Below, one piece after another: positions 1 through 64,000 of a stretch of DNA of 64,000 bases. The stretch covers positions 1 to 64,000 of the forward strand of contig WMKJ01000067.1 of assembly GCA_009733715.1 (NCBI GenBank). The letters run 5' to 3'. The position numbers and the translations under genes are program-made. Below the pieces are notes generated by a model that was not told where the DNA came from, made no database searches, and was given only the letters and a program-made list of their open reading frames with translations. Each line of letters starts with the position of its first letter. The first letter of the stretch is position 1. This stretch comes from Herpomyces periplanetae (taxonomy: Eukaryota; Ascomycota; Laboulbeniomycetes; Herpomycetales; Herpomycetaceae).

Positions 1-9
1 TTTGGGCAA

Positions 10-17
10 ACGCGTGA
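10..17. promoter_or_regulatory. MCB-type box upstream of the OB-fold gene
   Basis: The sequence ACGCGTGA fits the MCB consensus ACGCGTNA bound by the G1/S factor MBF in fungi. A second identical copy lies at 225-232. Regulation is inferred from motif and position only. Confidence 0.4.
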
Positions 18-160
18 CGATGATGAAGCGTAGACACGAATTGTGCTTTCCAGAGAGCGTGCGTGCGTGCGTGCCGGAATAAGTCGATGCGTCCGTACGC
101 CAACGCGCCCGCAGATTCCTCTCAAACGGCCAATGAATTATCCGGATCTCGGGCCAGGAC

Positions 161-187
161 CACGTGATGTTGGCCGGATGTCACGTG
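161..187. promoter_or_regulatory. Pair of CACGTG E-boxes
   Basis: CACGTG occurs at 161-166 and again at 182-187, about 120-150 bp upstream of the start codon at 309. CACGTG is the core site of bHLH factors such as Cbf1. Similar close pairs lie at 18914-18937 and 27875-27893, also in upstream regions. Confidence 0.4.
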
Positions 188-224
188 CAGAGGAGGGAGG
201 CGCGAGAAAATTTGGGGAAAATTG

Positions 225-232
225 ACGCGTGA
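225..232. promoter_or_regulatory. Second MCB-type box
   Basis: ACGCGTGA, 77 bp upstream of the start codon at 309. Together with the copy at 10-17 it suggests G1/S-phase expression, which would suit a DNA replication or repair protein. This is inference. Confidence 0.45.
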
Positions 233-308
233 AGATTTCAGTTGCGAGCAGGGAGAGAAGGGAGCGGTGGAATGTTTGGATAATTATTAGTGGAATTTTC
301 AAGGGATA

Positions 309-3279
309 ATGGTGTATTTAGCTTCACCGAGTATACAAAATTATTTTAAGCCGGAATTTTGGCGGGATGATTCTTCGGTAGGGCAATTGAAGGATACTAC
401 GTTAAAGCAGGGGGACGGAATAACGGAGGAGACAGCAAGGGCAGGGAATGAAGAAAGTGATAAATTAGTGGGGTGTACGGTTGATTTAGGCATTGAAGTA
501 TGGAAGGGGGAAAAATTACGGCGATGGGACATTTTACAAGCTTATACACGAATTACGCCGCTTAGCGTGCTACGAGCGGGACCGCGTTGTGTGGAATTTA
601 TGGGTAAAATTGTTCACTTATCAGAATACGTATTGAGTAACGAACAAGCAACAATTGTACCAGCCATAAATACTGGTAACGAGAGTGCTGACCCGGGTAC
701 GAAACACAATTGGAATGATACTACTAGCATCAAAGGATCAAGGTAAGTTACATGCACTTATTCTTGTTAACGCGTACGCGCACCCACGCGCATACTACAT
801 TTGAAACCTGGTTCATTAGCCGTCGGGCGTGCGTGCATGTATACATCCGTAAAACCTTAGCGCTGACTGTGTGCGTCTACTCTCTTTGGTCAATGATGTT
901 AGACGATGCTTAAACGTGGTAATCAGAGACGATAGTGCATCGATAATGGTACGTGGAAAGATTTATGAGTACGCGTTTAACTAATGGCTAATTTCTCCGT
1001 GATATTCCCCTCACTAACTGGTGTATAATCCTATTAAATGTATACTTGCATTGGAAACCATTTCGCAAACGTTAACATGTTTATACGTTCACGTTAAATT
1101 AGATAAGATTATGGTCTGCTTCAGTTGTCTATACACTTTATCTTGGTCAGATTATCCGAGTCTGGACCAATCATGTTGCCCGGCTATCCGAAAGGTAAAA
1201 ACCAGTCATAATTCACACAGCATAACTTAGCAATTAAATTATGCGAAACATTTTGTTCTTTCATGCTTAGTCTCGCCATGAACGTTTAAATTTTTGCTAA
1301 CTATCGATGTGGTATGTCCTAGTTATATGAGCGATCGCATCGGCAGCATGTGTTATTCGCCCATCGTGTACACAAGTATATTTCCCGAACGGGACAGAAC
1401 TTGCTGGATTGAAGTTTCGAATGATGAGCCAGACAGGGTACGAGTAAAAGAAACGTTTACTCGACCACTACAGGAGTTATTATCTGACCAAAGGTTAGTA
1501 TAATTACACACACGTACGAACGAATGAAAATGATAATATGCACACGTTCACGAATTGTTATGTATTCATATTTATATGGTTAAACGCCATGTAAAATAAA
1601 TTTGTGGCAACAAAAATGTGTTTAGCATGTTAAAAAAAGGGAAATAAGCCCAATTGGAACCGGGTTAGGCGCTAACGATTAATAAAAAAATTCAATTAGA
1701 TGTGATGGGCTCATCGGGAGAGCAGGGGTCTCTCAAATGAACCGAACAAGCTTCAAAGGTCTTATATCGTTGCACGAGTTTTTACAAGGCGGGCACGAAA
1801 GAGCGGGGAATAGTGTACTATTGTGCGTCCAAAGCATTAGCGCATGTCGAATTTTAAATGTAACGCAAAAACAAGCTAAGAAGAATCAGGCGGCGCGAAA
1901 GTATCGGCGAACTCACACCGTAGACAGAGGGATGAAATCGCACTCGAAGCAAACTTCCGTAGGAGTTCCATTTACGGTAGTCCGATTATTTGATGATACG
2001 AGTGAGACGACATTAAACTTATGGGGACAAGTAGCTCGGACGCCCATGCGCATGCAGTGGAAAGCGGGGCAAACGATTTTGCTGATCAGTGAACCAAAGT
2101 TAATGTCCCGGCTCAAGACTACGAATAATCAATCGCGGGATGTTAAATCACAGGAGGTTGACCAAGGCTTGAAAAATTGTTTGAATCGAGAGCAACTTGA
2201 CGTGCGCGAAGCTAGACAGGAATGCTATCTTTCTGTACAAAACTATTCAACTTGGATCGAGGTAGATCCCGATACTTCAGAAGCTATTTTGTTGCGAGAT
2301 CTAGCCATGCGTACGCTATCCTTACGACATGCAAGCCTGGTAAGCTGGAGTAAGATTCCCACCCAAGGTAAGTTAATAAAACAAACAATAACTGAACGTA
2401 GTACAGCGAGAGTAACGTGTAGGCGCGGGGGGGGGAGGAAAAATTTGAAACAGCCTTCGATTTTGAAGCGACACGAACGGCAGACCAACGAATCTTGTTT
2501 ACACTGGGTGATCTGGATAACTTGTAAGTATAGAAAAATGGTGGAGAAAGCTTTCACATTGTATTTCACGTGTACAATAGGAATAATGTGTGAAGCATTT
2601 CGACTTCATCCGGAAAGTTAATCTGGAGTTCATGAACCTTGGATATGGCTAACAATACGTACCCCGGAAGGGGAGAGAGGAGAGCAGTGCCCACGTTAAC
2701 GGGAATGGAGTATACACGGGTTGGCTAAGTTTGGTGATTATCGAGTTAAACTTGAGCAGTTTGCACCGCAAAAAATCTCTCTTTTTCGGCAGGTGTATTT
2801 GCGGGAAAATAGTTTATAGCAACGATAACACGGGAAAGGTGTGCTCGGTGTGCGAAAGATCATTAGACCCACTAGAAGTCAATCCGCGCGTATTAGGCTA
2901 CGCTATCGATGAGTCGGGCGGTACGGGTTACAATTCGGTATGCTGTAACCAGCCTAGTAAACGAAATCGTGAATGTGCATTAAGTTTGATTTTATCACCA
3001 GGCGCCTGGTGTCAACTTTTCCAACTAGATGGCACGAAGAAGGTCGATAGACCAATGGAGCACTATACAGACATATTGAGCAGGCTGGGTTACATGGATG
3101 AAGTGGAAATACGCGAACTTGAGAGACAAGTTATGTTTCAAAGAGTTAACATGTTATTCGCGTGGACGGGTAGCACCGAATCCAACATTTCATTCCGCCA
3201 ACCTGATATGTCAACTTGTGATAATACGTGTGCATATCATCGCCGTATATGTGTTGCTCAAGTGTGCATTGCCAAATGA
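309..3279 (+). CDS. OB-fold and zinc-ribbon protein, Shieldin-2/RPA1-like (five exons)
   Basis: Exons 309-742, 1323-1493, 1700-2339, 2423-2523 and 2793-3279 join in frame to about 610 residues. Each acceptor follows a CTAAC-like branch site or a T-rich tract. The middle of exon 3 reads like a beta-rich OB fold: PFTVVRLFDDTSETTLNLWG, then a W-K-A-G-Q-T turn and ILLISEPKL. Exon 4 gives another strand pair (RILFTLGDLDN). Exon 5 opens with a Cys4 ribbon, CICGKIVYSNDNTGKVCSVC. OB fold plus Cys4 ribbon is the layout of the C-terminal part of SHLD2 and of RPA1 OB-C, both single-stranded-DNA binders. The order and the LxLWG motif favour the Shieldin-2 first-OB family, but I recognise the fold better than the family. 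MCB boxes upstream fit a replication or repair role. The 580-nt first intron could hide another exon, and the 3' end after residue 560 is uncertain. Confidence 0.5.
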
Positions 3280-4719
3280 ACAATACACTCTATTACACAA
3301 TACATTACTCCAGATTAAACTTCGCATGTATGCTTGCCTACTCCAGCCCGGCCCGGCGCGCGGCGTCGTATCGCTCGATTATCATGGATTGTTAGGGCGG
3401 CGGCGGATCCACAGTCTCGGCCCGCTGGTTTAATCGAGAAATGTTAGGATAACACTGGGCTAAGCTAGACAAGTTAACTAAAAGACGTTTTATCATTTCC
3501 AAACTGACTAATTAAGGATAGCCAACGGAGCCATTGGTCAGCACAAGCCAAAGTCGCAGGGGCCCGGCCTTATGAGAATATGACTGATGAGTGGTTACAA
3601 CACCCGAATCACCACGATGAAAAGACCCAGTTGCGGACAAGCTAATCAATTACCCATTACGCAGGATACTTTAGCTGTCAGTTAGAATAAATTGTAAACT
3701 ATTTGTGTAAGGGTTATTTTCGATATTTCGTGTGGCATGGCATGAAATGACAATGCCCGTCTTAACATTGTATCGCAAAGTCGTCGCGAGCAGTGTAAAA
3801 GTAGGATAATTAATTAATAGCTGGCTAGACGAGTTTGCTTGATAAATAAAGGTAACGCGTCCACGGGTACACCCAATCCAATAGTGAACCCACTTTCTCA
3901 CCCGCCGCGGAACATCACGAGTCTATGTTAAATCGATATCTGTCAAACCTTGTGTCACTTGACTGATCCGTGTATTAGGGAGAGTGAGTGCCGCGACGGG
4001 AAAGTTATCGAGAGGAGAAAATGCGACACGATACGACGTAGCGCTATGCGATGCGATGCGACACAAGGGAAGTGGTCGACGAATAGACGAACTCAATCTC
4101 TTCACGCACCCATGCCTGCTTGCACGAATATACATACGCAATGACTCGTAAAGCATGCAACACAAACAAGTCCAAAGAGCTAAAAAGCATATTTTTGTTA
4201 AAGTATTTCAATATATTTCAATAGTTGAAAGGGTAAATGCAAAAAGCTGCATAAAAGATACGCACACACCCACACCCACATCCACGTACAGGAACACCCA
4301 TACACAAGTCGTATGTCGTACGTAACACCAGCTCATTAGACACACAGAACAACGGCCGAATTGTCTCAAGAACCGACTCTTTCAAACACAAACAGTGCTC
4401 TCACTCGCTCACCAACCAAACTCAACTAAACCCTTAATCATACCAAGGAAGGCTTTCAGAAGTCTGAAAGAAAACTTGCTTGAATATATAACCCAGAGTA
4501 TTCTGAGCAGTCCACAATGACCATGATACGGTGGCAATTACAGCTATATAGATTCAATCACAGTTTGATCGATATAATACTCATATTACAAAGATAAATG
4601 ATAAAGTGAGCGAGCAGACGAGTAGGCACACGTCCGCCGATCGATCCATCATGTCAATCGTAGTAGTCGTAACCGATTATCTGACTTGAGTCTGAAAAAT
4701 TGATAAAGAATTTCACCCA
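3280..4719. other. Intergenic, convergent 3' flanks
   Basis: Lies between the 3' ends of two convergent genes. Only short unconvincing ORFs are present. A GC-rich patch at 3345-3425 has no RNA-gene features that I can see, and a CA-rich stretch lies at 4260-4310. Confidence 0.6.
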
Positions 4720-6141
4720 TTATATCCACTTGGATGAAGAAGAAAGTGAGGGTGTTTCATCACTAACCAATGATGGTACAGATGCACTCTCACCAAGTAA
4801 AGATAATCGAGATGTTCGAGCTAAAGCTGCGTTAAATCCATTTGACATGGACTTTGTGGAAGAATATCTCCGAAATAATGATTGACTTGGTAAAATTTCA
4901 CCGCCACCATCTATACTTTTTGACGCATGTCTACCATTGTCCCGCTTGGATGAGAAAGTTTTGCCGTCTAAATAATACATACTCCAAAGGGGTTCAATTT
5001 CTGCACTGTAATCAGCAGCGCTGAATCTAGCCAGGGAATTTTGTCGTAAATACTCAATGTCATGATAATACTCAGCTGTACGAAACGTGTTGTTAAGCTC
5101 CATGGCAACCCGATCAAGTTGAGCTATCTCCTGGCTGAATGGATGTCTCTTCTCACAATTAACCTGAAGCTCTTCACCCCTTGGAGGCGGAGTAGGTGGC
5201 GAGGAAATGGAAGAAATAGATTCACGTGACGACTCAGTCGCACCAGACTCTGTGGGATTTATTGGACCACTTGATTGACCATTGGAGCGTGAGGGCTGAA
5301 ACATTTGCAATTGCTCGGTCCAACATTTCCGCAATGAAGGAGAAGGTGGAGGTGAAGGGAAGGTTGATATTGAAGGAGGTGAAGAATCAGGGCACATGGA
5401 AAATGTGGCAGATGATTCATTAGATGAGTTGGATGCACAAGTTGTCACTGACTCATTGGCACTTTTACTTAATTGAGGCTCCAGTTCACATTTTCCACGT
5501 TCAAGGATGGCGGGAAGTGATGGTCCATGATATGTAGGAGAAATTCGAGAGATGCACGAAGATGACGAAGACGAAGCAGACGAAGTAGGAGAAGCGACAT
5601 CTGACGAAGGAGACGTACACGATGGAGAAGTTGACGTGGAAGCGGGTGATTTAACGGACGATAAAGACGAAGTAGAATTATCGTAATAAACACTAGCCAG
5701 GGGTGATAGAGGCCCTGTGGGAGGTGTAACGATTAGCGAAACTGGAGGGTGAGAACTTTCGGAACATTGAGGGCGTAAAGTTCGAACGTCGGGTGCACTG
5801 TAAGAGAGTATATTTGTCGTGGAAATGAGTTCAATGGGAGGTGAGATATGAGGTAGAGTTGAAGGAGGCGAAGAGGTGGAAGAGTGCAAACGAGAATGAG
5901 AAGTGGAGTTTTCAGACCCGGAACTAGCGTTATTGAATCGTAAGGATGAATGATGCAGTAAAGAGGCGGGAGAAAAACGCAGACTGAAAGAGCGAGAGGG
6001 AGTGTTAGACGAGAGCGCAGCAGCGGATGAGCTGGAAGTGGTGGTGGCAGTAGTAGTGGCGGAAGAAGTGGCCGGGTGAGGAGAGGAATTCTTTTTGTGA
6101 CGAGTGGTGAGAGCGCGAGCTAAAGTTTTGCGATTTGACAT
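4720..6141 (-). CDS. Serine-rich low-complexity protein, function unknown
   Basis: A single exon of 473 residues. I chose the ATG at 6141 (MSNRKTLARALTTRHKKN); the longer frame upstream begins only with a non-ATG codon. Residues 15-300 are dominated by Ser, Thr and Pro with little predicted structure. A more complex segment follows at about 335-400 (EIAQLDRVAMELNNTFRTAE, YYHDIEYLRQNSLARF), probably helical, with aromatic residues at LWSMYYLDG. The C-terminal tail is Ser-rich with basic patches (RRYSSTKS, RTSRLSLLG) that look like kinase sites. The likely conserved part is the helical block. I do not recognise a family. A phosphoregulated cytosolic or nuclear scaffold is possible but is only a guess. 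Confidence 0.7.
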   Translation of the reverse strand: MSNRKTLARALTTRHKKNSSPHPATSSATTTATTTSSSSAAALSSNTPSRSFSLRFSPASLLHHSSLRFNNASSGSENSTSHSRLHSSTSSPPSTLPHISPPIELISTTNILSYSAPDVRTLRPQCSESSHPPVSLIVTPPTGPLSPLASVYYDNSTSSLSSVKSPASTSTSPSCTSPSSDVASPTSSASSSSSSCISRISPTYHGPSLPAILERGKCELEPQLSKSANESVTTCASNSSNESSATFSMCPDSSPPSISTFPSPPPSPSLRKCWTEQLQMFQPSRSNGQSSGPINPTESGATESSRESISSISSPPTPPPRGEELQVNCEKRHPFSQEIAQLDRVAMELNNTFRTAEYYHDIEYLRQNSLARFSAADYSAEIEPLWSMYYLDGKTFSSKRDNGRHASKSIDGGGEILPSQSLFRRYSSTKSMSNGFNAALARTSRLSLLGESASVPSLVSDETPSLSSSSKWI

Positions 6142-7689
6142 GATGATGATGATGACGATGGTGTATAAAAACAACCGGTCAACAAGGTGAGGGGAATTAG
6201 CGAGCGATAAAATGAAAAGGATACGTTAAGGAATTTCAGAATATATGAGCACTCCGGCAAGAGCGATGGGATGACGAAAAATGGAATGATGAGGGAGAGT
6301 ATGAGTGAGACTAGTAAGTCGATCGAGTAGTCGAAAGCAGCGAGATTGTCGGATGAATTAGCAAGATAAAAAAGGCTTGTGGGTGTGCGTAGAAGAGGGA
6401 AGTAGGAGGACAAATAAGGAATGGTGAATCGAAGGGGAAAAAAAAGGGGGGGGAGGAAAAATTAAAGGGAGAGGAAGTAGTAAGATAAAAAAAAGTGAGG
6501 AAGGCAAACGCTTACGAAGGCGAAGCCGGAGTAGATGAAGAAAACGAAACAACCAATTTGAAAAGATAGATAAATGGGAAACAAAGCAAATGAAAGGAGA
6601 ATTGAGGGAAAGTAAGTGGCGCGAAATAGGAGGATGGAATGAAGAGGTTAAAATAAAGTTAGATGGTATGAACGTTTGGTAAGCGAGGCAAGCTATAATA
6701 TTAAAGGAACAAAACGATGGAACGGGCGCATAGCAGCTTTAAGGAGAGAGGAGTGTCAAACTTGGATGAGGGGGAGGGAGGGAGGAGGAAGGGAGGAGGA
6801 AGGGAGGAGGGGGAAGAAGATTGAAGCACGAGTGAACAAGAGGAAAAGGGAACCTCGGTATGAAGTAGCGGGAGGCAAGGGGTATTTAAAGACGGGAAGA
6901 TAAGTGAAAAAGTATAGATGATAAATTAATGAGAAAGTGCCGAGGGCAGTTAAAACGTTGAGATGATGTTGAGAAATTGAAAAATTGTTGAGAGGGGAGA
7001 AATTGACGAGATAGTGGAAGGAAAGAGGAGGAATCGAAAAAGGAAGGTAGTAGATTAAAATAGGGAGAAGGAATGAAAAGTTGTTGTGGAGGATGAAGGA
7101 AATTGGTCTGATATTGCGAGACATTTACATAAGTATTGTGAATGGAGTAGAGGTGAGTGTGGGAGTGTGTGTGATATTATTAAGAATAGAGAGTAGCGAG
7201 TGAGATGGGGTCATTGGGACCAATTTAAGTTTGTGTAGTGAGTAAGTGATTGATTGATAGTTTAGGAAAAAGGAAAAAGGGAGAATGTCGTGGGCACAAA
7301 ACCGTTAAATGTACAAAATTGAATATTTAGTAGCAAAGTAATCTAGTGGTAACCTCATAAAATCATAGAGTGGGTCCTACAAAAAAACAATGTGAAGATT
7401 GGTAAGAAGTACCGAATACTGCTTCCGAAAAGGGAAAAGTACATCGAACAAACAATTTTATTGATACACAGAGTAGGCAAGGGCTGTTCACTTCCAATAT
7501 ACCAATTTAGCGCAGTTGCCTATTTTGTATAGTGGACTACCTAGTCGGGAAGGTACGTTAATTTAGCTGATGGGGAGCGGCGAAAGGTGTGATTGGCTGG
7601 AGGGGGGATCAGATTGGCGGAGGGAGGGATTGGAGGATAGAAGAGACGGCGTGGGTAGGGGGGAGCGCGGGAGACCAGGCTTTGGGCTG

Positions 7690-7850
7690 TAGGCTACACG
7701 CTACAAGCAACACTATACGCTACGACACACGATATGATACGATACACTATACGCTACATTATGCACTATCCATTACACACTACACACCACACTACTTACT
7801 AGACACTACACAATATACACTACACTCTTGACTCTCTACTTGACACTTCA
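7690..7850. repeat. Degenerate ACACTAC/CTATACG tandem repeat
   Basis: About 160 bp made of drifting 5-8-mer units (CTACACG, CTATACG, ACACTAC, CACTAC). No unit is exact over the whole length. It looks like an old slipped microsatellite. Confidence 0.6.
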
Positions 7851-8398
7851 CTACTCTCGACCCAGCATCTCCATCCACTACATTCTTTGTAGCATGACGG
7901 TCAAACATCCTTAGCATGCATCGCTCTCACCGATCAACTTTACCCTTTTATATACTCAACTAACAAGGAACTTCATACATCTCTACGCTTACTTACTAGC
8001 TACTTATACTGGCTCATATTTCAATAATATATTTGGCGCTTGATAGCACAGTTTCTTCGTCTATCAACGTTTTATAAAGATTATCAGTATATATTCACAG
8101 TCCTTCTCAAGGAACGCATGTGTAATATTTGTATTCAAAGTATACAACATTCTCTGTTAAAGTTATCATAGATTGTTGTTATATGCCTCGTAGTTAGTAC
8201 GTATAAAGGAAATAATACTTAAACCAGGTTTACCGTACGCTCAGTGTGTCCTGCAAGTCCAAACATATCTTTCCATCACCATGTAATCGGAAATACTTTG
8301 CGCATCCTCGTCTACGAGGACAATCACTCGCATGCATTGATCCACTTCGTTCGTCCATGTATACATACCGTAACAAATGGTTTTGTACGCAACGTATG

Positions 8399-8489
8399 CC
8401 CATGTAAGTATGTATGCTTGTGCGCGTGCATATGCGTGTAAGTAAAACACACCATGTACGAATGTATGTGTGCATGTATGTATATATGT
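8399..8489. repeat. ATGTATG/GTGTGCATG microsatellite
   Basis: Alternating purine-pyrimidine repeats of TATG, CATG and TG type in the 3' flank of the secreted-protein gene. Confidence 0.6.
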
Positions 8490-8551
8490 CTATCCAATCT
8501 CTGGTTAATTACGCGAACCAAAAAGTCCCGGAAAATAAATGATTAATTCGG

Positions 8552-10093
8552 CTAATTTGATCGACGATATTCATAATTGGTTAACGCTTGATTAATATTT
8601 GAACGTTTGTTCGCTACGATAATAGCTGCACCTGGATTAGAGTTATCAGGGTTAGGTGGAGAAAATGTGACACTGACAGCACTTACTCCTCCAATATCAA
8701 CCGTTTGACCGGGTTGGCCTCCCTGAATAGCTTGAGCAATTTGTAAAGCTTGTGCAAATTGACCTGACTGAACTAATGCACTTTCAAAATTTGCTTGACC
8801 TGCTGTACCATCGAAAACTCCTTGACTATCTCGAGTACTCTTAGTATTCACCCCTCCATCCCTAGATCCTGCTGCAGGTTCTTTTGCTGCCTTTCCCGGT
8901 ATCTTGTCCCCACCTTTTCCTCCTGATGCTGGCATCGTTTTAGCTGGTCCGTCAGCCGACCCCTTTGGAGCTGCCGGTGGTTTTGGAGCTGCCGGTGACT
9001 TTGGCGCTGCCTGTCCTTCTGGTGGCTTTGGACCTGCAGCTGGTGGTTTTGGTGCAGCTGGTGATTTTGGTGCTGCCGGTGCTGCCGGTGATTTTGGCGC
9101 TGCCGGTGCTGCCGGTGGTTTTGGTGGAGCTGGTGCTGCCGGTGGTTTTGGTGCAGCTGGTGCTTTGGGTGGAGCTTTAGAATCTGCTGGCGCTTTCGGT
9201 GCAGGTTTTGGTTGCGCTGATGCTGGCGCAGGAGCAGAAGCAGGAGCAGGGGAAGGTGCTGATGTAGATGTAGCCGCAGTTGGTGAAGTTGATGTAGGTC
9301 CTTTATTGGCATTCTTCTTATCCTTATTACCACTCCTTCCACCCTTCCGATCTCTACCATCCTTACTGTGATATGAATCTTTGCTAGAACGACCACGCTT
9401 TCTACCATGTCGCTTCCTCTCAGATGCTGTACCCAAAGGATTTTCAAGATCCATTGATTCATCGTTTTCCGAATCACTAGATTCATCAGAATCATCAGAA
9501 TCATCCATGCCAGAATCAGCTCTTCCAGCAACTAGCTGGGTGTCCTCTACTATGCTGGCCTGAAGAGCAGCGGGTGCGACAGCACCAGGAACTTGTTTAG
9601 AAGCATCGATACCTAAAGGCTGTGACGCAGGAAAACCAGCTACCTCGGGCGGTATTGGAAATATTTGACGCTTGAAAAATCCAGGAGGCCGAGGAAAATT
9701 GGCAGCGACAGGACGGGGAATGGGTCTATTGGTAGGTCCAAAATTGGCCGGTATTGGTCTAGGTGGAACAGGTGCAACACCAACGAGCCTAGGTGGACCA
9801 AGTACAGCAACAGCTGGTCTGGGTGGACCAAGTGCAGCAACAGCTGGTCTGGGTGGGCCAAGTGCAGCACCAGCAGGTCTGACCAGACCAGAAGTAACAC
9901 CAGCCGGTCTAGGAGGAGGTCGCTTTAAACCGACGGCACCGAGGATGCCTAGACCTTTTCCACGAGGACTTGCAACTGGCCGAGCAGCTCGTTTAATTTC
10001 CAAACCTATCGACGCATCGGCAACAACATGGAATATTGAACAGGAAAACCATGCTAAACAAAGTAACAGTGAAGCCAAAAATTGGCTGACCAT
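8552..10093 (-). CDS. Secreted Pro/Ala-rich repeat protein
   Basis: A single exon of 513 residues starting at the ATG at 10093. That choice puts an excellent signal peptide at the N terminus (MVSQFLASLLLCLAWFSC, cleavage probably near VVA/DAS); the frame upstream of it looks like leader sequence. Next come Pro/Gly/Ala repeats of the LGPPRPAVA type at about 60-110, an acidic segment (DDSDDSDESSDSENDES) followed by Lys/Arg/Ser-rich sequence, then about 110 residues of PKPPAAP/PKSPAAP repeats. The C-terminal 95 residues are non-repetitive (QFAQALQIAQAIQGG, VDIGGVSAVSVTFSPPNPD) and are probably the folded, conserved part. The product is likely a secreted or cell-wall-associated, O-glycosylated protein. 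No transmembrane segment or GPI signal is visible at the C terminus. Confidence 0.8.
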   Translation of the reverse strand: MVSQFLASLLLCLAWFSCSIFHVVADASIGLEIKRAARPVASPRGKGLGILGAVGLKRPPPRPAGVTSGLVRPAGAALGPPRPAVAALGPPRPAVAVLGPPRLVGVAPVPPRPIPANFGPTNRPIPRPVAANFPRPPGFFKRQIFPIPPEVAGFPASQPLGIDASKQVPGAVAPAALQASIVEDTQLVAGRADSGMDDSDDSDESSDSENDESMDLENPLGTASERKRHGRKRGRSSKDSYHSKDGRDRKGGRSGNKDKKNANKGPTSTSPTAATSTSAPSPAPASAPAPASAQPKPAPKAPADSKAPPKAPAAPKPPAAPAPPKPPAAPAAPKSPAAPAAPKSPAAPKPPAAGPKPPEGQAAPKSPAAPKPPAAPKGSADGPAKTMPASGGKGGDKIPGKAAKEPAAGSRDGGVNTKSTRDSQGVFDGTAGQANFESALVQSGQFAQALQIAQAIQGGQPGQTVDIGGVSAVSVTFSPPNPDNSNPGAAIIVANKRSNINQALTNYEYRRSN

Positions 10094-11235
10094 ACTGGCA
10101 ATGAAGGGAAAGGAATGTTGAGCGTTGAAAGGGATTCCCTTTGTTAACGGAGGATTAACGGCTGTCACGATAACTTCAAGGATTGGTTGTGATTTAGAAT
10201 ACTCTGAGATAACACACACGGGGTTAATCAAAGTTAAAGAATTGGAGAATGTATACGGAAAAACCCGATTTGGTAGGAAGAGGGAAAGTTACCATCAAAG
10301 GGTGACAAACGGGTTTATATGTGCCAGTAAAGATTTGGGAAGAGGTTGAAGGGAAAATTGGAATAGTACAAAGACTGTCATGGGGCGAACACTTAATTAT
10401 GTGCTTAAGATATTTCTTGAAACTGAGCAATGGGTTAAGTATCGGAAACGATTAAGTAAAAAATAAATGCGTGAGAATGGAGGTAAACGTGGCATTGGTA
10501 AGGCTAGGGGAAGAAAGGAAGCAAGGCAAGAGAATTGAAGGCTGTGAGAGGGGTCTAACCCTGTGACAAAACACAGCAAAAGGGAGTATCGTGCTGAAAG
10601 CAACATATAGGTATAGAGCGGTGTGTCGCGGAAGTGAAAGAAGTAGTTAAAGCAAAATTATGCACAAGGTAAGAGATGAAATGCCGAACTATCCGAATAG
10701 AAGGCTTTGTACATGATTGTAAGAACTGAAGAGAAAGATTGATCAGTAGAAGAGATAATATGCTGTAGGTAGAAGATAGAGTTAGGGAGAAGATAGATTA
10801 GCAAGATAGATGAACGGTAGATAAAAAAAAAGTGTTATGCGGGAGGTATAGACAAAGTTAAGACTGGCCGGACTGACTGTTGGAAGGTGAACCAGATACG
10901 GGAGAGATATTGGGAACGAAGGGGGAGAGGAATGGCAGGAAAGGTAATGGAAATGGGGGCAAAAATATGCATTAGCGTAACGGAGGGCACCAAAGTAAAA
11001 GTAATAGGAAAAGTAGGAAAAATGTATGGAGATGGGTGGCAATAAACGGGTGAGCTGTATGAGGAGAGGGAATTGGAGAACGGTGTGGGAAAAGAGTATA
11101 ATGCGAACGTGGGGTATAGATGACGATGATGATGATGATGATGAAAACGAGATGGTAATGATGATGGGATAAAATAGGGAGATTTAAGGATCGAAAAGAA
11201 TGGGAGTATGGAGTGGAAGTGGATAGAGGAAAAGA
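10094..11235. other. Intergenic region, purine-rich on the + strand
   Basis: Promoter side of the secreted-protein gene and 3' flank of the flippase gene. It contains A/G-rich + strand tracts and a short GAT repeat at 11120-11145. No gene is seen. Confidence 0.6.
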
Positions 11236-14200
11236 TTAATGACCACCGCGATAAAAGCTGCCTTCACGACCAAGAGAGCTGGCCATTTCACCGAATCGAC
11301 CACGAAAGCGAGTAGTATCGTAGGCAAGTAAAACTCTTGCATGAGATTCATCTGTTTGAGAGAAAGCGTAGCCACGTTGATAGCGATGCTTTAACGGCTT
11401 TTGGCCGACTTTGAAGATAGCTTTTTGGAATTGTTCCATGCTGAATATTGGTAAAACGAGTTAGTATAAGGATGAAATGAGACCAAAGAGAGAAAAAAGG
11501 AGAAGTGGTAACTTACCGCGGACGATAATCGGGGACGTTATACTTTTGAATTTCTTGAATATGATGATAAGCTAGAGGGTGATACATCCGCTTAAAGTAT
11601 TTCCAAGCGAAGTCACGAATTAGACAGATCATGGGTAAAATAATTACCATTAATGCAAACTGAGGAGCAGTAATCAAAACGGGTAAAACACCCGTGTACT
11701 CGGGGGCAAAGTGAAGCATTGGAGCAAGAATTGCAAAAGTAGGCAAAAAGATTGCCCAGATAACAAAACTTCCGGGGATTGCAGCGACAGTCCATTTATT
11801 CCAGACGTTTGTGGTCAGAGCAGCTTTTCCCAATACGGTTACCAAAGCTGTAGTGTATAAAGCTGTACCCCAAACCCAATGACCCGCGACGATACCGGAT
11901 CGTAGTGGAGCATCCCAAAGCCAGATTAACTGGGATCCAATATAGAGAATTAGGGAATGATAAAAACCATTGGCAATCCAAGCGACAAATGAATGCATAC
12001 GGAAAAAAATTCTTTTTCGACTTAATGCGTACAATTGAGGATAACGATCGAGTAAACGAGCGCCGACAAATTGGTCGAAGATTCCTATGACGAAGGGAGG
12101 AAGCATGGTAAATAAAACATTGTAAAATGAAAGGGTCCACGATTCATAGATAACTTCACCGGAAAATGCATTTTGAAATGAATACCAGAACTGAGTCATG
12201 AACAAGGTAACGTTTTTGTAGTAAGAATAAAGTATAACATGACTGATTCGATGGCAACTCCATGCGCCGTGCACGAGTAAAAGTTTTCTCAGGAATTTGA
12301 ACTGTGCTAACGAAATATCCGAATTTCGAGCTGCTTGCATTCCTTCGACTCCCGTTATACCTATGCCAATATGAGCTGCTTGAATCATTGATACATCATT
12401 TGCCCCATCTCCAATTGCCAGAAGAACCGACTTTGTGAATTTCTTAGCCAATTTCACCACCAGCGCTTTTTGGAGCGGTGATACTCGACAACACACGACA
12501 CTGCAACACAACAGTGTAAGATCAAATAAGTCTTTTTCAATATCTTTTGTCAAGGCAAATTCCAGGGATTTTCCGTCAATAATCAAGGCAAACTTTTCCC
12601 TTCCTGTTCCTCCCGGTCGAGTAAAATTCGATCCATGATTTCGCACATTTTCAAGATTTCGTCTAATACTCATACTCACATGTTCATGTGTATTCTCATT
12701 AATTATAATAAGATTCATCTCCTCCGAAAGTAATCGACAACTCATCCCGATATTGATCGCCGTCTCTTGTCGATCTCCCGTTAATACCCATATCTTGATT
12801 CCCGCATTTTGTAAGGTTTGGATTGTCTCGGGAACTTCATCTTGTAATTTATCCTCAATTGCCGTTGCGCCTAAAAGTATTAAATTCTTCTCAATCAATT
12901 CAGCTGCCTCATCTAATAATTTTCCTCGATTTCCCGATACTGATAATTGCGCTTCGTTAAACTTTACCCACCATTCCCGAAACTCTTCTTCACTAATTTC
13001 TCGATACGCAATACACAACGTACGCAATCCCTCTGCTGCATACTCTTCCAAATGCACCAGGGTAGTAGATACTATATCATCATCATCATCACCACCACCA
13101 CCACCACCACTACCACCACTGTCCTCACTACCTTTCCCATTGCCTTTCAATCGTTCAAATATCACACTATCTGCTCCTTTGCAATATAATCGTATTTTTC
13201 CATCAGGACACCGAAATAATCCAGACATACGCTTCCGTGTTGAATTAAATTCACAAATAGCCAATAATTCATATTCTTGACATATCCCGTCAATCTCCAA
13301 GCTAAGAATATGAGGTTTCCGTGCAACAAATCGATACCCTAATTCCGCCGCACCTTTGACTAGCGCACCTTCATCCGGTGAAGCAGCTTGGTATTTTATG
13401 CCCTGTTCATTGGAATGATCTTTTTCCCCAGACATTGTATCTACGTACCTTCCACCATGCTTTTCCCCTTTAGAAACACCTTGAACCTCTTCATTTACAT
13501 ATCGACTTAATCCCTCTTCTCCCCCTTTACAAGCACGTTCAGGAATCACAGTGTGACATATTGATAACACGCATAAAAAATGATGTATTAACTGCCAACC
13601 TGTTCGCTTCTCCCTTCGGTTACTCGATAATCGACTAAAATCATAAATTTTACCCCCTTCACCACCGCCATGTAACCTTCGACCTTCACTGCCCTTTTGT
13701 GATTCTAGTGAAGGACTGGAAACTTCCTTAGAAACGTATGTAGTATCTTCAAATGAATCGACTACCGCTTCATCATCAGTATCCCGTAATTCACCCCCGT
13801 ATTGAACGCCCCCAATGGAGCATTGCCGAAATTCCATCTTGTTACATGTAAGTGTACCAGTCTTATCGGAAAATATGTATTCCACTTGACCTAATTCTTC
13901 CACTAAGGAAGAAGTTCGACAGTTAACGGGAGTATCAGTAGGAGAGTAGTAAATATCCAAATCCGAACTGATTAAAAATGCCACTGCATACTGCACTAAT
14001 TCCAGCGTAACAAATAATGATAGCGGTACTAAATTCGAGTATAATACCCAATATGTTAATAAATCCACAAAAAATTGACGCACGGCAGATGATTCCCGGT
14101 AATTCAGATAAGCCAATTCCCGCCAACTAGTAGAGCGAAGTATAATATCACCCACAGAACTTATAACGCTAAGTATAACTAATATGGCACCTAAGATTAA

Positions 14201-15133
14201 TATTTGTACGTTGACCATACGAGCGATCGTCGTTTTTTTAATCGGCGTAGTTGTCGCATTGCGCAAAAGTTTTGTCTCATGACCCGTGAATACGACTACC
14301 CCGTAAACCCACGGTGTATTTCGCAAGGTGGCACCACGTAATAGTAATTGATCCGGTGATAAGGAAACTTCAACATCTTGGCCGCTGGTACACTTAACTT
14401 TTAGGGTAGCCTCAAATGTATACAAGCTACAATTAGGTTGCTCGGAGCGAATTACGGCGGAAAATTTGGATAAATCTTCCGTTGAAAGTAAATTGGATGT
14501 TTCCCCTAACGCTTGACGTATTTTTAAATTAGTTTCACCGTCCAAATTACATGTCTCAATATAGCATAAGCCATCTGGTTCAGAGCTTGACAAGAGTATA
14601 AGGTCCGCCGGAAGCGCTTGTTCCGATTCCACCCGTAGTATATCCCCAACTCGCACTTCTTTCCACGTAGACGAAATGAAAGTAGGCGGAGTAGACGTTA
14701 TAGAAAAAACTTTGGTAGGTAGATTATTCAATACACGATCACACGATCGTCTTTGGGAATCTTCAATCAGTTCCTTAACGGCCGATATCAATAACACCAA
14801 CGTAAGTGGAAGGATAGTTGTAAATCGATTAGTAGGTGATATATTGGGTATTTGTTGTAAGACGGATGTAAAAAGGAAAAATAGGTTGGCGTATTTTGAG
14901 AACTGTTCGTATAAAAATTTGAAAAAAAACGTAAATGGTGTATACTTGGCAGTAGATATTTTGTTAGTAACAAAATCTTTAGAAACACTTGGAGTAGATT
15001 GTTCGGGCGAATTGACAAAAATGATACGAGGTGATGTGGAGATATTTTTTGTATCTTTGGTGATCCTGTGGTTAGCCGAAGGTAACAAGGTTAAAATGCG
15101 TTGAAATAATACAAACTTTCGTAAATTCACCAT
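11236..15133 (-). CDS. DRS2: P4-ATPase phospholipid flippase, Drs2 class
   Basis: Two exons, 15133-11517 and 11440-11236, about 1273 residues. The intron joins YNVPDYRPR to MEQFQKAIF, which matches the Drs2/ATP8A tail (RGYAFSQTDES ... AYDTTRFRGRFGEM). Family marks in order: PRIIFVN and ISTAKYTPFTF at the N terminus, actuator loop NLDGETNLK, phosphorylation site DKTGTLTCNK, KGADSVIFERL in the nucleotide domain, LTGDRQETAINIG, GDGANDVSMIQAAHIGIGI, then the membrane helices. The enzyme moves aminophospholipids to the cytosolic leaflet of Golgi and endosomal membranes, usually with a Cdc50-type partner. The nucleotide domain carries a fungal insertion with a Gly/Asp run coded by CAC/CAT repeats near 13083-13130. 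The N terminus is short for the class. The ATG at 15133 is the first ATG in frame, but an upstream exon is possible. Confidence 0.93.
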
Positions 15134-15480
15134 GACAAAATAGTTAAACAGACGAAATATTAAGGGAAAATAGCGTAAAATCTTCCATATAATTATAACC
15201 ACCCTGTGCGTGCTGCTTTAAATATGGTAAATATAGAAGAAGATGCTTTATCGATTAGCCCGCACGCGCGTACAGAGCAAAAAATTGTCAATTTATGCGC
15301 GAAATTAACCTGGACGAACCAACGAGCGAATGAAGGGGAAAAATCTTCTACCGGGAAAAAAAAAATCCTCCCCGACCAGATAAAGATCATCCAGCCCGAA
15401 CCCCTACGCCACACAAACCCTACGCCACCGCTGACTCATCGCCTGGCGTGGCGGTGAGCGCATGCTGTGGCAGTGGACGG
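15134..15480. other. Short intergenic region between tandem genes
   Basis: Holds the flippase promoter or 5' leader and the mL46 3' end in under 350 bp. It is GC-richer near 15400-15470. It may contain an unrecognised 5' exon of the flippase. Confidence 0.5.
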
Positions 15481-16762
15481 CTACCGTTCGGGAAGGAACA
15501 AGTGAGCCTCTTTCCAAAACAAATCGCCCACCCTGTCGCGGATTTCGGTGCGGGTGAGCCATTTAAAGTCACGATAAGTTTCGTGATCGACAGAAAGAGG
15601 AGACTGAGTTAGATTGGTAAATCTCTGTCGGGGGTTGATACGCGCTTTCATGAAGAAAGTTTTATCGCCCAAGTCACGAATTTGCTTGTCTTCAATGTTA
15701 TGGGGTAGTTGTTCACCCGGGCGTAGTACACTTTTAAGAACTTCGATTAAACTTTCTGGTCGTATAACTGCTTTATCATAATTTTCTTCATAATATCCAA
15801 TTGGATTATTTCCCACTATCCAAATCATGGCATCATCTTTCATGATTTGATGTGCAATTCGTTCCGTTGTCTAAGTGTATTATGTGTTATTATACGTCAG
15901 TAAATATTGAAGTAAACGTATACGGATATATATACTCAATTTTACCGTCAATTTAACTTGGGTATACAAGGATATTGTTCACTTGTTATTTTAACGTGAT
16001 AATGACAGTAATACTTAATATATATATTTTCACCTTGTATAAACGATTAAGTTAGGACAATCATAGTCATGGTGTACATACCTTTCTTAAACCATCTCGA
16101 CCCCGCATTAAAGCTCGGGGAAATCTCCATTCCCCTTGCTCTGTCTGTACCATTAAGTAAATTGTTTTATCCAAACGTCTATTTAAGCTTTGCATTTTAG
16201 CACAACCATCTTCTGCCGTTATACGGGGATTTGGTAAATGATAAGTTTCATCATCATGTTGGACATTATTATCACTGTTACGATTTCCCAAACTTTCCAT
16301 CATTTCCGTATTGGCACTTCGAGCTGCCTCGTTGGCTTCGTTTACCAATGCTTTAACTTGATTGTCCATGGAGCATATCTCGGCTTCTTTGCCTTGTAAA
16401 AGTTCATCGCGCCAAGCATACTTTCCACTCGCATCAAATCGCCCAATATCGTAAGCTGCACTTCCACCACGCGCTCTCATACGTCGTTCCCATGATTTCA
16501 AGTTAACGCTACCTTTACGCATGTAAAAGTGCCGATTAAAAGGTTGACATAATCTTTCATTCAATCTCCGTTGATACATAAAATAGGCTTGTTCAAATGA
16601 TGTTAACTCTCGTGTTAATACGGGTGGACGACTTAATACTAAACTCGCGTAAACTCGATATCCATCAATCCATTCTTTTGCTTCTACACCTACACTATAC
16701 CACCTACGAAAACCGTACCCGTGTAATCTCCCCCTCATTAACCCAATCTTCATAGTTAACAT
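15481..16762 (-). CDS. MRPL17: Mitochondrial large ribosomal subunit protein mL46
   Basis: Two exons, 16762-16082 and 15870-15481, 356 residues; the intron is phase 0. The N terminus is basic and Ser/Tyr-containing (GLMRGRLHGYGFRRWYS), as expected for a mitochondrial presequence. The body matches mL46: YRVYASLVLSRPPVLTREL, then FEQAYFMYQRRLNERLC, the Nudix-like core GEWRFPRALMRGRDGLRK, IWIVGNNPIGYYEE, DKTFFMKARI and the ending DFKWLTRTEIRDRVGDLFWK. It is a structural component of the mitoribosome. The gene symbol follows the yeast ortholog name. Confidence 0.88.
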
Positions 16763-17006
16763 ATCACTAAAAAATCGTGTTACACTTGATTAAATTTATT
16801 CAAACTAAACCAATTCATTACAACTTGACACTCTATTTTCCGACTCATCAACCAAATCTGCCAACCCGCATTCGGGGAATATTTTCCCCGCCCCAATGAC
16901 TAATCCCAATGAGTGAATCTCCCAAACTTATGGGGAAAAGACGTCTGACGGAAGTGAAAGATGAGCAAAGGGGAATTGATGGAATTTATCCTAATACTTA
17001 ATACAT

Positions 17007-18460
17007 TTACGCAGGGTAGTTTGCTTCAACTTCATCACGAGATGCATCTTCATCATCTACTTCATCATCAATAACTTCATCATCATCATCATCATCTTCT
17101 TCTTCTTCCTCTTCCTCATCAAGGGTGTTAATACCGTCACCCTTAACTAAACTTTCAACTTCAACATCGTCCGAGTCAACTTGGGATACGATTGAAGCAA
17201 CAGTCCCGGTCTCACGATCTTCATCTTCTTCAACTTCTTCTAATTCATCCACTTCATCATCATCACCATCACCGTCATCCATTTCTAACATATCTTCAGC
17301 TTCAACGTCATAATCATCTTCGGTGATTGTTCTATCCACATCATCCGTTACTGATATGTCTATATCATCAGCAACATTTTCCGGTAGCTTGATTTCTCGT
17401 AAACTTGACCCGTGAATCTTTTTAGCGGCTTTAGCTTCGGTTTGGACATTTTTACTCTTTCGGCCCTTATCTTTACCCGATGTCGCAGACGTGGACACTT
17501 GATGAGCTGTCCTGGTTTCCGTAGTATCTAGGTTCCCGGGAATAGTGGGGTTTAAAGTAAGTGGTGTACTGGCGGTATTGATTGCTGAACTTGAGGTGAT
17601 TGATGAAGTAGTATCGATCATGGAGTCACCTTTGCGATTAAGTGTAGAGTTCAAACGCTTCTTGCCACTTTGTGCCGTATTTCCAGATCGTGAATAATTA
17701 CCCGTAATTCGTCTTCCAGTTCCATTTGCTTTCTTACGCCCAGTGACCGCTACCGTTTCGCTTACGGGATTCGTTGCTACATTTAAACGTATGTTACTCA
17801 GATTACATATGATTAATATAACGGTTGAAAGTAAACTAAACCCTTTTCTCACTCTCACAAGATGACTTGCCTCTCAGGCAAAACTTACCTGCGCTATCCG
17901 TTTCATGCTTCACGCTTCCAACGACACAGTTTTCCCTTTCTCCGTCACCCGGTATCAATGTATCCAGAGTACTGTTAATTACGCCCTCTGATAAGCAAGC
18001 GTGGTTTACGTTGGTAGTGCCGGGGACAGCGGTGGTGGCGTCCCCGTTACCTGATACTAACTTTGTTCGACCACGCTTAGTACGGAAAGGTTTCTCTGAC
18101 GGCTAACACATTATTGACCGTATGACATGGTGTAATGTTAGTCTCAGACAGTTTTAATTATGTGCTAGTTTATTTGGTAGATGAACGTTAGGTTAAGGCA
18201 AAACGTACCGTGGGAGGAGGGCTGTCACTTGGTTCAGAATCATCGACATTTTCAGTCATACATTTTTGTAAATGTTGTAAGAGTACAGCTCTCTCCAGTC
18301 TCATTTTTAGAATGGTGCGATCTATACGATGTTTTCTTAAGCGGAGTGAATCATTATGTGATTCAATTTCGGTAATTCGTCTTCGTAGTTCGATACATTT
18401 TCGATAATACGCTGCTTCCACTGAAGGAGGTAATTGAGAATTTAACGTTCCCGCTTTCAT
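17007..18460 (-). CDS. INO80F/TFPT-like coiled-coil protein with acidic tail (three exons)
   Basis: Exons 18460-18209, 18102-17889 and 17776-17007 join in frame (phase 0, then phase 1) to 411 residues. Residues about 12-65 form a coiled coil, AAYYRKCIELRRRITEIESH then LRLRKHRIDRTILKMRLERA, matching the INO80 complex subunit F (TFPT) signature of a tyrosine-led helix ending in RLxxERAVLLQHL. Next come a Pro-rich turn and a basic EKPFRTKRGRTK motif, as in fungal members. Exon 3 gives a Ser/Thr-rich linker and a long Asp/Glu-rich tail. It is likely a nuclear chromatin-remodelling subunit. The ORF of exon 3 alone extends upstream into what looks like a signal peptide, but that stretch is the second intron (GTAAGT donor 17888, branch GAGTAAC, AG at 17777). 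The family call rests on one helix. Confidence 0.65.
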
Positions 18461-18687
18461 ATTTTGGGCGTAAGGGAAATATTTAACGAGAAGAGAGGAC
18501 TTGAATTGATCATAGATTAAGAAACGAAAACGTATTAAGATAACCTGCAGAGTAACTTTTGAAAATAAAACTAAGTAAGGATGTTTTTTATTGGTATAAT
18601 AGTTGAACGTTTGAACAAAACGGGAATTTGAAACTGGATAGAATAGCAGAGAAGGGAAGGGGAAACAATAAGGTAGAGTAGAGTAGA

Positions 18688-18764
18688 GAGGTGTGGTATT
18701 GTAAGGTATTGTGTGCAGTGATGCACTGTGGTGTATTGTACAGTAGTGTACCACATCACACCTC
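18688..18764. repeat. Imperfect inverted repeat
   Basis: Arms GAGGTGTGGT (18688) and ACCACATCACACCTC (ends 18764) pair around a centre that contains a second small palindrome, CAGTGATGCACTG. It lies about 230 bp upstream of the start at 18460 and could form a cruciform or an RNA hairpin in the 5' leader. Confidence 0.45.
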
Positions 18765-18913
18765 ATTTGGATCTGTCTCCACTACTCTGCCCAATGTGCC
18801 ACAAAGTGTACCTCATCTCGTCTCATCTTTTCTTCCCATCGCCCACTCCACCACTAACAATCGTTCATCTCATCTCAACCCCAAAACCGCTTACCTAAAT
18901 GTGCTGATTATGG

Positions 18914-18937
18914 CACGTGAACAGCAGGGAGCACGTG
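18914..18937. promoter_or_regulatory. Pair of CACGTG E-boxes
   Basis: CACGTG at 18914-18919 and 18932-18937, 18 bp apart, about 460 bp upstream of the INO80F-like start codon. Confidence 0.4.
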
Positions 18938-19793
18938 ATGTAATAGGGGGTGGTGTGGGGGAGAGGATTAGGGGGATAGAGTGGGGAGGGATAAAAAAGA
19001 TCGTGAAAAAGGGAAATTTTGGGGGAAAGGGTGGGAAAATTTGGATAAAGTTAAAATTAAATTAAATTCTAAGAAAGGTAGTATTATTGTTAATTATAAA
19101 GTGGGAAACTGAAGACAATTAAACATTTTACGGTAATACTTGTATAAATGAATATACAACAACTTATTACCGAACAAATTTTATCAAAAATTCATCGTTC
19201 AAGCCAAACTATCTTCTGGTCATATAACAACGTCGCGAACATCTCGGTTGGGGCAACATTAGTAAGCAGGTTAGTTTGGGCGGTGGAAAGTATGAAGGGA
19301 TGAAGGGGATTAGAGAGAGGAAATGATTTGGTTTATTGGCAGTGGAGCGGGGTGGGCGTGGATTTACAATAAATACCGTTTAATATGTATACATACAGAT
19401 TCATTACCGGGAGATTTTGACAACGGTTATCATCCTACACACTTTAAATAATGTGAGAAGTGTATAAGGAGATTCTCCTAAAAACTAAAAGCGGCGGATA
19501 CTTGGAGGGGAATGGTTGAAAGTACACTAACGCTTGGATAGATAGTGATGGGAATGGTAGTTGTAGTGGAGATAAATTTATTCAAACAGCATAAATCATG
19601 TAAACTAAACATTCATGAATTAAAAGCACTATGAGGCAGGCTTCTTTTATCGTGTGAATTAACAATAACAAAAGAATTATTTCAAAGCATGTACATACAT
19701 TAATGACATGTAAATATTGTGAAAGGGTGTGTATGGAAGGGTATTGTGCGATACATCAAGGTAAAATACTAAAACAACAATTTTTATTTAATA

Positions 19794-21244
19794 CTATCGT
19801 TGTCGATGCTGTCGTCGCAGTCGTGTGAGACCCTCGGTAGAATCTCTACACGCATAATGAACCGGTGTGTCCAATGCAATTACATTCGGTGGTGTGCTAC
19901 GGTTAAAACAGTATGAACCAAGGGGATTGGTAGTTGATCTGTCAAAATGTTCAGGGGTGCCACGGCTATCAATTCCATCGTTAGCGCATGACGGTTGTGT
20001 TATATTTGTCGTTTGATGATCACTAAGGTTAGAATCACCGCTATACGTTGACGACGTTCGCCTTGATGAACCAGTTCGATGAGAAAATAATCTATTAGAA
20101 TTCCACAAATTCCAACATCGTGATGATATAACATTCAACGTAGAACTTCCGTGTAATATACTCGATGATGTATGCTGCGAAAGCCATGAATGAAGTGAGT
20201 TATTCAAATCCGAGAACCTCCGCATACGACGTGTATCTCCACCATTCGATGCCGTTTCATACTGTTGCCGTAACCGGCGATTACAAGCTTGAGCCACCAA
20301 ATCCACTAATTCTTCTTCACGGCCTGCCCAATCTTCAACATTTTGTCCATCCAGCATACCCTCTTCATTGATGATTTGCATTATTTGTTCGCTTAATTCA
20401 CACGAATGTAAGTCTGGTGTGTATTGGTGGTTTGACGTGGAAGTCCCGGAAGTTGACGACGTCGATCTACGCCTCCAATGAAAAATGTAGGATCTTCGAG
20501 ACTGTTCAGGAGGCGTTTGATTTTGTTCACCTGACAAAGTTCGATGTGGTGATGAATTACTTAATTGCGAGAAATTTCCCCGTGGTGTCGAGTATGATGA
20601 TTCGGATTCATTATCATGGGATGATACTGATGATGATGCTAACTCAAGTTCATGTATTTGATGTATTAATCGACGGTATTCATCGTCAACTTCATCCGAC
20701 GTAGATGTCGCCGTATCATGGGAAACGAGTTGATCAGTAGGGTCAAACAAAATGGGTTGATAACTATTTCGCGGGACTAATTGCTCGTGTAATGTATAAA
20801 ATTTAGCTATTTCCTGTTTTTCCATATCCGATTTCACATATTGAGAATTGAATCGGAGAAATACTTCAAGTATAGCTGTCAGCGTAGTATTCAATTTGGT
20901 ATCTCGTACTTCTGATCGACATGCTGGACAAATGTAAGGGAAGAAAGGCGTGGGTGAAGTAAGTAAACGTTGTTGGTTAGTTTGAAACCATCGTTTTAAA
21001 CAAGCGCCACAAAATGTGTGCAAACAGTCGAGTAATGTTAAAGGTTGGAATAGAATTTCCGTGCATATCTAAGCGTAGATAGTCAAAAAGTTAGTTTAGA
21101 CCAAACAAACAAAGTAGATACAGTAGTTATTAAAAGGATATGTGATAGTAAGGAAAAAGTGGTTTGGCGTACAGAACAGGTTAATTCTTGCTGTAAACTT
21201 GTCACATCATTGTGTAAAGTTGGAGTATTCAGAGTGTCCGTCAT
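19794..21244 (-). CDS. RING-finger E3 ubiquitin ligase, CHFR-like
   Basis: Exons 21244-21173 and 21068-19794 join at phase 0 to 448 residues (MTDTLNTPTLHN...). The RING finger spans the junction: LTCSIC, then ILFQPLTLLDCLHTFCGACL and YICPACRSEV give a C3HC4 pattern with an extended loop before the last Cys pair. The following helix (LNTTLTAILEVFLRF) and KSDMEKQEIAKFY resemble the segment after the RING in CHFR checkpoint ligases. No FHA domain precedes the RING; only about 22 residues do. The C-terminal 300 residues are Ser/Thr-rich and disordered, and end in a basic, Cys-containing stretch. It probably transfers ubiquitin with an E2 enzyme; the substrates are unknown. The RING is certain, the CHFR link is moderate. 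Confidence 0.8.
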
Positions 21245-21870
21245 GACGGGCGCAAAGATTTAGGATGAGAAGGGTAAGGATGTTCGTTGTATATACAACG
21301 AGTAAAGCGTCGATCAGAAATAATGGATAGTTCAGGTGTAATAAATATTGGGAAAATAAGAGGGGTGTGAATGGGGAAAAGGGTTGAGAGCAAAGGGAGA
21401 GTGGTGAAGATGGGGAGGGTAATTAATGAGAAAATACGGTAAGTCTTTTCCGGATGATGAAGGATATGAAAGTGGGAAAAAGGGTAGCCTGAAATGTATC
21501 ACTTATGAGAGGGTAAAGTCTGGGGGAAAAGATGTGGGAGAAAGCTCGTGAATGTAACCAAGATAAAAATAGTTAAAGTGAATGTAACGATAAATGAACC
21601 AATTATACGGGGGGATGTTAACGTCAGTATGGAGGGAATGCTTGACGGAAACGTTAACGAAGATGGCTATAAAAGGGTTATGAGTAGTATGAAAAAAGAA
21701 AATTGTTCGGGTGAAGTAGCAAATACGAAGCGAGAAAAAAGGTGATGAAGTTTTCAATGAAAAGACGACGATTGGTGTATATTGATGACTGGAACGTGTA
21801 GATGCAGGAAGGATGATCAAAGGATAATAAGAGGGTAGCAAAGATGGTGATGATAACAGAGAGGAATTAT

Positions 21871-21914
21871 GGGGGAGGGGGAGGAGGAGGAGGAGGAGGA
21901 AGAGGAGAAGAAGG
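21871..21914. repeat. GGA/GAGGAG microsatellite
   Basis: A run of GGA and GGGGGA units on the + strand inside the purine-rich upstream region of the RING gene. Confidence 0.7.
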
Positions 21915-23340
21915 AATAGGAAGGGCAGGTAAAGAGTATTTCGGGGAAATTTTAAGGGATGAGTTAAGAGGATGGATGATGGACTCACTACGACGCTTGA
22001 CTTTGTTACGCACGAATACACGGACAAGTGAACCAATAAGAAATGTAACAGAAGGAATAGTCAATTGGAAGGAATTCGTCAATGTGTAGGAAGGTAAACT
22101 TAACGCCAGGACGAAGAGAGACGGAACAAGATGTTGCAGATAGCATAGACACAGACAACCAAGCTGGCAAGAAGTGGACTTGAGTAATGCGAGGAGGTTG
22201 AGCCTAGATATATAAGTTTTTCTAGAGCGTCATGAACCAAAGATGTATTATCGTGAAGATCGTGGGAGGGAGTCTGGGCGCGCGCGTATAAAACCTTCAA
22301 ACGAGGCGCGGAATACCCCAAAAATTATTAAGCACTGACAAAACGAAAATATCGTCTACGTCAATGATGCATGAATGTGTATTACACTAACACAGTGACG
22401 CAAACGAAACAAAATGGAAGTTTGGAATGTAATGGCATAGCAGAATGTTGTACGGCGAGAAAAGAATTGGTTTAGCATTGAGATGATGGTAGACGGATGG
22501 CAATATGATTCATATACGTAAATAGTAACATTGGAACCCCGATGATAACTGTCTGTAACATGTAGGATGTCGACTAACGAGCCAACGAGCGGGGAATAAA
22601 GTGAACAAGAGCGCGTGGGACGATATCGAACTAGTCTGAAAAAAGAAACGATCCTCTTTTTATACTTGGTGATACGAGAAATGTTTAAGGCTAACAACGA
22701 ACCTAGAGCGCCTTGCACAGTAAAAATTTAAGCAATGTTACTAGTAAACGTAGTAAATCCGTCTTTCATGACGGATGTATGCCTAATGTATTGTATAGAT
22801 TGGAAGGGATAGATGTGAATCAATTCAAATTAAGCGAATTAGAATATAGGGTTGACATGAGAAACATGTGTAAGTTGAGGTAAAGCCTGATATTTGACAA
22901 GCAAGCCGTTTATTAAATGAATAGGCTGCCTAGATTGAAGAAAGCAAAGTGTCGAGGCGAGGGAGGGGAAATCGTAATTAAAACGGTGAAGATTACGAGG
23001 ACAACGTCAACTTCATAGTAGGATTGGTTAGAATTCAGATAAATAAAACCTCATAGGCCCAGTACACCTGAACAGGATTCGGGCGATGTTGGACAAGATG
23101 AACCCAAGAACCATTGACAGAGTGTATAGCCCGAGGTGCCAAACATCTTGGGTTCTAAATACGATAGACAGCCTGCGCTCAACACGATTTAAACATCTTT
23201 GTAGCCCTTCTCACGATGCAGCGAACAGAGAACACCATTTCCAACTGTAGGCATCAGCACCAGCGCTCCCTTGCCCCAAGCTCCCTTACACTTCACCAAT
23301 TTCATTCTAACGTACCCATCGCATCCCACATCTTCACCAG

Positions 23341-23378
23341 CATTCCATTCTCATTCTCATTCCCATTCCCATTCCCAT
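23341..23378. repeat. ATTCTC/ATTCCC tandem repeat
   Basis: Six tandem 6-mers of the type CATTCTCATTCCC, about 100 bp downstream of the stop codon at 23472. Confidence 0.6.
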
Positions 23379-23471
23379 AAAATAAGCTTGTCCGAAGTTC
23401 AAATATGCCCAATCGCATCAAACGGACTTTATAGGCTCATCAGCCTTGTAATGTACTCTTGCGATTAACTT

Positions 23472-26372
23472 TCAACTATGGATCACAGTAGCTTGATTTG
23501 ATTTTCCAAACATAGACTCATGAATATGAAGATGACTGGTTGTATGCGAGAAAGGTGGACTTCCATCAGTACTATCGTTAATGGACGGTGAAGTCGTCGC
23601 ATGGCGTGAATTGAAGCATGTAACAGGCGAGATTGGCCGTGAAAAGTTCGGACTATCAGACTGAACTGCACCGAATCCTAATAAACTTCCAGAATTCATA
23701 GAAGATTCGGATAAAGAGCTAATCAACGTTGCTGCTGTCCTTTCCTTGTTCTCGACCGAATTAATTCCCGATGACCTTACCAGACCTCTCACATCGGTTG
23801 GAAGACTAGGTATACACGTAGACGTTGGTGAAGGCAATGGTGATGATGTACATGACGATGATGATGATGTTAAATCCTCAACAGATGACGGAGACACTAC
23901 TGTCGACGTCGCAAAGGTATCCGGTGACAAAGATATCAACCTTTCTGATGGCGAAACAATTAATCCATCTCGCGATCCAAACTCACGAATAACCTCTTCT
24001 TCTGTAGTCCCATGCAAATTAAATCTTGACAGTAATCGACTTGAAAAATTACTATTGGATTTTGTACTTGAAACCGGCAGTGTTAATGGAGAACATGCTG
24101 CAGTAGTGACAGGAGTAACAGTTTCACTACTACATGAAGTCATCCCCATTCCTGAATTGTGAGATAAGGAATTAGTTGGAAAATAACAAGTAAAATTATT
24201 AGGATTTTGGTTAAAGTTTACCGTACCATATGATGACTGGTATTGAGGTGCGAGGGATTCTAGATGCATGGATTTAACAGCATTATCTCCAGTTGGAAGG
24301 GTAATAACGTTACCCGCCGATGAAAAGTCTGGATCACCACGCAGTACACAATTATCATGATCCATGAATATTGAACTATTCACACATTCCATATGTAAAA
24401 TTGAATCAGTTACGTCGTCGTCATTTAAGATAATTTCACTGTCATCTTTCTCATTCTGATTCTCATTATTCGCCGAATACCTCCAATCACCGCTACACCG
24501 CTCAATCTCCCCACTAGTTTCACCAAACAGGCCATGAGCTGGTGAAGAGAGTGCAAAGACTTTTGGTGAGTTGGGTGAGGTTTCACTTGGCTCGTGAGCC
24601 GGCTGGTGAATAACCGGAAGTTGAGATATATTCCTTTTAATTAAAGGTAAATTCTGATTTAATCGGTGAGAATAATCCATCCTTAACAATGAAGTTGACA
24701 GTTCTGGTCTATCATTGGCAGGTGAAATGCTGGAAGAATTTTGACAAATTAAAGAAGACTGAGGTAAGCCATCTTCAAAATTTGTCGTCCCGCATTGCGT
24801 ATCAGGGCTCATGAAAAACATGAAGTGATAGTTCGACCAACTATTGTTATCCCAAAATTCCTTACCATCCACACTATACCTTATACACAGTACAAGAAGT
24901 CTAGTGTCCAATCTAGTTTGATCGGACAAATGAATGATGAATTGAAACACATCATACTCCGCAGCACCAGACCAATTTTGAGTGGCATTCTGTTGTAAGC
25001 CAGCAGGAAAATATTCGGCATTCACTTCTGATATGGTTTTCCAATTATCCAAAGTAAATCTACACGATACCTCCTTGTGATAAGCTATATTCAGCACTGA
25101 CACGAGGCCGATTAGATCATGTTTATTATCCGATAAGTATACCTTTTCTAAGCGAACCGGAGCCGACAACCTTTCGGGTGATGACTGAGGCCAGTTGGTT
25201 GGTGAAATGCATAACCTCCGCGGTTTCCATGGGTATATTGATAGGGTCTGGGAAACTATTCCAGAAGTTGAGGAATTGGGTTCTGGAATTGACGATACAT
25301 ACTCCGAAGACATAAGTGATGAAGATGGCGATGACGGCGGCAATGATGGTGATGGCGATGGCGTTTCTACATCCTCGATTTCGTCTATCTGATAAGATTG
25401 ATTTTCAAATGAATCATTTTCTTTGGAAAGCGAGGTGTTCGCACCACCACCACTCAGAGCGATGGGTCGGTCCAATTGAAGAAAGTGTCTGACCTGCTCA
25501 ATATTTTCATTGAAATGAACTGCTTTCGTGTAAACGGCTGATGATGACAAATTTGTTGCAGATCTTGATCGTAAAGCTGATTTAACAAGTTCACCCGACT
25601 TCTTGCGGATTAATGTTGTAAAATTAGGGGAAATATTAGGGAAAGTATTACCAATTTCCGTCGTGGCATTCAGGTGTAATGTTGAAGTAAATGAATTATT
25701 ACCAGATGAAGGGTTAGGAGCATTGTTGTTTTTGTCACCAAGTACGACTGGAATAACAGGCTTCTGCATATTGCAAGAGGAAAGAATATGGTTTGATTGA
25801 CCTGATGGGGTAAACGGTGTAGATAAGGACAATTCGCTAGAGCATCGGCTGTGGGATGCCTTCCGGGCTTGTAACGTCAGAGATGTTGCAGAGCAGAGAG
25901 GCGGAAAGTTATGAAGAGAGGTCGACAGCGACGAGTTCAAAGGTACAATATTCTCAGAATCTTTCACTGGTATTTGTTGACCTGGAGAGGTAGGGGATGA
26001 CGAATCACCTGAAGCTTGGGTTAAAATTTCTGGATTGGAGGATTTCATTTTTGACGAATATCGAATAAAAGAATTCGCACTAAGAGAAGGAGTACGACGA
26101 TGTTTATGCAAATAAACAGCAGCAGATGACGGAGTATAAGCGGCGGGTAGCGAGCTAGATCGCGGATTATCGAAGTTTTTTTGGGTGTGAGAAGGCTTCT
26201 CTCTGGGGTAAAAATTTTGGCCGGGGGAATTTGCAGGAACAAAAGTAGTTGAAAAAACCGTTCGACAGACAGGACTGAAGTTTTCTCCAGAGCGTGAAAC
26301 AGCAGTTGTAGACGCGAACGATGATTTTGAAATTTTATTTGAAGTGTTAAAAGACGAGCGCGAATACTGCAT
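23472..26372 (-). CDS. GAC1: PP1 regulatory subunit with CBM21 domain, GAC1-like
   Basis: A single exon of 966 residues from the first ATG (26372; MQYSRSSFNTSNK). A protein phosphatase 1 docking motif of the RVxF type, KAVHF, lies at about residue 282 and is followed by NENIEQVRHF, as in PPP1R3/Gac1 proteins. A CBM21 carbohydrate-binding domain spans about 402-512: VRLEKVYLSDNKHDLIGLVS, VLNIAYHKEVSCRFTLDNW, YSVDGKEFWDNNSWSNYHF. The remainder is Ser/Thr/Asn-rich and disordered. The family brings PP1 to glycogen and so activates glycogen synthase. The length is typical of fungal members. Paired E-boxes lie about 1.5 kb upstream. Confidence 0.9.
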   Translation of the reverse strand: MQYSRSSFNTSNKISKSSFASTTAVSRSGENFSPVCRTVFSTTFVPANSPGQNFYPREKPSHTQKNFDNPRSSSLPAAYTPSSAAVYLHKHRRTPSLSANSFIRYSSKMKSSNPEILTQASGDSSSPTSPGQQIPVKDSENIVPLNSSLSTSLHNFPPLCSATSLTLQARKASHSRCSSELSLSTPFTPSGQSNHILSSCNMQKPVIPVVLGDKNNNAPNPSSGNNSFTSTLHLNATTEIGNTFPNISPNFTTLIRKKSGELVKSALRSRSATNLSSSAVYTKAVHFNENIEQVRHFLQLDRPIALSGGGANTSLSKENDSFENQSYQIDEIEDVETPSPSPSLPPSSPSSSLMSSEYVSSIPEPNSSTSGIVSQTLSIYPWKPRRLCISPTNWPQSSPERLSAPVRLEKVYLSDNKHDLIGLVSVLNIAYHKEVSCRFTLDNWKTISEVNAEYFPAGLQQNATQNWSGAAEYDVFQFIIHLSDQTRLDTRLLVLCIRYSVDGKEFWDNNSWSNYHFMFFMSPDTQCGTTNFEDGLPQSSLICQNSSSISPANDRPELSTSLLRMDYSHRLNQNLPLIKRNISQLPVIHQPAHEPSETSPNSPKVFALSSPAHGLFGETSGEIERCSGDWRYSANNENQNEKDDSEIILNDDDVTDSILHMECVNSSIFMDHDNCVLRGDPDFSSAGNVITLPTGDNAVKSMHLESLAPQYQSSYGTVNFNQNPNNFTCYFPTNSLSHNSGMGMTSCSSETVTPVTTAACSPLTLPVSSTKSNSNFSSRLLSRFNLHGTTEEEVIREFGSRDGLIVSPSERLISLSPDTFATSTVVSPSSVEDLTSSSSSCTSSPLPSPTSTCIPSLPTDVRGLVRSSGINSVENKERTAATLISSLSESSMNSGSLLGFGAVQSDSPNFSRPISPVTCFNSRHATTSPSINDSTDGSPPFSHTTSHLHIHESMFGKSNQATVIHS

Positions 26373-27032
26373 GGTAAAATTAGATGAAAGATAACTTGAA
26401 CGAGAGCATACACGCAAATTTAACACACGAAAGTAAAGGTGAGTTACTAATAATCAATACGAGAAGAAAGGGGAAGAAAGTTGAGGGAAGGTATTAAAGA
26501 GAATGTGATAAGGAAACTTGTCGTAAGGTACGAGGGGGTTGAGTAGGTGAGGTGATTGGAGAGTGGGTAGACGAACGGTAATTTAAAAGAGATGATTTAA
26601 GAGCCAAGGAGGGAAGAAATGTTGCAGTAGCGGGAGATGAGCCGCAACGGCGAAGATAAGAAAGAAGCGGAGCGGCTAGAGCACAAGCGCGCGTATTGAA
26701 GCGGGGAAGGGTTTGGTGTGAGGAGATTTATAAATTGGTTTAATAATTAGTAGATTGATGCGGAGTGGAATATGAGTGTGAAGGAGAAATGCACATATAA
26801 AGAATATATGGCGAAGAAAGGATGGACATGTTAACGCGGTAATATATGAGGGGATAATTGATGAAAGATGAAAGGAGAGAAATTGGAGAAGTTGATGGAG
26901 AGAATTGAAAGGAGGAGTTCAACAGTTCATTAAACCGGAAAGAGTAAAATGAGGAAACGATAAGTTGCAGGTGAGATTAATGAAATAAGGTAAGGCTTAA
27001 ACGAAGGAAGCAAAAGTTATTTGGGAAGAAAC

Positions 27033-27090
27033 ATTACATGTATATAAATATGTATATACATGTATGTATGTGTATGTGTATATATATACG
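27033..27090. repeat. TATG/TA microsatellite
   Basis: Alternating ATGTATATA and GTATGTGTATATATA units. Confidence 0.7.
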
Positions 27091-27874
27091 GATATGCCCA
27101 TGTACCGTAGTGAGTTAGAGATTAATGTTAGAAAGAGTTAAGAAGAAGAATTAATCGGAGTGGATAAGGCGGTTTAATTTTGGATCGGTACGAAATATAT
27201 TGAAACGAGGAAAACTTAAGCAAGAAGATCGGAAAATAGGTTTTTTTTGTTTTATAACGGACAGCGTTAATTAGAGTGAGTAAAGTAAAACCTGGTGTGA
27301 ATCTAATTATACCCAGCGTATCAAGTGTTTAATAGCACGGAAGGATGGAGTATACGGTTAAATGTAATTTAGATGGGGAAACGCGGAGTGCAAAAAGAAC
27401 TATGAGGCGTATGAGAGATAGCAAGGCAAGAATTGAGGGATAAGCTGGCAGATGAGATGTTAAAAGGGGAAGATGGACTAGAATTGATAAGGATGGAATT
27501 GGATTGATTTTGAAAGACAAGTTTACGCGAAGTTTCCAGGTAGCAAAGAGACTTTAAGTAGAGCTGATGGCGATTGAGGGAAGATGAGAAAATATCAATG
27601 TGGTGAAACTAAAATCGAACGTGAGAGAAAGCGGTGATTGTGATAATGAATGTAATGCCGACAACAATTAAAGTAGAAAAGAAGAGGAGAATTGACATGC
27701 CAAATGTAACAAAAAGGCGAAGAAATAAGAAAAGGAAAAGTTAACAGCCCATAAAGAAAAAAAAGAGAAATTTAGAAGAAATCATCACGAAGATGTTCAG
27801 CTCGAAGAAAATTCTCAATTTATCGCCAAAAATTAAGCGAACGTCTGCTGAGTCATCGCGCTGTTGTTTCGTGT

Positions 27875-27893
27875 CACGTGGTATTGGCACGTG
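27875..27893. promoter_or_regulatory. Pair of CACGTG E-boxes
   Basis: CACGTG at 27875-27880 and 27888-27893, 13 bp apart, in the region upstream of the GAC1-like gene. Confidence 0.4.
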
Positions 27894-28600
27894 GACGTGA
27901 GGTTTTCCGAATTTCCGGGTGGTTAAGGTAATTGTCGAGGGGAAACTGGAGCGATCGTGATTGTGGTTGTGGTTGTTGTCATGATGGTGGCTCTAGTCGC
28001 TATCGTGATCTTAGTTGAAACTTCAATTACCCCGTTTATCCGCTATTCTATAAACCCATCCACTTTGAATAAGATTAAGCAAAACTTGTTTACGACATTA
28101 ATCTCCGGTACCATCCCTATCATCATCACTTATTCTCTCCCCCACCCCCGACTATCCCACTTCCCGATATTGTTAATGCCTTCATCCTTCATAGATTAAA
28201 CCATCAAATTACTTGATCTTCAGTATTGCATAATACTCAATTATCGTTTATCTTAACTAGGATCTCGCGCACTCCATATACCACTGCTTTCCATTATATA
28301 CTCTTTGAACTGTATAGGAAATGCTAATTCCTGTGTTCTTTTCGAATTAATGACTTCTAAACCTTTTATAAGGTTTCCGTAATTGTCGTGTAAATTAATT
28401 ATGCTATTCTTATAGTATTAAATTAAAATACGAGGATTAAGTCAATTAAATAATTTTTCTACCTCCAATGATTTACAAAGTCTACCCGAGAAATGATACC
28501 CACTTGTCAATCTATAAAGAGTTCTTCCAACTAATTTACCTATAGTATAGCGTCAAAAGTCCAGTACAAAAAGGGTATCCGAAACATTTTCTAATACATA

Positions 28601-31173
28601 TCACCAGCTAAACTCTTCTCGATGTAAAAAGACTTCACCTTGTCTTTTTCCCCTAACAATATCACACTCCAATCGAGCAACACTATTACTCACATCTAAG
28701 ACTAAACTATCTGGACCGCAAACCACTACACCTAAACTACTCCACACTTCACTTTTTCCTTTACCAGCCAGTGATAATCTTGGTAAATCTAGCTTCCCCA
28801 TACCCTCATCACCATTGCTTTCGACTATATTGTTAACAGTCATCATTTGGTCAAGTATGCGTGGGACATCTGGTCTTCCGGTTATTTGTTCTATGTTCCA
28901 TCCATCGTATTCCACGTATCTTTCTTCTTCCCTAATCCGTTCATCCAGACCGTTAATCTTATCGGTATTATTCCTAGTTAACACTTGATTCCACCGTTCA
29001 GGAAACTCATCCAAGGCTTCATCAGAACTATTTACCGATGAATATTCAATTCGCCTATTCGTGCTGTACAGCTTGGCTCGAAGAAAGTTACGCGCAGCCA
29101 TATTCATTGAAGATCCCATTTCAACTAACTCATTGAGAAACCAAGTCCGAACGGAATTAGCCGGTGTCACAAATACTACGTTTAGAAAACTCGTTAAAAC
29201 TTTAGGATGCACTTCCTTGTTCAAGGATGTTGTACCCATTTCAAGTTGCCTCATTCTTAATCTGAGTATGCTTTCAATTATCGGTAATGCAAATGCTCCT
29301 CCCGATCCACCAGCAATCACCAAAATTTTGTTGTATCGTGCAACTTTTGTCGGTAAAACTCCACCGTACGGTCCATCGATAAATACACGAATCGAACGGT
29401 TAGGCTTATTACGAGCAAGTGCTGCTAATCGTGCAGTTGTGCCGTCTCGAGGCGTAATATGAACGATAATCTTGGAAGTGCTTGTATTACTTTTATTTTC
29501 TTCATTGGGGATTTTACCCGTTGGTTTTTCGGGTAACGATGTTATAGTAAAAGGATGTGATGTCCAGCTGTGCAAACCGAGATTACAGAATCGTAGAAAG
29601 ATATGCTGACCGGGTCTCCAGGAGAAATTCCTATCCAAGGAATTTCTGATCACTCTATTATTGTCTAAAGTTACGCTAACTTTAACCATTCCACATGGTA
29701 AATATTCTAGGAGAGCATGATTTGATACACCATTCACGATAAATGTTCGGAATTGAGAATATATAATTGACGAGAAATATAACACTCCCGAAGCAACGAA
29801 AAAGTCCCTGGGAAATTATTATAGTTAAATTTAGTGTCATGAATTCAAAGTAGCAAGGCTAATGCTTACCATGAGCTTAATCTAAAATCGCAATGAATGA
29901 AGAGGAAGAAAACAAAAACAAAGGCAACAGCAATATGAGTAGCCTTGAAAAACTCGTAAAATCGATTTCTGTAGAAAATGTAGTGTCGTTAGCCGGAAAA
30001 ACCAGTTAAGGAAAAGCATTACTGTAAAATCCCTGAAACCTATTTTCCCAATAGCATAGTGAAGTACCAAGCTCACGGGAGAATACGCATGCATAAAAGC
30101 AGTTCCGAATGGATTGACGAGATAGACATACCTGATTGGCCTAAATGACATAATGGTTAAGTATGCCAATGATAATAAGGAAACGATTCCCGTCCACCAT
30201 ACCACGCTGGTCCGAAAAGTTTTGCGCATATCACCTTTGGCGATGCGGAAAATCGGAAATGGAAAGGTGTGAATTAAAGAGAGGACAAACATAATGTAAC
30301 TTAATAATTGATGCCATAATTGAAGGTGTTCATGTGATACCCCGGATAAGTATGTTAACAAATTGGCTTTTGTGGAAAACGCACTGAAAGTACCATAAAT
30401 TAGCAATGTAAATTATAGCGATAGAATCAGAATGAATGAATAAACGGAAAAAATGATAATTGATAGGACAATGAGGTCGAGATATAGGGTGAGGAGGTAC
30501 TGACAGTAAAAAAGGAAGTAAAGCTAAGGCCATCCAACCGGTTCGGGTAGCAAGAGGAGGGGAATTACCAAAGCTGATATTGGGAATTTTAGGCCAATAG
30601 TAAGGTTGAGGAATAAAGGTCATGCAAGTTACAAAAAGAATTCCGATTAAAGAGAGAATCAATGATGCTAAAGAGATGTTGAATAAACGGCAATGAATTG
30701 GTTTGTATACCAGATATCTGGTAAAGGCAATGGGTAATTTAAGCTCACGACGTTTAGTGATTCCAGCGTACGCAAGAGTTTTAATGAGTATCAATAATCC
30801 TAAGCAAATACACATAAAGTAAACGACACCGTAGGCGTATACATGATCGGCGACATACCTAAGAAAATAGTTAATAAAGGTTGAAATTATATGCAGTACG
30901 AATGATTTGCCTGGTAAATTATTGACTGATATTTAACCCTGCAATTGAAATGTATTTGAATTTTTTTATGTCAAACATGCTAACTTACCAGAAGCGCCAG
31001 GGATTAGTTTTATATTTACATAAGTTCATGGGTAAATTACACGAACTTTTCCGTAGAGAATGGAATCGAACCGGTTGATCAAGCCATGGTATACCAGAAG
31101 TTTGAGGTTTTCCATGATGAACGATACCATGAGATGAATGATGATTATTAGAATGCAATTTATTATGTTCCAT
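28601..31173 (-). CDS. Ferric-chelate reductase, FRE/NOX family (five exons)
   Basis: Exons 31173-30989, 30858-30505, 30383-30132, 29968-29870 and 29807-28601 join in frame to 698 residues; all have GT-AG introns (donors GTAAGT, GTCAGT, GTATGT, GTAAGC). The N terminus is His/Asn-rich. The ferric-reductase membrane domain follows, with two haem-ligand pairs: LWHQLLSYIMFVLSLIH, and THI ... LFIH in the fourth exon. FAD binding: RPGQHIFLRFCNLG and HPFTITS. NAD(P)H binding: VIAGGSGGAFALPIIES and the terminal VVVCGPDSLV. It passes electrons from cytosolic NADPH through FAD and two haems to extracellular Fe(III) or Cu(II) for uptake. Junction four restores the family sequence FRPIR/NRFYEFFKATHI, which supports the splice model. 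A Glu/Asn-rich insert of about 100 residues interrupts the NAD domain, as is usual for fungal FREs. Confidence 0.93.
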
Positions 31174-34100
31174 GATGAAAGTATGACGGGTAAATTTAGA
31201 CAAATTGAAAACCAGCTTTAACCATTATGGGATAAGTTAAGCCTGTAAAGTTCCTCTCAAGAATCCCTCAAAGTTCTTCAGGTACACGTATCACCAAACG
31301 ACCAAAAAAATAATTGCCTAATTGAGTAATTCCAAAGAAGACGGGACGAGACTGACAAACCCCAAAATAAAGAAGGAACGTCCTGTTTATATGTAAGGGG
31401 TTCAAAAACGGTTAGATGTATAACTGTAACGAGAAAGTGCAAATGGATATCAGACGAGACGAATCATTCCAATGGGAAATTTTTCCAAAAGAGGAAAGCC
31501 AAATGAACAAAAATGGAAACTAAGTGAATGTTAACAGGGTCGTAGGAGTTTGTTATATGAAGATCCAAAGGTTAACTTGGTATGTTGTACTCTGGAATCC
31601 AAATTGGTTCGATCAAGACAAGATTATCAGTCGGAAAGTCGGTCAGTTGGATGATAATTATCACCAACTTAGTCTTCCTACAGCCTGCTGACCCGCTAAT
31701 AAACTCAGCAATATTTGTTAATTCCTTGAGCAAATTTTAAGCCTCTGTGTCCACATGCTTTTGGGAAATATTGTGATGACCATGTATAAGTTATATCCAA
31801 GTTGAATATGAGAAATTTGCCGAGGTACATTCAGTAAACTTAAAATTAGTTTACTTTACTCGGCTGCATTTTTAACCTGATTTCCATTACATTTCTATAA
31901 ACCAGACCGTTTAGGTAAAAATAGAGTGATGATGGACCGGCTAGCCTAACTTTATGTTAATTAAAACGAGTTTCGATTTACCGGCTAACCCGATATTATT
32001 GAGCTATATTGAGCTAAATTGAGCTTGAAAATCAAGTGTCGGTATCGTTTAGTGGCGTTATTATCAACTAATTTCAACATGAACGAAGCGCATTAAGCTA
32101 ATTATCCCTGTATACTTATACTCCCTGTTAAATTCACTTTATCCGAGTATTTATCATGGCTCAAAATCATTCACTCAATAATCTTCCATTTGGTTATACT
32201 CTACAGGTCTTTCACGTCCATTAACCTTGGACCAAACTATTGTGCATTTCACAATTCGTCTTCCGTTTTTATTCGTACCAGTCGACTGACCCTTTCGTCG
32301 ATCTGGAATCACTACTGAATTCGTGCACTAGTCATCGCTTGGCTGAACCGTGTCTCACCGGTATAATCTTTCCGTACTCTTACCCAAACCCATACCTATA
32401 TCTACCTTCTCCACCTTCGCCTTTTTCCGTGCTTAATGCACTTTTAAACACAACTCAGGCATACTTGTGTATACCATAACATACACTCTTGCCACCGTGT
32501 TATCACCTTGTCAAATAATCTCTTCCGTTCTTTTTCCCCTCTGAATTTCTCGGTATTTGCTCTATTTCACTACTTCACTTCATCCTTCTCTTCCCCTTCC
32601 CCCTTTTTACTCACCGTATTAACTAAATTTTCTTCCCACTACGTTTTCATTCTTCACCCTCGCTTCCTGACAAACGTTACCCTTCCATCTGCAAACTTCT
32701 TCCACGTAAACCAAAAACCATATCTTTTAAGTCCTTAAACTAGCCTGTCTTTAGGCCTGTGCATATGCACATCGTTTTATCGTTCTTATAACCCATGATC
32801 CAACCCGTTTCAAATCCACTTTCCCTTTACCTGCCGTTCCTTTCTTTATCAACTTCTGCTTAAAGAACTTGCATGTAACACCCTTACATCAAGAACGGAT
32901 AAGACTGTGAAACATTATTCGCTTGCCGAACTACGATCCTCTCTAATCTTCATTCTTAATCCTACTAAAATCAAATTACCCATCTCACATCCTATTGTTC
33001 CCTAAAACTTTTAACTTTGTTGCTTCTTAGCTCCCGTAATCCTATCTATATTTTATATCGTCAAATCATTTCTTACTCAACTACTCTTACATACAAGGAG
33101 ATATGCCGGTACTGTAATTCCCAGGGAGCTAATATACGTGAACTTTACGTTACCAAGTTGAAATCCTTCTGTCATATTCCATTCCCCATCCCCATTTGTA
33201 AAAGTTATCGTGACGCTAGTGTCACTTTTTCCATGAGGTTATTCTGGTTCCAACTGTTCACCGGCACTGCACAAGCCTACGAGTTTCTACAACAAAGTAG
33301 AATTATTTGGAAAGCTCCAGGGTCTATTTGAAACTAGTCAGGGTTAAATTAAGCGATTAACGCTTTCATACGCTCCAGTCCCTAGTTTAACTTGAAGGTT
33401 GGAATATGCGCGCTTAACAGGTTCAAATTTGCGTTTGTTTGCGCTATTTATCAAGTACTGTTCCTCCACAGTCAAACCTTCCCGCAACAGCCATCTTTTA
33501 CCAACATCATACCAAATTACGTTTAATCCACTTATCGTTTTGTAGTTGTACACTCCGATACTCATGACCGCTTTCCTTGTTACCTGAATTGATGTTCGGG
33601 ATTAACTAATTGGTTTTGAATCACCGTCTTCATTAACACTGTTCGATACGCTGGTATTCCGACCTACTCAGTTGCGCACACTTCGTATTAGACAGACTTT
33701 ACGACGATGAGTCAAAATACACGCGATGCTCATCCTCTTGCATAATGACCCAAACATACTCATTACCACATTTAATGTGATTAACCTTGTCATGAAAATT
33801 AGCTTAGATTTAATGGCCCTTAACATACCGTGGGCCAAAATACCGAAAATACAATTTGACAAGCCTGCATGGTAAAATTTGTCTAATAACCATTGGATTT
33901 AAGAACACTGTAATGACAAAGATGGGTAATGGCCAATGCCCAATTTTGTATGTAAAACTCTAGCGCACACATGCAAGCTCGCGCAGGCATGTGCAATAGA
34001 GGGCTTGTTGTCGTCGTCGGAGAAAGTTAGAATTAACCAGAATCTTGTTTTTTATTTCATTTCATACTTGTTAGTATACGTTATATAGAACATACACTCG

Positions 34101-34542
34101 AAAGTTTTTAACGTGAACTGTAAAATAAATTTTAACCGTACACTTCATAGCCCTTTTATCTTTATCCTGATTATGTTGCGAAAAATGTACAAAATTATAC
34201 TTTTCAGACCAAAATCGGCTAAATAATTAACTCATGGGTACGAGGAAAATGGTGAAAGTGCTAAATACACTTCCATCTCCATGGTCATTCTCGAAAAGTT
34301 TCTACATACTGCTGTTGTTACGTATAAATAGAAATCAATTGGACTAAGTTAACATATAAGGAATTGAGGTGGCAAGGTGATGGTATGAAATTGTATGATA
34401 TACACACATCAAAGTCAATGAAACAGAATGTGCGTGCATCTGAGAATATGAGCATCATCTATTCATATAGCGCTGTTAATGGATAGAGTTGTGGAAAGCT
34501 AAGAAAATAATACTTCACTGTTGGGAATAAATCGGAGTATAG
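31174..34542. other. Long intergenic region (3.4 kb)
   Basis: Separates the ferric reductase start from the 3' end of the cysteine synthase gene. The + strand is C/T-rich at 32380-33020. ORFs here are short, lack domain-like sequence and start mostly at non-ATG codons. I see no tRNA or conserved gene. Confidence 0.5.
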
Positions 34543-36934
34543 CTAATCTTGTGCGACGTATGCCTGATGTAACGCGTGCCAACCGCCGTTCGAAGAATCG
34601 GCGTTAAGATTATGAGCTCGCAGAATACTAGTTGCAATACGAGATGTATCTCCGGTGTAGCATACGAGGATCAATTTTTTGAAAGATTGTAGCGTTACCA
34701 CGTTTAGTGGGAATGAGGGCTCGTGCAATGAAGTAATAGATGACTTTTGCGATGGTGAGCAATTTGCAACAGTATCAAACTTTGAAGAATCCGAAGGTGA
34801 ATCGCATGACCGGGGTGTTGTCAAAGGTGTTGAACTCTCAGTTGAAGTGGAATGTGGTAAACTGAGGATAGTTGAAGCGGGTGACTGGGTCAAGGGTGTA
34901 GTTAGATTTGTACTGGGTGATTGATCCACCGACATAGTTAAAAGGGTAAGCTTGTCAAGTTTTGACGAAAGTACCTCAGGCATTGCCATGTTGGCATCAA
35001 ACTTTTCCTTGTTCCCAGATGGCGTATTGACGTGTACATTGGCTAATGGATACTTGGTTTCGTTGTCGTTAGCTTGCGTTACCGTTTCTGCCTTATTGGT
35101 AGCTAGAGACTTTGCGGATACGGATAAATTTTTAGTAGAATTATCCACGACTAGCATATCCATCAGCTCAAGCCATTGTTGTCGTAATACTTGCGGGTCA
35201 TCAAATGGACTCGGATCATTAGATTTAAGAGATACCAAGGGTAAATTTATCGAGCCTGGGATATTTTGTGCCGAAAAATCTTCGGGTTGTCGCAAATCAA
35301 TGATGATAAAACCATCACGTAAAATGTTATGTGAGAAGGCTTCCTCAATTAAATCATGAGGATGACGTTCCCAGTCGTCATCGTAACGATAGGTATCCAC
35401 ACCCAACAAAGAGTCATTTTTAATTGAGTTAAAATAAGTATCACCAAGTTTACTGTAATAATCCTCCATATACTGAAAAGGTAAATCACAGCAGATGAAT
35501 ACACAATGAACGCAGCCGTCGGGACCGCGCAGTTCATCTAAAGTTCCTTGGTTCGCTCTCTTTTCGATAAACTGAATTAAGCCTAAACACATGCATGCAC
35601 GTATACGCGCATGCAATAATGGATTAGTATGGCAGATTGAAAGCAGTAACACGCAATCCTAAGAAGGCCGATATAGGAAATTTGGGGGATTGAAGTATAA
35701 AGCTCATAATTGTGTACATACCTTGTAAATTCAGTCCACTTGATGGACCACAAACAATTCCACATCGTGACAACCTTAACGAAAGGCTAAATGCAGACGG
35801 TGATGTGACTTGCTCAACGGTATCAATGGCATCACGCCATGGAAAATTAACGCCCTGAAGTAATTGAAGAGTTCGAGGGCCAGGTACTCGATCACCTGGT
35901 GCTGTACATACCCTGTGAAACAAAGTATGACAATGTATAAGTTAACAATAATTGAATTAAACGGAATAACACAGATATAAACATATTAATGGTCAATAAC
36001 TTACCCTACTCGATGAACAGAAGGTTTATGTTTTTTGAAGTAACAGCCAATCCCAGTCATGGTACCGGAAGTACCCATGCCGGCGCAGACCACAGTTATC
36101 TCGGGCAATTGGCGAAGAATTTGTGGACCAGTCCACTCGTAATGAGCTCTCCAATTCTATTTGGCAATAAGAATGATGCACACACACGCATTGCAATAAA
36201 AGTTAACCTAAACTTACAGCATCGTTGGTATACTGGCAAGGGTTTACTAAATTTGGATTTATTCGAGCGTCATGAGCAGCACGATAAACTCCACCCCGAG
36301 GATCGGAAATATTTGGTTGAGAGGGACCTCCAAATAATGTTCTTGAGTGAAAGAAATGAATGTGCGGGTTTGTATACAAAACCGCGCTCAGTAACAGTTA
36401 GCAAAGTTGAGGTAGGCGTGAAAAATGTGATAGATGGGAAATTGGCTAAACTAACATATTTAAACCAAAGAACTGCAGTAAACGCAGTCGATTAAGATTG
36501 GTCTTATTTGAAACATAAGCATGAGCTTCATTGATGTTGTGGAATATTCGTGCCGCAATCGACATGGACGTTACGGTTGATCCCGAGCTATACTCAACGA
36601 TTGAATAAGGAGATTTTGGGTGAGAATTTGACGTGAAGTTGCCATCATGTACGGATAACGAAGGTATGGAATCCTGAAGAAGTTTTATGGCTGGTAAAGC
36701 TTTAACATTATGAGCGGGCAACATAGTCATCATCTTTGCGTAAATGTGAACGTTTAAATGAGTAAACGAGTTCAATGAATCGGGGATTTCAACGAGAGGA
36801 AGGGGAGGTTGAATATCGGGGTTATAATAATTGCAAAGAGCATCCGGTCCACGGTATACATTTAGATTATTTTGAGTAGGCGTGGATTGAAGGGTAGTAG
36901 TAGTTTGGAAGGGTGGAGAGTGAGAAGAACTCAT
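34543..36934 (-). CDS. Cysteine synthase-like PLP enzyme fused to a rhodanese domain (five exons)
   Basis: Exons 36934-36456, 36341-36218, 36156-36005, 35912-35722 and 35582-34543 join in frame to 661 residues. The PLP beta-family fold reads through: AHNVKALPA (probable PLP lysine), EYSSGSTVTS (substrate loop), LFGGPSQPNISDPRGG, QYTNDANWRAHYEWTGPQIL, VVCAGMGTSGTMTGIG (PLP-phosphate loop), APGDRVPGPRTLQLL and GPSSGLNLQGL. A rhodanese domain follows: GFIIIDLRQPEDFSAQNIPG and, after a Ser/Thr-rich insertion of about 150 residues, VCYTGDTSRIATSILRAHNL with the loop cysteine. This is the fungal cysteine synthase 2 / Mcy1 architecture. The synthase half likely makes cysteine from an activated serine, and the rhodanese half may handle persulfide sulfur. 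The insertion inside the rhodanese domain is unusual. The first intron uses a GTTAGT donor and a CTCAAG acceptor. Confidence 0.88.
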
Positions 36935-39900
36935 GACTGTGGTAGCCGATTAAGCTATACAGACAATGAAGCAGCAGATATTGACAAAAGAAGCCGAGGA
37001 AAAAGGTATCAAAAAGTAGCTAAGTGAGCGTGGAGTCGCACGAGGAGATAAAAAGATAGACGAGGAGAATTTTTGGGTTGTTAACTGGGGAGGACGAGAG
37101 TATATACATAAATCAACAGCAGCAATGCGAGGAGAAGAATATTACTGCGGTAAAAGTGTGAAATATACAGTTTAATTGTGTCAAATTTTGCGAAACGAGT
37201 GAGGCTACTACTACTTGATGAAAGTTATCGGGTATGTGAGCAAAAGGAAACAAATTAATATTATGCGCTCAAATATGCTCTAGTTATTGGCAGGGAAAGT
37301 GGAGGAGAAGTCTGATATTTCGAGTGAGATATTTATCATGACGAGGATGATATTGTAAAGGGAGGGAAAATTTGACAAGGGAGCAATGCGACGATGTGAC
37401 GGAAAACGCTAACAGAGTGTCAGTGTAAGTTGGATAACGTAGTGGGGGCATGAAAATAGGCCGTTGTGAGACGGTATGAGGTGTAAGTGTGTGAGTGTGT
37501 ATAGGCAAAAGCAACAATGAGAAAGCATCATGATAAATTGAATTTATACATTTTGAGATTCTATGGAGGGAGGGTCGTAATGGAAGCGGTGGCAAGGGCC
37601 GAACTAGGGTTTGGTAAGACTAGGTGGGAGAGCGTATTCAATGATAGAGTGTATAGTTAAATTCATATGTAATTTTTCAGGATTATTGGACTAGATACAA
37701 AAGGAATCTGGTTAAAGGGAAGAAAAATACAAACAGATGACTCGCAGCTGACATTAAACAATGATCTGGTTTAAGGCGGATAACTGTACGTTTGTTCAGT
37801 TGGGATAGGCCTGCTGCCTCACGTATACGCTTGATTGCCTTGAAGTTATAGTGATTGGGTTTGTAGTATGTACGTGGTCAGTATGAGGGTGAATAGATGA
37901 TAACTCGGCGGGATTGTGAATGCGAGTGCTTACTAGCGTATTGAAGAAAAAAGGGATAAGTTAGAAGAAACAGCGTGTATGGGGTAAGGTTTTTGGTAAA
38001 ACTTAGAAGAAGCTACAAGCCGCACGTAAAGTTAACAGTATATGCTACAATAATAATTTCTGAAACGGGGGTGAGAGAAAGGTGCTGCATTAAAGGCTTG
38101 AGCTACGCTTCCGTTGTTGAACGGGAAAATTCGACCGTTTGTGCAGCATGTAACTGTTGGTTTTGGTGGTTCAAACGAGTACGTTATGGACAACAAATTT
38201 CCTTGAAGTATCAGGTGAATTGTACAAGGGAATAAAATCTTTGTGTATTTGATTATTTAGTCTAGTTTTGTTTAACATTAAAAGGTAACCTAACGAAGAG
38301 GATACATTAATCTAACAAAGATAGCAAAGGAAATGCACGGTCATTAGGTATTAAGTATAAAAGCATGTCAAAGCGGTATAAGTGTAATCAGACAAGATTT
38401 TGCAACTTTGAAGTTAACTTCAGCCATAATCAGTTCAAAATACCTTGAACTGACACACGGAAGTACGGAAGCATGACAATTCATACCCGATGAATTATGC
38501 ACACCAGTTGCCTAAATTGTGCAATCAACGTCACGACCAAGACGACAACTGGAAACCAAAGTAATGATTATTGGGTAAGGTCACTTAACAATTTGGTGCA
38601 TAGTGCACTACAATCGTACAATAATATGATTTAATTCTATACAATTGCTGTAAAAAAAGATTTTACGTCAATTTGCCTGATTCTCCTACGCTCCTTCCCT
38701 CCGCCACTACGACCGTTTTCCCCCAACAAAGACCAGATGAAGGAGCGTCTTGATTGGGAAAGTGACCTTGAGGACAAGACGAGACGAAGCGATGAAAAAA
38801 AAGCAATGTTCAGCCCTACGGGCATCTCGTGTCGAGTCTTGATATGGAAGTTTGGGGGTGGAGTAATGAAAAGGTAATGATCTAAAAAGAGGTGCAGGCG
38901 AAATGATGAAGTGCAGGCATGTAGAGATTGGTAGAGGGGTATTTTTGGCCGAGTTTAGAGTGTTGGGTTTATGGAAATTTATAATAAATCCAGATTTCAT
39001 TAACAAAACTATTTGGGTTAAAATATTTTACAAATGTGATTAACAAGCTGCTAGATATATTGGGATTGGATAGAGTGTGAACAGATTGTTTACGATAATT
39101 ATAGCCTTGGGAGTTAACGAAGCAACGTGTGTTGTGGTTGGTATAGGGTTAACCAGTTTGTGGAGGTATCTTTAACTGAGTATTCAAGTGAGCACGTACG
39201 TACATATGCACACACGCACAAATTTACCCTAGGACTTCGCTCATGTACCGTCGTAGTGCATACATATTCCCCCATGCCTAGCTTGCTGGCTTCATACAGT
39301 ATGACGTTGTGGGACATTTTTTAAGCGAGAGGTAAGAATTAGGTCTAGTTAAAAGTATCTTAATTAATCAAAGTTTAGGTGTATTAAGGGTACAGATAAA
39401 TCGTCAACATGCAAGCCATAAAGTTTTACAATAACATAATGGATGAATAGTAAACATATTTAAACGGAAGCATACGGCAAGTTATTTTTGCCATTTAACT
39501 CGTGATAAAACCAAAATTGTTGACTATAACCATCATTAGTTGGTTTACCTACCTACTTTCATCCACGTACTAAGTAAATTCAACCATTTGTTTAATTCAC
39601 GGACATACATAGTAGCGGCAGTGATAGCGCTGACATTGTTCCAATCTATCTAGTAACACACTCGCTCATGTTGCACAGTATGGTTGCCTAGCGTCATCAT
39701 GACATGTAAGAGTGAGGCATGTCATAAAATGTCTAGCATACGTACCATATAATCGTGTATCCAGCCCATCCTTGGTATTAAAATTCAAACAATCACAAAT
39801 GCATGTATTGTCGGCACCCCGCTCGCAGGAACATTATTTTCGTTGCACGTGATAGCCCAAAAAGACATTCCTCGGCTCAAAAGGCTTCGTTAAGTGCCAA

Positions 39901-40363
39901 TTGGTTTGTTACCTTGGAGATATGCATGCTTGCAAGCAATTCCTTCAGGAAATATCAATTCTGCGATATCTTTATCACCTTGTCCAGGTATCGACTTTTA
40001 TGAGAGTAAACTTGATGATTTAGTTGATCGGACTGATCCCCACATATTATATTGTACGGTACCGTATCTTGCGGATTACCAATATAACAGCGTCGACTAC
40101 GATCATCAAGTGTATGTGGAAGGGTACCGTGAAAAAGCTAATAAGTCATCGAGACAGGGTGCATGTACGGCTAAAGCTCATTTTTTGGATTATTTGCTTG
40201 ATAAGTTACATTATTTACCGATAACATTAATTATCCTATTTCTCTTCAACTTTGTTCGCCTTTTTATCCTTTCATATTTCTCGGAGTAAGGAATTAGCAA
40301 CTTGTTAATTGTGCTTCTACCTTGAATTAAACAGGCTCGGGTTACTTTCATCCCCATGCTATC
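36935..40363. other. Long intergenic region, divergent promoters
   Basis: A shared 3.4-kb upstream region between the cysteine synthase gene (-) and the MFS gene (+). A single CACGTG lies near 39847. A 131-codon + frame at 39894-40289 has no recognisable features and runs up to just before the MFS start; I do not call it. Nothing else is supported. Confidence 0.5.
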
Positions 40364-42861
40364 ATGTCAAATCCAGCTGGATCAACATCTGTGCAATCCC
40401 CTCCGGAGTTCAATGAACAAACTAATTATTTGCCCGTTCGACGGGTCGTCGTAGTAAGTGCTGGCGGTTCATCAACTCTCACATGTTCAAATTCTTCGGG
40501 ATAATTTGTAGATGTACGTGTGTGTGCGTGCGTGCGTGTCTACTAATCCATTTGAACAGATTTTTTTGTCCATGGCAACTGTGGACCTCGTTACATTAAT
40601 TGATCAAACCACTCTCGCCGTCGCCCTACCCATTATTGCCGCGGAGTTGAACTCTGAGCGCCTAAGTGCATGGGTCGTAAGCTCTTATTTTCTAACTTCA
40701 ACATCCTTCCAATTAATGTACGGACGTCTGTCGGATATTTGGTCTCGAAAGTATATTTTACTTCTTGGTTTGTTCATCTTTTTTATCGGCTCACTATGTG
40801 CTTCACTGGCTACCACAACATGGCAACTCATCATCTTTCGTGGTTTCACCGGTATCGGTGGAGGGGGCATTTTCAGTATTGCTCAAATGATTATAAGTGA
40901 CATTGTACCTCTGCGTCAGCGTGGAAAGTATCAAGGAATTATGGTTCGTAGTATACTATCACATTCGTTTCCACCTTTTCTAATTTGCTCGGCTCCTTAC
41001 TCAGGGTGCTGTTAATGTATTGTCTAATGGTGTTGGCCCTGTACTCGGAGGTGCCATTGCTTCACGCGGTTTTGGCTCATGGTAATTCATTTGCGATACA
41101 TTATCCGTTTATCTTTATAAATTTTCTCTAACTTAATGACCAGGCGCTGGATATTCCGGTTAAACCTTCTACTGGCATGCATTAGCGCAATATTCATCAT
41201 CTTTATAACACCGTTAAGAAAAGTTGAAGGTCACTGGCGTAGGTAAGGCAATGCTTCTCATCTTTTGTGCTTCAAACTCACTAACTTAACCTTTTCAAAT
41301 ATTTAGGAAACTTGCCGCAATCGACTTCTTTGGAGTGTTGCTGGCTCTCGTCAGCTCGTTCCTCCTAGTTGTATGTTTACCTCACTCCTCTTCCCGAATC
41401 TTATCACTTATCCAAACTTTCACCTACTCACTTTAACTTTCTATCCTTAGTTGGGAATCATTTGGGCGGGCGCTGAATATCCTTGGAATTCTCCGCAAGT
41501 CTTGGGGACTATTATCGGAGGTTTCGCAACCGGCGTAGCCTTTGTCCTTTGGCAATGGAAAGGTGCCCGTTTACCAATTCTTCCGTGTGAGTTAACTCTC
41601 ATTCTCCAAGTGTGCATTGTGGCATTAATATTTTGATTAACCTTAGTATCCATCTTCCGAACTCGACTTGTAAATGGTGCAATCATAACCATCTTCGTCT
41701 CTGGTTGGAATACACTTGTTCAACTGTATTACATCCCTTCCTTTTATCAACTTGTTTACGGCTACAGTCCCGTTCGTTCTGGCCTATTACTTTTACCGTT
41801 AACGGTGGCTGGAACAGTCTTCAGCACTATTGGCGGGGTAATTGTGGCATGGACTGGACGATATCGTGTAAGTGATAATCCGTATCATCACCATCAGCAC
41901 CATACTCACTCAATTGCTTCGGCATCATTTCCGACTGACGAAACTCCAGGAATGCATTCTCATTGGTTGGGCTCTCTGGGCAGTCAGCTTAGGTTTATTC
42001 TCGTCCCTAAGCGAATCATCCAGCGTTTCTAAACAAGTTAGCTATGCCGTACTGATTGGTGTAGGACTAGGCTTTACAATGCAACCGTAGGTTTAAATTT
42101 GCAACAGCAATCAGCCAAGGATTCCGGCAATCGACTACTAATTTTATCACTAATATTTCATCTTCCAGTGCACTGATTGCTATTCAAGCCGGGGTAGCCC
42201 GTTTTGAAATGGCCGTCGTAACGGGCGTTCGAAGGTAAGTTTACAACGCATGCTCACCGGCGGATAACATACCCTGCCATTGATATCGCTTTCAAGAGCT
42301 GTCCTTGTTGATCACACCCGTATTGTGTCCAGTCACTAACCCAAATATCACAGTTTTGCTCGAAACCTAAGCGGGACACTGGGAGTTGCTGTAGCGAATA
42401 CGATAATGTTAGTATATTTATTACACGTTTTGTTCAAACTTTTACCAAATATGCACATGCTAATAATTTAATATTCCTGCAGAATTAATCTCTTTAAGAG
42501 TAAACTTAAGTATATCCCCGGCTTAACGGCTCGGGATATCCGAGAATTAGCGAGAAAACCTCGTCAAGGTTTAAAGGAATTCCGTCATACGATAGCCCAG
42601 CACTCCAACTTTAGCGATCAAGCAATTGCTAGTATTGAAAGTGAAATCCTTCAATCTTATCGCAGTAGCTTCCGAGTAGTATTTATGATTTCTGCTGGTT
42701 TAGCAACGATTGGGTTTTTTGCGGCGTTATTCCTAATGCCACAAGTGTCACTTTCACGTCCGGACGAAGATCAGTATAAACAGAAAGGTAAAGCTATAAC
42801 CAATAATGAAAAATCGAGTCCTCCATACGATAAAGAAAAGGCTACCGATTCCGCCGTGTAG
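40364..42861 (+). CDS. MFS multidrug:H+ antiporter, DHA2 (14-TM) family, 11 exons
   Basis: Exons: 40364-40453, 40560-40943, 41005-41081, 41144-41242, 41307-41370, 41451-41586, 41647-41867, 41950-42086, 42169-42234, 42354-42407 and 42483-42861. All ten junctions keep the frame, giving 568 residues. Introns are 61-118 nt with branch sites such as CTAAC and CTAAT. Family marks: LIDQTTLAVALPIIAAEL (helix 1), QLMYGRLSDIWSRKY (motif A), IIFRGFTGIGGGGIFSIAQM (helix 4), RGKYQGIMGAVNVLSNGVGP and VLGGAIA (motif C region), RRSFARNLSGTLGVAVANTI near helix 13. It is likely a plasma or vacuolar membrane exporter of drugs or basic amino acids driven by protons. The substrate cannot be read from the sequence. 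The start gives a short hydrophilic N terminus (MSNPAGSTSVQSPPEFNE), normal for the family. Confidence 0.93.
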
Positions 42862-43340
42862 CGGCGCCATATTACTCGACTGTTTTGCGCGCCGGTACCC
42901 ACACAATTAATATCACCGGGTATTTTCATGCTCACATCCTTGAATAAAGGGCTGCATATAATCATTTATATTTTTTCCCGTTTTCGGGGTATAAATGCGC
43001 TAATCTGTTTATACGTACGCATGAGTACGCGTATTCGCATATGCACATGTTTATAATGCTTGAGATTTCGGGACAACAAGAAGATTATAATCCCTTAATA
43101 TTCCATGAAAGGGTTGTGATCATCCTGCCGTAGCATACAGTTGAAACCGATTAGCTGATGAAAACGCAAGGGTAAAGTGTATTGGTGGAAGAGAACTTGG
43201 ATTGAGTAGCAGGAAATAAGAGTCTGCGAACAGGACGCCGTGTTATAATTAGCTAATGTACAAGAGTAGGCGAGTGGGGTGAAATGGAGTGAACTGCGTG
43301 GAATAGTGCAGCTAAAACGAGGTGTTAGGAAGCGAGATGA
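42862..43340. other. Convergent 3' flanks
   Basis: Lies between the 3' ends of the MFS and Sec61 beta genes. No coding signal is seen; it contains short alternating tracts near 43010-43050. Confidence 0.6.
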
Positions 43341-44111
43341 TTAGACCATAAAGTAGCGGGTAATTTTAGCGAGAACTATGTAAATTTGGCAATAGTTAGT
43401 CTGGGAGAGCCTAGGCACTAGGAGTATGAGAAAGAAAGGATGGAATAAGTGAGACAGGTGGAAAGGTCAACTTACCATGTAGCATGATAACACTGGCAAT
43501 GAAGCTTATAGAAAGAACCATGACGACAACGGGGTCAACGCTTAAACCCGGGGAATCATCAGTATATAATTCTGTGTGAAAGCGGGCGTACGACAGGGTA
43601 CTCGCCGGTATATGTTAATCATGATAATTTGGTGGGGGCCTTGACACTGAGAAAAATGTGAAATGGACAAAGGTACGATATGCCAGCAGCTGTAAGAATA
43701 AGTTTAACAAACGTACTTAACATTGTACTACTACTTCCACCTGCACCGGCAGCTCGTGTGCTGTTTGGTCGGGTATTAGCTACACGTTCCGTACGCAGAC
43801 TCGCGGCTTTACGCCTGATAACAGCGGCAGGACCACCAGGAGGTTTAGCCGAGCTGGAAAGTATTGTTCCCGAGCTCGAAGTAGCAGAATTCGACGTTTG
43901 ACCGGTCGAACGTCCAGGTATGTTCAAACCACTGGCCGTAGCCGTGGCTGAACCGAGTAAATCATCACCCGATGATTCCGACGACTAGCATGTATCATCA
44001 CGTTATCTCATTTAGTTAGAATATTGTTTATGTGAACGCGTAAATGTTAGCCTGATCATAGTAATCTGGTAACCATAATCGGTAACTCAATTAAATAGAT
44101 CGACTTACCAT
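43341..44111 (-). CDS. SBH1: Sec61 beta subunit of the ER translocon (four exons)
   Basis: Exons 44111-44109, 43984-43717, 43571-43476 and 43375-43341 join in frame to 133 residues. The first coding exon holds only the ATG; the GTAAGT donor follows immediately and the next exon begins [12 protein letters not shown]. Family marks: [40 protein letters not shown], then exon 3 gives [20 protein letters not shown] and the single tail-anchor helix. The short last exon encodes [11 protein letters not shown] and stops, like the luminal tail of fungal Sbh1. The protein is the tail-anchored subunit of the Sec61 channel. Exons 2-3 are very secure. Exon 1 and the last exon rest on splice signals and reading frame. 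Confidence 0.9.
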
Positions 44112-44796
44112 TATAATAATGGGATAGTAGGATAGTTTGAATCTATTTTCAATTAATCCTTTAAACTACCAAGTAACAAGACAAATCCAAAAGCTCGTTA
44201 AATAAAAAAAACGATGTTTAGTATTACCAAAATATCACTGTTTAATACACAAAAACACCCTTGAATTATTTGACGATAAATTAAATTAGGAAGATTCCCG
44301 TATGAGGAGTAAATTACATTTACCCAAGGGGAAAATAGACCTTTGATCAGTCCAAACTGTAAAAAGCGTTTCTCAAAAACAGTCTTAACAATCCATCGTA
44401 AACTTTGCCTCGTTTGCAAAATTTTCGCGTTGGACGCATTTGCATCACGTGCTCTCCAATACTCCGACGTTTAGCCGGCGCGTTGGTTTGGCGGCGGATG
44501 GGACGAAGCGGCTTAATTTGATGCGCTGTATTGCCCTGTTGCGTACAAAATACAATGCGCTGCTATCTCCGGTCTCCGATACAGTTCGTTTTATAAAATT
44601 ACATCTTCCCTACCAATCTTACACTCCTCTCGGGAAATTTTAAACTACTGCTTTCATGTACTCTTGGCCCCCTAAGGTGTATTAATTGCCTCTCCGGTCC
44701 GTGGTTATGTGCTCACTCTACGTCAGTCCTTCATAGCATGGCAAGACAAGCTCTATTTGATGGTTTAATGTTGGGATTCCAAAACATGGATAAACT

Positions 44797-44876
44797 TAGG
44801 TTAAATTAAGTTAGACCAGAATAGGGTAGGGTAAACTAGGTTCGAATAATTCGGGTTAAACTAGGCTGAACTAACC
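44797..44876. repeat. Degenerate GGTTAAACTAG repeat
   Basis: Tandem variants such as TAGGTTAAATTAAG, GGGTAAACTAGG and GGGTTAAACTAGG. No exact unit. Confidence 0.45.
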
Positions 44877-45932
44877 TTTTTGCTAGTCGGCATCTTTTTA
44901 TATATCATCGGCATACAACAACTTAACCGCAAATACCACAAAATACACAGTTTACCCTTTTAAAAATCAATTGGTTTACCCGTAAGCATCACTACAACAG
45001 TGCAAATATCTATTCATTTAACGTAAGACGTTCCCTCTTCTTGTAATATCAGAAACAAGTATCGTATAACTGTACGCTTTCACATACCCTTAACGGCAAT
45101 TCTATCCACCAATACACAGCTTTCGCGTCGTTGCCTTTTTAACTAGTCAGGCTTGGGCATATAATACGTTTTTTGGATCTTTGTTAAAGCGTAATCCTCC
45201 GCAGAATCGCGCTTATTTTCGTTCGCCAGTCTGACCAAAATTCCAAGTCACCGGTTAATCTGTTTCTTTGTACTTGTGATCGTCTAATTACCACCAATTA
45301 TCGCTTGCCAATCAACCCTTAGTTCCGCATGTATACGATACGGTGACAAATGCTCTACGATCACTTTGGCCTAGTGTATAATGAATGCTGAGTCTTTGTA
45401 TCCTTGAAATATCAACTTGAACTGCCTTATCGGCACAAGAATCCTGCTACTCTAAGTAACGTTATTCTCATAGGAGCATTTTAGCATTGCGTAATTGCAA
45501 ATTTCGCATCCGTATAAGTAACAAAATCACCTATAATCTTTCGAATCAGTGCCATTGCATGCATGCGTACGTACACCGATTAGCACATTACCATTTGCAG
45601 TATCACACCACCCCGCAATCGGACAGTTTAGAGTCATTAAGATAACCAGTTTACACGTTACAGTATAGTAAAGTGTAAGCGTACAAGTTTATCAGGTGGT
45701 AGAGTTAAAGTAGACTGAAAACTTTTATACGGTCTAGATTTCCATTTTAAAGGATAAATCAGACAAAAGTTACACGGAAAATTGGCAGAATTAATGCTCC
45801 ATAGTATAAGTTTCATCCAACGAAACAAATAAACATCACCGAAACAAATCCCGAACCGAGTTTGCGTATGCTCACGCACGTTTAACAGAGTATATGTTAA
45901 CACGATGCAAATTTCCTGGACAATTAACTCGA

Positions 45933-45960
45933 CCCAGACCCAAACCCAAACCCAACCCGA
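45933..45960. repeat. ACCCAA/ACCCAG short tandem repeat
   Basis: Four to five units of ACCCA(A/G)(A/C). Telomere-like in composition but far too short and internal to be a telomere. Confidence 0.5.
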
Positions 45961-46264
45961 AAATCTAATCAATCTGACGAAGAACACTGATAAAAGTGTA
46001 AGTGTTGTTGGAAACTTATCCCAATGCATGAACGACGAGAGAACCGAGCAAAGCTATACACGAAGGCTCCTCGAAGTATATTAAGCGCAGTTAACCAGCC
46101 CCACACACTTTAACGCTGCCGTATTAAGCATTAACGGAACAGGACCGACATATCGCACTGTACGCTACGATGATAGAATGGAATGAAGAAGAAAGGGTAC
46201 GGATGTATGTGAAAAGGTACGAAAGCCCCAGTGAGTTTAACGGGTTAGTTGATCCATAAAACGG

Positions 46265-47608
46265 TCAAGTATTTCGACTAAACTGCTGTTGCTGTTGTTG
46301 CTGCTGTTCCTGATGATATATGCGCAAATCACGCTCTCGTGCCGCTGCAGCCCAACGTTTAGCATGTGCTAAGTGGTCCATGGCGTCCGCAGTGCGCACG
46401 TTGCCGTTACTATAGCGTTGATTCGCGTAATAGTTAGGTACGTTACCCGTTGCTGAAACAAGTCGAAGTCCGGTAAAATCGCTAACTGAATGATGTCGTG
46501 ATGATATTCCATACTCCAAAAAATCTCGCACCGGTACCGATGATGGCATGGAATCCCTTCGTGTGAACATGGGATGAAAGGCTTTCCCACTTTTAATCAA
46601 AGTTTCTTGCGCCCGCTCAACTTCTACGAATTCATCATAAAATATAATCGTGGTTAATTCGTTAACAAATCCGTCTGCTAATTTCAACTCTTCACCATAC
46701 TCTTTTACTCGTAAGAACTGTACAAGAATAAAATCCTATCTCTTACCTTCAAACTGCCACTGAAATGCTAAATTTCCTTCTCTGAAATTAGTATTTATTG
46801 TACTGTTTAAAGCAGGCGCCGATTGAGTCTGTGGTTGTGATTGCAATACGCCGGATAATGAAATCGATGTTGCAGCTGCGGCACCAGATACCATTGATAT
46901 TGGCATTGGCACTGGCAATGGCATTGACATTGACATTGACATTGGCATTGGTATTGGACCTGGTGCTGCTGGTACAGGTACAGGTACAGGTACAGGTGCT
47001 GGTCCAGACGGTGTAACTATCGACCGTGCGGCTGTCACTATCGAAAAGTCTATAGATATCACGCTCCTCCCACCGTTTGACCGTTCGGTCATTCACCCGT
47101 ACGGTTAACCATTTTAGTTAGTATAAATTGACTATTTCACTTCACCACTTAACCGGTATTATTTAAAATTATTATAATGGTTATGTGAAGCTAGCACAAC
47201 ATTGCACAATGTTCACTCCGACCGTAGGAAAGTTTTGCCAAAATTTTCGTGTACGCATTGATACACCACATCATGGCCTTGCTTTCCTCTGGAAAACTTT
47301 GTCTACATATTCCCAAAAAACTCTCCTCACTTACGATTTCGCGTTCCGTTAACACTTGAATCTCCCGTCCCATTTCTTCGGTTTCCACTACCATTTCGAC
47401 TTCCACTTCCAACACTACCAACGCCGTTGTCGCCGCTATTCCCACTATTGCCCATTTGATACCATAGCGAATACAAAGATGGATCTGATACCGATGTCAT
47501 CGATAAACTTGTCGGTGAGCTGGTTGGTTCATAAGTTATAGAAGCCGTTGATTGTGGTACTACCGCCGACGTGATAGTCCAGTTAGTCTTTTGAGGGTAA
47601 AAACTCAT
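46265..47608 (-). CDS. Unrecognised multi-exon protein-coding gene
   Basis: A gene is likely but its exons are uncertain. The start is probably the ATG at 47608 (MSFYPQKTNWTITSAVV), with a Ser/Asn/Gly-rich exon ending at the GTAAGT donor at 47334. The last exon, to the stop at 46265, reads well from about 46720: ILVQFLRVKEYGEELKLADG, ELTTIIFYDEFVEVERAQ, AMDHLAHAKRWAAAARERD and a poly-Gln tail. In between, two plausible coding blocks lie in different frames: AMMWCINAYTKILAKLSYGR (47220-47280) and DRTVKRWEERDIYRLFDSDS (47030-47095). Between them and the last exon are TGTACC and CAATGTC-type repeats that code for Pro/Val/Met runs in one frame. I could not find a splice model that joins everything in frame. 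I do not recognise the family; helical scaffold or transcription-factor roles are both open. Confidence 0.45.
46900..47005. repeat. Coding-type hexamer repeats (ATTGGC/ATTGAC and GGTACA)
   Basis: Two adjoining arrays: about ten units of CATTGACATTGGC type, then four to five units of ACAGGT. They lie inside the unrecognised gene or one of its introns. Confidence 0.7.
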
Positions 47609-48194
47609 GATAAAGTCCCTCGTAAATCAATCTATTATTCTTGTAAGGTCCACTTCGTACACTCTATAAATCAACTACACACAAGGTCTTATTTTGCCTT
47701 GCTAATAACAACGATAAGCTTGCGTGATACTTGCTTGCCTGTTTGCTTGCTCGCTGGATTGTTCAATAGTTCGCTCGTTCGACCTGCCAGGGTCACCGAT
47801 CTGCACAAAGGAGATGTGTAGGCTGGAAAATTATGTACTGTCTGAAAAGAAAAAAGTATACACCTCGTGAAAGAATGTCCTTGTACAATCGGTATTCTTT
47901 GTAAAGTCTATTCTAAAATACATTAAATACCAATTCAAAAATTAGTTCCCACTTGCTAACTCGATGCGTTGTCATAAAACCCTTAAGGCTACCATATTAC
48001 CACTTAAGCTGAGCCGCTTCCGAGCCCGTAATCCGGACACAAGTTCCGTATCGAACTTTTGCCATATCCAGTCACCTGGTATCCCGACTCCGTTCCGAAC
48101 ATATTTCCCTTCTGAAGGGACAATTCGGCTTATTATACTGCGAGCTGCGGGATAAGCTCAAATTATCGGACCACCAGAAAACAAAAACCATCAC
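47609..48194. other. Intergenic, upstream of the unrecognised gene and up to the tRNA
   Basis: No coding feature. Short GCTTGCTTGC-type repeats near 47720-47760. Confidence 0.5.
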
Positions 48195-48298
48195 CGATCA
48201 GCACGGGAGTCGAACCCGCAACCTTTGGTGAGCACAGGCCAACCACTGAAGCGGCCGGCCGGCCGAAAACCAACGCGCTACCATTGCGCCAACCGATC
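48195..48298 (-). tRNA. tRNA-Arg (anticodon UCG) with a 32-nt intron
   Basis: On the minus strand the gene folds as a full cloverleaf. The acceptor stem is GATCGGT with GCTGATC (two G-T pairs), discriminator G. D arm: GCGC-AATGGTA-GCGC. Anticodon stem: TTGGT with ACCAA. T arm: GCGGG-TTCGACT-CCCGT, which also gives the B box. The loop reads TT-TCG-G then C, so the anticodon is TCG (48266-48264), reading CGA arginine codons. An intron at 48231-48262 sits between positions 37 and 38, the canonical site. It begins with a GC-rich CCGGCCGGCC palindrome, which inflates local GC. G37 and discriminator G agree with eukaryotic tRNA-Arg(UCG). Confidence 0.85.
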
Positions 48299-48626
48299 CT
48301 GCACCGGCTCGGATTATGTAGTATATAAGTGACTATGCTATACATACTGTTTCCATCCCCCCACCCAAACCTATTAGAAAAAATTAACCGCAGGATCAAT
48401 TAAGTCTATTCGTAAAAATAATCTTCTATTCATAAAATTAGTACTGCAAAAGTACTTGGAATATGAACTAGACTACATTCACTACGTTTACGAAATTAAG
48501 CAAATAATTGGCAGACCACGCTCACATTTTACCCAAAACTAATCCGGGATAACAAAGCCAAGTGGCAGCTGAAAATACATATACACACCGCGGGATAAGC
48601 TGCTAATAATAAAAAAGAATAAACAT
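48299..48626. other. Short intergenic region, tRNA 5' flank and CPA1 3' flank
   Basis: AT-rich with no gene seen. It supplies the CPA1 transcript end and the upstream flank of the tRNA. Confidence 0.6.
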
Positions 48627-49998
48627 TCAGTGGGATTTTCGTGATCTACGTACGATGTCAATGTACCGATCAAAGAGAAATGCGCTATCCAATGGGCCAC
48701 CCTTGGCTTCAGGGTGGAATTGAGCGGAAAATATGGGACGAGTCTTGTGAATGATTCCCTCATTACTTGAATCATTCAAATTCACGAAGAATTCTAGCCA
48801 ATCGGGTGGTAATGTTCTCGCATCAATCGCATAACCGTGATTCTGTGAAGTTATATGACATTTTCCTGTTGTCATGTCCAGGGCCGGAATATTATGAGCG
48901 CGGTTTCCATACTTCAATTTAATAGATTTAGCGCCCACTGCTAATCCGATCAACTGATGTCCCATACATATCCCCATGATAGGTATATCGTGAGAACTTA
49001 TTAACTTGCGAAGATTAGCCACTGTTTCTTGACAATGAGTTGGATCACCTGGCCCATTGGATATGAATACGCCATCGAATTGATGGGCGACATCCTGAAT
49101 GGGGAAATTATACGGAAATGCCGTTACACTAGCACCTCGACTAACTAAACTGCGTAAAATGTTTTCTTTAACGCCACAGTCGATCAAAGCAATTCGTAAA
49201 TTTCCTACGGGTGAGTTAACATGGTAAGGGGATTTAGTGCTCACCCGTGAAACCAAATTAATGCGCTCGGGATCGATAAACGCTTCGTCTTCGTTAGCAT
49301 CGTATTCTTCGCCAATGGTAATTCTGGCTAACGATGAGCCTTGTGTTCGTAGTATAGTGACAATTTCTCGAGTATCAACGCCGGATATAGCAGGAATACC
49401 CTCGCGTGCACACCATTCACTCAAACTTTCAACAGCTGTCCAATGACTGTGCTTGAGCGAAACGTCTGCTACAACCACACCAGAGGCCTGAATATGAGGT
49501 GATTCAAAGTATCGTAAGAGACCATATTCATCGCGCACTTTTGATGGAACACCGTAATTGCCAATTAAAGGTTGTGTAAACACGAGTATTTGTCCGCGGT
49601 ACGAAGGATCAGTTAACGACTCTGGATAGCCGACTAGTGACGTAGTAAACACTGCCTCTCCTGAAACGTTACACTCTGCACCGAAAGAGTGTCCACTAAA
49701 AACTTCTCCGCTCTGTAGTTATACCGTAGAGTATGAAAGGGTCATGCATGTTAATATAAAAACAAGTATAAAAACTTGGATAAAATTTCCCTGTACCCAC
49801 GAAATACTGTAAGCGTACCTTCATCGTAAAAGTTGCCCGCTTAAAGCAAGGTCGGTTAATTCCGCTATTGCGATCATCCAGTGAAGTATTACGACTGTAG
49901 TCTGGTTTTATTGTGGCTAGACCACGTTTATAACTCCAAATGCGCAATGGAAGCAAGGAAGATAAACGTGCGCCAGTTACAGTTGGTAAGAACCGCAT
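48627..49998 (-). CDS. CPA1: Carbamoyl-phosphate synthase, arginine-specific small subunit
   Basis: Exons 49998-49819 and 49712-48627 join at phase 0 to 421 residues. The first exon carries a basic, Ser/Leu-rich mitochondrial presequence ([20 protein letters not shown], then YKRGLAT). Exon 2 begins [12 protein letters not shown] and has the N-terminal CPSase domain ([37 protein letters not shown]). The class I glutamine amidotransferase domain follows with the nucleophile motif [34 protein letters not shown] and the catalytic [10 protein letters not shown]. It hydrolyses glutamine and feeds ammonia to the large subunit for carbamoyl phosphate, the first step toward citrulline and arginine. 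Its mRNA is preceded by an attenuator-peptide uORF (50504-50130), so translation is probably repressed by arginine. Confidence 0.95.
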
Positions 49999-50129
49999 AA
50001 TGATAAATCTTAAAGCCTATTAGCACAATGGATGTGAAGATTGTAAGATTGGACGTATAATGTACGTACATACGATGCGATTGGTGTGAAGAAGTGCTTG
50101 CTTAATGCACACGAGAAATTGAAAATTCG

Positions 50130-50504
50130 TTAACTATTAGTTGAAGCCCTCCACAAATGATCTAATGGAATATCATTAGTTTCGATGCACTCAAAATTTG
50201 GTTGGGTAAGTTTGTCGACTGTAAGGAAGAAAAATCGTATAAACGAGAATAATATTTAGGGGGGAAGGAAGGGTTTGGTCTAACGGGTAAATACTAACCA
50301 CAAATATAATCCTGTGTAATTAATTCAAAAGTTAGCCAGGACAAACGTCAGGCAAATAGAATGTGGAAAGGGGAAATATCGAGCGCTTTAATGATCCATA
50401 TACATGTTACACGCAAGTGTCATGTAGGGAAAGTAATGCGCACAAATCTATCTACACACTTTACATACCTGAGATGTAAAAACAGACGGGGCAAAACTCC
50501 GCAT
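50130..50504 (-). CDS. Arginine attenuator peptide uORF of CPA1, three exons including a 13-nt microexon
   Basis: Exon 1 (50504-50469) encodes MRSFAPSVFTSQ. The microexon (50311-50299, 13 nt) encodes DYIC plus the first base of the next Asp. Exon 3 (50161-50130) completes DHLWRASTNS and a TAA. The result is a 26-residue peptide of the arginine attenuator type, known from Neurospora arg-2 (PSVFTSQDYLSDHLWRA) and yeast CPA1 (QDYISDHIWK). Only the Ser before the second Asp differs (Cys). Both introns are GT-AG (donors GTATGT, GTTAGT) with CTAAC and CTAAT branch sites near the acceptors. The uORF ends 131 nt before the CPA1 ATG. In known systems the nascent peptide stalls the ribosome when arginine is high and so blocks downstream initiation. 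Without splicing the uORF reads into a stop soon after TSQ. Confidence 0.85.
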
Positions 50505-51241
50505 TTATAAGAGTGTAATGGGTATGTAAACCCTACTTAGTCTTAGTTTAAAGACTTAAACACCAAGCACATGAGCTCGTTGTTGTGATGAAAAATCTCG
50601 ATTAGCGGTACAAGTAAAAGAAAAGAAAGTGTAGATGAATAAAATGCAAATTGGATTATGAGTGCGAGGGAGGATTAGTGGTTAATGAACCTTCCCCACC
50701 GCCACCGCCACCGCCACCTCCCAAAATGTCCGGCCAAAGCCGGCTCGGAGCAACCACGCCGACATGTCACATGGCCTTCGGTAAAATATTAATCCACTCT
50801 GTGGCTATGGACATTTCGGGAGAATTCGAGATGGTGATTTTTGGGACGGTAAATGGGTTAATTTGAGGAACGAAATGTTCATCAACTCTGGAGTTGGTGG
50901 ATTACGCTTAATTTTTACCCATATTGTCAATATAATCACCCGTATATACAAATAACGGGGTTAATTTGAGTACTTCTGGCATATAATTACTATTTACATT
51001 TTGTGTTGGAATGCTAAATAGAACTAATGCACAAACCAGTTGACTTAACTGGATGTTAATAACATTCAATTACAAAAATCATGGATAAGTTTGTATAAGA
51101 GATGGTTAAGTTATCACTAGAAATTAATATGGAAAACACCAGCCATAAACCTAGGATATACAACTTATACCCAAAAGTATATGGACCCACGGTGCAATGA
51201 TATCAGGGGGAATATAGATGTGATATACAGGATTCGATGAA
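50505..51241. other. Intergenic, CPA1 promoter and APP1 3' flank
   Basis: Contains a (CCACCG)n microsatellite at 50696-50722 that makes a poly-Pro false ORF. No other gene is seen. Confidence 0.55.
50696..50722. repeat. (CCACCG)n microsatellite
   Basis: About four CCACCG units followed by CCACCTCCC. Confidence 0.75.
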
Positions 51242-53671
51242 TTACCCAGTTTCGTTAATAAAATCATCAACTATAGATGCACATATACTCTCACCATCTT
51301 CACCGGTTCGCCAAATAAATAAGCCTGGACCCTTTCCCCGTAATAGTCGCTCAGCCCGAGCCCACCTTTGACGCCAAATCGCTTCACGTTTGTTAACTGT
51401 TGACGATATGTTCAATGTGTTAACCTTACTCAGTTGCAACGGTACTAAATCACTCAAACCAGACGTTAAGCCACCCGCAACCGGCTTACTCGACTGCGCA
51501 GTTAAAGTGGACTTGGTAGAATCTCGATTAGTCCTGCTTAAAACGGATGAAGATGAAGCAAACTCAAGGAACATGGACCGGCATGGAGATAAATTTCGTG
51601 ACACTTTGTTAGAAATAGGAGATGGATTCGGATTTACCAAATTAATAGATTCACTTGAATTTAATATTCCAGGAGAATCCGTAAGCTTCTCATTTTTATC
51701 GTTTACTCGATATGGTATTGGTATAATGTTTGGCGGTGACACTTTACATCGAGATATATTTTTGGAAACAACACCGGATGATGTAGTAACATCAGACTTT
51801 AATACAGCTGAACTGTCCGATAATCCCGATTTTGCTACCACAGGTACGTCAATTTCAGTTTCTTTGGATAAGGCTGAACTATAATTTTGATGCTCCGGTA
51901 CAACAACTTTTCCCTTAAGATGTCGGGGTTTTTCAGGAAGCGGTGGCTTTGAGTTAGTACGAATTGGATTGCGCGGAGGAAGAGGAGGCGGTAAATTTTT
52001 GTAGAGCAGAAACCCATCAGACAGGTCGGAAATATCATTACAAACTCTTTCGGATTTGCTAGACAAATGTGAATGGTCTTTGAAGGGTACTGAGTCACTT
52101 ACACCACCGAGGTATGACGATCCCGATGATGATGAACTACTTGTGGATGAATTCCTATTCCGAGTAGGAGAATTGATGTACGGACCATCGGAATAATTGC
52201 CAACATCTCTAATTAAAATAGCCAAAACTTGAGAGTGATTTTCCAAAGCAATTTCCGTGTAGGCTTCAAGATCAGCTTCACCGCTATCACCGACGAGAAT
52301 AAACTTTCTTTGAGGAAAATCACTAAATATACGGGATAGAGATGACTTTTTTCGCTCATTTACCGGTTCAAAGATTCCTTGAAGCATACCCGAGTACTGT
52401 TTAAGATGTACAGAACCAGGTGGTAGCTTAGCTTTTTCGAAAAATTTTGCCAGAGTCGGGTACAATTGCCACGGTGAATTTGAAACATAGTGAAATTTAA
52501 CACCTCTCTGATAAAGCCGACGATACCATTCACCTACACCATTGAGTACTAATTGCTCAGCTTCACGAATAAATATATTTCGTACAACTGTACGCGGTCC
52601 ATCCAGTATATTAGTTAATTTTACCGTGTCATCAATATCACTAATAAGACTAATACCAGTGATAGGAACTGGCTGTATATTCGATATAGCGGACAATCCA
52701 TCACATGCGATGACTCTAACATGACTTGGTACAAAGTCTAAATTAACGCGAAGGGAAAAGTAACCCGTAACGGATGATTGAATAATCTCGGATCGTGAAA
52801 ATTTATCATTGTAAAAGTGAACTGATATTGGCGTATTTGGTTTAGGGGTTCCAAGAAATGGGGCAAGTCGCATAATAAGATTAGCATTATTTGTCGCGAA
52901 ATCATCATCAGGAATGCTCCAGGAGTTAACTTCACCGAGTTTCGCAACGTTTTTTCCCGAGGGTTCGGTAGAGTTAAGACAATCTGTAAATAGGGCAATA
53001 TCGTTAAGAGTTACTCCATTATCGGGTAGGTTTAGCTTAAGTTTTGCTGATGAAGATGATGATGATACAGGCGATGAATTTGCAGAATCGGGTGAAATTC
53101 CAGGGGATGGTCGAAGGGTGTTAGTAGTTTGCACACCGACTAATCGACGTATTAAGCCAAGGACAACTCTTTGTCGCTTGGTTAATAAACCTTTATGATT
53201 TGAATAAAGCCAACCATTAACATCAACTTTAACGTGGGTGTTATTGCAATTAATGCCAGTCTCATAATTCAAAGATGTGGTGTTAATGCTAAAACTATGT
53301 GAATTGCCGCTTGAGTCAGATGCAGTCAATGACGGAATATTGGGGTTTTCATGTTTGGAAAAGGGCAGGGAAACTAAGGATGAAGGGGAAGCAGCTATTA
53401 CTGCGTAACTTGGTAATATGAGAATAGTGTCATTTCCATCAGTCATAATATCATCCCGAGAAGACTCATTTGAAGCTTCTGAAAGTTCTAGAGAATCGTT
53501 TGGAATCCATTTTGCAGCATAAAATGCCTGATAAGAGTGACGTAGTTCGTTAACACTACGGATGTAACTACCAATTTTTTTTCTCTTGTGCCCGGGTTCT
53601 GTTGTTTCCGTCAATAATGATAGTGAGCCGAGTCGACCGGTGATAAACCAATCGGTGTCGGATCTCGGCAT
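51242..53671 (-). CDS. APP1: APP1-type phosphatidate phosphatase
   Basis: A single exon of 809 residues starting MPRSDTDWFITGRLGS. A central domain about 300-500 is the APP1 catalytic (HAD-like) domain: SLISDIDDTVKLTNILDG holds the nucleophile DIDDT at about residue 346; then FHYVSNSPWQLYPTLAKFF, LPPGSVHLKQYSG, and ILVGDSGEADLEAY as the distal acidic motif. The preceding 150-300 segment contains the conserved DVNGWLYSNHKG beta region. The C-terminal 300 residues are Ser/Pro-rich with PPPLPPRNP and KPPLPEKPRH motifs, good SH3 ligands, as expected for an actin-patch protein. The enzyme is Mg-dependent, converts phosphatidate to diacylglycerol, and in yeast is tied to endocytosis. Confidence 0.93.
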   Translation of the reverse strand: MPRSDTDWFITGRLGSLSLLTETTEPGHKRKKIGSYIRSVNELRHSYQAFYAAKWIPNDSLELSEASNESSRDDIMTDGNDTILILPSYAVIAASPSSLVSLPFSKHENPNIPSLTASDSSGNSHSFSINTTSLNYETGINCNNTHVKVDVNGWLYSNHKGLLTKRQRVVLGLIRRLVGVQTTNTLRPSPGISPDSANSSPVSSSSSSAKLKLNLPDNGVTLNDIALFTDCLNSTEPSGKNVAKLGEVNSWSIPDDDFATNNANLIMRLAPFLGTPKPNTPISVHFYNDKFSRSEIIQSSVTGYFSLRVNLDFVPSHVRVIACDGLSAISNIQPVPITGISLISDIDDTVKLTNILDGPRTVVRNIFIREAEQLVLNGVGEWYRRLYQRGVKFHYVSNSPWQLYPTLAKFFEKAKLPPGSVHLKQYSGMLQGIFEPVNERKKSSLSRIFSDFPQRKFILVGDSGEADLEAYTEIALENHSQVLAILIRDVGNYSDGPYINSPTRNRNSSTSSSSSSGSSYLGGVSDSVPFKDHSHLSSKSERVCNDISDLSDGFLLYKNLPPPLPPRNPIRTNSKPPLPEKPRHLKGKVVVPEHQNYSSALSKETEIDVPVVAKSGLSDSSAVLKSDVTTSSGVVSKNISRCKVSPPNIIPIPYRVNDKNEKLTDSPGILNSSESINLVNPNPSPISNKVSRNLSPCRSMFLEFASSSSVLSRTNRDSTKSTLTAQSSKPVAGGLTSGLSDLVPLQLSKVNTLNISSTVNKREAIWRQRWARAERLLRGKGPGLFIWRTGEDGESICASIVDDFINETG

Positions 53672-55330
53672 GACTATTCAAGGTAATTGTAAATACCATG
53701 CAGAGCGAATGAGATCATGAACATTGGATGTACGAATTTTAAACGATCAAAGTAAGAATCGGCACGAGCGATTCTTGAATAGTAAAGTTAAGATGTTGAA
53801 GGAGAGTATAAATATGAATATGGTTTGTGAAGTAAAGAGTTGGTAGTTATCTTTGTAATGTGAAGACGCAATAAGCGGGTAAATCACGTTGAAAAGTATC
53901 CGACCAGCGAAGACTTGTTCAATCGATGCAAAATTCAAATTCCGTTAAAGTGGGAACGGATGAAGTGAATGAAGACAAGAAAGTTTCACGGTTCAAAGTA
54001 TACGAAAAATTCAGAAAATGCTAAATGTTAATAGTAATTCAAATATCAGGCGTGGAAGTAAGATGATACCTGGTGGTTAAAATCGCGAGAAATGTAGAAA
54101 CACGTTCAGTATGATATAAATGCTGAGCTTCAAAGCTAAAGCATCGAGAAAGTGAGCGTTCGCTTTAGCCGAATATGTGTGGAAATAAATACGAACTGAC
54201 GATATTTGCTTAATAATCCGTTATGACGTAGGGGCTGCCGGGGGAGGGGAAAATGAGGGTAAAGGAATGTGGAAGATGGGTGTTATCACGGAAAGTTTAG
54301 GAAACGTACGGTGCGATTATTGTAGACGGGAATTTTCTCGAAAAGTAGATCTGGGTATATGTATACGCACGGGTGTATATAATTGTGATAAATTTGTTAG
54401 CACATTTCCCGTAAAAGAAATACGAGGGGTAAATTTAACAGTGTCAAAGTCAATGTTCGTGGTAATGTTAGCATCAGCGTAAGTGGCGTGTATGGGCGGG
54501 AGAAAACTAAAGGGCAAACCACTTATTTCGCATAAAACGATTAATAATTCGTCTATTTTTAGATTGAGTATTCCTTGGGTAATTTGCGATGAAATTTGCG
54601 TTAAGCGTACATGAGATGCTTTATCACGGTAAGATACTTCATCCTGTAGTGTTCATATGCGTTGCATGATGTGCTCGTTCAATTCACGTAAACTTGGGAG
54701 TTTTTTACATATATTTTAACTCCAAGTTAAATTTATACAGAATCTCATACCATGATTTATACTTTTTGCACTGAAATATTATTGACATCAAGTTGTGTAC
54801 TTATACAAAAAATATATCCCTTATAAATTAGAATGTTACAAAATTTTCAATAAAATAACTCTTCCAGGCATAATCCGTAAGAAATTATACACTTTTACCT
54901 TAATTATCTACTCTTAAAGCTATCCATTCAAGTTAATTCTGTGAACAAAACAGCATTAATACCTTGCTATAATTATGTATGATAGCGTAATTGTCAATAT
55001 CAGCGAGTTTAACTAGTCCTTAAGCATAATTTTAAGGGTCAATTGTTACTGAAAATATCGTGACCACACCCACGCGCGAGCAGAATGAATCTCCCGTAAA
55101 TCTAGAGTGCAATACCAAATGTTTCCCAAAAGGAAAAAAAGGAAATGGTTACTGTCACGTGCCATCGGATTGAAATATGATATATGGACTCAAGGTCGGT
55201 GAAGCATAGTGAGGAAAAATGGGTAAATTTCCACGAGATAGATCAATACGTACATAAAAAATATATTCAGGTCAAATGATAAGCAAAACGGCAGATTTAT
55301 GAGTAGAAAAATTCACTCTTCCCCTTAGGC
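53672..55330. other. Intergenic, APP1 promoter and ZIP 3' flank
   Basis: AT-rich 3' part. A single CACGTG lies at 55156-55161. ORFs here are short and unconvincing. Confidence 0.55.
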
Positions 55331-56921
55331 CTAGTCAACAACTATTGCATGGCTAATGCCGATAATACACATTCCAAAGTAAACGAAGCAAAGACATAAA
55401 TTGGTTCGAGGGCTTCTAGCCAAACCCTGGGCTAGCATACCCAAGGCTACATAGACCATTATACCCGCAGAAATTGCTTCAATGCATCCGTAAAGTAAGT
55501 ATTGTGAGGTCTGTGAGCTATTACCACCAAATGATAACCATATAGCAGCTATAGCGGCACCAAGTGGCTGGCTTAGACTTCCTAGGATAAGACTCCAGAA
55601 AACAGCGCTGAGTCGACTTTTGCCTGCTAAATGTATGGGTAATGATAGGATAATACCTTCAATGAAACAATGAATCATTAATGCTGCGAATACAGATGTA
55701 CCGAGGTCAACATTGATACAGTTCGTAGCGTACATGATAAAACCTTCGGGTAACTTGTGACAGATTATCGCAATTGAAGTTTGTAAACTTAGATAGAAGA
55801 AGGGTTTCTGCTCTTTAGAAGTATAGCAGTCAGAATGACAAGGGACGTGCGCAATAGAATTAATTAATGGATCCGCAATGATTGACGATTCGTTATCCGG
55901 GTTAATCATATTTACTGATGAATTACACTTTGTCCCACATGTCGATGTAACGTTATTTTGAATATGCAGGCATTTTGATGTTGAACAATATAACGAGTTT
56001 TCATGAATGTCTTCCGGTGTGTAGTGTAATAGGGAAACAGTTTCGTCAATGTTGGTCGGGGGTATGGCAGTTCCGACATGTTTAACTTTTCGATTATCAG
56101 GCGGGAATGTGGTTTGTGAAAAATCAAAAGAGCTTGTAGTTCGTGGTGAAGTACCTAATTCAAAGAAAACAGGGGCGGATACAGCTGAGGATATATTTGC
56201 GGGCTTTCCATGTTCATTTTCGACGTGCAAAGAAGATTTAGCAATTTGATCGCAAGAGTTTAAACTTTGACAGCCCGAATTTTGTCGATTCTTGCCACAT
56301 GAATTATACGCAGAATTTAAAACTGAATGACAGCATGGATTGGAGTAAGATGTCGAATTCACTTCAGAAAACTCCAGTGTTGGTGATAGTATTGTTTTAC
56401 CTTTGGTTTGACTCAAATGATCACCCGAATCATTTACTGTATGTTGGGATGATAAATGGTCACATGAATGAAGGGAATACGGATCATGGACCACTAGATG
56501 AATAATAAAAGAAAAAAAGTGAATGGCCACTATTCCACTGAAAAACGAAACTAAGGTAATCCATGAAACAAATTTAGTACTAATGCCGCTATCCTGGATG
56601 TTCTTTGCCGAAGGTTGTAAACATATAACGAAGGCCAAGTATAAAACTATTCCTGAGGAGAAACAGAGTATAAGGGAATGTAAAGTGCACCTGTCCGGGA
56701 GTTTTAATCTTTTTTTGGATGGAATTATTGCTTTAAAGAATACATCAAGAAAGACTGTCAATGCCCCCAGGATGCAAGCTAAATTTTATGTGGAGTGAAG
56801 GAGTTGTTAATAGTCGTAAAATTTTAATGATCAGACTTATAAGCATATTAAATTATCACAAACCTAAGCTGGTAAGGGCCACTAAACTCCAGATTCGTGC
56901 ATGACTGCCCGTACAAGACAT
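55331..56921 (-). CDS. ZIP-family zinc transporter, Zrt3-like (two exons)
   Basis: Exons 56921-56864 and 56778-55331 join at phase 1 to 501 residues (MSCTGSHARIWSLVALTSLA, then CILGALTVFLDVFFK). Three helices come first, then a hydrophilic loop of about 220 residues rich in Ser, Asn, His and Cys (HSCDHLSSQH, PCCHSVLNSAYNSCG, PCHSDCYTS). The remaining helices follow. The metal-binding helices carry IICHKLPEGFIMYATN (TM4) and MIHCFIEGIILSLP (TM5). Yeast Zrt3 exports zinc from the vacuole to the cytosol, and this protein shares the long central loop and these motifs. The donor is GTTTGT, weaker than its neighbours. Adding exon 1 completes TM1 with the family sequence, which supports the model. 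Confidence 0.88.
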
Positions 56922-59595
56922 TACCGAAGAGAATGAATGGAAAAGGAAGAAAATAAGAGAATATATAGGTTAACGCCCGGTGTGATATATGAGAGTGTTA
57001 ACAAGTAGATAAGTTTTAAAGCGTTGAAAAAGGATGAGCGCATCATCTGGATGGGTGGATATGAGAAAAAGATGAAAATGAAGGGAGGCAAGATTAAAAA
57101 CTTGTAGAGCTCAACACTAGAGGATATATTGGGCAAAACAAAGAGGAATAAATGGGAGCATATCTTGCGCAGAAGTTGAGCAGATTTCTCAATAATTAAA
57201 GTTCTAGGGTAGTTAAGCTCTGAAAGACTCGGGGCTGGGATCAAAGGTAAAAAGTAGTTTTCTAAGCGGATAAACGTTGGGCAAAAATTGCGAGCCCAAA
57301 TGGTAAAAACGTAGTGAGCTAACCCATTATCAGCTAAACGGGGAAAATTGAACCGGATACTGTCCAATAGGTATTGATTTTCCTGTCAGGTGATTGGTCT
57401 CAGTCTAACTTCGGGAACACTAGTATTACAGTGGTTAAGAGAATGATGAAATGTAACCGAGACGCATTTGAAGTTCCGAGGGCGAAGCCATGAGAGAAAT
57501 AGCAAAGGTATTGTAGTGTGCGTTGCATTTGAAGGATGAAGAGGTTACACTAGTGTCAACACCAATAAGAAGTAGGTTATCTTTGGACAAAAGTTACTAA
57601 AAATGATGTAAGGTTTCGATGAACAAACATGATCCCTGAAATAGTTTACCCGTCAGTCATTGATTTAAGTTTTTGCAGAGAAATGCCGGGGATACGAGTT
57701 GATATAATGAAAATGTATCGTGTGATTTTCCGGGCAGAAGTTTCGTGTTGATGAGTGTTTATAATGCCGGGTACAACCAAACCAGTTGGTATCTGAATAG
57801 TGGATAGAATCAATCAAGTTATTGGGGGAAGGATGATTAACGGTTAAAAAGGTAGATTTAATTAGGTAAATAGATCATTAAAACCAAACCGAATCCGATG
57901 CAGTGTAAGGAAATTCACTTGGCTTGTTCGGGGAAAAAAAACTCTAGCTAGCCTGATCGTTTCACAAAGTCTAGGATTAAATGACCGTGTATCATGAATT
58001 AACGAGTGGATAGTATTGAGCTAATGGGAGAGCTTTTGATATAATTGAATAATGGTTAAATTGGATTTTCAGCCTGAAGATTATCGCAAGACCAGCAATA
58101 GGTGGATTATTATGACGAGTTAACCTAGCATAAAGTAAAAATAAGCAGCAAAAGTGATGGTCCAATCATAGAGTGAACATACTTTTATACTACAAGGGGA
58201 CCAATCAATAAGGAAAGGGAAGTAAATAACAGGGCGAGCGCGTGAAGAATGTGCTCGAATGATTGAAGAGAAATGGCGTAGGAGGTTTTGGGGAAATCGA
58301 GAGTTTGTGGAGCTTTGAAAATGGGTAAGTATTTTTAAGCGGTGGACGATTGCTAAGATTAGCGACTGTAATTCACACTTGATGAAACGTTTGATGAAAA
58401 TTTCACCATTTTAAAATAATCGAAAACCTCATTAGGTATAACTGATCTGTGATAAGAAGATGCGTGATTTTCTACGTCAGCAGATTAAACGGTCCATTCG
58501 AATGTGGGACAGGTAACGGTAGCGTGATAGATTAAGTTAACCTGTAGGAATGCATGAGTACGACATAATATGAACGGGGATGCAATGGGAAGTTATCTTT
58601 GATGCTATACAAGCTGTTAAGTTGACAGTAATGGATGATTATTCTTATTGTCAGCAAGTAATATGCGTCATACCGGCATATATGATGAAGTGAGCAATTT
58701 AACCGAATTCATCGAGGATGATATTTTATACTTGAATATAATGTCAGTGTTTAGAGATGGTGTGGGTTTCATAATGATATTTTAGGATGATAACATAAAA
58801 TGATTCATGGATATTTCAGAGGATCTTCAATCAATTGACAATGATGAAATTTTCGGATAATCGATATATTTTGATGATAGATGGATTAAAGCAACGCTAT
58901 CACAAAACGAGAATCCCACTGATTAACGGGGAATTTTTCATGATCAAAGAAAAAAATCATTTACTCGTATTGCTCAAACGTAGAATTTATATATCAAAAG
59001 TATCAATTGAACTAAATCACGCAAAGAAAAAACACCCACACCTATCACTCATCATAACCGAAATAAAAAAGACTGGCTTTCCATCATCACAACCCACTCA
59101 CGATGTTCAATTTATAAAGTCACCAAACTTCTAGCACACTTACATAATCTGTGTGGCTTGTGGGGAGAGGGTCATGTGAAGTGGCGGTGTTGGGAAGAGG
59201 TTTTGGGAGAATGAACACGAGAAGGGAGCACGGGCGCGTGGGGGAAAATTGTTGGATGGGGGGAGGGATCGCGAGAATTTTTTATCAATGTGATGAAGTC
59301 CAGATTTTTTTTTAGGAAAGAATCGCTTCAGTATAATTGAAAGATTTATACTTTTCTTGATTAAATTGCTTAATTTTAACGGTATATCTGGGGATGAAAA
59401 GATTTAGTATACGAATATTGGAATATTTTTAAAATATTTGCACGGTGATTAAGTGTACTAACAGTGAAGTTAAAGATCCAAGAAGGTTGTTATTATTGGA
59501 ATTTTATATTTCCTAACAATTTAAAGTTAAATAATTTAGTTGGGGAATCGGATATAATTTAAGAATTGCAATTCCCAATTAATATTTTAAGGGCC
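56922..59595. other. Long intergenic region, divergent promoters
   Basis: Shared upstream region of the ZIP gene (-) and TIM23 (+). AT-rich, with GC-rich islets near 59205-59275 close to the TIM23 start. A 99-codon + frame at 58835-59134 shows no domain-like sequence. Confidence 0.5.
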
Positions 59596-60260
59596 ATGAA
59601 CGCGAGCAAGTCATCATCATCACCATGGAAATCGGATGAAAAGTTAACTTCGCACGAAATCCTAGAAGATGCTAGTTTTGATCCTGCTCAACTTCATCCT
59701 TTAGCTGGATTAAACCGTGGCACACTAGAATATATACAGCTGGAAGATAGTGCTCTATCGGATTTACCTGGATCGCGTTCTCTTTTACCATCCCGCGGCT
59801 GGTCAGATGATCTTTGTTACGGTACAGGCGTTATGTACTTATCAGCATTGGCAGCCGGTGGAGTATGGGGCTTAACAGAAGGGTTGAAACGGGCACCTTT
59901 AAATGCTTCGCCTAGATTACGCTTGAACTACGCTCTCAATGGTATTACAAGTCGGGGGCCGTTTTTAGGCAATTCCGCAGCTGTTTTGACCATGCTTTAC
60001 AATGGAATTAACTCAACCTTGGATCATTATCGTGGAAAACACGATGCAGTTAACAGTGTCGTTGCAGGTGCCTTAAGCGGAACAATATTCAAGTCTACTC
60101 GTGGCGTCAAACCTATGCTTATTTCTTCTGCGTTATGCGCCGGAGCCGCCAGTGTTTGGGCTGTAAGTTGTCTTTTCGATACATAGTTGGCTCATACGAT
60201 GACTTTACCATGTTAACAACATTACCTCAGGTTATCCGCAAAGCGTTTCTCGAAACTTGA
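59596..60260 (+). CDS. TIM23: Mitochondrial inner-membrane translocase TIM23 (two exons)
   Basis: Exons 59596-60162 and 60231-60260 join at phase 0 to 198 residues. The ATG at 59596 is used; the longer frame upstream starts with TTG. The N-terminal intermembrane-space part has QLHPLAGLNRGTLEYIQLED, a Tim23 hallmark. The Tim17/22/23 membrane domain follows: SDDLCYGTGVMYLSALAAGG, LRLNYALNGITSRGPFLGN, LYNGINSTLDHYRGKHDAVN and GALSGTIFKSTRG. Without splicing, the ORF ends soon after the donor GTAAGT. With it the protein ends VWAVIRKAFLET, like other fungal Tim23 tails. It forms the channel that imports presequence proteins. Confidence 0.94.
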
Positions 60261-61274
60261 TGGGCTTGTGCATTTTATAACGATCACTCCAGTGTCCAAG
60301 AACTTCTAATTCTTTATTGTTCGGTGGATGTCCCACGAATTTTGCACGCGCTTTACCTATGTTTAATCCGCAGGTGGTCCTCGTAATTTTTTTCCATATT
60401 AAGTCATTTCGTCATCATAAGATTTAATGAGTTGTGACAAACAACTTTCATACAACAGAGAATCCACTACCTTTTAACCTCGCTCTACAATTTATCGTAT
60501 CTGTATACTCAACAGCTACTGCACGGTGACGTTTTTTTAGAAAGTTCAGTTTCGGAACGTCTATTTCATGTATCATCACTCGAAATTGTACAATTAAACA
60601 CCTCAAAACCATCATACTGGTCCATATAGCTACCCATACAAAGAAACAGGTTGGCCTAACCGGCCAGAGGTCATCCATTAAAAGCGTATCCCGTCGAAAC
60701 TTTTAAGCAAAACCTACAAAAATTACCACGACTGAAAACGCGCACACAATAAGGGGAGCGAGCGCGGATAGAGCGTTTTAATGACTGATTTTACTTCACC
60801 ATACACCAGTCACCATTATCATTATCATCGTTGTCATCATTTCGTCAACTGCGTATCCAAAAAAGGTCCGTGAAAGTCTTTTTAAGATTAACAATTCCAA
60901 TCAAGGTTTAAATCGATGTAAACCAAAGGGAATATGTCAAATCAAGACATCAGGTCCACTAACCACACATGCACACTCAAGATGAAGCGTGTGCAACCTT
61001 GCACAATCGATATGGATTTCCAATTGGCGGGAACTTTTCAGTTCAGAGTAGTGTTAAACGATTTACCAAGTCTCGCTTGATTTACACAGGAAATGTTAAT
61101 CATCCGGTAAAGCCAAGGCAAAACTAAAGAGACTATTTGTCATGTATCACAATATGCTGTAGATAGTATTAGTGCCCACTTCCTCGAGCTTATGAGACGG
61201 AGGTGAGCTAGTAAATACGGCAAGCTCTGGGCAATACTTGTCAATGAGTCACCGGTAGAATTGGCAAACACACG
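60261..61274. other. Convergent 3' flanks
   Basis: Lies between the TIM23 and CDC42 3' ends. A 76-codon minus frame at 60448-60678 has no support. Nothing else is seen. Confidence 0.6.
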
Positions 61275-62135
<861 letters not shown>

Positions 62136-64000
62136 AACGGCAGATGAAACGCGATGAGTAACTTATAAGGGAAGACTTGTTAAGAAGGTATAACAAATCA
62201 GGGAGACCTTGGGCGAAGGGTAGAAAGGTGTGGGAATTGACAGTGTATCCAGGATACGCCACGGTGTCACGGAAATAGTTTCAACGAGGGGGTAGCGCCG
62301 AGAAGGGCAACACATGCGGCATGTAGATGATCGACGGATGGTGGACTAATCAGATTACTAGAAGGAAAAAGTAGACATCCGGAGAACGGGAGAGAGGAAA
62401 GAGTATTGAACGGAGTGGGGAGAGGAGGAAGAGATTAGAGGAGAAGAACGGGGGAAAAAGGTAGAGGAATAGAAGGGAAAAGTGAGAAAGAGAAATGGAG
62501 GAGAATGGGAAAAAGTAGAGGGAAGAAGACGAAGGCAAATCTTTCAAGAGATAGAGGAGGGGAAGGAAGATCGAAAAAACGAGGGGGAGGGGGTAAAGGG
62601 AAGGTGAGTTTGAATGATGAAATGGAAAAAAATTTTAAGAAAAGAAGTAAATGAAGTAGAAGTGCATGTAGGTAGGGAGGAGAAATGCTTTGGGTGGGAA
62701 TATGGATTGATATAGATGGTAAAATTGATGGAAAAAGGAAGGGAGTAGGAAGTATATTGAAAGGATAGGGGAGCGGGGGAAAATGGATTATCAGATCAAT
62801 TCATTTGATGAATGAAAAAAGGAATTAGGAGAATGAGGGAATAAATGGACACGATTGAGGAAAAAGGGATTTAGAAGATGGGGAAAGGGAGAATTAAGCT
62901 TGAAAGATATGACGACTTTAACAGGTGGGTGGGGAAAGAAGGGAGTGAAAGGAAGTGGAAACAAGATAAGGTGGATGATAGTGAGTGGGAATGAAGATGG
63001 AAGGGAATTTTGATGAAGATAGGAAGATGAAAATGAATGAAAAAGGAACGGGAACGGGAACGGGAACGGGAAGCGATAAACACGAAGGAGATAAAATGAA
63101 TAAAGAAAAGAAAAAAAAGAGAAAAACACAAAAAACCCAAAACCGTTAAGCCAGCGGCCCAATATATATCGAGCGGTTTATTATTTTTCCGGAATGGGAG
63201 GAAGACGATCCGGACCTTATGTAAGGAAGTGGCTCACGTGGAGGCGCTGGGGCGGTGGACGAGGGCCGGCGAAAGGCGCAGGTTCGGGGCGCAGGGCGTC
63301 GGCTTTTCTGATATGGCGCATATGTAAAGGTTTGTGAACGCACACTATCATGTAAATTGTCCGTGGTAATGCGCATAATGAATCATAATACGTTCCAAAA
63401 TGACCATCCCGATTAACATCCAACTTCTGAAACAAGTTTCGGCATACGTGATATTGTCTACCACGTTTAAACTACGTAATCCTTCGTATGATGGTAAAGG
63501 TAAAATCTTGCCAAATCTATTCGGGGTGACAATATATCACATCCTTTCCCACCTGGTCATCACGAATAGGTTAATCGTTCAATGCATGTCAACCCATATC
63601 ATTTCAATGTTAAATTGTATTAAATATCAGCATATCCCCGTATCCTACCCCCCAAATTTCAAAATGCTCTTCCACATTTTATGTACCGTGAATTTATCTC
63701 AATTAATCATCTTCCAAAGTCACCCTCAATCATTCAAAATCACGAATATCCGACCAAAAGCTGAACCATAATTTATCATGAAAAAATGGTAACCCTCCTA
63801 TACCCTTCTACCCTTCCACATCCTGAATGCGCATACATTCACTAACAATCACATTCCTTTACCTTATCATATGCAACTCACACGACTGGTCAATGTAATT
63901 TCAGCTGCTATGGCCTTGACTATGGCTAAACTCGCATTATACACCAAGCATCTTGTCAGTTTCGACTTAATTGTAAATATAATGTATAAAACTCCTGTCA
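62136..64000. other. CDC42 upstream region and right edge
   Basis: 62140-63130 is strongly A/G-rich on the + strand (C/T on the CDC42 strand), giving false Pro/Phe/Ser-rich minus ORFs. A short (GGGAAC)n repeat lies at 63046-63071. 63180-63330 is a GC-rich patch, open in two minus frames. From 63390 to the edge the sequence is AT-rich; a 123-codon + frame at 63400-63771 is not convincing. Confidence 0.5.
63046..63071. repeat. (GGGAAC)n tandem repeat
   Basis: Four units of GGAACG on the + strand within the purine-rich upstream region of CDC42. Confidence 0.75.

Follow-up and report, generated by a model that had tools for sequence, protein, structure and literature searches.

A CPA1 arginine attenuator peptide with its uORF apparently split over three exons, including a predicted 13-nt microexon

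Background

The closest described counterparts of the locus analysed here are the arginine attenuator peptide (AAP) uORFs (Pfam PF08252) of Neurospora crassa arg-2 and Saccharomyces cerevisiae CPA1, which are stand-alone short uORFs ahead of the same downstream gene and share with our locus the core PSVFTSQDY..DHLWRA with its essential Asp; from these the uORF described below would differ by its three predicted exons, one of them a 13-nt microexon, and it has a Cys in place of a core Ser. AAP uORFs were reportedly compared by Hood et al. in 2007. AAP uORFs interrupted by introns may already have been noticed in filamentous fungi, and we therefore call only the microexon layout unusual and not the splitting as such. 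A search of titles and abstract openings, in which few subscription papers were covered, yielded no report of introns or a microexon in an AAP uORF. The sensor family and the system are already known, and it is the exon layout that looks new.

As far as the excerpts of the cited papers go, the change D13N abolishes the arginine response of the AAP, rendering this Asp essential (PMC7969011), the AAP stall also triggers mRNA decay (review; PMC11550727), and the native CPA1 uORF of Cryptococcus shows strong ribosome occupancy, with CPA1 mRNA of C. deneoformans being up 5-fold in a upf1 mutant (PMC7049704). For microexons, the nearest parallel is that of Xlr2 in Trichoderma virens, also a filamentous-fungal microexon whose inclusion decides on a functional element; it lies in the coding region of a transcription factor and its inclusion reportedly depends on glucose, whereas the microexon predicted here belongs to a uORF, and the excerpted text states that filamentous fungi had provided no functional microexon prior to the Trichoderma example (PMC11121469). 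The group 8 small ORF of plants and animals is likewise conserved, serves as a uORF in some lineages and has two introns in its coding sequence, but according to the excerpt it encodes an unrelated CHCH-domain peptide of 51-74 residues that takes no part in amino-acid sensing (PMC2075485).

Results

The window analysed is a stretch of 64,000 nt. When the minus-strand segments 50504-50469, 50311-50299 and 50161-50130 are joined in a script, they encode the 26-codon product MRSFAPSVFTSQDYICDHLWRASTNS followed by TAA (Table 1), and all coordinates proposed in a first-pass annotation proved exact when the minus strand was read directly. The spliced peptide matches Pfam PF08252 Leader_CPA1 (E 4.3e-12, 45.6 bits against a cut-off of 18.5) with its residues 4-23 on profile positions 3-22 of 23, and the sole match of a PDB search (E up to 10) was 2xl1, 'ARGININE ATTENUATOR PEPTIDE' (E 1.7e-7). 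It shares the AAP core with the N. crassa peptide (P0124), and in a five-row alignment of the spliced peptide, P0124 and AAP segments excised from three public proteins (one row being a 13-residue fragment) it retains all six invariant columns, including Asp13 and Tyr14. Thus the residue whose D13N change kills the arginine response elsewhere is present here. Protein searches for the AAP recovered two proteins among 21 candidates and, in a second search, one among one, the N. crassa peptide. Judged by its sequence, the spliced peptide is the CPA1 AAP, as the first-pass annotation had claimed. That annotation had also seen agreement at almost all conserved positions; the core score is 87 of 94, and the single odd core residue is Cys16, where all four other aligned rows have Ser. 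We count this Cys against the main reading.

Table 1. Predicted features of the CPA1 leader and coding region in the window
Feature	Position	Strand	Description
uORF exon 1	50469..50504	-	36 nt, ATG CGG ... CAG, MRSFAPSVFTSQ; within PF08252 match
Intron 1, predicted	50312..50468	-	157 nt, phase 0, GTATGT...GCTAAC...CAG
Microexon	50299..50311	-	13 nt, GATTATATTTGTG, flanked by ACAG and GTTAGT; predicted
Intron 2, predicted	50162..50298	-	137 nt, phase 1, GTTAGT...ACTAAT...TAG
In-frame stretch retained with near acceptor of intron 2	50162..50218	-	57 nt, 19 residues
uORF exon 3	50130..50161	-	(D)HLWRASTNS, TAA at 50132-50130
Third leader intron, conjectural	50009..50073	-	65 nt, GTATGT...CTAAT...AAG; from sequence only
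CPA1 coding exon 1	49819..49998	-	MRFLPTVTG...ATFTMK
CPA1 coding intron	49713..49818	-	106 nt, GTACGC...CAG; exons joined in homologues' register
CPA1 coding exon 2 and stop	48627..49712	-	CPSase small-chain and glutamine amidotransferase domains

The three-exon match is beyond chance. A dynamic-programming spliced search was run with the N. crassa core of 17 residues and at most two GT-AG introns, each of 40-250 nt. The leader scored 33, 52 and 87 of 94 with no, one and two introns, respectively, and the last value was again 87 when only GTNNGT donors and YAG acceptors were admitted. With two introns, scores elsewhere in the window (minus strand outside 50600-50100 and the whole plus strand) did not exceed 40, and 30 first-order random 64-kb single strands gave a best score of 45 (mean 40.8). 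Among the 1728 one- and two-intron GT-AG structures that start from the uORF ATG, the best reached 87 of 94 and the next 63. One-intron readings were rejected at best scores of 52 (introns up to 250 nt) and 55 (introns up to 300 nt) versus 87. A 10-nt microexon with its donor at 50301 was likewise discarded: joined to the far acceptor of intron 2 it loses the second Asp, as a direct reading of the sequence reveals, and its score with the near acceptor is only 55. Contiguous DYICDHLW was sought across the genome as a degenerate DNA pattern with exact matching, which found no occurrence, and Pfam Leader_CPA1 run over the genome frame by frame (E up to 10) passed no candidate at its first filtering step; the shortness of the models limits both searches. 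Pattern scans outside this genome returned one stretch in a bacterial contig (genome_contigs), where it is embedded in a long frame of unrelated content, and one in an IMG/VR contig (viral_contigs), where the three forward frames of the 1401 bases covered hold no CPA1-like frame; both were dismissed, and by a rough estimate one match in each collection is the number that chance predicts.

The codons for Asp-Tyr lie within the 13-nt exon, as originally suggested: GATTATATTTGTG codes for DYIC and supplies one base, the first, to the Asp codon that follows, so that intron 1 cuts at TSQ|DYIC and intron 2 splits this second Asp codon (G|AT). The predicted internal exon is very short and is flanked by canonical splice sites. 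Both uORF introns carry a GTNNGT donor, a CTAAY branch-like site and a YAG acceptor, the branch-like sites being CTAAC 20 nt before the end of intron 1 and CTAAT 14 nt before the end of intron 2. For comparison, introns of the same genome were inferred from neighbouring exon matches in proteasome, TCP-1 and Ras genes; of 23 segment pairs, 18 above a score cut were kept and five below it dropped, and the kept set includes all three pairs with more than one internal stop in their matched segments. The 18 inferred introns measure 61-207 nt, a range that includes both uORF introns, and have GTNNGT donors in 12 cases and TAG, CAG and AAG acceptors in 11, six and one, respectively. With a median of 107.5 nt over these 18, introns appear rather long in this genome. 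The uORF introns fit this set, although independent evidence comes only from the lengths and, to a lesser degree, from the acceptor letters, since the intron score rewards canonical motifs. GTTAGT, the donor of intron 2, is absent among the 18, which we count against the main reading.

The uORF stop lies 131 nt upstream of the ATG (49998) of CPA1 on the same strand, so that by sequence the uORF, if spliced as predicted, ends ahead of the CPA1 start codon. That the downstream gene is CPA1 was correctly recognised from the outset; its product, 421 residues once joined across the coding intron, carries the Pfam domains CPSase_sm_chain and GATase. The large exon is 75-83% identical to the 120 homologues listed (7999 scored), whose named members are mostly Pezizomycotina CPS small chains and of which one carries PF08252. 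Elsewhere in the genome a single other CPSase small-chain match was found, in a 1885-residue frame that presumably represents the pyrimidine-pathway fusion enzyme. A CPA1 tree of 49 rows was built from the window, P0123 and 47 of the 120 listed homologues. In it the window has a long end branch (1.77) and falls closest to rows from Coniosporium, Venturia and Saccharata, with unsure placement, and the smallest starred set containing it comprises 17 rows, the named members of which we take to be Dothideomycetes or near kin. The host is a Pezizomycotina fungus and probably, with the placement being tentative, a fast-evolving relative of Dothideomycetes. Its genome of 13.8 Mb in 220 contigs is small for such a relative and possibly incomplete.

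Several further observations concern the gene and its surroundings. CPA1 ends here with ...VRRSRKSH, without the tail SPLLVD(L/I)LxKxRVGV that forms the C-terminus in six of six homologues compared; nor does this tail occur in any of the three frames read on the minus strand over the following ~600 bases (48000-48700 region). In this region, at 48195-48298 on the minus strand, Rfam places a tRNA gene with an apparent intron (50 bits), while ARAGORN in its bacterial setting reported none there. Three public proteins (P0025 from Coniosporium apollinis, 577 aa; P0122; P0123) consist of CPA1 joined to a portion of its attenuator leader, and these fusions are probably wrong gene models.

Other elements may contribute to the leader. 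A 9-codon uORF, MCLVFKSLN (50543-50572, minus strand, C at -3), is situated just upstream of the attenuator uORF and may be part of the leader. Downstream of the attenuator uORF, a frame of 47 codons begins with the ATG at 50071 and overruns the CPA1 start unless this ATG is removed by splicing. Both count against the main reading. The ATG at 50071 lies within a GTATGT, and the conjectural third leader intron (Table 1) may thus remove it. At position -3 there is a T at the start of the attenuator uORF and an A at that of CPA1, a combination that suits leaky scanning.

Discussion

We consider it very probable that the locus represents a CPA1 AAP uORF whose coding sequence is cut by two introns that are spliced constitutively, and which serves ordinary arginine attenuation. 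Peptide identity, gene context, splice-site anatomy and the uniqueness of the three-exon solution carry this reading, under which transcription would start upstream of 50504 and both introns would actually be removed. The pre-mRNA would be spliced constitutively to a mature mRNA with the 26-codon uORF, whose start context is weak. When arginine is low, ribosomes would bypass the uORF by scanning or complete it, and CPA1 would be made; when it is high, the nascent AAP would stall the ribosome at the uORF stop and block scanning to CPA1, and the stall may in addition set off nonsense-mediated decay. The arginine dependence of the stalling is assumed here from the homologous systems of N. crassa and yeast.

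According to the first-pass annotation the regulatory peptide exists only after two correct splices, and the processing variants generated in silico agree with this: retention of intron 1 leads to MRSFAPSVFTSQVCKVCR, retention of intron 2 to MRSFAPSVFTSQDYICG, and skipping of the microexon to a frameshift after TSQ, whereas the near acceptor of intron 2 (CAG ending at 50219; AG at 50220-50219), on which that annotation was silent, gives a 45-residue peptide with VDKLTQPNFECIETNDIPL inserted between DYIC and DHLW. All outcomes other than removal of both introns with inclusion of the microexon thus lose or interrupt the conserved peptide, which could be taken to mean that splicing acts as a second switch. 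Intron retention, microexon skipping or use of the near acceptor would then conditionally produce CPA1 leaders without a working AAP, either uncoupling CPA1 from arginine or constitutively repressing it through short uORFs in the introns, for which ATGs are available at 50466, 50423, 50405, 50399 and 50176; in this scheme, a nascent-peptide arginine sensor would be toggled by a 13-nt Asp-Tyr exon and two competing acceptors of intron 2 that share one frame. A glucose-dependent microexon has been reported in Trichoderma, as far as the excerpted text goes (PMC11121469). However, stops are usual in retained introns, two acceptors share a frame by chance one time in three, and the near acceptor is without a YTRAY branch-like site. 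Regulated splicing of the AAP uORF is an attractive idea, unsupported as it stands, and we regard both the switch and the toggled sensor as improbable.

The acceptors of intron 2 also bear on a simpler deviation from the main reading, namely that the near acceptor is the one mainly used and that the 19-residue insert alters or abolishes regulation. The resulting 80-nt intron would preserve the frame, the insert is free of stops, and the pyrimidine fraction is higher at the near than at the far acceptor (0.76 vs 0.53), which we count against the main reading; yet the 18 inferred introns do without a rich pyrimidine tract as well (mean 0.57), and the insert is absent from the other AAP rows. No YTRAY branch-like site for the near acceptor was found in the stretch searched, while the far acceptor has its CTAAT at 14 nt, from which we infer that the far acceptor is the main one; predominant use of the near acceptor seems very unlikely. 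Least of all do we expect a decayed relic, i.e. a former AAP whose leader is now not transcribed, or not spliced in a way that makes the peptide. The Ser-to-Cys change in the core would be in line with decay, but the core still scores 87 of 94, both introns have plausible splice signals, the CPA1 frame is intact, and a relic would hardly have kept its register across two introns.

With respect to the history of the constitutively spliced uORF that we favour, the recognisable AAP sequence in the Coniosporium gene model begins at DYISDHLWKAS, which hints at a possibly older, shared intron 1. The hint is weak because AG would equally be the end of the CAG codon in an uninterrupted frame. That intron 2 is lineage-specific is a guess.

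Conclusions

The arginine-sensing mechanism as such is unchanged by our finding. Conserved uORFs of this kind are overlooked by contiguous-ORF scans, as illustrated by a Pfam search that remained blank frame by frame and gave 45.6 bits once the exons were joined. An arrest peptide that needs particular residues is seemingly assembled from three exons, and one of these is very short. Provided that splicing follows the prediction, a regulatory uORF has here survived intron gain, a single splicing error would abolish feedback control of arginine synthesis, and the locus would provide a natural test of splicing as a gate for a peptide sensor.
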